From assembly GCA_037042915.1 (NCBI GenBank), contig CM073197.1:2294001-2358000 (forward strand): a stretch of 64,000 nt of DNA. The letters are read 5' to 3'. Made by a program: the position numbers and the translations under genes. The notes under the pieces are model-generated. The model worked only from the letters and a program-made list of their open reading frames with translations. It did no database searches and was not told the DNA's origin. Below are positions 1 to 64,000 of the stretch, one piece after another; positions within the stretch are counted from its first letter, which is position 1; every line of letters starts with the position of its first letter. The DNA is from Auricularia sp. M13. Lineage: Eukaryota > Basidiomycota > Agaricomycetes > Auriculariales > Auriculariaceae.

Positions 1-315
1 CGTGCGACCTCGCTCGTCGGCCGTAGTACAGGTGCAAAGCAACCTGTGGGGATTCTCATACCTGATCCCAGCCGCGGAGGTCCGTTACCTTCGAACATCC
101 CACGTCTTGCCTATCGTCGTCGTGGCTCCTTGGGGAACGAACTGGAGCGACCCAACGTCTACTCTGTCATCTCAGAAGACGGAGAAGGTGTTATGGGCAG
201 TGAAAGCAGCATTGGTCACTTGCCTCTCGATGAGGTCTTGGACGACCAGATAGAGATTCTATCGCCACAGACTTTGCCACCTTCCAGGTACTCCTATCGA
301 GGTATTGGTATTTGA
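1..315 (+). CDS. C-terminal part of an unknown protein (5' end outside window)
   Basis: A frame is open from the first base to a stop at 313-315, giving 104 residues. The tail is hydrophilic: a basic Pro/Ser/Gly segment (RRRGSLGNELERP) is followed by an acidic stretch ending in RYSYRGIGI. No membrane segment or known motif is visible. It looks like a cytoplasmic tail, perhaps of a transporter, but this is a guess. The call rests on reading-frame openness and on its position 345 bp upstream of the next gene on the same strand. The family is not recognised. Confidence 0.45.
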   Translation, partial: RATSLVGRSTGAKQPVGILIPDPSRGGPLPSNIPRLAYRRRGSLGNELERPNVYSVISEDGEGVMGSESSIGHLPLDEVLDDQIEILSPQTLPPSRYSYRGIGI

Positions 316-659
316 ACATTCCCGTTTATCGGTAATTGAGGTCATGGATGGAAATAACATGCGATTGTACTACTCTACGCGGCGGGGATCATGCTGACTC
401 GTGCACACTGCAGACTCAGGACTGTCCCTCGGACAACTTATCAACATGGTGTTGCCTGACATCGTGGTTTCCACTTTTTATTATAAAAACTGAGCCAGCA
501 TTTATCCGTGATGCCTGTCACGAACGAGGAGAGACTACAGCGTTCAAGTGAAAAGGTAGATTTCTGGCCAATCACGCGCGGCTTGTTCCAGACCAACCTC
601 AAGAAAATAACTCCGCTCGCTACAAGTACCCATCCGACATTCCCCGTCATTGCTTCAAA
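316..659. other. Intergenic spacer upstream of the Rieske gene
   Basis: This stretch holds the 3' flank of the partial gene and the promoter/leader of the Rieske gene. I see no convincing TATA box, RNA gene or repeat. A long antisense frame crosses it but is a shadow of the Rieske gene. Confidence 0.5.
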
Positions 660-1738
660 ATGGCGTTTCGCGCGCTGCGCACGTCTGTGAGCCTGCCGAC
701 CACGGTTCGTGCGCTGCCCTCTGGAGTGCCGCTCGCACCGTATATTTCGTATAATCGGCCGTGGCCTGCCGCCAGTCACGAGCAACACGGTCATACCACC
801 GAGCAGGGCCCCCAGCCCCGCCACGACGTGACCCCGAGCTGGAGCACCGGCGTGAAGAGGTCTCCCGCTGTTGGCCTCGTTGCGCGCACCGTCATCAACC
901 GTACGTTCTGGCCCCGTCGACGGACACGTTCCGAGACTCTGACCTTGGTGTCCCGAAATTTCAGCTGCGCTCACGCCCCAGGGCCGCAGGCTCCTGCACA
1001 CCTCTGCGGTCGTGCGCGCTGACGACGGGCATGCAGCCAACCCGACGGGCGTGCCAGACTTCACGCCGTACCGTACGTCCAACGAGTCCGGCCACCGCGC
1101 GATGTCGTACTTCATGGTCGGCTCGATGGGCATCGTCGCCGCGTCCGCCGCCAAGTCGTCCTTGACGGAGTTCCTGGGCTCCATGGCCGCCTCCGCCGAC
1201 GTGCTCGCGCTCGCCAAGGTCGAGCTCGACCTCAGTTCGATCCCCGAGGGCAAGAACGTCATTATCAAATGGCGCGGCAAGCCCGTCTTCATCAGGCATC
1301 GCACGCCCGACGAAATCGAGGAGGCCAAGAAGGTCGACTGGAAGACGCTCCGCGACCCGGAGCGCGACGAGGACAGGGCTAAGGAGCCCGAATGGCTTGT
1401 CATGCTCGGTGTCTGCACCCACTTGGGCTGCGTGCCTATTGGCGAGAGCGGTGACTATGGAGGCTGGTATGCGTGCCCCTCCTTGTTGTGTTTTGACGAC
1501 TGACATGTTTTTTTCTGCAGGTTCTGCCCGTGCCATGGTTCCCACTACGACATCTGTGAGTACTTTCTCAAGGTGACTGCGCACCGTCTAAATTGCTTCA
1601 AGCTGGTCGCATTCGCAAGGGCCCTGCTCCTGTAAGGAATTGTCGCAGGGAACCGCGAGAGCCTTCTAACGTTATTCACAGCTCAACCTGGAGGTTCCGC
1701 CGCACAGTTTCGCAGACGGCAAGCTCACCGTTGGCTAG
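660..1738 (+). CDS. RIP1: Cytochrome b-c1 complex Rieske iron-sulfur subunit, mitochondrial
   Basis: This is the Rieske 2Fe-2S subunit of complex III, which passes electrons from ubiquinol to cytochrome c1 in the inner membrane. Both cluster boxes are present: CTHLGC, and CPCHGSH split by an intron. They are followed by YDISGRIRKGPAP and the ending GKLTVG. A membrane anchor (MSYFMVGSMGIVAASAAK) precedes the hinge and the ADVLALAKVE stretch. Exons are read as 660-900, 965-1466, 1521-1555, 1603-1631 and 1682-1738, summing to 288 codons. The start MAFRALRTSV fits family members. The presequence is longer than usual, so another intron may hide in exon 1. The mature domain is secure and the N-terminal exon layout is not. 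Confidence 0.93.
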
Positions 1739-2000
1739 AGCCTCATATAGACAACCATGTCCATGTTGGACTAGTATGGGTAGCAAATACAGTATCTTAT
1801 TCTCAACGCCCGAATGGTGCCAATGTGAGCATGTGTAACAAGACCGGGTTTTAGCTAGTGAATTTCAGTGCATTCCCAGTTGTTTTCAAAGTTTCTCATT
1901 TCTTCCTGTATTACATAAGACAGTGCCGGAACGATCGAGATGACGTTGGGATCGTGGCATGCTCAGCTCGGAAAATTCCACAGCTTTCCTTCTGACCACC

Positions 2001-3186
2001 ATGTTCGCAACTCGCACGTTGCACTCGCGACTCCCCCTTCAGCTGCACCATGGAATGGGCAGTACGCGTCTGTTCTCCAGCACGAGCAACACGCGCTCTG
2101 CTCTGTTCTCCAAGCTCCGTTTCCCGTCACGGCCAGCATCGGGCGCTCGCGGCTTCATGTCCGACGCGGCCGTCATTACACGGCCCACGCAAGCTCAGTC
2201 GTGGACACGCCTTGCCGTTGCTGGGGTACGCCTGCGTTGCAGACATTCAAGCTGCGTTTTGACACGGAGCTCAGGCTGCAATTGGAGGAACGATGTGGGC
2301 GACGAGCGCGTTTCTCAACCGCGAAACGCGCGATGCCCTGAATCCCTTTGAACGAGAATATTTGCACGGCGCATTCAAATACACTGGTGCCGGTCTGACA
2401 ATAACGGCTGTTGCGGCGCGCGCCATGTTCAAGAGCGGCCTCGCCTTCCGGATGATGTCCATGAATCCATGTAAGTATAACGCTCTTTCCACATACTGTG
2501 TAGCAGCTGAACGATATATCGTAGGGGTCGTCCTGGGCGTTGGACTGGCTGGCGGCATCGGCTCGATGATGGGAATATTCTACACGGACGCCGATCAATC
2601 GCCTGTGCTGCGACACGCGTTCTGGCTGAGCTTCAACGCCTTCCAGGCAGCCACACTTTCCCCTCTGTTCTTCTTCAGCCCCGCACTCCTGGGCCGCGCA
2701 GCGCTCTACACGGCCGGTGTCGTCGGCTCGCTGTCGTACGTTGGCGCGACCGCGCGGAACGACAAGTTTCTCTACATGGGCGGCCCGCTCCTGGCAGGTG
2801 TGACCGTTGTCGCGCTCTCGTCGCTCGCCCCGATGGCGCTCCCTCTCGGTATGCGTGGCCTGGCTATCACAGAAGCCATCTCGCTCTACGGGGGGCTCGC
2901 GGTGTTCAGCGGCTTTGTGCTCTACGAGTACGTTTTTAGATATTCCAGTGTTACTGCATCATTGACGGTTTTCGCGAATAGCACGCAGAAGATTTTGCAT
3001 CGCGCCCGCATGGCCCAGGCTGGACTGGTCCCGCGTGACACTATGCGCGAGTCCGTTAGCCTACAGCTTGACTTTATCAACATCTTGTATGTGCAGTCTC
3101 GATGCAATCGGATAGGGCTAACGCTTTCTTTTCGCAGTGTCCGCCTTGTGCAGATCCTCGCCATGCAGCAAAACCGCAAGAAGTAA
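2001..3186 (+). CDS. Mitochondrial Bax-inhibitor-1 family protein (GHITM/MICS1-like)
   Basis: This is a multi-pass inner-membrane protein of the TMBIM/Bax-inhibitor-1 family. The animal member GHITM shapes cristae and has been implicated in calcium/proton exchange; a similar role here is inferred. Five exons (2001-2225, 2275-2470, 2525-2927, 2982-3086, 3138-3186) give 325 aa. The N-terminus is a basic, Arg/Ser-rich transit peptide with the typical LFSSTS. It is followed by FEREYLHGAFKYTG, several hydrophobic helices (LGVGLAGGIGSMMG, AALYTAGVVGSLSYVGA) and the basic tail QQNRKK. All introns are 49-54 nt with GT...AG ends. It lies 262 bp downstream of the Rieske gene on the same strand. Confidence 0.88.
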
Positions 3187-3522
3187 ACGCAATTTTTATT
3201 AACTACACAATGTATCACCAGCGCCCGTAATGTGTAACGTAGCAATGAAAACAGTCATTGATGTCCCACTGCTCAAAGCATTCGTATCGGAGGCTCCATC
3301 AAAGATTACTTGTCGCCGACGTCGACTCGCTTCAACCATCGGCCTTGTCTGGGACACTCGCAGAAGGTTCGTTTGCGCAAAAGACACTTGCCCACACGTT
3401 CGACGTACTGCCGCTACGGCTTGATTCCTCTATGCGAAAGACTACGAATACGACAAGCTCTACAGTAAGCTAAATACGAAAGCGTAATTGATGAGTAGGG
3501 GTGTTCTATGCTACGCGCACTG
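3187..3522. other. Convergent intergenic region
   Basis: This is the space between two genes that end towards each other (GHITM-like on plus, SAM carrier on minus). It probably holds both 3' UTRs and poly(A) signals. Nothing else is recognised. Confidence 0.5.
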
Positions 3523-4586
3523 TTAATCCTGGAACCGCTCATCGTCCCCTCGTCGTCGGCCAAGGTATATCCGACCGACCTCGTAGACAGCGAGATACAT
3601 GCCGCTGCCCAGGACGGTCCACACGGTGCGCAGGGCGCCGCCCCGCCATAATCCCGTTATCCCGTCCTTCGCGAGGATGTCGTTGGCGTTGCCAATCCAT
3701 CCTGTCGTCGGGGGTATGGCGCTGACGACGTTTCCCCGCGCATCCGCCCTTATGGACGAAGCGGACGCGGAGACGGCGCCGGCGTCCAGCATGATGCGCG
3801 TTTTTATCACGTCGACGGGTGTCGTCAGCACTGCGGCAACGCCGCCGGCCACGCCGGACGCGACAGACGTCAGTACTGCCGTCTCTGTCAGCGTCTTCGG
3901 CGGCCTGCGCGCGAAAAGCTGCTCCTTGAAGCGCTCGTACAGTGGGAAGTGGATCGCGGTGAACGGCAGATCGCGCACGACGAGCGCGGTGTAGCCGCTC
4001 CATAGCGCCATAGGCGTCTGGCGGAATCGCATTAGCGTCTGCCAGGTCGCGCTCGCTTTATTCGCCGCGGCTGTTGCTGTTGTAGCTGCCGCTGCCGCCT
4101 TCGAGGATGGCGAGCCCGTGACCATTTGCGCGTTCTGCTTGATCGTTTCGGCTGGTGCGAAAATCGCGCATTCGACCAGCTCCGCAAGTGACGAAGCCAC
4201 TAGGTGCACAACGGGCTGCGGTAGGGCGGTCTGATGCGCTGCAGCAGCCTTAATCCCCTCGTAGGACACGAAGAATGCTCCTGCTTATTGACAGCGTTAG
4301 ACAGCCGGTTGCAGTTGAGAGAAAGGCAGGCCACACACGACGGCAGGGTCGCGATAATTACGCTTCCCACGCCTTGATACATTCCACGGAAGAGCGCTGG
4401 CCGGTTGTTCTTGAAGAGGCGGGCGTAGTCGCGCGATTGCAGGCGTGTTTTCAACGTATCCAGCGGATACAGCAGCACGTCCACCGTAAAGGCCGCAAAT
4501 GCGCCTGACTATCACCACAATTAGGGCACAGCAGCAGTGAGAATGCGCAAGCTTACCACGAGTATATCCGCATACGCATTTTGCAT
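3523..4586 (-). CDS. PET8: Mitochondrial S-adenosylmethionine carrier (PET8/SAMC type)
   Basis: This mitochondrial carrier most resembles those that import S-adenosylmethionine into the matrix in exchange for S-adenosylhomocysteine. Three tandem carrier repeats are visible through their signatures PLDTLKTR, PAETIKQN and PVDVIKTR. The PAE variant in repeat two is typical of the SAM carrier. Exons 4557-4586, 4337-4508 and 3523-4283 sum to 321 codons. The first exon encodes only ten residues (MQNAYADILV) and joins in phase to SGAFAAFTVDVLLYP. An Ala-rich loop lies between repeat-two signature and its second helix. It diverges from mS35. Substrate assignment is by similarity only. Confidence 0.87.
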
Positions 4587-4992
4587 AGACGAACACCAGC
4601 TGGTTAGGATGGAGAACGAGAATGCGCACCCATTTCTAGCTCCGCACACGCGCGATCTAGTAGCTCTATCTCAGATGTATAAAAGCCTTGGCTAGTTAGC
4701 ACTATGCAATATGAGTCTTGCTCTGCTACGCTTTTGAGGCTGGCACGAAGCCAGCTACGCCTGAAGGTGCGCGTTTCGAATTCCTTACAGCCTGCGTCAT
4801 TGCGATGTCCCCTTTCTATCGGTTCTAGCCAAAGCCCTCTTTCTCAATCTATAAAACTGCACATGTTTCGGTGGGAGTGCTAGACGCGAGCGAGATTGAG
4901 AACATCATGCTGTATTGTCAAGCGCGACGCGGGTGCGCACTCCGGAATTGTCCGTTGCGGGCTGGACACGGTCTGCTTTACAGTATCTTTGG
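4587..4992. promoter_or_regulatory. Shared divergent promoter region (SAM carrier / mS35)
   Basis: This 406-bp space lies between two divergent start codons. A plus-strand TATA-like box, TATAAAA, is at 4850-4856, about 137 bp before the mS35 start. A second, TATAAAAG, begins near 4679. Which of them is used is not known. Confidence 0.45.
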
Positions 4993-6962
4993 ATGCTCAC
5001 TTCTCGCCAGCGCGTCCCTGGGGCGGCGCGCGCGGCAACGCGTCTTTTCTCGGCCTCGGCCTCTAGCTCTGCGACGCCGCCCTCGCGCGGCGGGAAAAAG
5101 TCGACAGTCAGCCAACCGAACACGAAGACCGCGCAAAAAGCCAAGGCGCCGTCCAAGACAGGCCCACAACAGGAGCACAGACCACCAGCGACGCCGCAAC
5201 AGGTCCCTGGTTACTCGCCATGGTTGGACCTTCTCTCGCGCTCGCCGTACCTGCGCGACCACCCAAAGTACCAGGAGGTCGTCGAGACGCTCTCGCAGCT
5301 GGCAGCGAAGGACCTGGGCCGCAAGTCACTTGACTTTATCGAGGATGGACGCAAGACTACCATTGAGTCTGGCCGGTCGCTGAACCCGGACGCCGCGCGC
5401 CAGCTGCTGCTCAACATCGGCGAGGGCATGAAGGAGCTCAACCGCGACAAGTTCGACGGACTCCCGGTCGGCGTGGCCGACGAGCTGCAGACGGCCCAAG
5501 ACGCGCTGAGGCGGAAAGAGCTTGTGGAGGCGCTGGGCGAGGAGTTTCTTGCCGAGGGCGAGGGCGCCGCCGCGGAGGGTGGGAACAAGAACGACGCGAT
5601 TGCGCGCATGATGGAGGAAGATGAAGAGGAGGACAGCGACCCCGACGAGGACCCCATACCGAGCCCCTTCCTCGAGGGCGAGGACCAGCGCAAGTTCAAC
5701 CCGCTCGACATCCAGAACATCGACGCCGAGCCATCCGCCATGTCCGCCGTCGGCTTCAAGCTCATCTCCATCCAGCGCCAGTTCATCCACTACATGCGCC
5801 TCATCGAAGGCGACATGTTCATGCTCCAGGGTACGCTTGAACTTGAGAAACTATTTCCTGACTGATTTTTCTCAAGGTCTGCGACAACAATTCAGGCCGC
5901 CCACGGAAAAGAACCCTCTCATCGTTCGCACGATGAGCTACGGCCATGAACGGCACCCTGTCACGCGCAAGCGCACTATCACTGTGCCCGTGGCACTGCT
6001 GCCGCTGATATCGGATGCTGCGACACACAAGATACGCCTGCTCGCGGGCCCGCGCTGGTCGCAGCGCCCCCCGACGGACAGCGGCGTCGCCAAGCAGGAG
6101 GACGAGCTGTGGGGGTTTCACGGCTACATCAAGATCTCGTGCGAGGACTTCCCCGAGCCGGTGCAGAACCTCAAGTTCGCGAGCGACACGCTCGACAAGC
6201 TGGTTGAGGAGGCCAACGTACGCTCGCACTTCCTCTGAGCTGCGTTCCAGTTTTACTCATTGTCGTCCTTTCTCTTTCTGTATCTAGAGCCTCGAGGACT
6301 TCATGACGGACATCCCGCTCGACGAGCGGCACGTCGCGGCCTTCTACAAGCGCAAGCGCGGGTTCGACAAGTTCGGCCACCGCGCGTCGCTCGACGACTT
6401 CCCCGTCGACTGGCTGCACATCCCGGCCGAGGTGCAGGAGAACCTCGCGGAGGCCGAGGCCGAGATCGAGGAGCACCTCTACGACGACGAACGGCTCGAC
6501 CACAACGTGCCCATCGCCGTGGAGTCGTTCGACGAGCCCGGCGAATTCGACGAGTACAAGATCGACGAGGAGGGCGAGGTCACGCGCGTCCACCCCGAGA
6601 TCGAGGAGCTGCGGGCGGAGGCAGCCAGGCTCTGGCTGGAGAGCGAGGACCCTGAGTCCCTCGACCTCGCCGAACATGGGGTGCCGGAGGACTTTGAGGA
6701 GTTCCAGAGGATGCTCGATGAGCAGGAGGACGAGGAAGATGAAGACGAAGACGGAGAAGAGGAAGACGGAGAAGATGAAGACGAAGACGAAGACGAAGAC
6801 GAAGACGAAGACGAAGACGAGGATGACTCTGAGGAGTGGGAAGAGGGTGAGGAGGATTCCGTGCACGAGGAGTACGATGAGGAACTGCGCATGGTGGGTG
6901 ACCAGGAGTCAGAGCCTCAAGCACCGAAGGAGTCTCGATCTACAGATGATAGACGCAAGTAA
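4993..6962 (+). CDS. RSM24: Mitochondrial small ribosomal subunit protein mS35 (Rsm24 family)
   Basis: This is a structural protein of the mitochondrial ribosome small subunit. Exons 4993-5830, 5877-6217 and 6288-6962 sum to 618 codons. The start at 4993 opens a clear transit peptide (MLTSRQRVPGAARAATRLFS); the longer upstream frame has no ATG. The conserved core contains FRPPTEKNPLIVRTMSYGHE, HPVTRKRTITVPV and WGFHGYIKISCEDFPEP. The C-terminus carries a long Asp/Glu tail (about residues 535-590) encoded partly by a GAAGAC hexanucleotide repeat. This makes the protein much longer than yeast Rsm24. The acidic tail is unusual for an RNA-binding ribosomal protein. Confidence 0.9.
6729..6828 (+). 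repeat. GAAGAC-type microsatellite inside mS35
   Basis: Imperfect tandem GAAGAC/GAAGAT hexamers in frame encode alternating Glu-Asp. Seven or more near-perfect units lie around 6776-6820. Such a tract is expected to vary in length between strains. Confidence 0.85.
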
Positions 6963-7170
6963 TTTATCATTCGTCGTAAAATCGGGTTGCATTGCTATTG
7001 CGGAAAAACATATCGAGCATGATGCATAAGGCGTGAGAATCAAATACCGGTCAGCAAGTAAATACTGTGCTATGCATGCAGGGGTATGTGGACGGGAGAT
7101 GAGATCGAGAGAACAATTACTGGATCAGCTACTCGATACAAAAGTCACGCTACAACTACTTATGAGGGGT

Positions 7171-9391
<2,221 letters not shown>

Positions 9392-9875
9392 GGCCGTATA
9401 AGCTGGTTGCGGGGACCACGCCTCCAGCAAAATATTGGGTGGGCGTGGTGGGAGATAAACGAACGTTCGTGACGGCGCTGGCTTGGCACCCGACACGGCT
9501 TCGGACCCCGCGGCGGTGCCTGATCCCGAACACTCGGCGCCCTCAACGTCGATGGCTAATCTGGTGCTCGTCTGCACGTCGCGCAGATCGATGGCTAAGT
9601 ACTCAAAAAGACATACGCTGGCCACGTCTGTACAGTCTTCCCTTCGCAGCTTGCGTCATGGCCCAGATTTGGCGGTCAGAATCACGAGCTCCTTCCCAAG
9701 ACGGCACGATAACACTTGCTAGAATGGGGACTTGCAAGCCTAGTCCCACGCCGCGACGAACCTTCTCGAGGACGACGTGCGTGGCGGATCTGCATGCAAT
9801 CAAACCACCATTCAAAGCAGCGTCTGTCAAGCTCTGTGAAGCCCTACAAACGCCGCGAAGACTTGACTGGACGGC
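9392..9875. other. Spacer upstream of the FRAY kinase
   Basis: This is the 5' flank of the kinase (minus). Open frames on both strands lack ATG starts or homology. No repeat or RNA gene is seen. Confidence 0.45.
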
Positions 9876-10104
9876 ATGGCACGAGCGTTGAACGTGCTCC
9901 GAACTGTCGCAAATCGCGCGCTAGTGTCGCGAGCGAAGGAATGCAGCCCGCTGCTCAGGACGCATGTCGGTTGGTCGACGCGGCGTCTGTCCCGATGCAC
10001 TGTCTGAGTTGTGATCGATGGCTAGATGGTACAATAATGCTCGGATGCTTGATATGCAGCTATACTTGTTCAACGGTAGCCTGCTGGCTGGCCAGGGTGC
10101 ATGA
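9876..10104 (+). CDS. Possible small two-exon protein with mitochondrial presequence
   Basis: The ATG at 9876 opens a 42-codon exon, Arg/Ala/Leu-rich and lacking acidic residues except one Glu. This is a typical transit peptide (MARALNVLRTVANRAL, then an STRRLSR stretch). A 58-nt intron with GT...GCAG ends (10002-10059) leads in phase to LYLFNGSLLAGQGA and a stop at 10102-10104. The total is 57 codons. No family is recognised. A further exon may exist, or the whole could be chance. It lies tail to tail with COX19, 44 bp away. Confidence 0.35.
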
Positions 10105-10148
10105 GAAGAAGTCGGAGACGGGAGGCAGCCACAGTGTGTACGTTACCT

Positions 10149-10598
10149 CTACTTCTTCTTTGTGAGTTGAGACGAGTCTGCAGGCACAGGCGCGCTGGGT
10201 GGCGCAGCCGCAGACGCGTCCTTCGCCATGACATCGGCGAGGCCCAAGTTCCTCCATTCGTCGCGTTCCATGAGTCCTCTGCCAGTCACGCGGCCGTTCA
10301 GTTGTGTTGTGGCCTGCGCCAGCACTTGGCGCTTGGCTGCAGACACGCACTTGTTCATCCGACAATCGAGGTATTCGCCGCTCTCGACGCGACATGGGAT
10401 CGAGCTGTTGCCGTGCTTTTTGAGGCAGGTCATGTACTGCATCATCTGCGCTTTGCATTCGCCTGTATGGAAGTTCAGTTCCAATATTGGGATGCTGCAA
10501 AGCAGCCTGGGCTGACCATCATGGTCGAGCGGAAAGGAGCCCCGGTCAGGCGGGAGCACGCTGAAGTTGGTGAATTGCGGTGGCCGTCCAAACGACAT
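10149..10598 (-). CDS. COX19: Cytochrome c oxidase assembly protein COX19
   Basis: This is a small intermembrane-space protein with a twin CX9C (CHCH) fold, needed for copper delivery to cytochrome oxidase. Exons 10517-10598, 10351-10462 and 10149-10278 give 107 aa. The motifs are C-KAQMMQYMT-C and C-RVESGEYLD-C, each with nine spaced residues. They are preceded by the family opening MSFGRPP...RGSFPLDHDGEC and followed by GLMERDEWRNLGL. The C-terminal tail is Ala/Pro-rich and ends in KKK. Both introns (54 and 72 nt) are multiples of three without stop codons, so the whole locus reads open. Spliced, the protein matches the family length. Confidence 0.93.
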   Translation of the reverse strand: MSFGRPPQFTNFSVLPPDRGSFPLDHDGQPRLLCSIPILELNFHTGECKAQMMQYMTCLKKHGNSSIPCRVESGEYLDCRMNKCVSAAKRQVLAQATTQLNGRVTGRGLMERDEWRNLGLADVMAKDASAAAPPSAPVPADSSQLTKKK

Positions 10599-11317
10599 CT
10601 TGGCCGGCAATTCCCCGACTTGCGAGCCTCTTGACCTCCTTCTCCGTCCTCTGCAGCCTTGGCGTAGCGACCAGCTGTATACGCTGCCTTGGCGCACTCA
10701 CGGTCTATATCCTCCGTGCAATCTTCTTCCCTGGCTAGTTCGCTCCGTCCACCGGTTTGTCGGATTTGTTAAACAGCTCCGCGACCCTCGCCTGGCGGGC
10801 TGGCGCAGTCACCTGGGCTGGAGCCGGCCTTTCGCGACACGGTTTATATAGAACACCATGCACGCTCTGAACTATGATTCGCTATGCTACGCTTTGTGGG
10901 TCGTCGGCTCGACGCTGCGCACCACCCTTCCAAGCACTTGCAGTGTTGCAAGCAATACGACGCACAGGTTACGCCTGGCGCCCGGTGGCCATTGCATGAA
11001 GGCTATTTCTCAGTGTGTAATGCGTTGTGCTTGACCGGTGCACGAGAATGTTCTGCGCAGCAGATCATTGCCAGTTCATTCAGACAGCTCTCCAAAGCTG
11101 AAGCTGTCAATAAGAGCCTCAAGCCCGACAACCCGTCCTTTACTCGCGCAATTTATTGTACTGTAGACTCGCGCGCACGAGCCCTCGGGTGAATGAAATT
11201 TTCCCCTTTACGAACGGCATTTGAAGAGAGATCTAATCTTGCCGACGGACGAAGATAGCGCAGAATTGCCGCAACAAGATAGGGGCGCATGCTATCGCAT
11301 CTCTTGCCGAGCGCACG
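10599..11317. other. Divergent spacer between COX19 and the amidase gene
   Basis: This stretch contains the COX19 promoter and that of the downstream amidase. A TATA-like TTTATATAG at 10843-10851 points rightwards. A 102-codon open frame from 10884 to 11192 follows it (MLRFVGRRLDAAHHP start), but it shows no recognisable domain and is not called. Nothing else is seen. Confidence 0.4.
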
Positions 11318-12605
11318 ATGTCGATCCACAGCGTCGCGCGCGCGCAGGCGCACCTCTCCTGGGACCCCGCGACGCCGCCGGTGCTCACCGTCTCCTCGGG
11401 CGACGTCGTGTCGTTCGACTGCCAGGACGCGTCGAACGGCCAGCTGACCGCGGCGAGCACGCCCGCGGACGTGCGCGCCGCGGACTTCGCGCTGATGGAC
11501 CAGGTGAACGGCCCGGTCTTCGTGCGCGGCGCGCGGCCGGGGGACGTGCTGCGCGTCGACGTGCTCGAGCTGCGGCCCGCGCGCTGGGGCTGGACGGCGC
11601 TCGTGCCCGGCTTCGGGCTCCTCGCGGACGATCCCGAGTTTGCCGGCGCCGGCGAGCCTGCATGCGCAATCAGGATATGGGATATCGACGCGGAGGAGGG
11701 CGTGGCGCGGTGCACGCTGCGGGATGGGAGGACGCTGCGTGTGCCCGTGCGCCCGTTCATGGGCGAGATGGGTGTCGCGCGCGGCGAGCCCGGCAAGTGG
11801 TCCACCATCCCGCCGTACCGCACCGGTGTATGCGCGTGAATTTTGGGAGGAGTGGAATGAGCTGATGGGTTATAGGGCAATATGGATACGAAGCACTTTA
11901 CGAAAGGCTCGACAGTCTATCTTCCAATTGAGGCGGAGGGCGCGTTGTTCTCCATCGGCGTAAGGTTGCCTCGGGGAGTTTCCCTACCAAGACTGATATG
12001 ATATAGGATGGACACGCTGCGCAAGGGGACGGAGGTGCGCCTTCGAAGTGCACCATTGATCGTGTCGCCTCCTTGAACGCGAGTGCACAGAGGTCTGCGG
12101 TATGCAAAACCTACAGCGCGCCATAGCCATGAGTATCTCAAGCCCGGTCCCTCTGCAGGGACAGCAATCGAGACGCCCATGAAGGTGACGGTGCGGCTGA
12201 CGGTGCTCAGCGGCGAGCAGAAGCCGCACGTCAATGCGCCGCACTACGAGACGAAGAACGCGATCCCGGTCGGCGAAGCATACTACGGCACCACCGGCGT
12301 CGGACCAGGTTGAGCCGTTCCTTCACATCGTCCGTTGAATTGGGACAAGCGCGTTGACCAGGGCCGTCAGATTTGCGCGAGGCCGCTCGCGATGCTGTGC
12401 GCGGGATGATTGCGCACTTGGTCCAGGCGCACGGGTTCGCACCGGAGGACGCGTACATGCTCTGCAGCGTCGCGGGCGACTTGCGTCTGCATGAAGTGGT
12501 GAGTTTGATTGCTTACACGAGACTGTCGCCTGATTGCGTCGGACGCAGGTCGACATGCCGAACTATGTTGTGGGGATGATGATGCCCAAGTCGCTCTTGG
12601 GTTGA
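11318..12605 (+). CDS. Acetamidase/formamidase family protein
   Basis: This is a member of the FmdA/AmdA family, which hydrolyses short amides such as formamide or acetamide to ammonia and the acid; the true substrate is unknown. Seven exons (11318-11827, 11876-11959, 12007-12034, 12091-12099, 12159-12308, 12371-12498, 12549-12605) give 321 aa. Family hallmarks are NGPVFVRGARPGDVLRVDV, GGNMDTKHFTKGS, FSIGDGHAAQGDGEVCGTAIE and VGMMMPKSLLG. Exon 4 is a 9-nt microexon that completes the conserved GEVCG motif. No signal peptide is seen, so it is probably cytosolic. Confidence 0.9.
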
Positions 12606-12727
12606 GCGCCATGCGGGAGGAAAGCAAACGTGTTTGCGGGGCGACTGCACAAATACATATGTCACTGAGACCAGAGCGCAGAGGGACGGAGAGAGAGCAC
12701 GAGAACAGTCTATGGCACACCAATGAA

Positions 12728-13719
12728 TCAATCGTCGTCGTCGCTGCCAGCTTTGTCGAGGTCGCGCCCGGCGAGCATGGCGTCTTCGTCGACCTGCATG
12801 CCGTTCGCGTCGAGCACTTCGTCCTCGTTATCCTCCTCTGCCTCCTCCTCCTCCTCTTCTTCTTCCTCTTCGATGATGTCCTCTTCTTCCTCGTCATAAC
12901 GCGCAATATCGTCGTCCTCGGCCATGTCGACGTCGCGCGATTCCGCTGCTGGCGCAGGTTCCGTTTGTGCCGAGCCTGCTGCTGCTGCGGCCGCGGCCGC
13001 TTCTGCCTCTGCCGCCTGTTGCTTTGCGCGCGTGCGTGCGGAGGTGCGGGAGCCTGACGATTTCGCTGGCGCTTTTGCGGGCGGCTCTTTCTCCTTTTCC
13101 TTCTCCTTCTCCTTCTCTTTTTCCTTTTCCTTTTCTTTTGAAGTGGTGCTCTTACGCGGAGCTTTGGGCGCGTTTTTGCTGACCGCGCGGTAGGCTTGAC
13201 GCCGTTTCAGTTATGAATTTGATTCGCACTACAAGCAATGCGAACCTTCAAGTTCCTTCTGCAGACCAGGGACCATGTCGCCAAACTCGATGATCTCGAG
13301 CGCCTTGAGCACGTCAGCGGCAGAGATGGTCTTGTGAGAGCGCTGTGTTGCTACGTCCTGGGCGCTGCGGGCAGATTAAAGTGGGCATCGGACGCGAGGA
13401 TCGGACGCACGTCGCGGCTGTGGCACGCGGTTAGTGCCATCGCTGATTGCGCCGGTCACGCGCACCGAGATAGTTGATGAAGACGGTCGAGCCCTTGACA
13501 AGCGAGAGCACCGTGTCCTTTTGCAGCTTTGCGTTGTCCGGTATCTGGCCAGCGCGTGCACTGAGCGCCGGGTATCATTGCCATTGGCGCACTCACAGCG
13601 GACTTTGCGATCTTGGTGACGATGCTCTTGGGGAGCTCGAAGGCCTCCATGCCCTGGTCTGCCATGACCTGTTGCTGCTGCGACTCGGCGTTGGTTGTCG
13701 ACTCAGCCTTGCGAACCAT
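12728..13719 (-). CDS. DPB4: Histone-fold subunit DPB4 (DNA polymerase epsilon / chromatin remodelling)
   Basis: This is the NF-YB-like histone-fold subunit shared by DNA polymerase epsilon and ISW2/CHRAC remodellers. Exon 1 (13597-13719) encodes 41 residues ending FELPKSIVTKIAKSA. It joins to the rest of the fold, KLQKDTVLSLVKGSTVFINYLA, then SHKTISAADVLKALE and FGDMVPGLQKELEAYRAVSK. The tail contains a Lys-Glu repeat (about nine units), an Ala tract and a long Glu-rich C-terminus ending in DDDD. Acidic tails are known in this family, but the Lys-Glu block is extra. The gene converges on the amidase gene, 122 bp away. Confidence 0.88.
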
Positions 13720-14170
13720 GGCGTGCAGCGGCAAGCGCGAGACGGCAAAGGCCGGCGCGTTTTGGTGGTCTCCGCCGAGCGCGGTGTCAAGCTGGAATCC
13801 GAACAAAGATATCTGGGCTGAACCCAGAACCGGGCTGGGCTGATTCAGTGAATTCAATGCGCCCAGCAGGCTTTAGGCGTGTGGCAAGGGCGGTCATGTG
13901 TTGGCCCGCGATAGGCTCGGAAGGACGGGCCCTTGCGTTTCATGCGTCGCTAATCGCGTCAAGTGGCCTTCCGGTCGTCCGCAAGTGATCTCTGTACGTA
14001 CGCTCCGGACACAAAATTTGCTGACTGCGAGCTCGTCGGCGGCGGCAGCGACGCCCAGTGCATAGATATTTGCAGCAGGTGCCATGTGCGCAGCCCAGGG
14101 ACGCTGGCAGCTACAGACCGACGCACGTTGCTCGCCCACGCACGCATCATACCTGCCCGTCCAGCGCCGA

Positions 14171-14178
14171 TATAAATA
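14171..14178 (+). promoter_or_regulatory. TATA box of the GDPD gene
   Basis: The sequence TATAAATA lies 57 bp before the ATG at 14236 and reads towards it. It is the best-placed TATA box in the window. Confidence 0.55.
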
Positions 14179-14235
14179 CGGCTGAGGCTTACTCTCCGCC
14201 CCCACCCAGCTCCCCCGCCTCGCCCGTCCCCTGCG

Positions 14236-15853
14236 ATGTTCTGGAGCCCGCTCATCTCGTCGCTGGCCGCGTTCAAGCTGGCGAGGGCCACTCCAGCAGC
14301 GCCCGAGCCCCCGTCGCCGCAGGGCCCGTCGTCCGCGCGTCCGCGCTCGGCGTTCGACATCCAAGTGCGTTCGTGGCGTCGTTGAGACCGTGTACCGAGC
14401 AACGGCAGGCGCATCGCGGCGGCCGCGGCGACGTCGTCGAGAACACGCTCCCCGCCTTCGCCTGGGCCCTCATCAACGGCGCGACGACGCTCGAGCTCGA
14501 CAACGGCATCACAAAGGTACCGTCGGCTGCCGCTCTGCTGGCTCCAGCCAACACCCTGGCCAGGACGGCACTGTCATCGTCTGGCACGACGAGAACATCG
14601 TCCCCGAAAAATGCAAGGACACCATGCCCGCCGTCAGTCTATGATCCGCCGCTGCCCTGCTCGTCCCGTGCGCGCTGACTCGTCGACCCCAGTTCCCTGG
14701 CGACCCCGACTTCCCGTGAGTAATGAGCCCCGGCTGCGGCACCTGACCCCGCCCCGGATTGAACCCTCCTCGCCAGTTACGTCGGGAAACTGGTTGCAGA
14801 CCTCACCCTCGACCAGATCAAGACGCTGGACTGCGGCGCGAGCCGTCTGGAAGAGTACCGTACGTCCCCGTTTTTCCACGCGCCTCCTGTCACGCCCACA
14901 TGTGCACGGACCGTGATCGTAGCTCTGCAAGCGACATATCCCGGCACGCGCATATCCACCATGCAGGAGTTCTTCGACTTTGTCGACTGTGCCGACCCCA
15001 CGCACGAAATCCTCATGAACATCGAGAGCAAGATCGACGCGGAGCATCCCAACCGCACCAAGAGCGTCGACGAGTTCGTGTGGAGACAGCACCAGCTGTT
15101 TTCGGCAAGCGCGTACGCCAAAGCCATCACGGTAAGAGCGAGGGCAGCCTGCCTTGTTGAGCTTGCGCTCACGCGGTGGCCGACAGTACCAGAGTTTCGA
15201 CTGGAGAACACTGGTGGGCATGAAGGCGCGCGATCCGGCCATCAAGGTCTCCGGGCTGGTCGACGAGTAAGCCCTCAGCTTGGGACGCGGCCAGGTGACC
15301 GAGACAGCTTGCAGCGACACGCTGTACGAGCCCGGCGTGCGCTCGCCGTGGTTTGCCGGGCGTGACGTGGACGAGTTCCCGGGGCAGTCGCGCGGCGTGC
15401 GGCTCGCGCAGATGGCCGCCGCGCTCGGGCTCGACATCCTCTCGCCCATCGCGACGAGCCTCAAGTCGCCTACGCGCGAGCCGCACGAGAGCGCGTACAT
15501 CCCCTTCACCACCGAGGAGATGATCCGCGAGGGCCACCGCCTCGGCCTCGCCGTCAAGCCCTGGACCGTCAACCGCCTCAACGTCGCCGACCGCCTCGTT
15601 ACCTGGGGCGTCGACGGCCTCATTACGGACTGTGAGTGCCGACCTGCGAGGACTGTCTCAGGGGACGTTGTGCTTACGCACTGTAGATCCTGACGCGACG
15701 CGTCGATGGGCGAAGGGGCGCGGCATGCCGATCGCGCCGCGCTACCCCTCGTCGCGCGTGCTCGCATGCTTAGCGAAGCACAACCAGGTGGCGACGCCCA
15801 TCCTCGCCGCCGCGCCGCCGCCGTCGCCGCGCGCGCATTCGACCGAGCTGTAG
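14236..15853 (+). CDS. Glycerophosphodiester phosphodiesterase (GDPD), probably secreted or vacuolar
   Basis: The enzyme cleaves glycerophosphodiesters to glycerol-3-phosphate and an alcohol. The GDPD fold is clear: AHRGGRGDVVENTLPAFAWA holds the catalytic His and the metal-binding Glu-Asn. GATTLELDNGITKDGTVIVWHDE carries the next acidic and His ligands. EILMNIESK and VKPWTVN, then VDGLITDYPD, form the C-terminal strands. The N-terminus (MFWSPLISSLAAFKLARATP) looks like a signal peptide. About nine exons are needed, joined by introns of about 48-66 nt, all in phase. The last exon encodes an Ala/Pro-rich tail ending HSTEL. Confidence 0.9.
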
Positions 15854-16891
15854 ACGGTCGCGATGCTGGTTTGCTGCTCTCGTGCTATCCGCTATCCAGG
15901 TTCATCATGGTGACTTTATCAACGAAAGGCAAAGGGACGATGGCGTCTATTCCCCCTTCCATTGGGTATTATGCTGGGTATTTTGGAACGATAATGCGTT
16001 GTGGTTTGGTGCGGGTGATTACGACCTTTTTATGCGCGATGAGGTTACCTCTACGTTTAGCCTCTTTCCTTCATCCCTTTCTTTTTTGCGTGCGTAGTCT
16101 GGAGTACCTACTTCGCTGCTATAGAGGCTTGCGTTCTTCCTTCGATGGGAACTTTCGAACGCACCAATGTTCGATTGGATAAAGTATCTGCGTGCGCCCG
16201 CGCCAGTGAGCATGTCCTTGGACGATCCCGGAAAACGCTCGCGGGATCTATCTGGAATGACGACTGAAACTCTCTTACAGACTGAGATAGGTACTGGGCC
16301 GGGGATCCACGATGCACCATACGCCGGGAGGAACGTTTGCGCTATCATCGTGGTAAAGCGTGCAGTGTTCCACATGCAGCGGTCGCAATCGTCCAGCATC
16401 ATCGCTCTGGAGCTGGTCCGGTGGGATCTGTGGCGATCTACCTGACGGGTACGGGGCAAGCTGGGAGGTTTCAGAGAGAGAGCAATGTTGCCTGTGAACC
16501 TGAGGCACGTTGCACTGCGGTTTGTGCCGAACCGCCAGTGAGACGAGGCACGTTCGTCGTCCGCGGGAGCTGTCGGGTGAGACTCGGTGTTCCTCGGACG
16601 ATTGAAGTGCGATCTGCCTGACTCGTTGTGGTGCAAGGGTTTCTGACTGCCTTTGTTACTTGAACGGAGATGGTCATGTGGTAGTACATTAGGCCGGCCC
16701 CGCCGCAGTCTGGAGATAGAGACTGTATGTACATGTTCCCAGGTGGGGAACGGGAGAGCCTGATTGCAAATTTACAGTACAGTAACAGTCTGACGCAGCA
16801 TCGAGCTTCCATTCGGTCATGTCAAGGGTATGAGAGAGTGGCATTCTAACACATGCTAATGGGAACAATGTTTGCACAAATACATGCTCTT
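15854..16891. other. Long convergent intergenic region
   Basis: About 1 kb lies between two genes that end towards each other. Short open frames on both strands show no domain, splice pattern or start context that I trust. No inverted repeat or tandem repeat was noticed. Confidence 0.4.
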
Positions 16892-17935
16892 CTAGGCCGT
16901 GACCTTCTTCGCCTCCTCGCCGTCGAAGTCAATATACTTCCCGGTCAGCTCCTTCGGCGCCTTCAGGGCAAGCGCAGCGATGACGGTGGCGGGAACCTCA
17001 GGGGGGTTGTTCTTGCCCGACTCAAAGCTGTTGAGCATGAAGCCGTGCCATTGCGGGTCCATAGACTTCTGGCCGTCGATACGCATGTCCTTCGCCATCT
17101 GTACATAGCGTTAGGAATTATTCGAGGGACTCGGAGGGTAGACGCACCTTGGTCTCGACCATGCCGGGGTTGACAGCGAGAGCGACGATGGACGGCTCCT
17201 CGTTGCCCAGTGCGCTAGTAGTGATTGATCAGACTTCGCCTCCCTCGGGCTCTCTGAATGAAGGCTCACCTTATGAGGATGTTCAGTGCGGCCTTGCTGG
17301 AGCAGTACGCGCTGACGCCCGCCATGCCGTGCAGCGCCGCCGCCGAGCTGACAGCGACGACCTTTCCGCCGGTGGGCAGCTTGCTCTCCTTCAGGTATGG
17401 CAGCGCCGCCTGCACGAAGGGGATGACGGAGAACACGTTGGCGTCAAACGTCGACTTGAATTCATCCACCGAAACTGTCGAGATGCGCTCCAGCGGGTAC
17501 ATAGCGCCAGCGTTGAGTACCAGGGCGTCCAGACGTCCGAATGTCTCCTTCGTCTGCTTGACAGCGGCTTTAGCGGCGGAGCCATCCACCCTATACACAA
17601 GGTTAGTTTGGGACTTCAGAGTATATCGGCTCGTGCTTACAAATCGCCCTTGATCAACAGGAGGGAAGCACCGTATTTTGCTGGAATAATATTCGTGTCA
17701 GACGACTCGTATCCAAGCATAGAACAATGTTTGTACTGACTGTGCAATGCCTGAAGTTCTGGCGTAGTGGAACGAGAATAGTTGGCCACCTTGTTGCCGC
17801 CCTTCAGAAGGATTTCAAGCAATGCCAGTCCAATGCCACTGAATGCACAGTCACATGAGCTAGCCGATTGCGAAAACACAAGTCGAATGTAACGCACCGA
17901 GAACCTCCAGTAACGAAAACGACGGCGTCGCTCAT
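16892..17935 (-). CDS. Short-chain dehydrogenase/reductase (SDR)
   Basis: This is a classical SDR oxidoreductase with a Rossmann fold. The start MSDAVVFVTGGSRGIG, split by an intron, gives the TGxxxGIG cofactor motif. LVLNAGAM is the NAG motif. AVSSAAALHGMAGVSAYCSSKAA holds the catalytic Ser and YxxxK, and NPGMVETKM follows. It ends ELTGKYIDFDGEEAKKVTA. Six exons are needed; introns are 48-57 nt and in phase. The fold and cofactor site are secure but the substrate is unknown. No transit peptide is seen. Confidence 0.87.
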
Positions 17936-18608
17936 GATGACGTGGGGTACGAGGGGTGCGTTTCGAAATAGGGGGGTCAATTAGACTGCAGAGCGTGCTC
18001 CTGTCGCCCCAGCGTCTTATACCTGCCAGATTCCAAGCTTACTCAGACGACAGCGCTGAGTAAATTTCAGCGCTTGCAGGATGCAACCGTGTTGCGCGCT
18101 GAGTGAGCTGTCGATTGGGCGGATTGAGGTGCAAACATAGTGTGTGGCCTATCCATCCAGATTAGGCAACTTTGCGGTTCGATGCGTCTTGACAGCTGTG
18201 ATGGGGCGAGGGATGGCACAAACCCGCAGGGAGGCTGTCGAAGGATCGAAACAGTAGCGGAAAATAACGCATATCCATATCGGTGGGATAGGCTTCCTCG
18301 ATTTTTCTGGCGCAAGCAGAGAACGCGATGGGCAAGATGGCTCACTCACGGAGAGAAGACCGAGAAACTCAACATGAATAATGGGGCGACTCCTGAAGTG
18401 ATGCATCGGAACACTGGCCATGCCTGCATACGGTGTCATAGCGCCTAATCGGGTACACCGCCGGTTACGCTGATAGTTTGCAAGACTATTTGGCACCGCG
18501 ACTGTAACCCTATTAGTATGCACAATGTGCATCGGAGACCTCATGTCAGTCATCGCCCAGTAAGCGGATGTGCTTCACGTACAACGCAACACAGATGAGA
18601 CCGCGTCA
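17936..18608. other. Spacer between SDR start and ASNSD1 end
   Basis: This holds the promoter of the SDR and the 3' flank of the ASNSD1-like gene, both on minus. No further gene or repeat is recognised. Confidence 0.4.
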
Positions 18609-21012
18609 CTAATCGTGGTGTGCCAGTGTAAAATCTCCCCGCCTCGAGGCTCCGTCTTCCATACGGGCGCTCTGGCTACCGAACTGCATCGCGCGCTTCC
18701 GACGGCTGCTCGCAAGGACGAGTCCTAACCGACGCGCTGCAATTCTCAGCAAAATCTTGTCTCCCAGGCCGTCTCCCATGCGCGGGTCGACCTTGAGATG
18801 CACAGGCAACGCAGCAAGGAAATTGACAACCGAGAGCGAGAGGAACGGGTAGCGCGCTTCTTTGCCGTGGGACGAGATGATGCGGTCGTCTCGGCCCATA
18901 TTTCTGGTGGGTAGCCGAGAGAGTTCAAGCTGCAACTGAAATAAATGTAAGTTTCTGAACGTTACGTGTCGTGAAGTAATAAGTGGTGCGTACCTCGGCC
19001 ACGAGTGCCGTCCAGCCGCCCGAAAGATACGCAGTCTTATGTCGATTATATCCGCCTAGTAGCTCATCGGATCCAAGACCACTGAGGATGACCCGCGCAC
19101 GACTATGGTGAGGTCGTATGCTTCCTCCGGGAGTTTTGACAGTGCCCTCTCCACGGGACGCGAAGTAAAGAGCGAGGGCCAGACTCTATAGGTTTGCCAT
19201 GGTCATCAAACGAGGGGACGGAATGGTGGCAACTAAGCTTACCAGGTCCATGATGGTTTTAGATGGATGCATCAATGCCTTGACGACTGGGCGCAGGCGC
19301 GTACATTCCTATACAAGTCGTTAGCATGATGAAGCGGCACTCGCCACAGTCTGTCACCTGATAATCGACGTTTACTTCGACCTACCAAGCTCGATCGATA
19401 AGAATCGCTCAGTTAAATGAGGGGGCGGTACTCACGAAGTTCCATCGACGCGTAGGACACAGGGAACGCAGCTCCTCAAGCTCTTCGAGACCGGTAACGC
19501 GATCCGGCACCATATATGTCGGTACCCCCGGCTCCTGGGCGGTATTACTCTTGCGTTTGTTTTGTTTGAGTTGTTTTGGCTGCTGTAGAGCCCGCAGTTT
19601 GCGAGGATTCTCAAATGCCACGTTGAGCAGATCTATGGGTTCATCGGGAGGTACATGTCTAGATACCGTCACTTGAGCGCCCAATTGCGAGCTGGTGAAA
19701 GAACAATGATCGCACCTATCTGCCAGAAATGCAACCATGGAGCAGTCGATGCCTCCGGAGAAAAGTACTGCTACCCGGGCGGGAGGCCCGTCAGCTTCGA
19801 ACGCTTCGTGAATCGCAGTCCTGACAACCCTGTGAGAAGCCACACGAAACCACTGGGAATGATGAGACATACGATGGCAGTGGAGGGACGTCCTGGACGC
19901 GGCACTTGACACTGTGATCCAAGATTTCAACGAACTGAGCAACTGTTTGGACGAAGTCGTCGGCCAAGGGCGTTGTCGCCGCCACAGATAGCTCAAGAGC
20001 CGATGCCACATCGTTGACGGTCGGTATGGAGCACTACAGCGAGGTTCAGAAAAGACATAGCTTCCTGGAGGTCCTCTGTCTCACATACGGACCACCGACA
20101 GAACCTGTCCGCGACAGGCGTTGGAGGGCAGTAGGAATGATTGCAGGCAAATCCTGAAAGGGGTCGGTGAAGATTATTGATGGTGTGAGAGTTGCCCACA
20201 TGAAGCTGGTAGAGGTCCAGACGGAAAATATGCTCCGATGATAGCTCTTCGAGCGCAGGGGTCAACGTTTGGCCGGCTGAGGCAGATGACAGGGCGAATA
20301 CGGGGAGGTCGATCGTGGGAAGCTGAACCAATAGAGAGCGCCTCCCAAGAGGATCACGAGCGAAGTACAAAGCCTTCTCAGCGGCCTACGTCACGTTGAC
20401 CTCAGGATTGGCAGCGTAGAGCGTAGATGAACGCACTGAGTAGAACACGAAAGCATAACTGGTTGTACCATGAGTCCTTGTCGATGCTGATTCAGTCGAC
20501 TCACGGGCCTTCTAGTCCAGCAAAGATATCCACAACATCTGAGGACGAAGCTGTGGCAGAAAGCCTGGCAAATAGCTTTGCTCCATCGTTCTCTGTCGGT
20601 GGAATCTTGGCATAGTCAAGTTGTTATTTCATGAGTAGATGTATGCATAAGCATAGAGCCAAGCAGCACCTCCATGCCTTCAAAAATCTGCACAGCGAAT
20701 TCGGTCAAACTTCATCGATAACCATACATTGCCCGTCAGTCGACTAGCCTCGCCATTCCAACAAAAGAAATCGCCACGGTCTGATATAAGCGGTTGCGCC
20801 TGGGCAGCGCTGCCGCGCATGTGCAAAACTGAGGCGACCAAATGTAGCTTGTAATCGCCAGAGAGGGATATAGAGCGAGTCATTTGGAGATCTGGGCCGC
20901 GACACGAGTTCAAAGCAAGTAGAGAATCCCACGCCTCCGAAAATGAGCCCATTGTGGTCAAGCCATTTCCATATTGTTCGTCGCGTGTGAGAAGGACTGC
21001 GATGCCGCACAT
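18609..21012 (-). CDS. Asparagine synthetase domain-containing protein (ASNSD1-like)
   Basis: This is a two-domain protein related to glutamine-dependent asparagine synthetase, closest to the ASNSD1 group whose role is unsettled. The N-terminal glutaminase domain begins MCGIAVLL with the nucleophile Cys at position 2, and contains RGPDLQ and FFCWNGE. The synthetase domain has a PP-loop (AVLFSGGIDCSMVAFLADR) and the motif ILSGLGSDELLGGYNRHK. It also has HGKEARYPFLSLSVVNFLA and the ASNSD1-like end RRKRAMQFGSQSARME. Many exons are needed, and several middle joins were not resolved. Its start is 64 bp from that of CLF1. Confidence 0.82.
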
Positions 21013-21076
21013 GAGAATGGGAGGTCAAGCGTGCAAAGGCGGAGTTGGATTCGACGTTCAACCTCGCTTCCTCACG
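21013..21076. promoter_or_regulatory. 64-bp bidirectional promoter (ASNSD1-like / CLF1)
   Basis: The two divergent start codons at 21012 (minus) and 21077 (plus) leave only 64 bp for both leaders and core promoters. No TATA box is seen. Confidence 0.6.
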
Positions 21077-23742
21077 ATGCAGGACGGCCGGGCACCACGG
21101 TACGACCTCATTCTTGTCGACAACAGGCTCTATGTTAACGCGTCTGTAGCGTGAAGAATCGTGCCCCCGCGGCGATTCAGGTGCGTTAACGGAGCCTCCG
21201 ATGTGTACGCCCGCTCACGTACACGCTTTAGATCACCGCCGAGCAACTGTTGCGCGAAGTAAGCTCTTCGTAGCAGCCTGGAAGCATATACTCACACAAT
21301 ACTCAGGCCCAAGAACGTCAAGAGCCCCAGTTCCGCGCCCCGAAACAGCGCGTAGAAGATTTCGAGGAGCTCCATGAATACCGCGGCCGCAAGCGCAGAG
21401 AATTCGAGGAACGCGTAAGACGGACGCGCGGGAGTGTCAGTATTGCCGTTATATGATATCCGCAGTTGCACATTTCCTGAATATTTTACAGCTCAAGGAA
21501 TGGCTGCAATATGCGTCGTGGGAGGCCAGTCAGGGCGAATTCGACCGCTCGCGCTCGGTGTATGAGCGCGCACTCGACGTCGACCCCCGCTCTGTGAAGC
21601 TGTGGCAGAGCTATACAGAAATGGAGATCAGGGGCCGCAACATCCAGCACGCCCGCAACCTTTTCGATCGCGCCGTCACACTCCTCCCTCGCGTCGACCA
21701 GCTCTGGTACCGCTATGTCTACCTCGAGGAACTTCTGCAAAATGTTGCCGGCGCGCGCCAGGTCTTCGAGCGCTGGCTGAAGTGGGAACCGGACGACAAG
21801 GCATGGCAGGCGTACATAAAATTGGAGGAGCGCTACAACGAACTCGATCGCGCCAGCGCCATCTACGAGCGCTGGGTCGCTGTACGCCCTGAGCCTCGTG
21901 TATGGGTGAAGTGGGGCAAGTTCGAAGAAGAGCGTGGCCGTCTCGACAAAGCCCGTGAAGTATTCCAGACGGCGTTGAATTTCTTCGGAGACGACGAGGA
22001 GCAGGTCGAGACGGCTCAGGCCGTATTTGGGGCATTTGCGAAGATGGAGACGCGCTGCAAGGAGTATGAGCGTGCACGGGTCATCTACAAGGTATGTTTA
22101 CCGTCGTCACTCGCCATGCTGCTGAAGAAATCTCTTAGTTTGCACTTGAACGTTTACCACGGTCCAAATCTACTACACTCTACGCTGCCTACACCAGATT
22201 CGAAAAACAGCATGGCACTCGGACGACTTTAGAGTCCACTGTCCTGGGAAAGCGCCGCATTGAGTACGAAGAGGAACTCTCCCACGATGGCCACAACTAC
22301 GACGTGTGGTTTGATTATGCACGACTTGAAGAAGGCGCGCTCAAAACGCTACGCGACGAAGGCGAAGAGGGCGAGGAAGAATCCATTAATCGTGTGCGCG
22401 AGGTATACGAACGGGCAGTGGCCAACGTTCCTCCTGGCCAAGAAAAGAGATATTGGCGACGATATATCTTCTTGTGGCTGGATTACGCGCTTTTCGAGGA
22501 GCTTGAGACAAAAGTAAGGTTCCACAAAAGCTGCCCGCACACCCTGCTGATATGCTCGTATAGGATTATGACCGCGCACGTCAGATCTACCAAACAGCAG
22601 TGTCTGTTGTCCCACACAAACATTTCACCTTTGCAAAGCTATGGATATTGTTTGCAAGGTTTGAGGTCCGGAGATTGGATCTCCCTGCGGCACGCAAGAT
22701 CCTGGGAACCGCAATCGGCCTCTGCCCCAAAGAGGCGCTGTTCAAGGCTTATATTCAACTGGAACTCGAGGCAAGCTCCTTGGTGGTGTCGCATTATGGT
22801 TTCTGTCTAACTTTGGGTGCAGCTCCGCGAATTCGACCGAGCTCGGCAACTATACGAAAAGTATCTTGAGTTCGATCCGACCAACTCTGCTGCGTGGATC
22901 AAATACGCCGAGCTTGAGACGCAATTGCAAGACTTCTCGCGGGCGCGCGCTATCTTCGAGCTCGCCATTGCGCAAGCGCAACTTTCGATGCCCGAGCTGC
23001 TTTGGAAGGCCTATATCGACTTTGAGTTCCAGGAAGGCGAGCGCGACCGTGTACGGGCGTTGTACGATCGCCTTGTGGCCCGCAGTGGCCACTACAAGGC
23101 TTGGATCGCGTATGCACTCTTTGAGGCTGCGCCGATCCCTGCGCTACGCGAAGTCCGGGAGGAGGCCGAGGATGAGGACGATGTGCCTGACGTTCCGGGC
23201 GACCTTGAGCTCGCGCGAAAGGTATTCGAGCGCGCGTACAAGGACCTGAAGAGCCGAGGGCTCAAGGAGGAGGTGATGTTTTTTTTTTACCCATCGATTA
23301 TCAGGCTGTTAACGCTATCCGCAGCGTGTGCGTGTGCTCGAGGCTTGGAAGTCGTTCGAGGAGGAGCACGGGACGCCAGACAAGGTCGCTTCTGTACAAG
23401 CTATGTTCCCAGTCGTCAGCAAGCGGCGGCGCAAGGGCGAGAATGGCATCGACGAAGAAGACTGTGCGTATAATGCCTTTTGCTCTTTGGCCGGATGCTC
23501 ATCTCCCATCAGACTGGGATATCGTCTTCCCCGACGACGAGCGCGAGGCCAACCCTGCGTCATTCAAGTTCCTGCAGATGGCGCACATGTGGAAACAGAA
23601 GCAGGCTGCCGGTGGGAAGGCGCTCCCGCTACCGTCGTTTATCAAGGCTGCGGAGAAGCAAGTGTCGCCCGAGGCTCAAAACGGGCATCACGACGTCGAA
23701 ATGCGCCAGGAGGACGATGCTGCGAGCAGTGGCGAGGAGTAA
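21077..23742 (+). CDS. CLF1: Pre-mRNA splicing factor CLF1 (crooked neck, HAT-repeat protein)
   Basis: This is a scaffold of the Prp19/NTC complex of the active spliceosome. The start [20 protein letters not shown], split by two introns, is the family N-terminus. It continues to [16 protein letters not shown] and [23 protein letters not shown] repeats follow through the protein, each with the W...Y/F...E pattern (for example [49 protein letters not shown]). The C-terminal part is acidic, with [22 protein letters not shown], and ends SSGEE. About eleven exons join in phase. The protein is probably nuclear and essential, by analogy with yeast. Confidence 0.92.
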
Positions 23743-23946
23743 ATCTGAGCCATCTGTATACTATCTTTCTGTGCGATGCAATTCTTGGTCTTCTGTATTA
23801 ATGGAATGCAGCTTTCAATCGTTATGGATCACACCGAAACTGCTCGCGAGCACTGTCACGTGTTCCCCTCTCATGACTCGACGGGTTCTTCACATCTACG
23901 TCGGAGATACATACGATTGTTAACAACTTGACCTTTTGCTGCGACT

Positions 23947-24546
23947 ATGGAAGGACCTCCAGGGTGACTATTACGTCCACAGTATGGCCTTAATCCCACC
24001 AACTAAATATCTATCAGCTTTTACATCCACCGGCTGGGCTTGTACGACCACGAACTTTACCGCTACATGCGTCTCCGCCTTCTCAAAGAATCGCCCGAAC
24101 ATTTCGGCAGCACCTACGCGCGCGAGATAGCGTTCCGCCCCGGCGAGTGGATGAAGCGTCTGGCTCACCCACTGAGGTCGATCTGGATCGCGACTACAAC
24201 GTCCGAGTTACCGCCATTCGGATCGCTTGACGAGGCGACTGCGTCCAAGACTTACGTGGGGATCGTGGGATGCGCAGGCGGGTATGAGGAGGATCCTGAG
24301 TGGGCCTATATCGTGAGCGTGTGGGTCGCGCCTGAGGCTAGGGGGCGGGGGTTAGGCGGCCAGCTTGTGAAAACAGCTGTGAAGTCGGCGAGGGAGACCC
24401 ATATCTTTGCGGGAGTCAAACTGGACGTCCATGAGGTAAACAAGCCTGCAAAGTCAGTGTACAAACGTGTCGGCTTCGTATTGTCTCCTGTTCAACGTGA
24501 GCGAGATGACGGAGAAGTAGAGATGAGAATTTCATTTGATGAATAG
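23947..24546 (+). CDS. GNAT-family N-acetyltransferase
   Basis: Two exons (23947-23963 and 24018-24546) with a 54-nt intron give 181 aa. Exon 1 encodes only MEGPPG and joins in phase to FYIHRLGLYDHELYRYM. The GNAT core is clear: YIVSVWVAPEARGRGLGGQLV contains the acetyl-CoA pyrophosphate loop (RGRGLG). GVKLDVHEVNKPAKSVYKRVGF is the following strand-helix with the usual Asn and Tyr. The fold is secure and the substrate is unknown. It lies between CLF1 and ACO2, all on plus, with gaps of 204 and 154 bp. Confidence 0.85.
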
Positions 24547-24700
24547 ATATAGTGGTATGTGCTTCAGGCTTCAAGTTGCTCGGTGAGTGCTCGATTTGAG
24601 TATCCGGCTCAGATGGGATTTGCGACGCCGACGAGTCGGTTTTCGGCCGAGCACGACCCAGAATGGAATTCGACTCTTTGCGATTGGCCACACGCGCAAA

Positions 24701-27700
24701 ATGTGGGCTCGCCGCTGCGCACGGCTTGGAGCGCGACGTTCGCGCTCGCTGGCAACGGTATCGGCCCAGCTGCCGGATAAGGACTGCGCTTCGGTCACGC
24801 CGGACTATGCAACGCTCATCGACCGCGCTGCGCGCGCAAAACGCGTTCTGGGCGGCAGACCGCTTGCTCTGGCCGAGAAAATTTTGTACAGTCACTTGAG
24901 CGATATCGAGGGATGCCTAGAGGGCGCAGGACGCGTCCGCGGAGAGGCTTACCTTCGCCTGAATCCAGCGCGGGTGGCCATGCAGGATGCTTCTGCACAG
25001 TGCGTGCCGTGCTAATGCTGTTGCTATTGCGAGCTCGTCGCTGACTATACGACGGCTGCAGAATGGCTCTGTAGGTCTGTTGGATATATGCGTGCCGTCT
25101 GCTGAGCCCGTCAAGTCTTCAGTTCATGACATGTGGGATGCCGGCGACTGCAGTGGTGCGCATGCTTGTATATCTTCGTCCCCCCGTTACTGACGCCGTG
25201 CCCGTTCAGCCAACCAGCATTCACTGTGACCACCTGATTCAAGCGGTGGAAGGAGCCAAAGCAGATCTCGAGGTTCGGTGCACATTGTGCCGGTATTGAA
25301 CATACGAAACTCAGACCGTCCCGCGCAGCGCTCAATCGTCACGAACCAAGAGGTTTTCGACTTCTTGGAGAGCGCCGCTCGCAAATATGGCATTGAATTC
25401 TGGAAGCCGGGCAGCGGGATCATCCACCAAATCGTATTGGAGAACTATGCCGCGCCTGGGATGCTCATGTATGCTGCACGAGCTTGCTCTGCATGCTCTC
25501 ACTGACATTGCCATCTAGGCTGGGAACAGGTAGATATGTCTATCGCGTCGAGCCAGCATGTCTCAATCGCACATAGACTCGCATACACCCAACGCGGGAG
25601 GACTGGGTTTACTCGCAATTGGCGTCGGTGGCGCAGATTGGTGTGTCCAGCCGGCGGCCACCGCACGTTCCCGATTGCATCCGTGACAAGTCCTCCGCAA
25701 CGTCGAAAGACGTCCCAGCTCTTTTCCACAGATTCTCTAGCAGTCAGACATACACAGAATCCTTGAAAATAGTTTAAATATACTGAATATGCGCAGAAAT
25801 TGGCGATTCCACAAGTCTCATTTGTGCCCATCTTCAGCACAAATCTGTGAATAACCTTCCAGAAACACAGTATGAGGCCCTCATACTTTGTTATCATAGT
25901 GCCTTATGCTACATTAACAAAGGATGGGCCCCAGAACCGCGATATTCTGACGGATATACTTATCCGGATAACCCAGAAAGCAAAAATCGTCCCAGATACT
26001 GAGACCGAGACATCGTGCTCCAGATAGTACACCTAGCAATTGTAGCGATTCCCTTTCGCTGTCATCTCCGAGAGTAATCAGAGGTTTAGCTCTCGTCCTG
26101 GGGGTTTAATTCGAGTCGGGAAACCTGCCCGCAGGAAACAGCCGAAAACGTTTACATCCGATTGAATGGCGGCTGGACAGACCACGCAGATGCTGTGGAT
26201 GCAATGACCGGCACTGCGTGGGAACTCAAGGCGCCGCAAGTTGTTGGTATGTGTCGGGACGCGTTATCATTGGTTGAATGCTCATGCTTGTAGGTGTCAA
26301 ACTCACGGGCAAACTGAATGGCTGGGCGACGGCAAAAGATCTCATTCTCCATCTTGCTGGGAAACTCACTGTTCGCGTACGTGAATAGGTTAATTTTGTG
26401 GCGAAGATTTCTGAGCAATGCTATAGGGAGGAACGGGACGCATTATTGAGTACTTTGGTCCTGGTGTCTCCGACCAGTCGTGTACTGGTATGCATGTTCT
26501 TCCTAAGTTGTCCCCGCTGGAACTTAGCGCCGCTAGGCTTGGCCACTGTTTGCAATATGGGTGCGGAGGTAAGTGCCCATGGCTATCTACCCATCTACTG
26601 CTGACAGAGTGCAAAGGTCGGTGCGACAACTTCGATCTTCCCGTACACCCCCGCGATGCGCGCATACCTGCAAGCCACGCGCCGCGGACCGGTTGCGCGT
26701 GCCGCAGATGCCGCTGCGGCGCAAGGTTTCTTACAGGCAGACGAAGGCGTCGAGTACGATGAGGTCATCGAGATTGTGAGTGCACGCGTCTGTGCCCGTC
26801 AAGCATATGCTCATCGTGGGCAGAACCTGTCCGAACTAGAACCGACGCTCAATGGGCCCTTCACACCCGATCTTGCCACGCCTATATCTGCCTTTGGCGA
26901 CTTCGTGCGCGAGAAGGGATGGAAAGACGAGATCTCCGCGGCGCTCATTGGGTCATGCACAAATTCCTCTTATGAGGATATGGTACGGACAATTTACTGT
27001 GATAAGAAACTCTGGCCTGATGTGTTGGTGTAGACTCGAGCTGCAGACCTTGCACGGCAGGCAAAGGAGGCTGGGCTCAAGACCAAGGTTGATATTCTTC
27101 TGGAATAAGGCGGCAACTCTCATGCCGTTTAAGGTTCCGTTTCTTTGCACGCCAGGATCTGAGCAGATCCGCGCGACCATGGAAAGAGACGGCGTCATTG
27201 GTGCCCTTGAGGACGTTGGTGCTCTAGTACTGGCGAATGCTTGCGGACCCTGCATCGGGCAGGTCAGTCATACGTCCAGTGTGGCTCTGTGGGTCTAACT
27301 GCTTCTGGTAGTGGAAGCGAGAGACATCCGGCGAGGAGAATGGTATGCTGCCTTGTTACAGTACGCCTAGGATCAGTGCTAATGCTTGGATAGCAATTGT
27401 GTCCTCGTTTAACCGGTGCGCGGGACGAATGTCAGAATACCAACTAGATTGTCTTACTGGACCCTGTAGGAACTTCAAAGCGCGGAACGATGGCTCTAGC
27501 AAGACTATGAACTTCCTCGCCTCTCCGACTGTCGTCACCGCCATGGCATTCAGTGGTCGCCTCTCGTTTGATCCTGCTAAGGATGTCATTCCCGACAAGG
27601 ATGGGAAACCGTTCAAGTTTGCGCCTCCTGCCGGCGAGCAGCTTCCGTCCGCGGGATATGCTCTTGGTTTGTCTGTTTTCCCTCGACTGTTTCTGCCTTT

Positions 27701-28726
27701 TGACGGACGATTGCACAGGGAATCCGGATTACTACCCCGCGCCGACACCTCAGCCCCAGCCCGACGTCGAAGTCGTCATCTCGCCCACTTCGGAACGCTT
27801 GGAGCGTCTAGAGCCGTTCGAGTCGCTATTTGGACCCCAGAATGCCAATGCACCGGAGTTGCCTGCGCTCAAGGTCCTTTTGCGCGTCCGAGGGAAATGC
27901 ACTACAGATCATATTTCTGCTGCTGTATGTGCTGGAGTCGTAGCGATATCCCATATGTCGGCTCATGTGTTCGCAGGGGCCATGGTTGAAGTACAAAGGC
28001 CATCTTAGCAACATTTCCCAGAATCTCTGTGAGTATTTACTATGGAACATTCTTTCAGAAGACCGCCGAGCTGACCTGCTGGCAGTGATAACAGTGCGTG
28101 ACACTGCCCGCGCCGGATATTTGCTCAATTTTGCGTTAGGCCGTGAACGACGAGGGAGGTGAGGTAAACGTTGCGGCGGATCCTGACCACGACATCGACG
28201 AATCCTCGACGGACACAATCCCGCGCATCGCGCAGCGCTTCAAGCGCCGTGGCGAACCCTGGGCGTTGGTCGTCGACGAGAACTACGGCGAGGGCAGCGC
28301 GCGCGAGCATGCGGCTCTCCAGCCGCGGTTCTACGGCTGCGCGCTCATCATCGGGCGGTCGTTTGCACGGATTCACGAGACGAATCTCAAGGCACGTCCT
28401 AATGATCATTCTATACGGCTGTCGTCTCGTCAATTTGCTGACGTGAGTCTACTATGCAGAAACAAGGCATCCTGCCTCTCTGGTTTGCCGACAAGGCGGA
28501 CTACGGCCGCATCGGGGCGTCGGACATCGTCGAGACGGTCAACCTCAAGGACGTGTTCGACGGGAAGCTCGACACGCCGGTCAGGCTGCGCGTGACGAAG
28601 AGGGACAGCGGCGAGGTGTTCGAGGTCGTTACACGGCACACGCTGTCTGCTGATCAGGTCCGGTGGCTGGAGGCCGGATCGGCCCTCAATGCTATCCGTG
28701 CGCAAAAGGCGCACTCGAGCAGCTGA
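24701..28726 (+). CDS. ACO2: Mitochondrial aconitase paralogue (ACO2-type), exon interrupted by a transposon
   Basis: This belongs to the aconitase superfamily. ACO2-type proteins dehydrate homocitrate in fungal lysine synthesis, while ACO1 serves the citrate cycle; the ACO2 label is inferred. The start [20 protein letters not shown] is a transit peptide. Conserved blocks are [44 protein letters not shown] and [25 protein letters not shown] and [11 protein letters not shown] supply the three cluster cysteines, and [32 protein letters not shown] and [15 protein letters not shown] complete the fold. Around 18 exons are needed. One exon is split between GGA and D/AVDAM by a 546-bp element at 25639-26184. 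Apart from that, the exons I joined show no break. Confidence 0.85.
25632..25638 (+). repeat. Target-site duplication, left copy
   Basis: CGCAGAT, identical to the right copy at 26185-26191. The reading frame here is GCA GAT (Ala-Asp). Confidence 0.85.
25639..26184. mobile_element. 546-bp MITE (non-autonomous DNA transposon) inside an aconitase exon
   Basis: The left end TGGTGTGTCCAGCCG and the reverse complement of the right end TGGTCTGTCCAGCCG match at 14 of 15 positions, forming terminal inverted repeats. The element is flanked by exact 7-bp copies of CGCAGAT (25632-25638 and 26185-26191). Removing the element and one copy restores VGGADAVDAM of aconitase precisely. It has no coding capacity and looks more AT-rich than its host exon. 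The family is unassigned; a 7-bp duplication suits few well-known groups. Confidence 0.88.
26185..26191 (+). repeat. Target-site duplication, right copy
   Basis: CGCAGAT immediately after the element. It contains a possible 3' splice site (CGCAG|AT). Confidence 0.85.
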
Positions 28727-29658
28727 GCGCGGCGGGCCTGAATATATCAAGCGAAAGTACGATATTGTAATTGCGTATTATTCATCTTTTCGCTGCGTCT
28801 AGATGCGACTTGAGCGAGCCTTTCCTCTTTCAACGTGCGAATGCTCTTCGAGAAGCTGTTCGGCCGCCGTTTTCCTGGACTGCAATGAAGCTGCATTGAC
28901 ATTGGCATCCTGGAATTAGGACTGTCAATGAAGGTTCGAGTTGGGGACGGGCGGCGTGCAATGGGTACAGAAGAATTAGGGCTCTGTCCCCGTTTGGGCG
29001 ATGCGCTGATGGATGGGACGAGATCAAGGGGCAACTGCCATGGTCTGTGTGGTGAGCATCAACAGGAAGCAATCCGCACAGCTGGGCGGGGGGGCAGGAC
29101 CCCCGAATATGTCATCAGATGTTAAACTTTTTAGATACTGGTTCCTTGTCGGCGTGACTGGGAGCCACCCAGAACATTTGGCGAATACCGTGAATGGCAA
29201 AAACATGCGCACTACATGTGCCTTGACAGCCACCAAGCATGGTAGGTACAGCCCCCGCCGATGTCGCGGAATTGTCAAATTTGTGCGTTTTGCGGCCCCC
29301 AGACCCCCTTAAATGTCCGAAAATTTTCGGCTCTCCAGTATCACGATGTCCGGAAATCCAAATTTAACATCCAAAGACATATTCGGGGGTCCTGGGGGGG
29401 CTTTGGATATGGAGGTGGTGGATGGGTGGCGCACACGAGCCAGAGAAATTAACATAAGACGGCAGGGTGGACGGGGTTCTCAGTTGAAATCAGGATCTTC
29501 CCTTCGAATCAGCCGCGGTGCAACAGAAAAGTCAATTCGATCCCAAGTGCCAGCCGGGGCTCGGAGCCAGCCGTCCTTGCTCTTCTCCTCTCGCCCATAC
29601 TTTGCTCTGCTGTCCCGCGCCCGCGCCGTCCCAGCCAGCCTAGCGACCATTCAGTGCG
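28727..29658. other. Intergenic region carrying a MITE
   Basis: This is the 3' flank of ACO2 and the promoter of the F-box gene. It contains the inverted-repeat element at 29095-29394. The rest has no recognised gene. Confidence 0.5.
29095..29394. mobile_element. 300-bp MITE with 32-bp terminal inverted repeats
   Basis: The left end starts CAGGACCCCCGAATATGTC. The reverse complement of the right end is identical over these 19 bases, and 29 of the first 32 match. The element lies between G-runs (seven on the left, six on the right) that may be a target duplication but are too simple to prove it. Ends of the form CAG...CTG recall hAT elements. There is no coding capacity. Confidence 0.8.
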
Positions 29659-31292
29659 ATGGACAGCTCCCCAGGCGCGTCACCCGGCGGCAAGCTCTTG
29701 AAATGGCCCTGGAAAATGCTCCCCAACGCGGCGCCGCACGCGCCCCCCGCACAAGCTCAACACCACATGAAATAGTATGCCGCGGGTTCATAGCAGCAGC
29801 CAGCGTGTGCTCACCGTGCGCGCAGCTGCAACTTGTCAGGCGCAGTAGTGCCGCTGCCGCGGGAGCCTCGCCCCCGGCCATCCCGCGAGAAGGTAGCCCG
29901 GCCCATGAGCCTGCTGCTACCGTACGCCCCGCGCCCATTGCTCCCTCGGACTCATCCCACTCACACTGAGCCTGCAGCGCGCCGCTTCTGGTCCCGCCGA
30001 CGTCGCCGCTTCCGCGGCTTCCCACTGAGCTCTGGCATTGCATATTCAGCCTGGCCATCGAGGAGCACATTCTCAAGGCGTTCTTTGCCACGCCCTCCGA
30101 CGCGCCGTTCACCGCCCAGCGCATCTCGGACTACATGCTGGAGTATGTCTATCTGCAGTTCGCGGCGACCATGCGCGCCTGCAGCCTTGTGAACCGCGAA
30201 TGGTGCGACCGCGCGGTACAGTACCTCTACCGCTACATTTGGCTCCGCTCTGCAAGCGACGCCGAGCTTCTGGCGCGTACTTTGGTGCCTTCCTTCCGCC
30301 GCTCAGGCCGCCTCGTCCGTCTCCAAGCGTACGTGCAGAACGTGCTGGTGCGCTTCCCGAAGGACATGTCCGATGCCCGACCGCCGACGCGCTCGTATGC
30401 ACGGAGGCTCTCCGCCATCATCACCAACGCTCCGAACCTCGCCGTCTTCTTGCACAGTGATGCACACGACGGCAGTATGCCCAGGAAGGCGTCGCGGGCG
30501 CTTGCAAGAACGGAGAAGCTGTGTCGTGTGGAATGGACTACCACCGCACACAGCACCGTTCTCGCGTCTTCTAGCGCGCTGCGCGGCCTTCGCTCGCTGG
30601 CCCTGCAATGCCCCGGGATGCCCGACCACATCGACCCTACGCCGGCCGTGACGCTTGAGCTGCCGGAGCTCCACACCCTGTCCATCGCGTTCTGCAGGCA
30701 CAGGGCTCTGGCAGCTGCCGCCGACGGGAAGTGGAAAATGCCCGCTCTACGACACCTGTCCATCTGCCGCTGCTCCGTGCTTGGAGCCGCGTTTGGCCCG
30801 AACGACGCTGACACCAGTCGGCTGCTGTTCCGTGTCGGCGGCAAGCTGGACCAGCTGGACCTGAACTGCGCCATGGGCGGCGTTGTTCCTGACTTGCGCG
30901 CCTGGTGCCCGCGACTGCGCACACTCTTAGTGTCTGCGCTTTCGCTTCCGTCCATCATTGCGCACCCAACCCTCGAACTGGTCGGACTGCACCAGCCGAT
31001 TGGCTTCGCACCGCCTCCAGAGAAGATGGAAATGCTGCTGGCGCTGCTCAGCGGGTTGCAACAGCGGCTAAAGTTCCCGCGGCTCGCGACCGTGCGGTAC
31101 CTTATCCCAGCTCCCGCGGTCAAGCGTCTCAGCGCCCACCCCGGATCTGGTCTGCGCGCCGCCATCGAGTCCATCATCGCTGCTGGAATCACGGTCGAAG
31201 ATGTCGGCCGTAATACGATCAACTTCCAGCGGTTCAGCTTCGACCGACCCAGCGAAGACTACTGGGACGCGACGAGCGTCGCCGCCGAGTGA
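29659..31292 (+). CDS. F-box-like protein
   Basis: Three exons are needed. The first encodes MDSSPGASPGGKLLKWPWK and is joined by a 51-nt intron to a Pro/Arg-rich piece. That is joined by a 56-nt intron to LVPPTSPLPRLPTELWHCIF, an F-box core (LPxELWxxIF). The rest of the F-box, ACSLVNREWCDRAVQYLYRYI, follows an inserted helix. The remaining 300 residues look like degenerate leucine-rich repeats (LRGLRSLALQCPG, LPELHTLSIAFCR, MPALRHLSICRC). F-box proteins of this kind recruit substrates to SCF ubiquitin ligases. Large lineage-specific families occur in Agaricomycetes. The target is unknown. Confidence 0.8.
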
Positions 31293-31876
31293 TGCGCGCT
31301 CGCCACTAGTACTGTTATTTTTGGGAGACGGATCCCCACCGTCGCACACATAACCGTTTATACTGACTTATGAATGGCGGCGCCAGGCCCACCCATCCCA
31401 CACTCATTGCTCGCTTGCTTCCTCTCCCGCACGTCACCTCCTCTGCTCACCACCATCTCGACTTCTTGCATATCATCGTCACCGTCTCCCACACCCTCTT
31501 GCTCTCGTCCAGTCTTGTGTCCATCCCGTCGTCTCCGTCTCTTGCGCATCTTTGCTCTCTATCTCTCTATCTCGCCTCACACACTCATTTTTTGCATCCA
31601 TACATTGCCGCTCCGTACCATCTGTGTGTATCCCGCTTTTCCGGCTGGGCTGAATAGGACTATTGCTGCTGCGTCCATTGTGCTCGGTGTTTGTATTTGC
31701 TTTTGGGGTACATAGAGGAACGTACGATGTAGGACTCGGATCTGCACACATTTGCTTGTCCTTGCACCAGATCCTGCAAAATCAAGCGTGCGCTGATAAC
31801 TAGTTGCACAACAGAAACACCAGATGTTTTACAATGATCTAATTGATACAAACACCTCCAGGAGCCTGTTCTGTGT
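31293..31876. other. Convergent spacer, pyrimidine-rich
   Basis: This lies between the F-box gene (plus) and REV7 (minus). From about 31420 to 31620 the plus strand is strongly C/T-rich, consistent with a 3' UTR. Nothing coding is recognised. Confidence 0.45.
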
Positions 31877-32653
31877 TCATGTTGCAGATGTTATGGAGAT
31901 TGAGGGTAGCCCTTCTTGTGAGGTCTGGACTTTGTCTTTGTCTTTGTCTTCCTCTTTGTCTTTGTCTTTGCCCTTGTCTTGACGTCGAGTTTCTTGGACC
32001 GAAAGCCAGACGCGGAGTATCTGCGTATCGATGGCGGTGACAAAGTGCTCAACGGCCGTGCCTGCGTCCCTGACGCCCGCGGTAGTCTGTACGCGCTGGG
32101 CGGGGACCCACGGCGGCGGCTCCTCGGGCTCCGCGGCGGTGGGCACGGCGCCGTCGGCGAGCTCGAGCACGACGGCGAACGCCGCGTCGTCCGAGAGGTC
32201 CGCGAGCGGACGCAGCATACCCCCGACCGCGGCGAGCTTGAGCATGAACCCGCGGAAGCGCTGCGCGAGCCCCGCGGCGTCGAGCCCGTCGAGCATCGGC
32301 GCGTCCGGCTCGGCGGCGACGTCGCCCGTGCGCGCCACGTCGAAGACGAAGCGCTCCAGCGCCGTCTCGCCGTCGCTGATGACGACCGCCACGCGCCGCA
32401 CGGTGCCCAGCAGCAGCTCCTCGCGCACGGCATTGCACGCGCCCGAGATGTAGTCCCGCAGGGCCGGGTGTCGGGCTTGGAAGACCACCGTGTCGTACTT
32501 GCGTCGGCGCACAAACAGGTTGGCAGGGTACACGCCCCGCACGAAGAGCAGAGTGTGAATGGCGACTTCAAAGAATTCGCTTATTGCGCGCATGGTGGCG
32601 CTGTAGCTGAGCCCATGTGCTTCATCAGAATCATCTGAAGGCGCATGTTCCAT
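31877..32653 (-). CDS. REV7: HORMA-domain protein REV7 (MAD2B), DNA polymerase zeta subunit
   Basis: This is the HORMA adaptor of translesion polymerase zeta. The domain starts MRAISEFFEVAIHTLLFVRGVYPANLF and continues RRKYDTVVFQARHPALRDYI, then RRVAVVISDGETALERFVFDV. The C-terminal safety-belt part includes VEHFVTAIDTQILRVWLSV. The ATG at 32653 (MEHAPSDDSDEAH) is the first in frame; the frame extends upstream without ATG, so a short 5' exon is possible. The tail is a Lys/Asp/Glu simple-sequence run encoded by a GACAAA-type repeat. It lies just downstream of MSH1 on the same strand. Confidence 0.82.
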   Translation of the reverse strand: MEHAPSDDSDEAHGLSYSATMRAISEFFEVAIHTLLFVRGVYPANLFVRRRKYDTVVFQARHPALRDYISGACNAVREELLLGTVRRVAVVISDGETALERFVFDVARTGDVAAEPDAPMLDGLDAAGLAQRFRGFMLKLAAVGGMLRPLADLSDDAAFAVVLELADGAVPTAAEPEEPPPWVPAQRVQTTAGVRDAGTAVEHFVTAIDTQILRVWLSVQETRRQDKGKDKDKEEDKDKDKVQTSQEGLPSISITSAT

Positions 32654-32865
32654 GTAGTGGAGCGGTGGAGGAACGCTTTCCAAGTCCGCCGCACCGACTC
32701 TGTTGTCCGTCACTCAGAAAAGCATATTCAAGTGCATGTAGATGCTCTAGCTCAACAATCACGGAATTGGTCAGGCGTTTAATCCAGAACCAGCATAGTT
32801 ACGGTAGTAAGTTACCGTCAACGTATAAGTAATATACGAATGCGTATGCAAATTGATAAGGATAT

Positions 32866-35800
32866 TCAAGAATTGTCTGGTGGTTTCGAGCCTTGAGATA
32901 GCTGTTTTCCAAGTTGCTGGAGCTCTTCTCGGTTTCCCGCCCACTGGCCACGATGAGATTTCAGCCAGTCGAGTGCCCCTCGAGCCACACGAAGCGCTGG
33001 ACCAGGCATCCCAGCAAGGGCGGCAACCTTGAGACCATGGCTATCTCGGTTGACGCCCGGCCGCAGTCGGTGCGAATAGGCAAAGTGACCATCCTGGAAA
33101 GCGTTTGGGTATTAGTAGACCGAGGATGGATAGCCGATAATAACGAGCTCCCACCTCGAGCTCGTCGACGTCCGTGCAGAAGAAACCGACATGCTCGAAC
33201 ACATTATTCGCTGTAGGGGCATTGGATCCGGCAGGGGTCCCCGGTTCAACATAGCCGAGCATGTCTGCCACTTCGTGGAAATGCGTCGCAAACAACGCGC
33301 GACATCCGTTGACCGAATACAAATGCTGAAGCGTTGCAAACGCGATGGCCAGGCCGTCCCGCACAGTCGTGCCGCGCCCGACCTCGTCCATGATAACCTG
33401 CAACCTTCGTAAACTCGATAGAACCAGCACGGATATAGGGAGGGAAGTCGGGCGCACCAAACTGCGGTCCGTCGCTTTCTTCAGGATCTCGGCCGTCTCG
33501 AGCATCTCGACCATGAACGTGCTGCGGTCGCGGAACAAGTCGTCCTTGGCACCGACGCGCGAGAACACCTTGTCCACGATGCCGACCTCCGCCGCGTCCG
33601 CGGGCACGTACGACCCGATCTGCGCGAGGATCGCGATGAGCGCCGTCTGCCGCAGCAGCGTCGACTTGCCGGCCATGTTCGGCCCCGTGATGACGTGCAG
33701 GCGCGAGGTCGGCTCGAGGTGCACGGTGTTCGGCGTGAATTGGCGGCCGGAGGCGAGAAGGCCCAGCTCGACGGTTGGGTGGCGGCCATTCACGACTTTG
33801 AATGTTTGTCTACGAGGACGCTGTTTAGCAAAGATGATGTGCGCTGAGATCTAGACGCGAACGCACGACTCTGTTACGGTGGGGCGGACAAGGTTCATCT
33901 CCCGCGCGAGGGTGGCGAACGACAGTGTCACGTCGATTTCGTCCATAATTCGAGCATTGCGCCGTAACGAGGCGGCCTCTGCATTGACCTGGAGTAACAC
34001 GGTGAGTAAGGGTGTATGGACATTCTCATATTCATCTAACCTCATTCCGAAGCATTTCGAAAGCCTCTCGTTCAGCGGCTTGTATGGCCATGACAGTCGC
34101 CGCTATGGCATTGCCAGTCTGGAACCACTCCTGCCCCGACAGTCAATATAGCAGTGACCGCGTGGACATCGAGGGCCTACCTTGTAGAAGAACGCCTTAG
34201 TTGATCCACTCTGCGCTATGGGCACGAAGAGACTAGAAGTGTCGATCTTCACGAGGTCCCGTTTCGCCTTGGCTATATGAATATGGAACCCCCATCCAGG
34301 ATTGAAGCGCAGCGTCAATGAAGGCGCCTCTGTATCAGGGATTGTGTCAGCATGAGGGGCATGCATTGGAGATACTGGTTGACCATAGCGACGCTGAAGG
34401 CGTGACTGCAGCGCATCCCGTGCAGCATGCAAACTTTGTAATTGCTCATGCAGACTTTGTAGCTCTGGCGAAAAACTAATGAAACAGTCAGAAGAGCATA
34501 TCGATTCAGTAGACGAGACGCACGCAGGCTTGATGGTATGCTTGAAGTTGCCCGTTAATATCGTGGGCGAAGCAGCGTCCTCCTCGGCAACGCCGTCCTC
34601 GCCCTCGCCCTCTTCCGCCTCGTCAGGGGCAGCACCAACGCTCTTCGCAGTCGCACGATCATAGACAGCCATATCAATGCGCCTGACGAGACCGCTGAGA
34701 TCCTTCATCTTCCCGAGAAGCATGTTGATGCCCGTCCACGAGTTGGCCTGCGTGTCCAGCGCGTGCTCGAGCTCCATGCGCGCCTTGATAGAGGCCCACA
34801 GCGAGACGGCGTCGCGTATGGCGGCCAGGTCGTCCGCGTCGCCGCGGCCGAGCAGGAAGCGCTGCACGATGCGCGACGCGTCCTCGACGCGGCGCAGCAT
34901 CTCGAGCACGTCGCGGCGCAGCGGATCCAGTCTCCGAAAGAGCGCCACGAGCCCCTGGCGCGCGTGGATCTCTGCTATGGACGTGCTGGGCGAGCCTTCG
35001 TCAGGCAAAGACGGAAAGGAGCGTTAGGGCTGGACGACTCGGCGGAGCGATATGCACAGTACGCACAGAGCCAGCGCGCGAGGAGGCGCGTGCCGCTGCT
35101 CGTCGTCGTGCGCTTGACGACGCTGAGCAGGCTGCCGGCGGAGCCGCCCTCGCGCATGCCCTCGCGGATCTCGAGCGCCTTGATGGTGTGCGCGTCGATC
35201 TGCATGCGCGCGCCGCCCGCGGCCGCGGGCACCAGCGCGCGCGGCATGTGCTCCATGAGGTTCGCGTGCAGGTACGCCGTGAGCAGCCGGATCGCGGCCG
35301 TCTCGTGCGCGCTGAAGACGGGCTTGGACGGCTGCGCGTCGGTGTCGGCGCCCGTTAAGTCGTCTGTCGTCGTCGTGTCGGCCGCGGCTACGTCTGGGGT
35401 TGTTGGCAGCGGATCGGTGGACGAGGTGCTAGCGATGAAGGAGACGAAGCATCCTTCCTCGGTCAGGAGCTGTGAGAGCGGATGCGAGGGCGCAGACTGC
35501 AGCGCGCAGTCGAGGACGACCTCCTGAGGGCCAATGCGCGCCACATCGTCCCGTAGAACCTCCAGCGTCGAGTCCTGCGCGAAGAACTCGCCCGTGGAGA
35601 CATCCATCCACGCCAGGCCTACCTTCCCTTCTGCCCCCGCCTCCGCGCCAGACACAGCAAGCAGGTAGTTGTTCTGATAGTGATTCAAGAATGTCTCGTC
35701 GATGAGCGTGCCGGGCGTGATGACGCGGGTGACGCGGCGCTCGAACGCCTTGTCCAGCGGGTTGCCCGTGGCGGACGGCAGGCGGAACTCCTCGCAGAGC

Positions 35801-37106
35801 GCGACGAAGCGCTTGTTCTGCTGCACGAGCACCTTGAGGTACTTGTCGAGATGCGCGAGCGGGAAGCCGCACATGAGCACGCGCGCGCCCTCCCACGAGC
35901 GGCTCGTCAGCTTGATGCTGAGCAGTTGCGCGACTTCTGCGGCTTGCTCAAAGTATGACTGCCAGCCGACGGTCAGTACCACGATATATATTGTGTTGGA
36001 AGCACGGAGTACACCTCGTAGAAGCTGCCCACGCGCGTGAGGAGGATGCAGTGCGGGAACTTGGCCAGGTTCTCGCGGATTTCGCGCGCAAGGATGTTGC
36101 GCGGTGCACGCACGGGAGCCTCTTCGGCGACTGCAGATAGGCGTTAGCTCTGCGTACTTTGTGAAAGCTGGCCGCTTGGTTCTCACCGACGCTCGCGCTA
36201 GATTTGCGGGCTCGCCTGCGAGGCGTCGCGGGTGCTGGCTCAGGATTAGGTTCGTCGAGCTCTTCGACGATTTCGATGGGTGCATAGATGAGACTGTCTG
36301 CACTGTTGGATTCCTCTTTGACAGTGGCGGCTTTGCGACGCCGCTTGGGCTTGAGTTCGACGGATGAGTTCTCTGCGGTTTCGACGACGAGTGGCTCTTC
36401 AGCTGCATCTCCAGCGGGAATGACAGTCCGTTTGCGTCGTTTCTTCACAGGTTGCGCGTCGTCTGCAGCTGCTATCAATCAGCGCGTGGACGGATCGTCA
36501 TATGAAGGTCGCACGCGGTGTGCTTGCGGTCTCGAGTTGCTCAGGGACCTTGGATGACTTTCTGCGGCGCGTTTTCTTGGGAACTGCGTCCACTACCCGA
36601 GGTGGCACCGCACCACGAGTTGTTCAGCCAGAATGCGAGAGCCTCGAGGTGCAGACGCACATGAGGCAGGAGGATCGTCGGAGACTTCTGGAGCTGCTGG
36701 CGCGTCGCTGCGCGCTGCAACGGGCTCCCCAACACGTTCAGACGCGTCTTCCGCGGAGTCGAGCTGGGGTGTCTCGCCGGAATCGCTGGCAGTGCCTTGA
36801 GACGCGTCTCAGCCTCGCGAAGAATGGGGGAGTTGCGCGTGGAGAGCATTTACCGGCGGCATATGCTTTCTGGATAATTTTGCGAATTTTTGCTTTAGGA
36901 GCCAGGCCGCCGTCAAACGGGGGCAGAGGGGCCCTTGCTACGCCGTCGAGGAGTGACAGGCTGGGGGGCATGTCGACGTATTTCTTGCGGGTGAGGACGA
37001 TGCCGTCGTCTATAATTTTTGTGGAGGCCGCCCTGGCGCTGCTGGCGAGGGCTGTGAGCGAGCGGGCAGCTACATGGCGTGCGGTGGGAGCATTGAGCAA
37101 TGGCAT
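32866..37106 (-). CDS. MSH1: Mitochondrial DNA mismatch repair protein MSH1 (MutS homologue)
   Basis: This is a MutS-family ATPase for mitochondrial DNA. The N-terminal 50 residues ([20 protein letters not shown]...) resemble a transit peptide. Mismatch-binding domain I is present: [19 protein letters not shown], then [36 protein letters not shown] follows. The ATPase domain has Walker A (GPNMAGKST), [14 protein letters not shown], Walker B ([11 protein letters not shown]) and [11 protein letters not shown]. It ends [17 protein letters not shown]... at 32866. Numerous exons are needed. Between the presequence and domain I is a long Ser/Pro/charged linker with three basic clusters ([21 protein letters not shown]). 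Confidence 0.88.
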
Positions 37107-37200
37107 TTAGCAATAGCATGGCGGGTGCGGCGGCGGACTTGAAAACTCTGGTTCGGTGTTTCCACCTCGACCGTCAGACTCTTTTCGCACCGCTGCAAAA
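37107..37200. promoter_or_regulatory. 94-bp bidirectional promoter (MSH1 / septin)
   Basis: Divergent ATGs at 37106 (minus) and 37201 (plus) leave 94 bp for both leaders. No TATA box is visible. Confidence 0.5.
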
Positions 37201-38565
37201 ATGGCCACCAGGAAGAAGGGCGTCAAGAAGGGTGTCCAGTTCACCGTCATGGTCGTCGGTCAGTGCCCACCAGCCTGCCTGCCGTCCCCGCTTATCCCCT
37301 GCCAGGCGCCTCTGGCACCGGCCGCACGACGTTCGTCAACACGCTGTGCGAGTCTGGCGTGCTCCAGCACAAGGAAAACGACAACCCCGAGACCGCCCAC
37401 GTCGAGGAGGGCATCAAGATCAAGCCCGTCAACATTGGTTCGTCGTCTCCCCACCCAGCCAGCCAGCCAGCCAGCCTTGGCCAAGCGCTGACGCCCGCCG
37501 CGCAGAGCTCGAGGAGGACGGTGTGCGCATTGCGCTGACCATCGTCGACACGCCCGGCTTCGGCGACAACATCGACAACGAGTTTGCGTGCGTCGGTCGC
37601 TAGCGAGGCCCGAAGAAGCAGCCCGCTGATGAAAACTCTCAGCTTCCAGGAAATTCTCGGATACCTCGAGCGCGAATACGACCATGTCCTCGCTGAGGAG
37701 TCGCGCATCAAGCGTAACCCCCGCTTCAGGGACAACCGCGTCCACGCCCTGCTCTACTTCATCCCGCCCACCGGCCATGCGTGAGTACCCGCCCGCCCAA
37801 GTCTGACCAGATGCCGCCGCTAACCCATTACCTTATTCCAGGCTGCGCGAAATTGACATTGAGCTGATGCGCCGTCTCTCGCCGCGCGTCAATGTCATCC
37901 CCGTCATCGGCAAGGCCGACTCGCTCACGCCGCAGGAGCTCAAGGGCTTCAAGAAGCGCATCATGGAGGACATCGAGCACTACGACATCCCCGTCTACAA
38001 CTTCCCGTACGACATTGAGGAGGACGACGAGGACACCATCGCCGACAACTCCGAGCTGCGCGCCCTCATGCCCTTCGCCATCGTCGGCTCCGAGGAGGAG
38101 ATCGAGATTGACGGCCAGCTCGTCCGCGCGAGGATCTACCCTTGGGGCGTCGTCGAGGTCGACAACCCCAAGCACTCGGATTTCAGCCGTCTCCGTAGTG
38201 CGCTTCTCAAGTGAGAAAAACGCGTTCTAACCTTTCTTCGTATACTGATTCGCCCTCCCAGCACGCACTTGACCGAGCTCAAGTCGCTCACGCACGACGT
38301 GCTCTACGAGACGTACCGTACCGAGAAGCTCTCCCGGACGGTCAACTCGGAGGGCGACTCGTCCGTGCTGCCCGAGGACCTGGCGACCCAGGGCATGCGT
38401 CTCAAGGAGGAGCAGCTGCGGCGCGAGGAGGAGAAGCTGCGCGAGATCGAGCTCAAGGTGTCGCGCGAGATCCAGGAAAAGAGGCAGGCGCTCCTCGCCA
38501 AGGAGGAGTCGCTCCGCAACCTCGAGAGCCGTCTGGCCGCGCAGGGCCAGAACGCCGACTTCTGA
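37201..38565 (+). CDS. CDC12: Septin, CDC12 group
   Basis: This is a GTP-binding septin that polymerises at septa and growth sites. The P-loop is GASGTGRTTFVNTL, split by the first intron. The other G motifs are IVDTPGFGDNIDNEF (G3) and VIGKADSLTPQE (G4, AKAD-type). The septin element is NPKHSDFSRLRSALLNTHLTELKSLTHDVLYETYRTEKL. A C-terminal coiled coil (RLKEEQLRREEEKLREIELK...) ends at GQNADF. The first exon (37201-37258) starts MATRKKGVKKGVQFTVMVV. About six exons are needed, with introns of 47-72 nt. The GRTTFVNTL variant points to the CDC12/AspC group. Confidence 0.92.
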
Positions 38566-39792
38566 GTCGAGGGCTGACGTCGTGTTGTCGCCCAAGTTGC
38601 ATGCCGCGCGCCTCGTCCGTACATTTGTTGCTGCCTTTTCTTGCCTGTCTCTCTCCCTCTCGACTCTCGCTCCCTCACTTTTTTCTCTCTCTCTACGTTT
38701 AGTTCGTGGCGTACGCCTGTCGTCCTCTCTGCTCGATGCATCCACCCCACTACACTCCTTTTTTTACACTGTCAGACGTCGTTGGCTGTTCATAAAACGG
38801 ATTCTATGGTTCGTTTTGGGTGTGCGGGAATGGTAAGTAGACAAGATATATTCGACTAGAGTTTGGGGTGTTGCAGGAATCTGTGACGCCATAGACACCG
38901 TGTGCTGGTTGAAGGCAAGCAGTCCAGCTACATCTGTGCTCGTGGATCTGCAATCTAGACGTCGGTGAATAGAGGACGATCATTCGGGCGAGACGGTGCA
39001 GCTGCTGGCGCCGCGCAGGACGGACGCCGATACTGTACTGTCAATGTAATCGCAAGCTTGAAGCTGGTGACTCGTGAGCGACTTGTCGAGACCGTGAATA
39101 TTGTTATTGAATGCCGCAGAGAAGCTGTATATTGGACAGGGTCGCGACTAGCTCGCGGGGACATGCGCGTTTTGGGCGGTCGCGCGCGTGCTTGTGGCGT
39201 GTCAAATACCCACAGACTTCGCCTTTCCGGGACTGCACGGTGAATATGGCGGAGAAGTAACGATACTTGCTGCGGGGCTGCATGAGAGGGCGGGGAGGGT
39301 GGGAGGAGGGTGCTCAGGGTGTTGTAGCTCGGCCTCGAGGGTGTCGAGTGCGTTGACGAATGCTAGGTGGGACTTATTGTATTACTCTCGTTAGAGGCGT
39401 CTCAGCACATATCAGAGGGATATATAGCTACTGGAGAGGAGAGACTGCGAGGGAGTGAGCTGTAGCCTTGGCTGCATTGTGGCTGTTGTGGGTCGGCCCG
39501 TTGAGGGACGCGAGACATCGTCTCTAGCGACCTGGAGAGCGCGCATCATTACACACGGAATGAGGTGCGAGCTGCGGCAATGAGTGAGAGCCCTCGCCGC
39601 ACCGGCTGCAACGCGTTTGGGCGTGGTTGAAGCGCCGGGGCGGCGGGGACAAGCGCGTCTCCGGAGAGGCCCGGGCCCGTTCGAGTCTCTTCTTCTCCTT
39701 CCACCACCGACCGCCTGCGTGAGCCGCGGTTAAGCAGCCTCTACTACTACTACCAGCATCTACGCACGGACCCCGCGAACGCACGGCACGCG
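38566..39792. other. Long spacer after the septin gene
   Basis: The first 200 bp are C/T-rich and probably 3' UTR. The remainder is the likely promoter of the gene at 39793. The open frame at 38965-39243 has no recognisable feature. No repeat or RNA gene is seen. Confidence 0.4.
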
Positions 39793-40698
39793 ATGGAGCT
39801 CGACATGAACGGCGACGGCGATGCGATGATGCAAGACGCCCCGATGATGGACGTCGAGGACGGCGGGCCTCAGCAGGGTGTGCAGGCGCAAGCGGGCGCG
39901 CAGAATGAGCAGGGCAGCGCACAGGGCGAGTTGCAGTGGCCGGCTGGGCGCGGGCGCGTGCTGAGCGAGCCTGGGACCGCAGGGGCCGCCGGGGGCGGGG
40001 GCGGGCGCGAGCCGGTGCGCAACCTCGCGGTCAAGGTGCACATCCGCAAGGCCGGGCGCGTCGCGTGGAAGTACGTCGGGCGCGCGTACGCCATGCAGGA
40101 GTTCCACGGCAACTCGTCCCGCGTCGGTCAGTGCGCCCGCAACCGTCTGACGCCACACGCGACACACCGTACTGACTGACCCCCGACAGTCATCCGCTCC
40201 GTCTCCTCCGGCAAGGTCCTCACCACCTTCTCCGAGGTGCGCCCGCCCCGCCCCCTGCTGCTGCTGCTGCTATCCACAGTGCTCACCCCCCGCCGGCACA
40301 GATGTCCGAGGTCCAGGCAGACAAGCGCGGCTCATTCATCGTCGTCGCAAGTATAGAGCCTTCTGGCGTCACGTCCTGGTCGCTCAACGTAAGCCCTGCG
40401 CACGCCTACCATGCCCGCAGCATTGCTGACTACACCGTTTCAGGCTGTCAACAACTCTGACGCGCTCAAGCTGCTCGCCAGCATCGAGCTGGCGTGCTAC
40501 CGCTGCAAGCAGGCCATCCTGGATCCCGCACGCTACAACAAGACCCGCCGCAGGATCGAGAAGGTCGTGCGCGAGGACCGCCGCAGGCGTCACAACAACA
40601 AACGCGAGGAGGACGAGCTCGCCGTCGCCTTCGGCCAGCAGCGCATCGAGGACGAGGACTCGGCGGCCGCGACGCCCGCGCCGATGGTCTTCCAGTGA
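39793..40698 (+). CDS. Conserved-looking protein of unknown function
   Basis: Four exons joined in phase encode a small protein. The first about 75 residues are low complexity (Met/Asp, then Gln/Gly/Ala rich). A compact middle part follows: VKVHIRKAGRVAWKYVGRAY, VIRSVSSGKVLTTFSEMSE and GSFIVVASIEPSGVTSWSLN. The strand-like spacing suggests a beta-rich, possibly PH/EVH1-like fold, which is an inference only. The C-terminus is a basic helix (YNKTRRRIEKVVREDRRRRH) followed by an acidic stretch. No family is recognised. The third intron starts with GTAAGC and ends TTTCAG. Confidence 0.68.
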
Positions 40699-41364
40699 GC
40701 GCTGGCCCAGCCTCAAGACTCAAGACGCTTTTACTTGCTCTCTTGGCGCGCCCATCCACGACCTCCACCATCTTCTTTCCGCATCGATATCTGACCGAAC
40801 CCAAGGCCCCGTGTAATTATACGAATGTGTGTGCGATCCTGCTTGCCCTCTCTCTCCCTCTCTGCTGCTGCTGTCAAATCTGTGTCATATTTCGCCCCCT
40901 GCCGTGCTTTTGTGTACATATGTGCGCCTTTTCTCCTCCCCTCGTGTGCGTCGTCGGGACCTGTGAGTGCCGCGCACCTTCGGGAATTGGATCGAATTGC
41001 AATTTCGAGGATTCTAGCATTGTAGACCAACGTCAACTCAGAGCACAGAAAATTCGCAGATAGCTCATGATCATACGCATGACAGCCACCCACAGCAAAT
41101 ATTCACTTGGATCCAATCTTTTTGCGCGGTCTGCACCTATACACAATGCATGCAAGTGGAGAGGGAGAAACCGGTGCACAATATGTAGCCAGGGTCCTTG
41201 GGGCGGAGTAAGAGGGGTGTACGAAGGTATGGTGAACGAATGGACTATAATGTAGCGGGTAAAATCAGCAGAGACGGCAAATGGGCGGTACAACAGCACA
41301 CAGCAGCAGCAGCAAACCAAAGGGGAGTAAGTGTTCAAACGAGGGGCGTACGCGTTACACGAGG
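40699..41364. other. Convergent spacer
   Basis: This holds the 3' flanks of the unknown gene (plus) and the membrane protein (minus). It includes C/T-rich runs near 40840-40940. Nothing else is recognised. Confidence 0.4.
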
Positions 41365-43483
41365 TCATCGGGGCGTGTGGGCGGAGTTGGCGCGCGAGGC
41401 CGTCGGGCGGAGCGACGCGGACGCCGTGCGCGCGACGACGGGCGCGGTGTTGGTGCGCGTTAGCGCGCCGGGCCGCGGTTGGGAGGACGAGGAGTGCGCG
41501 AGCGGGTGCTGCGGCCCGTTGTGCGACGGCGCGGCGTACGCGAGCTGGACGTCCGAGGACGAGTCGCCCTCGCGGTCGGACCGGTCGAACTCGGGGTCGT
41601 CCAGGAAGTCGTACTGCGGGTGCGACGAGCCGCCCGCGGCGTTGTCGTCCTCGTCCTCGTCCTCGTCGGGATTGCGCGGGCGCAGCGGGCGCCGGCTGCC
41701 GTCGGACGACATGGCGCGGTGCGACACGCTCTCCGCGTACGACGAGCGGTCGCGCTGGCTGACGCTGCGCTCGAGCACCGGGTCGTCGTACCCCGTCGCG
41801 ACGCTGCTCGCCGCGCCGAACGAGAGCGTGCGCTCGGTGCGCGGCCCGCGCGGCAGCGTGATCGCCGAGTTGTACGATATCGGCCGGTTCGCGTGCTCGT
41901 CGTCCGGGATGGGCGGCACCGGCGGCACCTTGGGCTTCCCGCTCCCGCTCGCGCCCGCGCTCGCGTTCGAGCGCGTGTCGGTGTACATCGGCGGCAGCTC
42001 CACCACCTCGTCCTCCTCGAGCGCCCCGGCGTCCGTGTGCAGGATGAAGCGTGGTTGCGCAAAGTTTTGCCGCCCGCTGGGGCCGTACGGCGCCTTGCTG
42101 GTCGAGCTCCGGCGTCCCGGCATCCCAGGCATGCCAGGAGACGCGTCCCCCGATTGTTGAGTCTGGAAGCTGGAAGGCGTCCGCGGTGTCGGCTCGCCCA
42201 GGAATGGGTCGGGCGTCAGGGAGGGATCCGTATCGAACGCGCCCTCGTGCGCGCGGCCAGTCTCGCCACCAGCGGTACCCGGGTACCCATGGCTATGCAG
42301 GCTACGCGACGGCGTCGAAGGCGAGACCATCCCAGCCGCGCCGTACGCGCCGCGGTTGGCGGCGAGAAGATCTACGGAAGGGGTTCGTCTGGAGGAGGAG
42401 AAACGGGATGATTGGCGGGAATGGCGAGCGATATAGGGGTCGGCTATCACGCCTTCGTTCTTGTTGTGGATGGCGCGGCGGCGGCGCAGGTAGAAGAAGG
42501 CGCCGATGGCGGCAAAGGCGATGAGCGTGCCGATAATGGCGGCGGCTATGGCGCCAGTGGATGTGCCGGAGCCGCCCGCAATCTGGGTCGGCGTCGAGCC
42601 CTCCGTCGTGCTGGGCGAGTTGGCGCTGATGCACGAGTCCTCCGGCGACGAGAGCACGGTCAGGACCTCGGACGCGCCGCCGGAGCGACCCCTCGCGTCC
42701 CTGCCAAAAAAGGGTGAGCGAAGCCAGCACACGCGGAGCAGGGACGCCACGGACTGCATCCAGAGGATGAGCTTGGTGCCAGCGCGAATGTCGACGTCCA
42801 TGGTGAACTCCTCGTCGCTGTCGCCCGCAGTACGTGTGAATATGGCGCCACTGGCAATGAGGCCTATGGGGGCAAACAGATGGTCAGCGGGGGGACGTGG
42901 TACAGGGCCGGGATAGTGCGCGCGCTCACCGTTGACATGGACCGGCAACGTCGCGCCGGGATAGTCGACGAAGCGGTACGGGTTGCACTGCGTGAGGGCA
43001 TCGGGCGCGCCGTAGGTGAAGTCGGACTTGACGGGGCTGGTGTCGCAGGAGGTGTTGGTGACGGGGCTGCCGACGGTGAGGACGGCGCTGTTGACGCCCT
43101 TGGCGAAGCCGGCCTTGTCGTACATGGTGATGATGAAGTTCTTGCCGGCGGCGACGGCGAGCTGCATGGTGTGCGAGCCGGACTTGCCGTTCCACGCGCT
43201 GTCCGGGAGCTGGATGATCGTCGGGCTCGCGAACCCCTGCGCCGTCGTCAGGCTGCTGGCGCGCGTTGCCACGCCCGCGGGCGACGCACCACTGTCAGCT
43301 GCACCGTGAACGGCGGCTCGCCATCTGGCGCGCGGGGGCGTCAGTAAATAAACGGAGGCGCTGGCTGGGCCCAGACGCACTGGACCATTTGACGGTGAAC
43401 GGGTCGCACTGGCTCGGCGCCGTGTACGAGTAGTCGAGCGCGGCGGCGGCGGCGGAAAGAGCGACGGCGATGAGCAGCGACAT
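41365..43483 (-). CDS. Single-pass membrane protein with signal peptide and long Ser-rich tail
   Basis: The start MSLLIAVALSAAAAALDYSY is a signal peptide. The outer domain, about 250 residues, contains SQCDPFTVKW, FASPTIIQLPDSAWNG and QLAVAAGKNFIITMYDKAGF, a beta-sandwich-like pattern common in basidiomycete surface proteins. A Ser/Thr-rich stem precedes one transmembrane helix (AIAAAIIGTLIAFAAIGAFF) followed by YLRRRRA, so the tail is cytosolic. The tail is about 350 residues, Ser/Pro-rich with an acidic DEDEDEDD run. This architecture resembles fungal wall-stress sensors, but no sensor domain is recognised. Four or more introns are needed. Confidence 0.72.
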
Positions 43484-45774
43484 GTGCGCATCGAGTTGGA
43501 CGGGGGCGGCGACGGAGGACCTGCAACTGGCAGCAGCAGCTAAAGCAGACGAAACGGAAAGAAAGCTCGAAATCTCCGCGGCCGCGGCTTATTCCTCCCA
43601 TCACTCCCACTGCCACACCCGTCCCGCAGCTCCCGCTCCCACGCGCAGCTGCGGCTGCATTCCCAATAAAATCCTCGATGCTGATTATTATTATTATTAG
43701 TGCATGTGCTGGCCCTCGAGCCAGGGTCTGTTCAGCGCAGTTTTTCCGCATTGGAGGCTCACCATGACGCGCAGTGCAAATTCCAGGCACGGTTGCAGAC
43801 TGCATCGCATGCAATAAAGATCGCCAGAGGTCCACATGCGCATGAGGTCACTGCTGAACACAGCAAAGATTCAACAATCGCCAATCGTCGCCATGCTCTC
43901 TGGCTGTTCACGGATTCCTCACCGCCTCAAGATATCGGAACAGGAGAGTCTGCAAAATGCTTTTGCGTGCGCTCACTCAGAACCGGAGGCGCCATGTTCT
44001 CGCGTAAGATTCAATTACTGTATTGAAATTACCGTTGAACTCCTCCCAGAACTCGCAGGCGTACATACGAGTGTCCCCCCCTGGATACACTGGCAGTACT
44101 ACATAGGTCACTGTCCATGACAAACCTCCGAAGAAGCAACTGTTTCTCTCAAGCTGCTCACTGGCAGGTCCTCGGCGGCAGACTGTTCGCCCGTTGCCGG
44201 AGTGCAAAATTCCCGATGTTGCGCTGTGCAATCGCAACACCCTTGGCGATTCCGCGTCGTGCACGCCACTTGCCATAGCTGAACCGTACTGATGCTCCTA
44301 TGAGAATGCAGTCCCTGGATCCCCAGTTCCTGCTACCTACTTGCGAAGCATCGGCGAGTCGGACTCCCAGGAGCACCGCATCGCATGCAATAGGTAGGAA
44401 ACTGCATTGTCTAAAAATAAGCTGGGATACCTGTGTGTTCCCGCCGGCCCGGTACTGTAACACCGCCCGAGCTGAAACTACGGCATGCAGTCATGAAAGT
44501 AGTCTGCCAGTGGCCGGACTCGGATTCGACGAGCGCATGCTGAAACGCGACAGCGATCACGAGATAGAGTTGGTACGGAAACAGTGCATGCCACTGGTAA
44601 ACCCTAGCAGTGAGTCTGTCGCTGTTTGTCTCGTCCGGAGGGCGCCAAAATCGGGATCGACACGCTGCCAGTGTAGATGCGCGCTGCATCGGGCTTCGTA
44701 CAGAGGTAGAAGGTTTGCGTTGGCCGGCCGTGACTAAGCGGGCTGAGAGACAACTGGTCATGCCATATGGGAGATGCATGGTTGTGTCGAACTCAATCGA
44801 TCGGCGAGGGTTTATAATGGAGGGAGCTGGCTTCAGCTTGGGAACAGACCCTCGGCCCTCTGCATGATTCGGAGAAGTTGCATCGCGCGCAGGAAGACGT
44901 ACTGCACAGTACGGCAGCTGAAGAGGCATGGGTCGCTCTATTATCCCAAAGCCCTGGCAGCCCGGCCCACTCGAGTTTGGGAGGGCAACATTGATATGGG
45001 TTGGCGGAGACTGGGCCACCGAACAGTCCGACACATAGCCAAACAAGCCCACTGACAAGAACAAATCGACGCGGCAGCAGCCAAAGCCAGCGAAGAACGG
45101 CCGGGCGTCGACACATCATCCATGTTGGGTCGTCAATCCTGGAGTGCTATCCGGGTGCGCTGTCTCAGTCATTCCATGCCGCCGCAGATGACGAGCGAGG
45201 AGCTTTACAGGCGCGATAGACTTTTGCAGCGGGATAGGGGATGTCAGAGCGGGGAGTTCGGGCCTAGTGAAGCGCGACATGTTCAGGGATCCCCCCATGC
45301 ACGAGGCGCGCAAACATGCATCGGGCACGCTACCACAACCCCAACCGAGCGAGCTGCCCCAGAGACTGGCCATGGAGGATAAATGACGCGTACGGTGACA
45401 CCAATATAGAGCCGCGGCGCTACCGGCGTTGCACGAGCGCCGCGATCGCCGCGAATGGGTAAGCAGTCCAGGTCAGCCGTTCTGTACGACGATAGTCGGG
45501 CTCCAGGCTCGCTGAGGCTGTAGAGTCGAGATCACGGGCGGGCGCAAAGAGGATGATGGCGGAGGTTGAAGTAGCGTTGCCGGCTTTACCTCATCGCGCC
45601 CCGAAACCGAAAACTCCAGCCGTGACGCGGCTTGCTCGCTGTCGTCGTCTCACTCTCGGTCTGCTGTCGCTTACAAAACGTGCGGTGTCATAGACGCCCC
45701 TGTGTTGTGTCTCGGTCCGTACTCGGCATTCTGCGCGCCGCTGCCATATTATAGCCCGGACTGCACTCGCAGCC
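43484..45774. other. 2.3-kb stretch without a supported gene
   Basis: This lies between divergent genes. Several open frames of 90-217 codons exist on both strands, but none shows a domain or a consistent splice pattern. One minus-strand frame (44793-45119) opens with a signal-peptide-like, hydrophobic N-terminus. ATTATT repeats occur at 43683-43699. Confidence 0.4.
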
Positions 45775-46986
45775 ATGGACCTCCCGCGCCACGACGCCGC
45801 CGGGTCCTCCTCGTCCAGCCTGCCGCTGCACAGACGACAGCCCCTGCCACACAGACGCCCGAACCACCTCGCCCACCACAGGTCTTATTCCCAGCCGACC
45901 GTCCTCGCCAACCACAGACCGTTCGCAGCGACCGACATGCACGCCCCGCCGCCGCCGACGCCCGACGCCCAGCACGGCAGTCTGCTGGCCAACGTGCGCA
46001 GAGGGTTTCGCAGCAAAGGCCCAAAGGAGCCCGCGGTGAGTGCCAGCTTGCAGCCACGCATGCCGCCAGCCGTCTAAATGGGGTCTTTAGAGCGACACCG
46101 AGCACGACTTCAGCTTCCCGCTCAGCTCAGTCCCGCCCCCGACCATCCCGGAGATAATGATGGGCTTGGTGCGCACGACAGCCTTTGCCCAGCGGGACTT
46201 TGTTCGCTAATGTCGCGGTGGCAACAGCACCTGAGCCGCACCCCGCATCTGCCGCAGGCCCATCCTAGGCCGGCCCCGGGCCCGCCCCCCGTCGTGCGCA
46301 ACGAAGAGAATTCCCCGGCACCGCCATTCCTATTTGCGCTGCTCCGTGCGCGCGCGGAGGCCGCCGTGCCCCCGCAGCATCGCGTATACCGCCGCTCGAC
46401 CATTCACGCGACCCCGTCGTCCTCGGCGTCGCCGCCGGGCACCGCACGCCCCAAAGTTCCCTTACCGCCGCCGCCGAAGCGCTCGTCGCTGAAGAAGACG
46501 AGCACCAACTCGTCCGACTCGTCCATCCCGACGACGCCCGGCGCGACAGGCACCTCCGGGTCGCCCAACGGGCGCGGCACGCCCAGCCCCTCCATCTCCT
46601 CCATCTCGTCCTCCCGTCACGAGCACCGCACGCCTAGCAAGCTGCGTTTCTCCACCCTTTTCCGGCCCGCGCACCGAAAGGACGTGCCTGCACCTGCACC
46701 CCCGCCACCCACTCCCCCAAAGAAAGCCGTCCGCTTTTCGCCGTCATACAGCGGGCTGAGTAACGCTGCCACCGCCGGCGGGTACACCAGCTCGCCCGAA
46801 ATACATATGGCTGCTGCTGCTACTGCGAAACCGCAGGCGGAGACGCCGCCCACGGCGTCCGCGTCCTCTGTGCCTTCTTCAGGCGGGACGCGGCGGTCGC
46901 AATTCGTGCGTCGGGTGTCGGGGCGCGCGCGGGAGGCGGCCAAGGACGTCTTTGCTGTCATCACGGACCCCGTCTCGCGTCGCTGA
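45775..46986 (+). CDS. Ser/Pro-rich protein of unknown function
   Basis: Three exons are needed. Exon 1 starts MDLPRHDAAGSSSSSLPLHR and ends FRSKGPKEPA. A 55-nt intron leads to SDTEHDFSFPLSSVPPPTIP, and a further intron to the long final exon. The product is mostly disordered, rich in Ser, Pro, Thr and Arg. It has short basic-hydrophobic blocks: RPKVPLPPPPKRSSLKKTS, KLRFSTLFRPAHRKD and PPKKAVRFSPSYSG. RRSQFVRRVSGRAREAAKDV lies near the end. KKAVRF resembles PP1-docking (RVxF-like) motifs, but this is speculative. No family is recognised. Confidence 0.62.
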
Positions 46987-47469
46987 CTTTTAGGTTACTT
47001 ACTCTCTTATTCATCCCGCTATCTCACTGTCGCCGTTCTCGTCGCATAGCATCATTCTGTCTAGACCGCCCCCATCCCGCATCCACCATCCCCATCCCCA
47101 TTTCCTCATCATTGATCGCACACGCTGCCCTCCTATCTTATCCTCTGTGTTCAGACTTGTATTCTGGCTCGCTAGCCACCGACGTCGTGGTTATTCTTGC
47201 TGCTCAAGGAATGAAACTCGAATGATATTACACCTGCAACCACCTGTGCAGCGACATCTTCAACAATGTGAGCACACTGAGGCTTTCAGGACCTTGTAAA
47301 TCTTTGTTCGTTGCGAAGAGTTTCATCCAGCCCGTTACAGCCGTGCGCCACGGACCTATCGGAATTTGAGGCGGCCGTGCAATTGACGTGTCGGTGATCG
47401 TGTCTGTTTCCCGAGAACTACTCAGCTCACTATCTTGGAGCAGCCGTAACGACTTGTGGGACGCCAGTC
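46987..47469. other. Spacer between the Ser/Pro-rich gene and SLY1
   Basis: This is a C/T-rich 3' UTR followed by the SLY1 promoter. Nothing further is recognised. Confidence 0.45.
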
Positions 47470-49882
47470 ATGGCATCTTCGCACAAGACTGTGCGCTGGG
47501 ATGGTTGACCTCGCAGAGTGTTGTGCTGAAGCTGTTGCAGAACGCGCCTCAGACGCTGCAGCAGGCGCAGACGGCGGCGCTGCTGCAGCTCATCAACCTC
47601 AACGCGCCTGTGCCCGTGGCCGACAAGACGAGCGGCACCGTGCCCACGACTGTCTGGAAGATTCTGGTGCTGGACCAGCAGACCAAGGACGTTTTGGCGA
47701 CGGTGCTGCGCGTCCAGGACCTGCGCGATGTCGGCGTGACGCTGCATGTGTGAGTGTATAGTACTGCCCGTCTGCGGGCTTAACACATTGAATATCCCAG
47801 GCAACTGCACTCTGCGCGCCCGCCGCTGCCAGACGTGCCCGCGGTGTACTTTGTCGCGCCGACGCTGGCCAACGTGCGGCGAATAGCGGACGACCTGAGC
47901 AAGGGCCTGTACGAGCGCTTCCACCTGTCCTTCTGCGAGCCGCTGCCGCGCGCGCTGCTCGAGGAGCTCGCGGACGCCGTCGCGCGCGAGGACACGGCCG
48001 AGCTCGTCGCGCAGGTGCTCGACCAGTACCTTTCCTTCCTCTCGCCCTCGCCCGCGCTCTTCTCGCTCCTCCCGCCCAACGCGCCCTCGCCGCCCGCCCA
48101 GGCCGGCGCACCCGCCGCGCCCCCCGCGCCGCTCGCGGGCCATTCGGCGTACCATGTCTTCAACTCGCCCGCGTCGACCGAGCAGGTCATCGAGGAGGAG
48201 GTCGACCGCGTCGCCGCTGGCCTCTTTAGCGTCATTGCCACCATGGGTGCGGATCCCAGTTTCTTTCAGTTATTTTTATGCATAGTATCTGACACTGCCG
48301 CAGGACAAGTACCCTACATTCGCAGCCCGCGGGGCAACGCCGCCGAGATGATCGCGCGCAAGCTCGACGCGCGCATACGCGACGCCATCCTCTCGTCCGC
48401 GCGGAACCCCGGCGCGGCCGGCGCGCTGTTCGCCAGCGACTCGGCGACGGTGTCGACTTTGCAGCGGCCGCGTGCGTACCGCGCTCCGCTGGCTCTTTTT
48501 GATGCTTGCTCACACATCCTTCGCTCGCAGTGCTGCTGCTGCTCGACCGCAACATCGACCTGGTGCCGATGCTCAGCCACGGCTGGACGTACCAGGCGCT
48601 CGTGCACGACTGCCTCGACATGAAGCTCAACCGCGTCGTCGTGACGCAGCCGCAGAAGCGCGCGTACGACCTCGACTCGAAGGACTTCTTCTGGGCCAAG
48701 AACGCGGCGAACCCGTTCCCGCAGGTCGCGGAGGACATCGATGTCGAGCTGAACAAGTACAAGCAGGATGCGGCGGAGATCACGCGCGCGACGGGCGTCA
48801 GCGACTTCAACGATGTGTCGCAGCTGTATGCTGGCTTTTCATCCTGCTTTTCTTTCTTTCTTGACTGGCACTGATTATCATACCTTTTCTGGGTAGGGAT
48901 GTGGGATCCAACGCAGCGCATTTGAAGACTGCGATTACTGCCCTGCCGGAGCTGACGGCGCGGAAGGCGACCCTGGACACGCACATGAACCTTGCGACTG
49001 CCCTGTTGGCTGACATCAAGGAGCGGTCGCTGGACGAACTGTTCAGCATCGAGGAAAACATCGCCAAGCAGACCCCGCAGTCCATCCTGGAAATCGTACG
49101 CGGTGCGAAGGCAGATATACACCCTAATGCGGAGGACAAGCTGCGGCTCGTCATCGTGTACTTCTTGTCTGTGCCCGACAATGTGCTCTCGAAGGAGGAT
49201 GTCAACGAACTCGAGAAGGCGCTCAAGGAGGCTGGTGCTGATACTTCTGCGTTCGAGTTCGTACGGAAGTGAGTGTTTAATCCGTTTCGTTGGTCTGTCA
49301 GAATTTTGCTCATGCTTCCTAGGACTCGCGAAATCAGCAGGATGACGGCACCGGGTGCCCTTGGAGGAACTGCGACGCCCGTTATAGGCGGCCAGCAGGG
49401 CGCTGAGCTATTCCGTGGCTTCAACGCTTTCAGTCGGGTGGGTTTGCACGAGACCATCCAGTCTGCTGGTTAACGACAGGTTCCAGCAGCTTACAGAAGG
49501 TCTGAAAGATCGCGGGTTCGACAACATCTTGTCGGGCGTGAAGAACCTGCTGCCAGTCAACAAGCTCCTGCCCGCGACGCGGCTGACCGAGGCGGTCATG
49601 GACCCGGCGGGCGCGAGCACGCAGTCGCTGCAGGAGACGGACGACTACCTGTTCCTCGACCCGCGGCTGCCGCGCGCGGCCGCGGGGAACGCGCCCCGCG
49701 CGAAGCGCATGGCGTTCCACGACGGCGTGGTATTTATGGTCGGCGGCGCGGGCTATGTGGAGTACGGCAATATCGAGGAGTGGGCGAAACGCACCGGGCG
49801 CCGCGTCACGTATGGTGGCACGGAGATCCTCGACCCCGGAGGCTTCTTGAAGGTGCTGTCTACTCTGGGCAAGGGCCAGTGA
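47470..49882 (+). CDS. SLY1: Sec1/Munc18-family protein SLY1 (ER-Golgi vesicle fusion)
   Basis: This SM protein binds syntaxin-5-type SNAREs in ER-Golgi transport. Exon 1 encodes MASSHKT. A 50-nt intron (47491-47540) joins it in phase to [20 protein letters not shown], the SLY1-type N-terminus. Domain 1 continues [32 protein letters not shown]. Later blocks are [47 protein letters not shown] and [20 protein letters not shown]. The C-terminus has [23 protein letters not shown] and the strands [20 protein letters not shown], and ends STLGKGQ. About seven exons are needed, all in phase. Confidence 0.9.
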
Positions 49883-50231
49883 GCCTTTATGCACAGCCCA
49901 GCGCCGGTATTTGTGTTGTGTGAGTCTCTTTTTGGACGACGAGCGAACGTGCGCGCTCACGGCTTGCTGGCAGACTTCGGAGATACATAGAATTCTTTTG
50001 CGTTTGTTTTTCGCTCACACGTCTTCCTTTCCTTGTTGGGTGCTCAGGAGTCAACACGACCCGGAGACGCGCGATCTGGAACTGTCGAGACCATGTCTAT
50101 CGTTCAGGTGCGGACTACCCAGAGAGGACACTCAGAATACAGCGCGCAGGTGATGGTACAGCGGGACCTGAGACGACACGGGACTTCGAAACGGCAGCGC
50201 TGAGTTCAGTACGATTCCTCCTCCTCCTCCT
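49883..50231. other. Convergent spacer
   Basis: This holds the 3' flanks of SLY1 and the small minus-strand gene. Nothing else is recognised. Confidence 0.45.
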
Positions 50232-50505
50232 CTATTTGCCCTTGGCGCCCTTGGCGGGGCCCTTCGCCGCCTGCGTCGGTGTCGGGGCGGGGGACGCCTT
50301 GGCAGCGCCGCCGGCCGGGGTAGGCTTAGCCTGTGTATCTGCCGTGAGCATGAAACCCCCACGGACGACACTGTACTTGCCTGAGTGGGCTGCGGCGGGC
50401 TCGTGGCCTTCTTGGGGGCGCCTTTCGATCCTGGAGGAGCGATGAGCAACATTCCTCACATGGCGACGACCACGACGACAGTCACGACGCACCTTTGCTT
50501 GCCAT
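50232..50505 (-). CDS. Tiny Ala/Pro/Lys-rich protein of unknown function
   Basis: Three short exons with good splice sites encode about 53 residues: MASKGSKGAPKKATSPPQPT, then QAKPTPAGGAAKASPAPTPT, then QAAKGPAKGAKGK. The composition (Ala, Pro, Lys, Gly) and the repeated PT/AKG units resemble histone-H1-like or ribosome-associated tails. No family is recognised. The intron ends are GTGCGT...CTCCAG and GCAAGT...ACACAG; the second uses the rarer GC donor, or the exon border is slightly off. It sits at the edge of the repeat region. Confidence 0.5.
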
Positions 50506-50689
50506 GAATGCTGCTGCTGGGGGTGGGAACGAGCTGAGAGTGTGTCTTGTTCTGGTCTTTGCTCTGCTGCTCGCGCTGCGTCTTTTATACCACCCTGCGG
50601 AGGGCTCGGGTCGCTTTTCCGGCGTGGCGTGCTGGCTGCTCATGCGTTGGCAGCGGCGGAAGCGCGACGCCATAGGGCCACGGTGGTGC

Positions 50690-52388
50690 ACGGGCCCTTG
50701 CGGTTTCCTGTTGCGTCGCGGGGCCTGCCGCATCGGGCGCATCGTCCCTCGCGCCTGCTCGCATCGCGCTTCCATCTGCTGCGCAGAGTGTAATCGAGAA
50801 CCGCCTGGAGCTTGGAGTCTGCTGGACGGGCTATCCTCGTCACTCGAACTGTGCTGCTTTTGGTTGTCAATGTGGCCGTCCCGAATCCGAGTCCTCCCGC
50901 GCCCGAACGTGGTGCCAACGAGCTCGTCTTACTTTGTCCCTCTTCTGGCAGTTACCCATTCGACTCAGCTCGTATCCATACCGGCATACATTGCTGAGGT
51001 ACGACTAAAACAACTCCATGCAGAAACAACTTTATCCAATCGGCACATTCACTCGTACGGCCGTGCGAACGGCCTGGCATAGACCGCCGTAGTCCTGAGT
51101 TCCTCCTCACTCATGCCTGAGATGGCTTTACGCAGCTGTAGCAAAGCCTCTGTTGCTGTTGGCCTATTAGCCGGATTGACGGCTATCATCCGTCGCACGA
51201 TATCTGTGAGAACGCTAGGGAGGTTTTGAACCTGAGGATAGAGTGAGCTCGAGAAACAATACGGCGGAGAACGAACAGGTAACCCCCAGACATAATGCCC
51301 AAGTTGCCATACATCGGTGCAAAAGGGCGAATAGGGATGCGGATGCTCCATTTCGGGCGCAATGTATCTCGCATATGTCTGCGCGGTGCCGGCTGGAAGT
51401 CCAGTTACAACATGCGTTTCGGGAGCGGATCCTGCCTCGTAGCACACGGCAAGCTCGAAGTCGATCATGTAAAGCTTTAACGGGAATAACGACCTGAAAG
51501 GACGAGCGGGCTTGCTGAAAGAGCCTGTTTCCATGCTACTGTCCGGCCCGTAACCAACGAAGTTTCCCACGATGTTGTCCTGGTATATGTCCTGAGGAGA
51601 CATTAGACGACGAATATACGGAAGTCAGGGGCATACGCGATGAGCAACAAGGCGTTCATGACAAAAGGCTACGGCCTTGCGGAAATCAGCAGAGTCTCAG
51701 CATCAAAGAGTAAAGCTCGCACCTCGAACAACTGTACAACTGTTGTTAATACATCCCTAATATTCTCGAAATCCCAGATATATGAGGGATCGTTATTTCC
51801 GAGCAGAGGAAATATGGCAAATGTCACATCCTCGAGAGACAGCCACTGCAGGACTGGGACACAGTGATTGCCGATGACAGATGCCACATTCCCGCTCGCG
51901 ATGCGCTCGAGCGCGCGCTTGTGGTCGGCGCCGCTTTCACCGATGGATATAATCCGTATCAAAACGTCTCTGCCGTCGATCGTGCGAGCTGGGCAAAGGA
52001 TTGGACGCTGAGGCGCGTTAATAGGTTAAGGGTAACTGATTCGAGCCTTACAGAGTACACAAACTCAGGCCTGTTGCCGGTGTCCTCTGCCCATTGGTAG
52101 ACAAATCCATCTGGAGCCCTGGTGCGCGTGTCCGGAGGCACCCACATACCAATCTGTTCGGGCTCGGCGACCCAGAGCGTGTAGCCGTGCTCGACAAAGA
52201 AAGTCTCGAATCTGTCCCACAACGTCCGTGGATGTGTTTCTATAATATCCGGGCATGCCCGCCGCAGAGCTTCGATGGTCGAAGGAAAGTCCTGCATCCT
52301 GCTGGAAGACAAAGCGGAGTGGGTCGCAACAGAGCAAGCCCAACCGAGGCAGTGTTTACCAATGTTTGCAAAGATACAAACTTCCACC
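50690..52388. repeat. Tandem duplication unit A (contains kinase-like gene A)
   Basis: This unit is highly similar to 52620-54476. Similarity starts in the noncoding block near 50690, runs through the complete gene at 51049-52297 and its leader, and fades beyond about 52388. Unit B carries about 100 bp extra between the noncoding block and the gene stop. A, B and the block at 56555-57220 share the noncoding part. Confidence 0.85.
51049..52297 (-). CDS. Atypical protein kinase-like protein, copy A
   Basis: Five exons (52052-52297, 51723-52007, 51637-51675, 51277-51591, 51049-51231) give 355 aa. The family is the Agaricomycete-expanded kinase-like group that starts with a segment such as LWDRFETFFVEHGYTLW. 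Its N-lobe is reduced: PARTIDGRDVLIRIISIGE has Arg where kinases keep the ATP-binding Lys, and there is no glycine loop. The C-lobe keeps AFCHERLVAHRD...DNIV (HRD loop, split by an intron) and YMIDFELAV (DFE replacing DFG). IAPEM (APE-like), DVWQLGHYV and the ending NPANRPTATEALLQLRKAIS follow. Activity is uncertain and could be pseudokinase. The fourth intron is 45 nt and open in frame. Confidence 0.85.
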
Positions 52389-52619
52389 GGCTGCTATACA
52401 GTGCCCTAGGGTTATTCAGGTGAAGCAATACACTGTATGGAGTGCACTAATTGAGCATTCTGAGAACATCGGAGCGCTGCACAGTGCACACTGAGCGGAT
52501 ACAGCGTCGGATGCATTCGATTCCGATGCGTCTCGCCTTCCAGAGTCCAGACAGTTCAACACACGTCGCAAACTCGTGGAGGTGCATATACAGCATGATA
52601 CTCACACTAAGGCGTATAT

Positions 52620-54476
52620 GGTGCACGGACCCTCGCCGGAGGATGCGGTTTCAACCTGTTGCGTCGCAGAGCCTGCCGGATCGGGCGCATCCGAGTCGTC
52701 CCTCGCGCTATTTTCCGATTCCGACGCTGCTCGTAACACGCTTCCATCTGCTGCGCAGAGTGGAATCGAGAACCGCCTGGAGCTTGGAGTCTGCTGGACG
52801 GGCTATCCTCGTCACTCGAACTGTGCTGCTTTTGGTTGTCAATGTGGCCGTCCCGAATCCGAGTCCTCCCGCGCCCGAACGTGGTGCCAACGAGCTCGTC
52901 TTACTTTGTCCCACTTCTGGCCGTTACCCATTCAACTGAACTCGTTTCTTGCTGAGGTACGACCAAAACGACTCAATAAACAACTTCATCAAATTCCCGT
53001 TCGTTCTGCTCAGATCCAGTTGCTCGAAAAACGCAATCAGCTTTAAAAAGAGTCCTCGAACACGGTTCCAAAACGAGCTTGCGGCAAAGGGTCAGGTATG
53101 AACATTAGGCAACCGATAGCGCGGCACATTCACTCGTATGGCCGCGCGAACGGCGTGGCATAAACCGCCGTAGTCCTCAGTTCCTCCTCACTCATGCTTG
53201 AGATGGCTTTACGCAGCTCTAGCAAAGCCTCTGTTGCTGTTGGCCTATTAGCCGGATTGACGGCTATCATCCGTCGCACGATATCCGTGAGAACGCTAGG
53301 GAGGTTTTGAACCTGAGGATAGAGTTAGCTCGAGCAATAATACGGCTGTGAACGAACAGGTAACCCCCAAACATAATGCCCAAGTTGCCATACATCGGTG
53401 CAAAAGGGCGAATAGGGATGCGGATGCTCCATTTCGGGCGCAATGTATCTCGCATATGTCTGCGCGGTGCCGGCTGGAAGTCCAGTTACAACATGCGTTT
53501 CGGGAGCGGATCCTGCCTCGTAGCACACGGCAAGCTCGAAGTCGATCATGTAAAGCTTGAACGGGAATAACGACCTGAAAGGACGAGCGGGCTTGCTGAA
53601 AGAGCCTGTCCCTCTGCTAGTGTCCGGCCCGTAACCAACGAAGTTTCCCACAATGTTGTCCTCGTATATGTCCTGAGGAGGCATCAGACGACGAATATAG
53701 GGAAGTCAGGGGCATACGCGATGAGCGACGAGGCGTTCATGACAAAACGCTACGGCCTTGCGGAAATCAGCAGTCTTCTCAGCTGACAGCAACAAAGAGT
53801 GAAGCTCGCACCTCGAACAACTGTACAACTGTTGCTAATACATCCCTAATATCCTCGAAATCCCAGAGATAGGAGGGATCTTTATTTCCGAGCAGAGGAA
53901 ATATGGCAAATGTCACATCCTCGAGAGACAGCCACTGCAGGACTGGGATACAGTGATTGCCGATGACAGATGCCACATTCCCGCTCGCGATGCGCTCGAG
54001 CGCGCGCTTGTGGTCGGCGCCGCTTTCACCGATGGATATAATTCGTATCAAAACGTCTCTGCCGTCAATAGAGCGAGCTGGGCAAAGGATTGGACGCTGA
54101 GGCGCGTTAATAGGTTAAGGGTAAATGATTCGAGCCTTACGGTGTACACAAACGCAGGCTTGTGGCCGGTGTTCTCTGCCCATTGGTAGACAAATCCATC
54201 TGGAGCCCTGTTGCGCGTGTCCGGAGGCACCCACATACCAATCTGTTCGGGCTCGGCGACCCAGAGCGTGTAGCCGTGCTCGACAAAGAAAGTCTCGAAT
54301 CTGTCCCATAACGTCCGAGGATGTGTTTCTATAATATCCGGGCATGCGCGCCGCAGAGCCTCAATGGTCGAAGGAAAGTCCTGCATCCTGCTGGAAGACA
54401 AAGCGGAGCAGGTCGCAACTGAGCAAGCCGAACGAGGTAGTGTTTACTACTGTTTGCAAAATACAAACTTCCAACT
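52620..54476. repeat. Tandem duplication unit B (contains kinase-like gene B)
   Basis: This is the direct copy of unit A, offset by about 1.9-2.1 kb. The coding exons match A in length one for one. The noncoding left part is closest to the third partial copy at 56555-57220. Confidence 0.85.
53130..54386 (-). CDS. Atypical protein kinase-like protein, copy B
   Basis: Exons 54141-54386, 53812-54096, 53718-53756, 53358-53672 and 53130-53312 have the same lengths as copy A and give 355 aa. The protein differs from A at scattered residues only (for example DTSRGTG for DSSMETG, and NKDPSYLWDFED for NNDPSYIWDFEN). The same HRD, DFE and Arg-for-Lys features are present. Its fourth intron contains a stop codon, which confirms that the equivalent open stretch in copy A is an intron. 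Both copies look intact, so selection has probably acted on both since a recent duplication. Confidence 0.85.
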
Positions 54477-55473
54477 CGGTACCGGCTTGAAGCTGGTTCT
54501 CCAAAAGAGGTGTGGGGGCTGGACCGTTGATACCGTATCATTACAACACCCAGGAGCTTAACGTAGGACACTGAACGATAAGGAATCCCATCACGCATGC
54601 CTAGGGATGTGGGATTCAGACTGGCAGCGCGCCTTGCTCCGACGCTGGTTCACTGGCAATGAACCTCCACGAGGTTGGCCGTGTCAAACAGCGAGTGACG
54701 CAGTGTATAAGGGGATGAGACCGCCCCGTATGCTCCCACAGGATCTGGCCTCTCAGAATTCTAGGCGCATGGCACATGTGCACAGCACGGGCCTCTGTCA
54801 CGGCGCCCATGACTTCTCCCGCAGTTCTTTTCGGTGTTTCCACAACTAAGTATGTGCTTCTGTCAACTGTCACGAGGGTGCTTGAGTACACAGGCCAATA
54901 ACAAGCTTGCCGCGATTCACCATAAGTACAATGCATGAGTCCAGTTCCGTCTGTCGACGGTTTCCCTCGTCTCATCCAGTCGACCTCATCCTAGTCGCCG
55001 ATGTCCGGATATCCGCCAAACCTTGCCAACTTTCCTCCCAAGCCACCAGGGGAAAATGCTCGGGTCCTGCGGAAGTACAGGGTCGGCACTTACTATGTTG
55101 GCGAGCGCTGGAGCGGCACTACGCAGCATGACCGTGTATCCCAGGTACGAGGCCTCGTGTGGACCCTTAACGCGTAGTCTGATACTATAACCTCAGCAAC
55201 TCGTCTATCATCTCACTTTCCAGAACGGTGTAACCCTGCCGTTTCGCTACAATCAGTTGACTGCGGTGTGAGCTGTCACCTCTTCGCTTACTATGCATCG
55301 AGGGATTGATCTATGCAACAGGCACATCAATACTCCCCTGACGAACTCGCCTTGAATCTGTCTTTCGTGTGCATCTCCTATCTGTGTCGCCCGCTCAATA
55401 AAACGTTTTGTAAAGCATACTGCCCGCGGTGATCAGATATGCCTTGAGATTCTTTTGGTCGCATCGGCCTTGG
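54477..55473. other. Spacer right of the kinase duplication
   Basis: Open frames on both strands (for example 54607-54849) lack recognisable domains. No inverted repeat was found. The promoter of kinase-like copy B must lie at its left edge. Confidence 0.35.
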
Positions 55474-55741
55474 GATTGGCCTAAGACCAGACGTTGCAAT
55501 TGTTCAGCATTTAGTTGATTGCATATTGTTACTGTAGTCCAGTGGATGCAAGTTGAACTCCTGAGTGAGGCCGATCCGCGTATGCTGCAGCACCGCATTG
55601 CAGACATCTCCCCGGAGCTCCGGCATCCCAGCTTACCTGTTACAACTTGCCTTCATGTCTCCGCGCTAATCGGCACCACTGGCAGCTGTGAGAACGCCGC
55701 CAAAGAAGTTGCTTAGCCACGCCTACGGCCGGCGGGAATGT
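55474..55741. repeat. Diverged tandem repeat, copy 1
   Basis: This begins GATTGGCCTAAGACCAG and ends near GCCGGCGGGAATG. It is clearly related over its whole length to 55882-56163, with small indels and many substitutions. Confidence 0.75.
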
Positions 55742-55881
55742 GATGGAGGAAATCTAGAACCCTGCATCACATGGTGCAATCGACCGGAATGTGGGATGCA
55801 ACTTCCATTCTCATCCGCGACGTGGGAGAGGAGCTTGGATTGGGAAATCTATGAAAATCCGGCACCACAAGCGAAGCTTGA

Positions 55882-56163
55882 GATTGGCCTAAGATCAGTC
55901 GCTGCAATTGTTCAGCATTTAGTTGATTGCATGTGACTCACTGTAGTCCGGTGGACGCAACAGTCATGAACTCCTGAGCGCGGCCGATCCGCATGTTTTG
56001 CAGCGGCGCATGCTTCTCTCCACTGAGCTCCGGCATCCCGGCTTACATCGGACGGAAAGTATGCCTTCATTTCTCCGCGTTTATCGGTACCGCTAGCAGC
56101 TGTGAGAACACCGCCAAAGAAGTTGCAGCCTGAGCTTAGCCACGCCTGCGGCCGGCGGGAATG
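55882..56163. repeat. Diverged tandem repeat, copy 2
   Basis: This is the direct copy of 55474-55741, about 408 bp away. Shared blocks include CAATTGTTCAGCATTTAGTT and GCTGTGAGAAC-CCGCCAAAG. No coding frame is conserved between the copies. Confidence 0.75.
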
Positions 56164-56173
56164 AGGGCGAGTT

Positions 56174-56336
56174 CAGGGGACCCGTACGCGGACCCGTATA
56201 CGGCCGTCTACGTTACGGCTAATACGGGTTGTGACCGTACCGTACACACCTCTCGCGAGGGCTGTGCGGTACGGTATCCGTACCCGTAATACGGGTCCCG
56301 TATTGACGGGGTTTACAGGTACGGTTGGCAGCCCTA
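56174..56336. mobile_element. CCGTA-rich foldback DNA with a hAT-like right end
   Basis: The segment is dense in ACCCGTA/TACGGGT units in both orientations and can fold on itself: GACCGTACCGTACACA pairs with TGTGCGGTACGGTAT around TCGCGAGG. The right end, CGGTTGGCAGCCCTA (56322-56336), is the inverse of TAGGGCTGCCAACCG, a typical hAT-type terminus. No matching left terminus is seen, so the left end is truncated or too diverged. Confidence 0.5.
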
Positions 56337-56554
56337 CCAACACCATTGAGCCTTTACTTCGGCCAACGATTAGATATATTATTATCAATGAGATCGACTG
56401 GTGACAACAGCGAGAGCGAGCCTCGCTTCAAGGAGGAGCTTGAAAACCGGAGGTACATAGATAAACATCGGATAAACAGACCAGTAAATACTAGAAGTCC
56501 CCGGAGTGCCGAGCCTCTGCTGCCGGCCTGGTATCACTGGACGACCGCTACCCT

Positions 56555-57220
56555 AGGTTATTCAAATGGAGCAATACGCTGTATGGAGTGTATTGATTGA
56601 GCATTCTGAGCACGTTGGACTGCTGCACACTGAGCGGATACAGCGTCGGATGCATTTGATGCCGATGCTATCGTCTCGCCCTCCAGAGTCCAGATAGCCT
56701 CGATAGCCCAGGCGTGTACGGGAATGTACCCGCGCGTTTGTTTGTTTTGTAGAAGCGCGGGTCCTGGCCAAAATTTGGTCGAACGGCTCAGTGCAACCAC
56801 TTCCAGAAGGTACTTCGAACGATTATATTCGAACGTCAAAGTCTGCGAAGGAGAGCTCGGTCCAGACAGTTCAACACACGTGTCAAACTCGTGGGAGGTG
56901 CATATAGAGTATGATCCTCACACAAGGCATATATGGTGCACGGACCCTCGCCGGAGGATGCGGTTTCAACCTGTTGCGTCGCAGGGCCTGCCGGATCGGG
57001 CGCATCCGAGTCATCACCCCGGGCCCTCGCGCCATTTTCCGATTCCGACGCTGCCCGTAACACGCTTCCATCTGCTGCGCAGAGTGGATTCAAGAACCGC
57101 CTGGAGCCTGGAGGGTGGTCGGGCTATCCTCGTCGAGCTGCTCTGCATTTGGCCGTCCCGAATCCGAGTCCTCCCGCGCCTCAACGTGGTGCCAACGAGC
57201 TCGTCTTATTTTGTCTCTCT
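56555..57220. repeat. Third, partial copy of the kinase-flanking repeat
   Basis: This is related to 52405-52940, the noncoding part between the two kinase units, starting near TTATTCAAATGGAGCAATAC and running through CTTCCATCTGCTGCGCAGAG. It carries a 165-bp extra segment at 56695-56859 and has no kinase gene attached. Confidence 0.75.
56695..56859. repeat. 165-bp insertion flanked by 7-bp direct repeats
   Basis: Compared with 52545-52560, the third repeat copy is interrupted here. GTCCAGA occurs on both sides (56688-56694 and 56860-56866) and once at the matching site near 52550. No terminal inverted repeats are seen. Confidence 0.55.
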
Positions 57221-57312
57221 TCTGACTGATACTGAATCTGCTCGACTATTTTCTGTGCCCCACTTGCCTCCTGAACTGCTCTGCTGTCTGTGACGCGTTC
57301 TCCTTGTCGTTG

Positions 57313-57681
57313 ATGGTGCTTTTGGAGCCTGTCGTCTCCCGCGACCCGCATTCGAAGCTCCGCCACTTGAAAGAGGCAAGTGCATTCACTGCGTTTGTGG
57401 AGCTTGTCAGTCCTCAGCTAGAGTATCGTTGGGCTCTTCTGGTGCTGCAGCATCGCGACGCATCGAACGGGCCCTTACACACGTCACCGCATACACTCGT
57501 ACAACGCCGTCCAGCTTCTAGACCTATGACAGTGGCCAAGGCAAAGGCCGCTGCTGCGCCGCACCACCATCGCGAGCAGCACGTCCCCGAAGCAGTCTGG
57601 CTGGTCGTGTCGTGCATCGTGCCGTCCGCGCATATGGCCCGGCTGTTCTGCGCAGCGTTTGAAGGCCATTGTAGGTCATAA
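57313..57681 (+). CDS. Lone open frame of 122 codons, doubtful gene
   Basis: A single uninterrupted frame runs from ATG 57313 to the stop at 57679-57681. It starts MVLLEPVVSRDPHSKLRHLK and has a His-rich patch (PHHHREQH) and a hydrophobic stretch VWLVVSCIVPSAHMARLF near the end. No domain is recognised and it abuts the repeat region, so it may be chance. Confidence 0.22.
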   Translation: MVLLEPVVSRDPHSKLRHLKEASAFTAFVELVSPQLEYRWALLVLQHRDASNGPLHTSPHTLVQRRPASRPMTVAKAKAAAAPHHHREQHVPEAVWLVVSCIVPSAHMARLFCAAFEGHCRS

Positions 57682-58656
57682 CCCATCGCTTTCTCGGCCT
57701 TGATGTAATTTTTTGCTCTTGCATATCTACAATTTGTCCGATGTCCTCGCTACTCGACTCTGTTGCGTCCCTGAGAGTTGCGCCGGCCAGATTAGGCTGT
57801 CGTTGTGCCGATCAATGCTGTGCACGCGTCGGATTGCGCCCGACGTCGGACAGAGGATTCGTTGTTCGACCCTAGAAGCAAAAGAATGCTCCGTCTTTTT
57901 CGCAACGATGGGATTTAAGGGGAGATCAAGGTCCACATGTATTCCAATTCGGATGCTGAGGCTGGAGGCGCTTGTCGTTTGCATGGCTCGAAGTTGATCG
58001 CATCTCTCGCGTCGACAGAGACCACTCGAAGGAACCAGCTGCATGCAGCGTAACGTAGCGAACACGATACTATTGTCAGCTTTCTGGTAGACGCATGCCG
58101 AATAACCTTTGTATCCGTATGGTATGCTCCGGCCTCGGGGTAGTATCCCATAATTGTTATCCTCGCGGCCAATGCTGTCGCCTACTGCAGCAGAGCGCTG
58201 ATCGTGCCGGCACGGTCCGTGCTTGCCTCTTGACTTTCAACTTTCAAGTCGCGTTCACGCAAGTACACATGAGGTCGAGCGCACGAGAGCGCGACGTCGG
58301 GGCGCCGGCGGCCAGGGAAAAGTCGCTGTTGTTCCGGCACAAGAAGGCCGTTCCCACGTCAACGCGACCAATGCGGCGAAGCTGCACAATAACAACGCTT
58401 GGCCCAAGGCCGGGCTAGCTCACAATTACCGCCTTTCCTTGTAGACCCTTGCGCTCGCTCGTTTTGTTTTCTGCTAGTGGTGAGTGGGGTTTTGAGTCTG
58501 CTCGCGGCTTGGGCAGTGACGAAATGGCGATTGCAGCTCCATTACCATCGTTTGCATTTGATCCCGCTGCGCCGGAAGCTCTTGACGCTCTTGCTGCTAT
58601 CTGCCGCACGTCGCGCCCACTCCTCCCTGACGCGCCGTCTCGTCGCCCGGGGCGCC
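57682..58656. other. Spacer upstream of the DUF221 gene
   Basis: No gene is supported. The frame of the next gene is open upstream from 58399, but the family-consistent start is 58657. No repeats were noticed. Confidence 0.4.
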
Positions 58657-61600
58657 ATGGACTATGACGACCTGCTCTTCGCCCGCGAGGACCTAGAAAC
58701 CCTCCTGCACAACCATCCCATAACCACTTCCGAGCCCGAGCCTCCGCACTCGTCCGGGGAGCCGACGACCAGCCCGCCGTCTCAGTCTACGCCTGGCGGC
58801 CAGCAGCCTGGCCAGGGCGGCGGGCCCTCTGGCTCGAGCACGCCGGGGCTGGCGACGAGCGTGATCACTGTAACGTCCGGCGGCTCGACGTTTACCTCGT
58901 TCACTGTCTTCCCCACGACGTCGCCAGTCGCGTCCGTCACCGTCCCACTGACGGTATCGTACCCTTCTACTGTCGTCACGTCGTATACCGTGCTACCAGC
59001 CACCTCTTCGGTGCCGTCGTCCATCGTAACGAGCATCCCGAACGGAGGCGCGCACGTCGATCCCAAGACCATATGCGCAGGTTCCGGAATTGACACCTTT
59101 GCTACTGGTGTCGTAGCAACAACCATACTCTCGTCGATCGTCGGCTTATTGCTATGGGTGCGCACTCGTCCTAGGCCGTGTTTGGAGCATCCGCACTGAA
59201 ACCCGCGCGCTCCTCCTCCCAGCTCCTATTTGCGTTCCTTCGTCCTCGATTCAGACAATTGTACGCCGTTCGCGAGTGGTTTGTGGCCCCGGGGTGCGTG
59301 CTTAGAACGCGCTGCCCAATTGACGCGCATGCTAAACGATTCTGCTGCTATATGTAGACTGCGGCCCCCACCCTTACGCAATACACCGTGGGCGTTCCTG
59401 TTCCCGCATTCGCAGCTCGTCCCGTCCGTGCCCACAGATGTCTCGGACGCCGGCCGCTCGCCTGCAGATGATGCGCGTCTCTTCCCGTCCAACACCGCGC
59501 TCTCCCAGCGGACGATATGGGTCGCGCTCCTCGTTGCGCTCGGCTGGACGCTGCTCGGCCTCGTTGGCGCCTTGCCGCTCTACATGGTCGACACGCCCTG
59601 CATCGCGCAAACAGCGCGGCAGCCCGAGCGCACGGGTGCGTACTCCACACTGCAGGACATGTCCATCGTGCGCCTCCTGCTCTTCCTCGCGCAGCGGCCG
59701 GACGACTCGAACCAGCATCTCGCGCCCCCGCTAGTGCGCCGCGCAGACCCTGACGGCCCGGAGGCGGCCTCGCACAAGAACATCGAGACGCGTCTTATCG
59801 TCCTCACAGCCCTGGTGATTGTGCCCGCTATATTGCCAGCCCTGTGGAAGCTCCTGCGCGAATTCTCGCGCCTTGTCGCGTTCCGTGAGCGCTGGGAGCG
59901 CGTGCACTGCGGCGGCGTGGAAATCGCGTGGCTCAGCGCGAGACAGGCGCCCGGTCTGCGCGGCTGGGGCGAGCAGCGGATTAAGGACCACCTCGTCAAG
60001 CGCGGACTGAGCCTGAGTCTTAGTCGCGCAGGATCGACGCAGCGCCAGCACGAGGGGCTTAGTGGCGGTGTCGCGTCGCGGTCTGCTGGCCCTGCACGTG
60101 AACACGATCGGGATCGGACGGCGGTCAACGAGGAGGAGAATCTACCTGAAGTGGACGTTCAGGGCATCTTCACCGTCATGTGCGTACACAGGCGCAGACG
60201 ATTTGAGTTTCTGACGCCCGCTAAACAGAGAGACGGGTCGTTTGGCTGAGCTTATTGACGAGCGAGACGAGATCCTCAACAATCTTGAAGTGGCTGAAAC
60301 GCGGTACATCAACAGCTTTCAGCTCTCCACGCCCGTGCAGTCGCTCTCAGATATGGCCACCGAAGAGGGCAGCGCCGGTCACAAGTACAGGATAAGCCGC
60401 CCTCGTGCACTGATGCCCTACGTGAGTGCCTGTCAATCCACCGATAGTCTTGGCTGTGTGATCTGATAAGATATCCGTAGTCTCGCAAGCGTGCTGCTGA
60501 CAAGGCCGCCGGGCGCGACTCTCCTATGCCGCGAAATTACGTGGCGCCAGCCAACTACTACAAGTTGCGCGGAGTGCAGGGTGTGAACGGCGGGCAGATG
60601 GAGAAGGACAAGCGGCCGCCTTTGACGACGTCCATCAGCCAACGGCTGGTGGGCAGCCGCTTCCAGGAGATGCACCGCGAGTCGATCGAGGCGGGCCAGC
60701 TGCTCGGTGACGCCGTGCACATCGACCACGCAGGCGACGTCCGCGCCGGCGCGCCGAGGCCGCGGACGTTCTCATTGGAGCAGGGACCGAACCACCCCGA
60801 CCAGCCCCAGCCGTCGACCGCCGCGACGACGGACATCGAGTTTGCGGGGCGCGACGGGCGGACGCCGACGACGGGCGACATCTCGTGGGTCGATACGTAC
60901 CGCCCTGCGTCGCCCACTGCCATTGCGTCCAGCTCGGGGCGGCACCAGCATTCGCGCTTCGGGACGTGGGGCACGCTCGTCGGGTCGACGCCCACCGCGC
61001 GCGGGCTGTCGCCAGCCGTGACGGACGCGACGACCATGCGCCGGGCGGAGAAGGAGCCCGAGAGCGAGCGCGATACGTTCCCCATGCGCGTCGCTATCGA
61101 CGAGCCTGAGGCCGTGCCGCCGCCGCACATGCGTCTGCAGCAGCAGCAGCCGTTCGTGCGCCCGCGCTCGGGGTACGACCACGAGCACCTCGGCACCATC
61201 TACGCCAACATCGGCGTATGGCGCTCGCGGTTAAAGGTGATCAACGCGGAGATCGCAGACGTGCAGCAGGCCGGGTACAGCGATATTGCGCAGGGCAGCC
61301 AGCGAGTCAAGGGCTGGCTGCTGGTTGGGAGAGGCGTGCGGTACATTAAGGGTGTGCGCATGATTGAGGGGCGGTCCAAAGATGATATTCGGTGGGACGA
61401 GCTGCAGCGTGACGGCGGCCTTAAAAGCGATATCGTCTTCTGGATCTTGGTCGCGCTGATTGCGATCGCTCTGGGCATTGGAGGTACGTGAATTCAGATA
61501 CCATTTAGACAACAAGCTGCTGACGCTGTCTGCAGTGACGGCCGCAACCGGCCTCGCATTGGCAGACGCTCCGGACGTAACAAGATTCCTGCCATTTTTG

Positions 61601-63035
61601 CGACCGTTATCAAGTCACAATAATATCGGATCGAGTCTTGCATCGACTCTGGCACCTGCTGTCGCAGCAACTCTGTTCATATGTATTGCACTTGCGCTTG
61701 TCCACCGTACGTATGATATCACAGTCATAAGCATGTCGGGGCTGACCGTTTATAGGCGCTTCGATGCGGACAGGTACACCGTCGCAGACCGTCGCCGAGC
61801 TAAATGCTTTCCGTGCAACTTTTTTCATTCTCGTTGCCGTGTGTACTTTCTGGATTGTGGCTGTTGGTGCAGTGGTGTTCAGCATCGAGGCCTTTGATAC
61901 CGGCGAGCGCCAAACGCAGACTGTGTCTAACGGTGCAGTATACGTAGCAGGCTTTCTGCTCGTGCTCGTCGTCAATGCTGCCATCATAGCGCCTGCGCTG
62001 CTGCTCCTGCGGCCTATACGGCTAGCGCGCACCATTTCTCGCCAACGCCGGGCTATAACACCTCGACAGCGTTTTCGCGGTGAGTAGATAACTCATAGCA
62101 CACTTGTGTCGTTGACTGATTTGGTTTCAGCAATGTATCCCGGGACATACAATCAGTCCTTTGCGACTGGTTGCTGCGTTCTTGCGGTTGTGTTCGCTGC
62201 TGCCTTCAGTTTGCTCTTCCCCTTGATCACGCCTCCGATCGTCATTCTCTTGCTGCTCACGCTCATTGCGCACCGGTTCCTGGTTGGATATGTGTACCCG
62301 AACATGCGCGGCAGCCAGAATGGCGGTCTCATCCAGATATGGTTCCTGCAGCGATTGGCCACACTATTGTGCCTTCAGCCATTGCTACTGGGCCTGTTAC
62401 TACTCTCACACCAGTTTTGGATACTTGGCGGTGTTCTGCTGGGCTGGGCTGTCTTCATCGTTGTGTTTGTCGAAATCTTCGCATGGCGGAAACAACGGCG
62501 ACCGGGCGTCAAGTCGCTGTCGCCAGTCACTCGAGACGCGTTAGACCGATTCACGCAGACAATGAAGCGCAAACCGACGGGTCAGCCTGAAGACGCGACA
62601 AGTATGGTCAGCAGCTCACGACATGTGCGTACCCGAGGATCCATGGCGTCCGTTCTGGAGATGCTCCACGTCACACTGGCGGTAATGCCCTCCACGCAGA
62701 CACGCACTTTGGGACCAGTACCGCTCGTGTCTGACGTCCTCGACGACCGCATTGCCACCGAGCGCGCCGCGCGGACCCACCCCGACGCGCCGCCGCACCT
62801 GCCCGCGCTGCCGTTCGCAGACCACGCAGAGGAGACGCAGGGCATTCTATACCCACCCGAGCTCATCGCGCCCGCGCCAATCATCTGGCTGCCCAACGAC
62901 CCGAACGGCGTCGCACGCTCAGAGGCTTACGACCTGCAACGATACCACCATCTGCCCGCCACCATAGACGTTCGGTCCTCGAACGATGCCCCTTCGCCAC
63001 GAAAATCCACGTCGTCGAGTACCGCCGGCCATTGA
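58657..63035 (+). CDS. CSC1/TMEM63-family (DUF221) membrane channel-like protein
   Basis: This is a large multi-pass membrane protein of the calcium-permeable, osmotically or mechanically gated CSC1/OSCA/TMEM63 family. The start MDYDDLLFAREDLETLLHNH is followed by a Ser/Thr/Pro-rich outer segment. The first helix is GVVATTILSSIVGLLLWLLF, then FLRPRFRQLYAVREWFV, a family hallmark. A further helix pair and a long cytosolic loop with many charged repeats follow. The C-terminal channel part includes DIVFWILVALIAIALGIGGV, LFICIALALVHRAS and AVYVAGFLLVLVVNAAIIAP. TPRQRFRAMYPGTYNQSFATGC and PPIVILLLLTLIAHRFLVGYVYP are strongly conserved. About eight exons are needed; the stop is at 63033-63035. Confidence 0.83.
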
Positions 63036-63667
63036 TCCACCTCCTCCCGACACAACACGATTTATCGCACTGATTTAATGCCCCTATCCTACGCCCACGG
63101 ACACGACCACGTTTGTAACGCTTTGCTCGCCTTGCCCCTTGCACATCTTGTCTCAGCATGCCCCTCCCACCCATGTTCACCACGATCTGCCATCCGCATC
63201 TTGTGTTCAGTACTTCCCTTGTCCTTTCGCAGCTTTCCTCCAGGGTCTCTTCACGGTAGCTCTCGACATACTTTGTTATCAATAGCTCTCAGATATCTCG
63301 GATGGTTTCTTTCCTGCTCGGACACGCTGTTTGCATATTCCACGAATGACAAGGTGACAAGATGGGAAGACAAAGAAAGACAGGCAAGGAAACACTGTGC
63401 AACGTGAAGCCAGAACATTTTGCACAGGCGGCAGGTCAATCCAAAACGGCGTTGAGGCCACGAAATAAGCGGAAAAGGCAATGGTGCAGATGATCCGGGG
63501 AACGAGGGTCTGTGTGGCATGCTTTGATATAGTATTACAGAATAATGTCGCGCGGGCCGAACGAGAAGACAGACAGAGAAGAGAGAGAGACGCAGACAAC
63601 ACCTATACGCACACACACACATGGATGACCTGGATGACGGGAACGGGACATGGACAGCGGTAGCGGG
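63036..63667. other. Convergent spacer with AC repeat
   Basis: This lies between the DUF221 gene and the minus-strand gene at the window edge. A short CA run is at 63609-63621, and purine-rich GA stretches lie near 63565-63600. No gene is supported. Confidence 0.45.
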
Positions 63668-64000
63668 TCACTGCGCCAGCCATTTTTCGCCGTGCTTCGC
63701 ATGGCGGTCTAACAGCTGTGCAAGATCTCTGCAGTGGAATGTTAGGCGTGCTGCTTGTATAATGGAAGCGAGGAAAGCCTTACCGTATGACGAACGTCAG
63801 GACGACCGTGGCAAAGAACTCAGACGAGCGCCGCAGGCGCGCTTCGACCTGCTTCACGAGGTCCGGACTGAGCGCGCCATAGGGCGCGCCCCGCGGCGTC
63901 GCGGTAAACCATTTCGTGTGCGATTCGAGCACGTTTGCGCTCATGAACAGCCGCGAGAGGACGGCGACGTAGTTGCCCGACGAGTCGATGCTGTGCGCGT
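63668..64000 (-). CDS. C-terminal part of an unidentified protein (5' end outside window)
   Basis: Two exons are visible: 63784-64000 and 63668-63728, joined by a 55-nt intron with GTAAGG...CTGCAG ends. The peptide reads AHSIDSSGNYVAVLSRLFMS, then NVLESHTKWFTATPRGAPYG, then SEFFATVVLTFVIRDLAQLL, and ends GEKWLAQ. It looks helical and cytosolic. No family is recognised with confidence. Confidence 0.6.

Follow-up and report, generated by a model that had tools for sequence, protein, structure and literature searches.

The window analysed here is a 64,000-nucleotide stretch of contig C5 of the Auricularia sp. M13 genome, all 14 contigs of which (52 Mb) formed the scope of the genome searches. 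It contains a mitochondrial-type aconitase gene on the forward strand at positions 24701-28726, which was modelled manually on the basis of homology and splice motifs. Besides the element described below, the gene has 21 ordinary introns of 45-68 nt, 20 of them with GT-AG borders and one with GC-AG borders; this sole GC-donor intron lies at 28392-28459. With the element and one copy of its target duplication removed, the aconitase frame is open over 796 amino acids and the model aligns end to end with fungal aconitases. The top match among the 120 listed is the aconitate hydratase of Exidia glandulosa (90% over 98% of the query), followed by that of an Auriculariales isolate (80%). A paralogous aconitase is located on contig C7, with 44-72% identity by segment. 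Fungal aconitases are reported to have a role in lysine biosynthesis (PMC3556520).

The exon at 25577-26246 (forward strand, element included), which is flanked by introns at 25530-25576 and 26247-26293, is interrupted by a 546-bp non-autonomous DNA transposon (MITE) at 25639-26184, also on the forward strand. The element sits between exact 7-bp target duplications, CGCAGAT, at 25632-25638 and 26185-26191, and ends in terminal inverted repeats (TIRs) at 25639-25653 (forward strand, TGGTGTGTCCAGCCG) and 26170-26184 (reverse strand); when TGGTGTGTCCAGCCG is compared with the reverse complement of the right end, TGGTCTGTCCAGCCG, 14 of 15 bases match. The lone mismatch falls at 26180, where the aconitase copy has a base unseen in the other copies, one of 43 differences private to it, and this base creates a CAG at 26178-26180. 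These boundaries, which the initial annotation had proposed from the window alone, are not a product of chance, as four other full-length 546-bp copies with the same ends are present in the genome. An Rfam scan of 25500-26300 gave no match.

The insertion site lies within the motif GVGGADAVD, which is unbroken in each of the 120 homologues listed (out of 7,999 scored) and also in a mitochondrial aconitase of known structure, PDB 1aco; together with the rebuilt gene, this bears out the proposal that the transposon splits a conserved aconitase exon. Neither the annotated Exidia protein nor any of the 120 listed homologues contains the element. In a model spliced such that two element-derived residues, Trp-Tyr, are retained, the columns of these residues are the only ones filled by at most one of the 120 listed homologues. 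A second protein search with the first 340 residues of this Trp-Tyr version again listed 120 proteins, of which 112 match the pattern GGAD..D, with an insertion in none, and eight do not match the pattern. Its top match, P0121, is an aconitase in which a stretch is internally duplicated, not a close relative.

The remainder of the gene is undamaged. The aconitase deviates at 17 of 450 columns conserved among the listed homologues, for which the median is 3, and the Exidia aconitase has 18 deviations at 444 conserved columns. Since 15 of the 17 deviations are identical in Exidia, they represent a trait of the lineage and not decay of the gene; one of the two that are not identical is a Pro to Ala change in GTAWELK, just after the insertion. 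The undamaged gene and the Exidia-like deviation count indicate that selection acted on the aconitase until recently, or still does. A recent insertion explains this intactness as well as a working gene does.

Splice sites and the fate of the reading frame

The best explanation of the locus, and a probable one, is that a recent MITE insertion disrupts this aconitase allele; the most likely reading is thus of a recent exonic insertion in a conserved metabolic gene. A short cut-and-paste element would have entered the coding exon, probably recently, duplicating 7 bp of its target, and larger elements that have related ends would probably have provided the transposase in trans. The element would then mostly be retained in the transcript, or be spliced from a strong donor, GTGTGT. 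The unspliced frame reaches a stop after residue 223, in agreement with the earlier expectation that an unspliced reading soon stops. Either outcome cuts the frame short at the insertion or shortly beyond it, which most likely leaves the allele null or with strongly reduced function; an intact allele in a second nucleus, or the paralogue on C7, probably sustains the organism.

The relative strength of the splice sites was assessed with score matrices built on the aconitase gene alone (20 GT donors, 21 acceptors), which serve as a rough guide, and each real donor was left out in turn when scored. Real GT donors score 1.2-8.6 and real acceptors 1.5-8.2. The in-frame donor GTGTCC (25643-25648, forward strand), which the initial annotation had already called not ideal, scores -1.3, below all 20 GT donors. 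Two bases upstream, and overlapping it, the donor-like GTGTGT (25641-25646, forward strand) scores 8.7, above all 20, and joining it to an acceptor at 26180 or 26189 yields GAT TGA, an immediate stop. On the acceptor side, CCACGCAG, which ends at 26189 with the CGCAG of the right target duplication, scores 6.5, and the CAG in the right inverted repeat (26178-26180, forward strand) scores 4.5.

The foremost alternative, which is considered unlikely, is that the element is a newborn intron, that is, a DNA transposon with TIRs and target site duplications (TSDs) that is becoming a basidiomycete intron. It would be spliced from GTGTCC either to CGCAG, adding Trp-Tyr, or to the private CAG in the TIR, adding 15 nt and thus five residues, and the aconitase would be at least partly made and stay partly functional. 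Consistent with this notion, in-frame products free of stops exist: the splice 25643..26189, described earlier as in phase and giving GGADWYAVDAM, was reproduced on the rebuilt gene model. In addition, the acceptor is good, the rest of the gene shows no sign of relaxed constraint, and the CAG at 26178-26180 is found in the aconitase copy alone. On the other hand, the donor is weaker than every real GT donor of the gene and is overlapped by a much stronger one that is out of frame, the insertion breaks an otherwise unbroken motif, and the in-phase geometry is to be expected at about half of all sites, as the following control indicates. Low-level productive splicing, as in a partly spliced newborn intron, is possible but would depend on the weaker of the two overlapping donors.

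In this control, insertion of the element was simulated at 1,890 coding sites of the aconitase gene. With the usual right end of the family, an in-frame, stop-free pair of TIR donor and duplication acceptor arose at 938/1,890 sites (49.6%), which makes an in-phase outcome about as likely as not, and unremarkable; with the element reversed, such a pair arose at 797/1,890 (42.2%). Restricting the control to GTGTGT left 192/1,890 sites (10.2%), and the actual aconitase site has no GTGTGT solution. GTGTCC combined with the CAG at 26180 leaves 15 nt, 8 from the element and 7 from the duplication, in frame at all 1,890 sites; this CAG is the most interesting detail of the locus, but depends on the weak donor GTGTCC.

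A scan of splice pairs with donors at 25580-25759 and acceptors up to 26245 returned 24 in-frame, stop-free pairs, of which one uses GTGTGT, with an acceptor scoring -7.0. The pair GTGTCC/26189 ranks sixth by summed score, and the five higher pairs use exon donors scoring at most 1.3. Joined to 26189, the exon donor at 25607, whose score of 1.3 barely exceeds that of the weakest real donor, would give an in-frame product that is 10 residues shorter. A CTRAY branch-point motif is absent within 200 nt of the element's acceptor, and the nearest YTNAY in the element is 35 nt from the acceptor. Among the ordinary introns, YTNAY occurs at 9-18 nt in 15/21, only at 33 nt in one, and not at all in five. 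At 546 bp, the element is also far longer than the 45-68 nt of the other introns of the gene.

The initial annotation had concluded that either the gene is broken or a new intron has been born. The broken gene fits better; the new intron is left unsupported, with the strong donor leading to TGA. The points counted against disruption are the undamaged rest of the gene, the good acceptor CGCAG, the available in-frame splice and the possible in-frame product via exon donor 25607, together with a donor matrix that stems from 20 sites of one gene, the 5/21 ordinary introns that have no YTNAY, and the post hoc choice of limits in the comparison of element ends and interior given below. The locus is a clean test case, since a strong donor and a weak one, set two bases apart within a single inverted repeat, decide between loss of the frame and a two-residue insertion.

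The element family and a candidate transposase

A genome search with the element gave 25 matches, including itself, which were grouped in a tally of our own. Five are full-length copies (the aconitase copy and four more), one lacks the first 15 bp, two have deletions, one of these also lacking the left end, five rows are fragments of the same family (family 1), and 12 rows are the right ends of a cousin family. The 15-bp end occurs at 17 places in the genome with at most one mismatch, 15 of them, again by our own tally, in family copies or in a fragment on contig C3, and the 15-bp ends are identical in L025, L026, L028 and L031. Exact 7-bp duplications flank 4/6 family 1 copies that have both ends, and none were found at L026 and L027. 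In the right flank of L027, TGAGA precedes ATCTCAG, and at L026, CCAG stands before TGTTCC, in both cases as if a few bases had been added beside a duplication. The longest stop-to-stop frames span 71-88 amino acids per full-length copy and the frames differ between copies, indicating that family 1 has no transposase of its own.

Six-frame Pfam scans of the flanks of the seven other copies, ~1.2 kb to either side, placed none of them (0/7) inside a coding exon or where an exon meets an intron, a result confined to Pfam context, in which genes without domains would be missed. Pfam domains lie near 4/7 of these copies: a deaminase-like domain ~300 bp from L025, a phosphotransferase domain that ends ~150 bp before L026, a hydrolase whose start is ~500 bp beyond L029, and, ~315 bp from L031 on the opposite strand, a match to a Ras GTPase. 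The L031 element is on the 5' side of this match and could lie within the 5' part of the Ras GTPase gene. In the same flanks, L028 and L030 have Pfam matches only below the cut-off and L027 has none. Coding-potential scores of the empty sites from a frame-aware Markov model were discarded, as the aconitase exon itself scored near zero. The initial annotation had suggested searching for further copies and asking whether they lie at exon-intron borders; such copies exist, and the Pfam context of their flanks placed none at a border. Its comparison of the insertion to the behaviour of introner-like elements is not supported, considering also the poor donor and the unremarkable phase.

In its short length, TIRs, duplication of constant length, several copies and lack of a conserved long ORF, the element resembles MITEs, as it does in the presence of larger coding elements with related ends. 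It differs from MITEs in its low copy number here (five full-length copies, three damaged ones and some fragments).

The cousin family has 12 loci, with two copies of 546 bp, seven of 547, one of 541, one of 1,281 and one of 3,580 bp. Leaving aside the 3,580-bp copy, exact 7-bp duplications are present at 9/11; L039 matches at 6/7 bases and L046 has none. Eight compared copies are 97-99% identical, and L036 and L037 form a second group that differs from them, at ~90%. A subterminal stretch, TTTACATCCGATTGAATGGCG, is common to both families and occurs at 20 places with at most two mismatches. The interiors of the two families (L025-L029 and L036-L047) are largely unalike, yet both are 546 (or 547) bp long. 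The 1,281-bp cousin copy (L042:3247-4527) contains additional internal sequence with long inverted symmetry, which may be a nested insertion.

The 3,580-bp element (L038:4483-8062, on G000:C8) carries one of the matches to TTTACATCCGATTGAATGGCG, ends that resemble both families and a 959-aa ORF; its flanking duplication matches at 5/7 bases. Three homologues of the encoded protein were found, one in Auricularia subglabra at 71% and two, in Mycena and Roridomyces, at 31%. None of these four proteins has a Pfam match at the curated cut-off, the three homologues, used as a profile against solved structures, had a single match, with an E of 0.54, and the structure predicted for homologue P0243 from three sequences was unusable (mean pLDDT 42.7). 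Relatives of the 959-aa protein occur at at least 10 further loci of the M13 genome, a lower bound from our own grouping of 28 exon-level rows, and several have long open frames. One such relative lies in a large element at C2:1613941-1617721, whose 22-bp inverted ends are identical and whose flanking duplications match at 6/7 bases. The proteins encoded by the large elements measure 950-990 amino acids. The 959-aa protein is a likely source of transposase and may move family 1. A large element linked to the MITE encodes a transposase-like protein without a Pfam counterpart, and the proteins of the large elements are a candidate for an undescribed transposase family.

According to PMC12730594, 7-bp target duplications are described for the hAT7 and Kyakuja DNA transposons of basidiomycetes, a likeness to the present element, which has 7-bp duplications in a basidiomycete. 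Unlike the element, Kyakuja have CA..TG ends and no TIRs according to the same paper. Because the candidate transposase has no Pfam match above the curated cut-off, membership in hAT7 or Kyakuja is unsupported.

Age of the insertion and comparison with introners

The aconitase copy is 86-88% identical to the other full-length copies, which are 91-94% identical to each other (alignment including 12-bp flanks), and is thus the outlier of the family. This is the reason that an old insertion was considered, namely an established intron of transposon origin in which splicing constraint has held the outer sequence. The private differences of the aconitase copy number 3 in the 136 bp of its ends versus 40 in the 410 bp of its interior. 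However, the ends are conserved across the whole family, with 11 variable sites in 136 bp versus 99 in 410 bp, and not in the aconitase copy alone, and the length is constant among full-length copies that diverge by 6-14%. The exact target duplication and the absence from Exidia and the listed homologues likewise speak against great age. The notion was abandoned on the conservation of ends and length, and appears very unlikely. Since the end limits (80 + 56 bp) were set after viewing a block profile, the p = 0.003 for the contrast between ends and interior is post hoc; the first limits (107 + 75 bp) gave a weaker contrast of 11/182 versus 32/364.

Two of the private differences (element positions 486 and 492) are also present in the cousin copy L036 and are, therefore, probably ancestral. 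The conserved ends and the lack of insertions or deletions suggest that most of the divergence of the aconitase copy predates its insertion, and this divergence may be read as having arisen in an active source lineage beforehand, which would be consistent with a recent arrival in the aconitase exon. An assembly or sequencing artefact is barely credible: the insertion is seen in one assembly only, but the element is complete, with matching ends and an exact target duplication, and no other copy is more than 88% identical, as the source of a miscopied stretch would have to be.

The element is like introners in having TIRs and a duplication, where the TIR offers a potential donor and the duplication an acceptor. 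In the survey PMC9860276, many similar introns were required for an introner, introners with TIRs and TSDs are described, and ascomycete introner families have neither feature. Of the groups with introners, 7/8 are aquatic according to this survey, in which the word Basidiomycota is absent. Aureococcus introners add 12 bp to the transcript according to the same survey, compared with the 6 or 15 nt predicted here. Unlike introners (PMC9860276, PMC4457414), the element has a poor in-frame donor and no known set of intronic copies. A literature search of titles and abstract openings found no report of TIR/TSD introners in Basidiomycota. If it were spliced, the insertion would be a recent intron from a TIR/TSD DNA transposon in this group.

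Elsewhere in the genome, a motif, TGGTAAGTCCAAAC, recurs at ~1.15-kb steps at G000:C7:3857915-3876356, C10:3643829-3647301 and C13:453-9300. The matches on C10 are less than 5 kb from the contig end, those on C13 start 453 bp after the contig start, and this repeat is likely a satellite. At G000:C1:659413-709583, a motif occurs six times at ~10-kb steps, perhaps as part of a tandem 10-kb unit such as rDNA.
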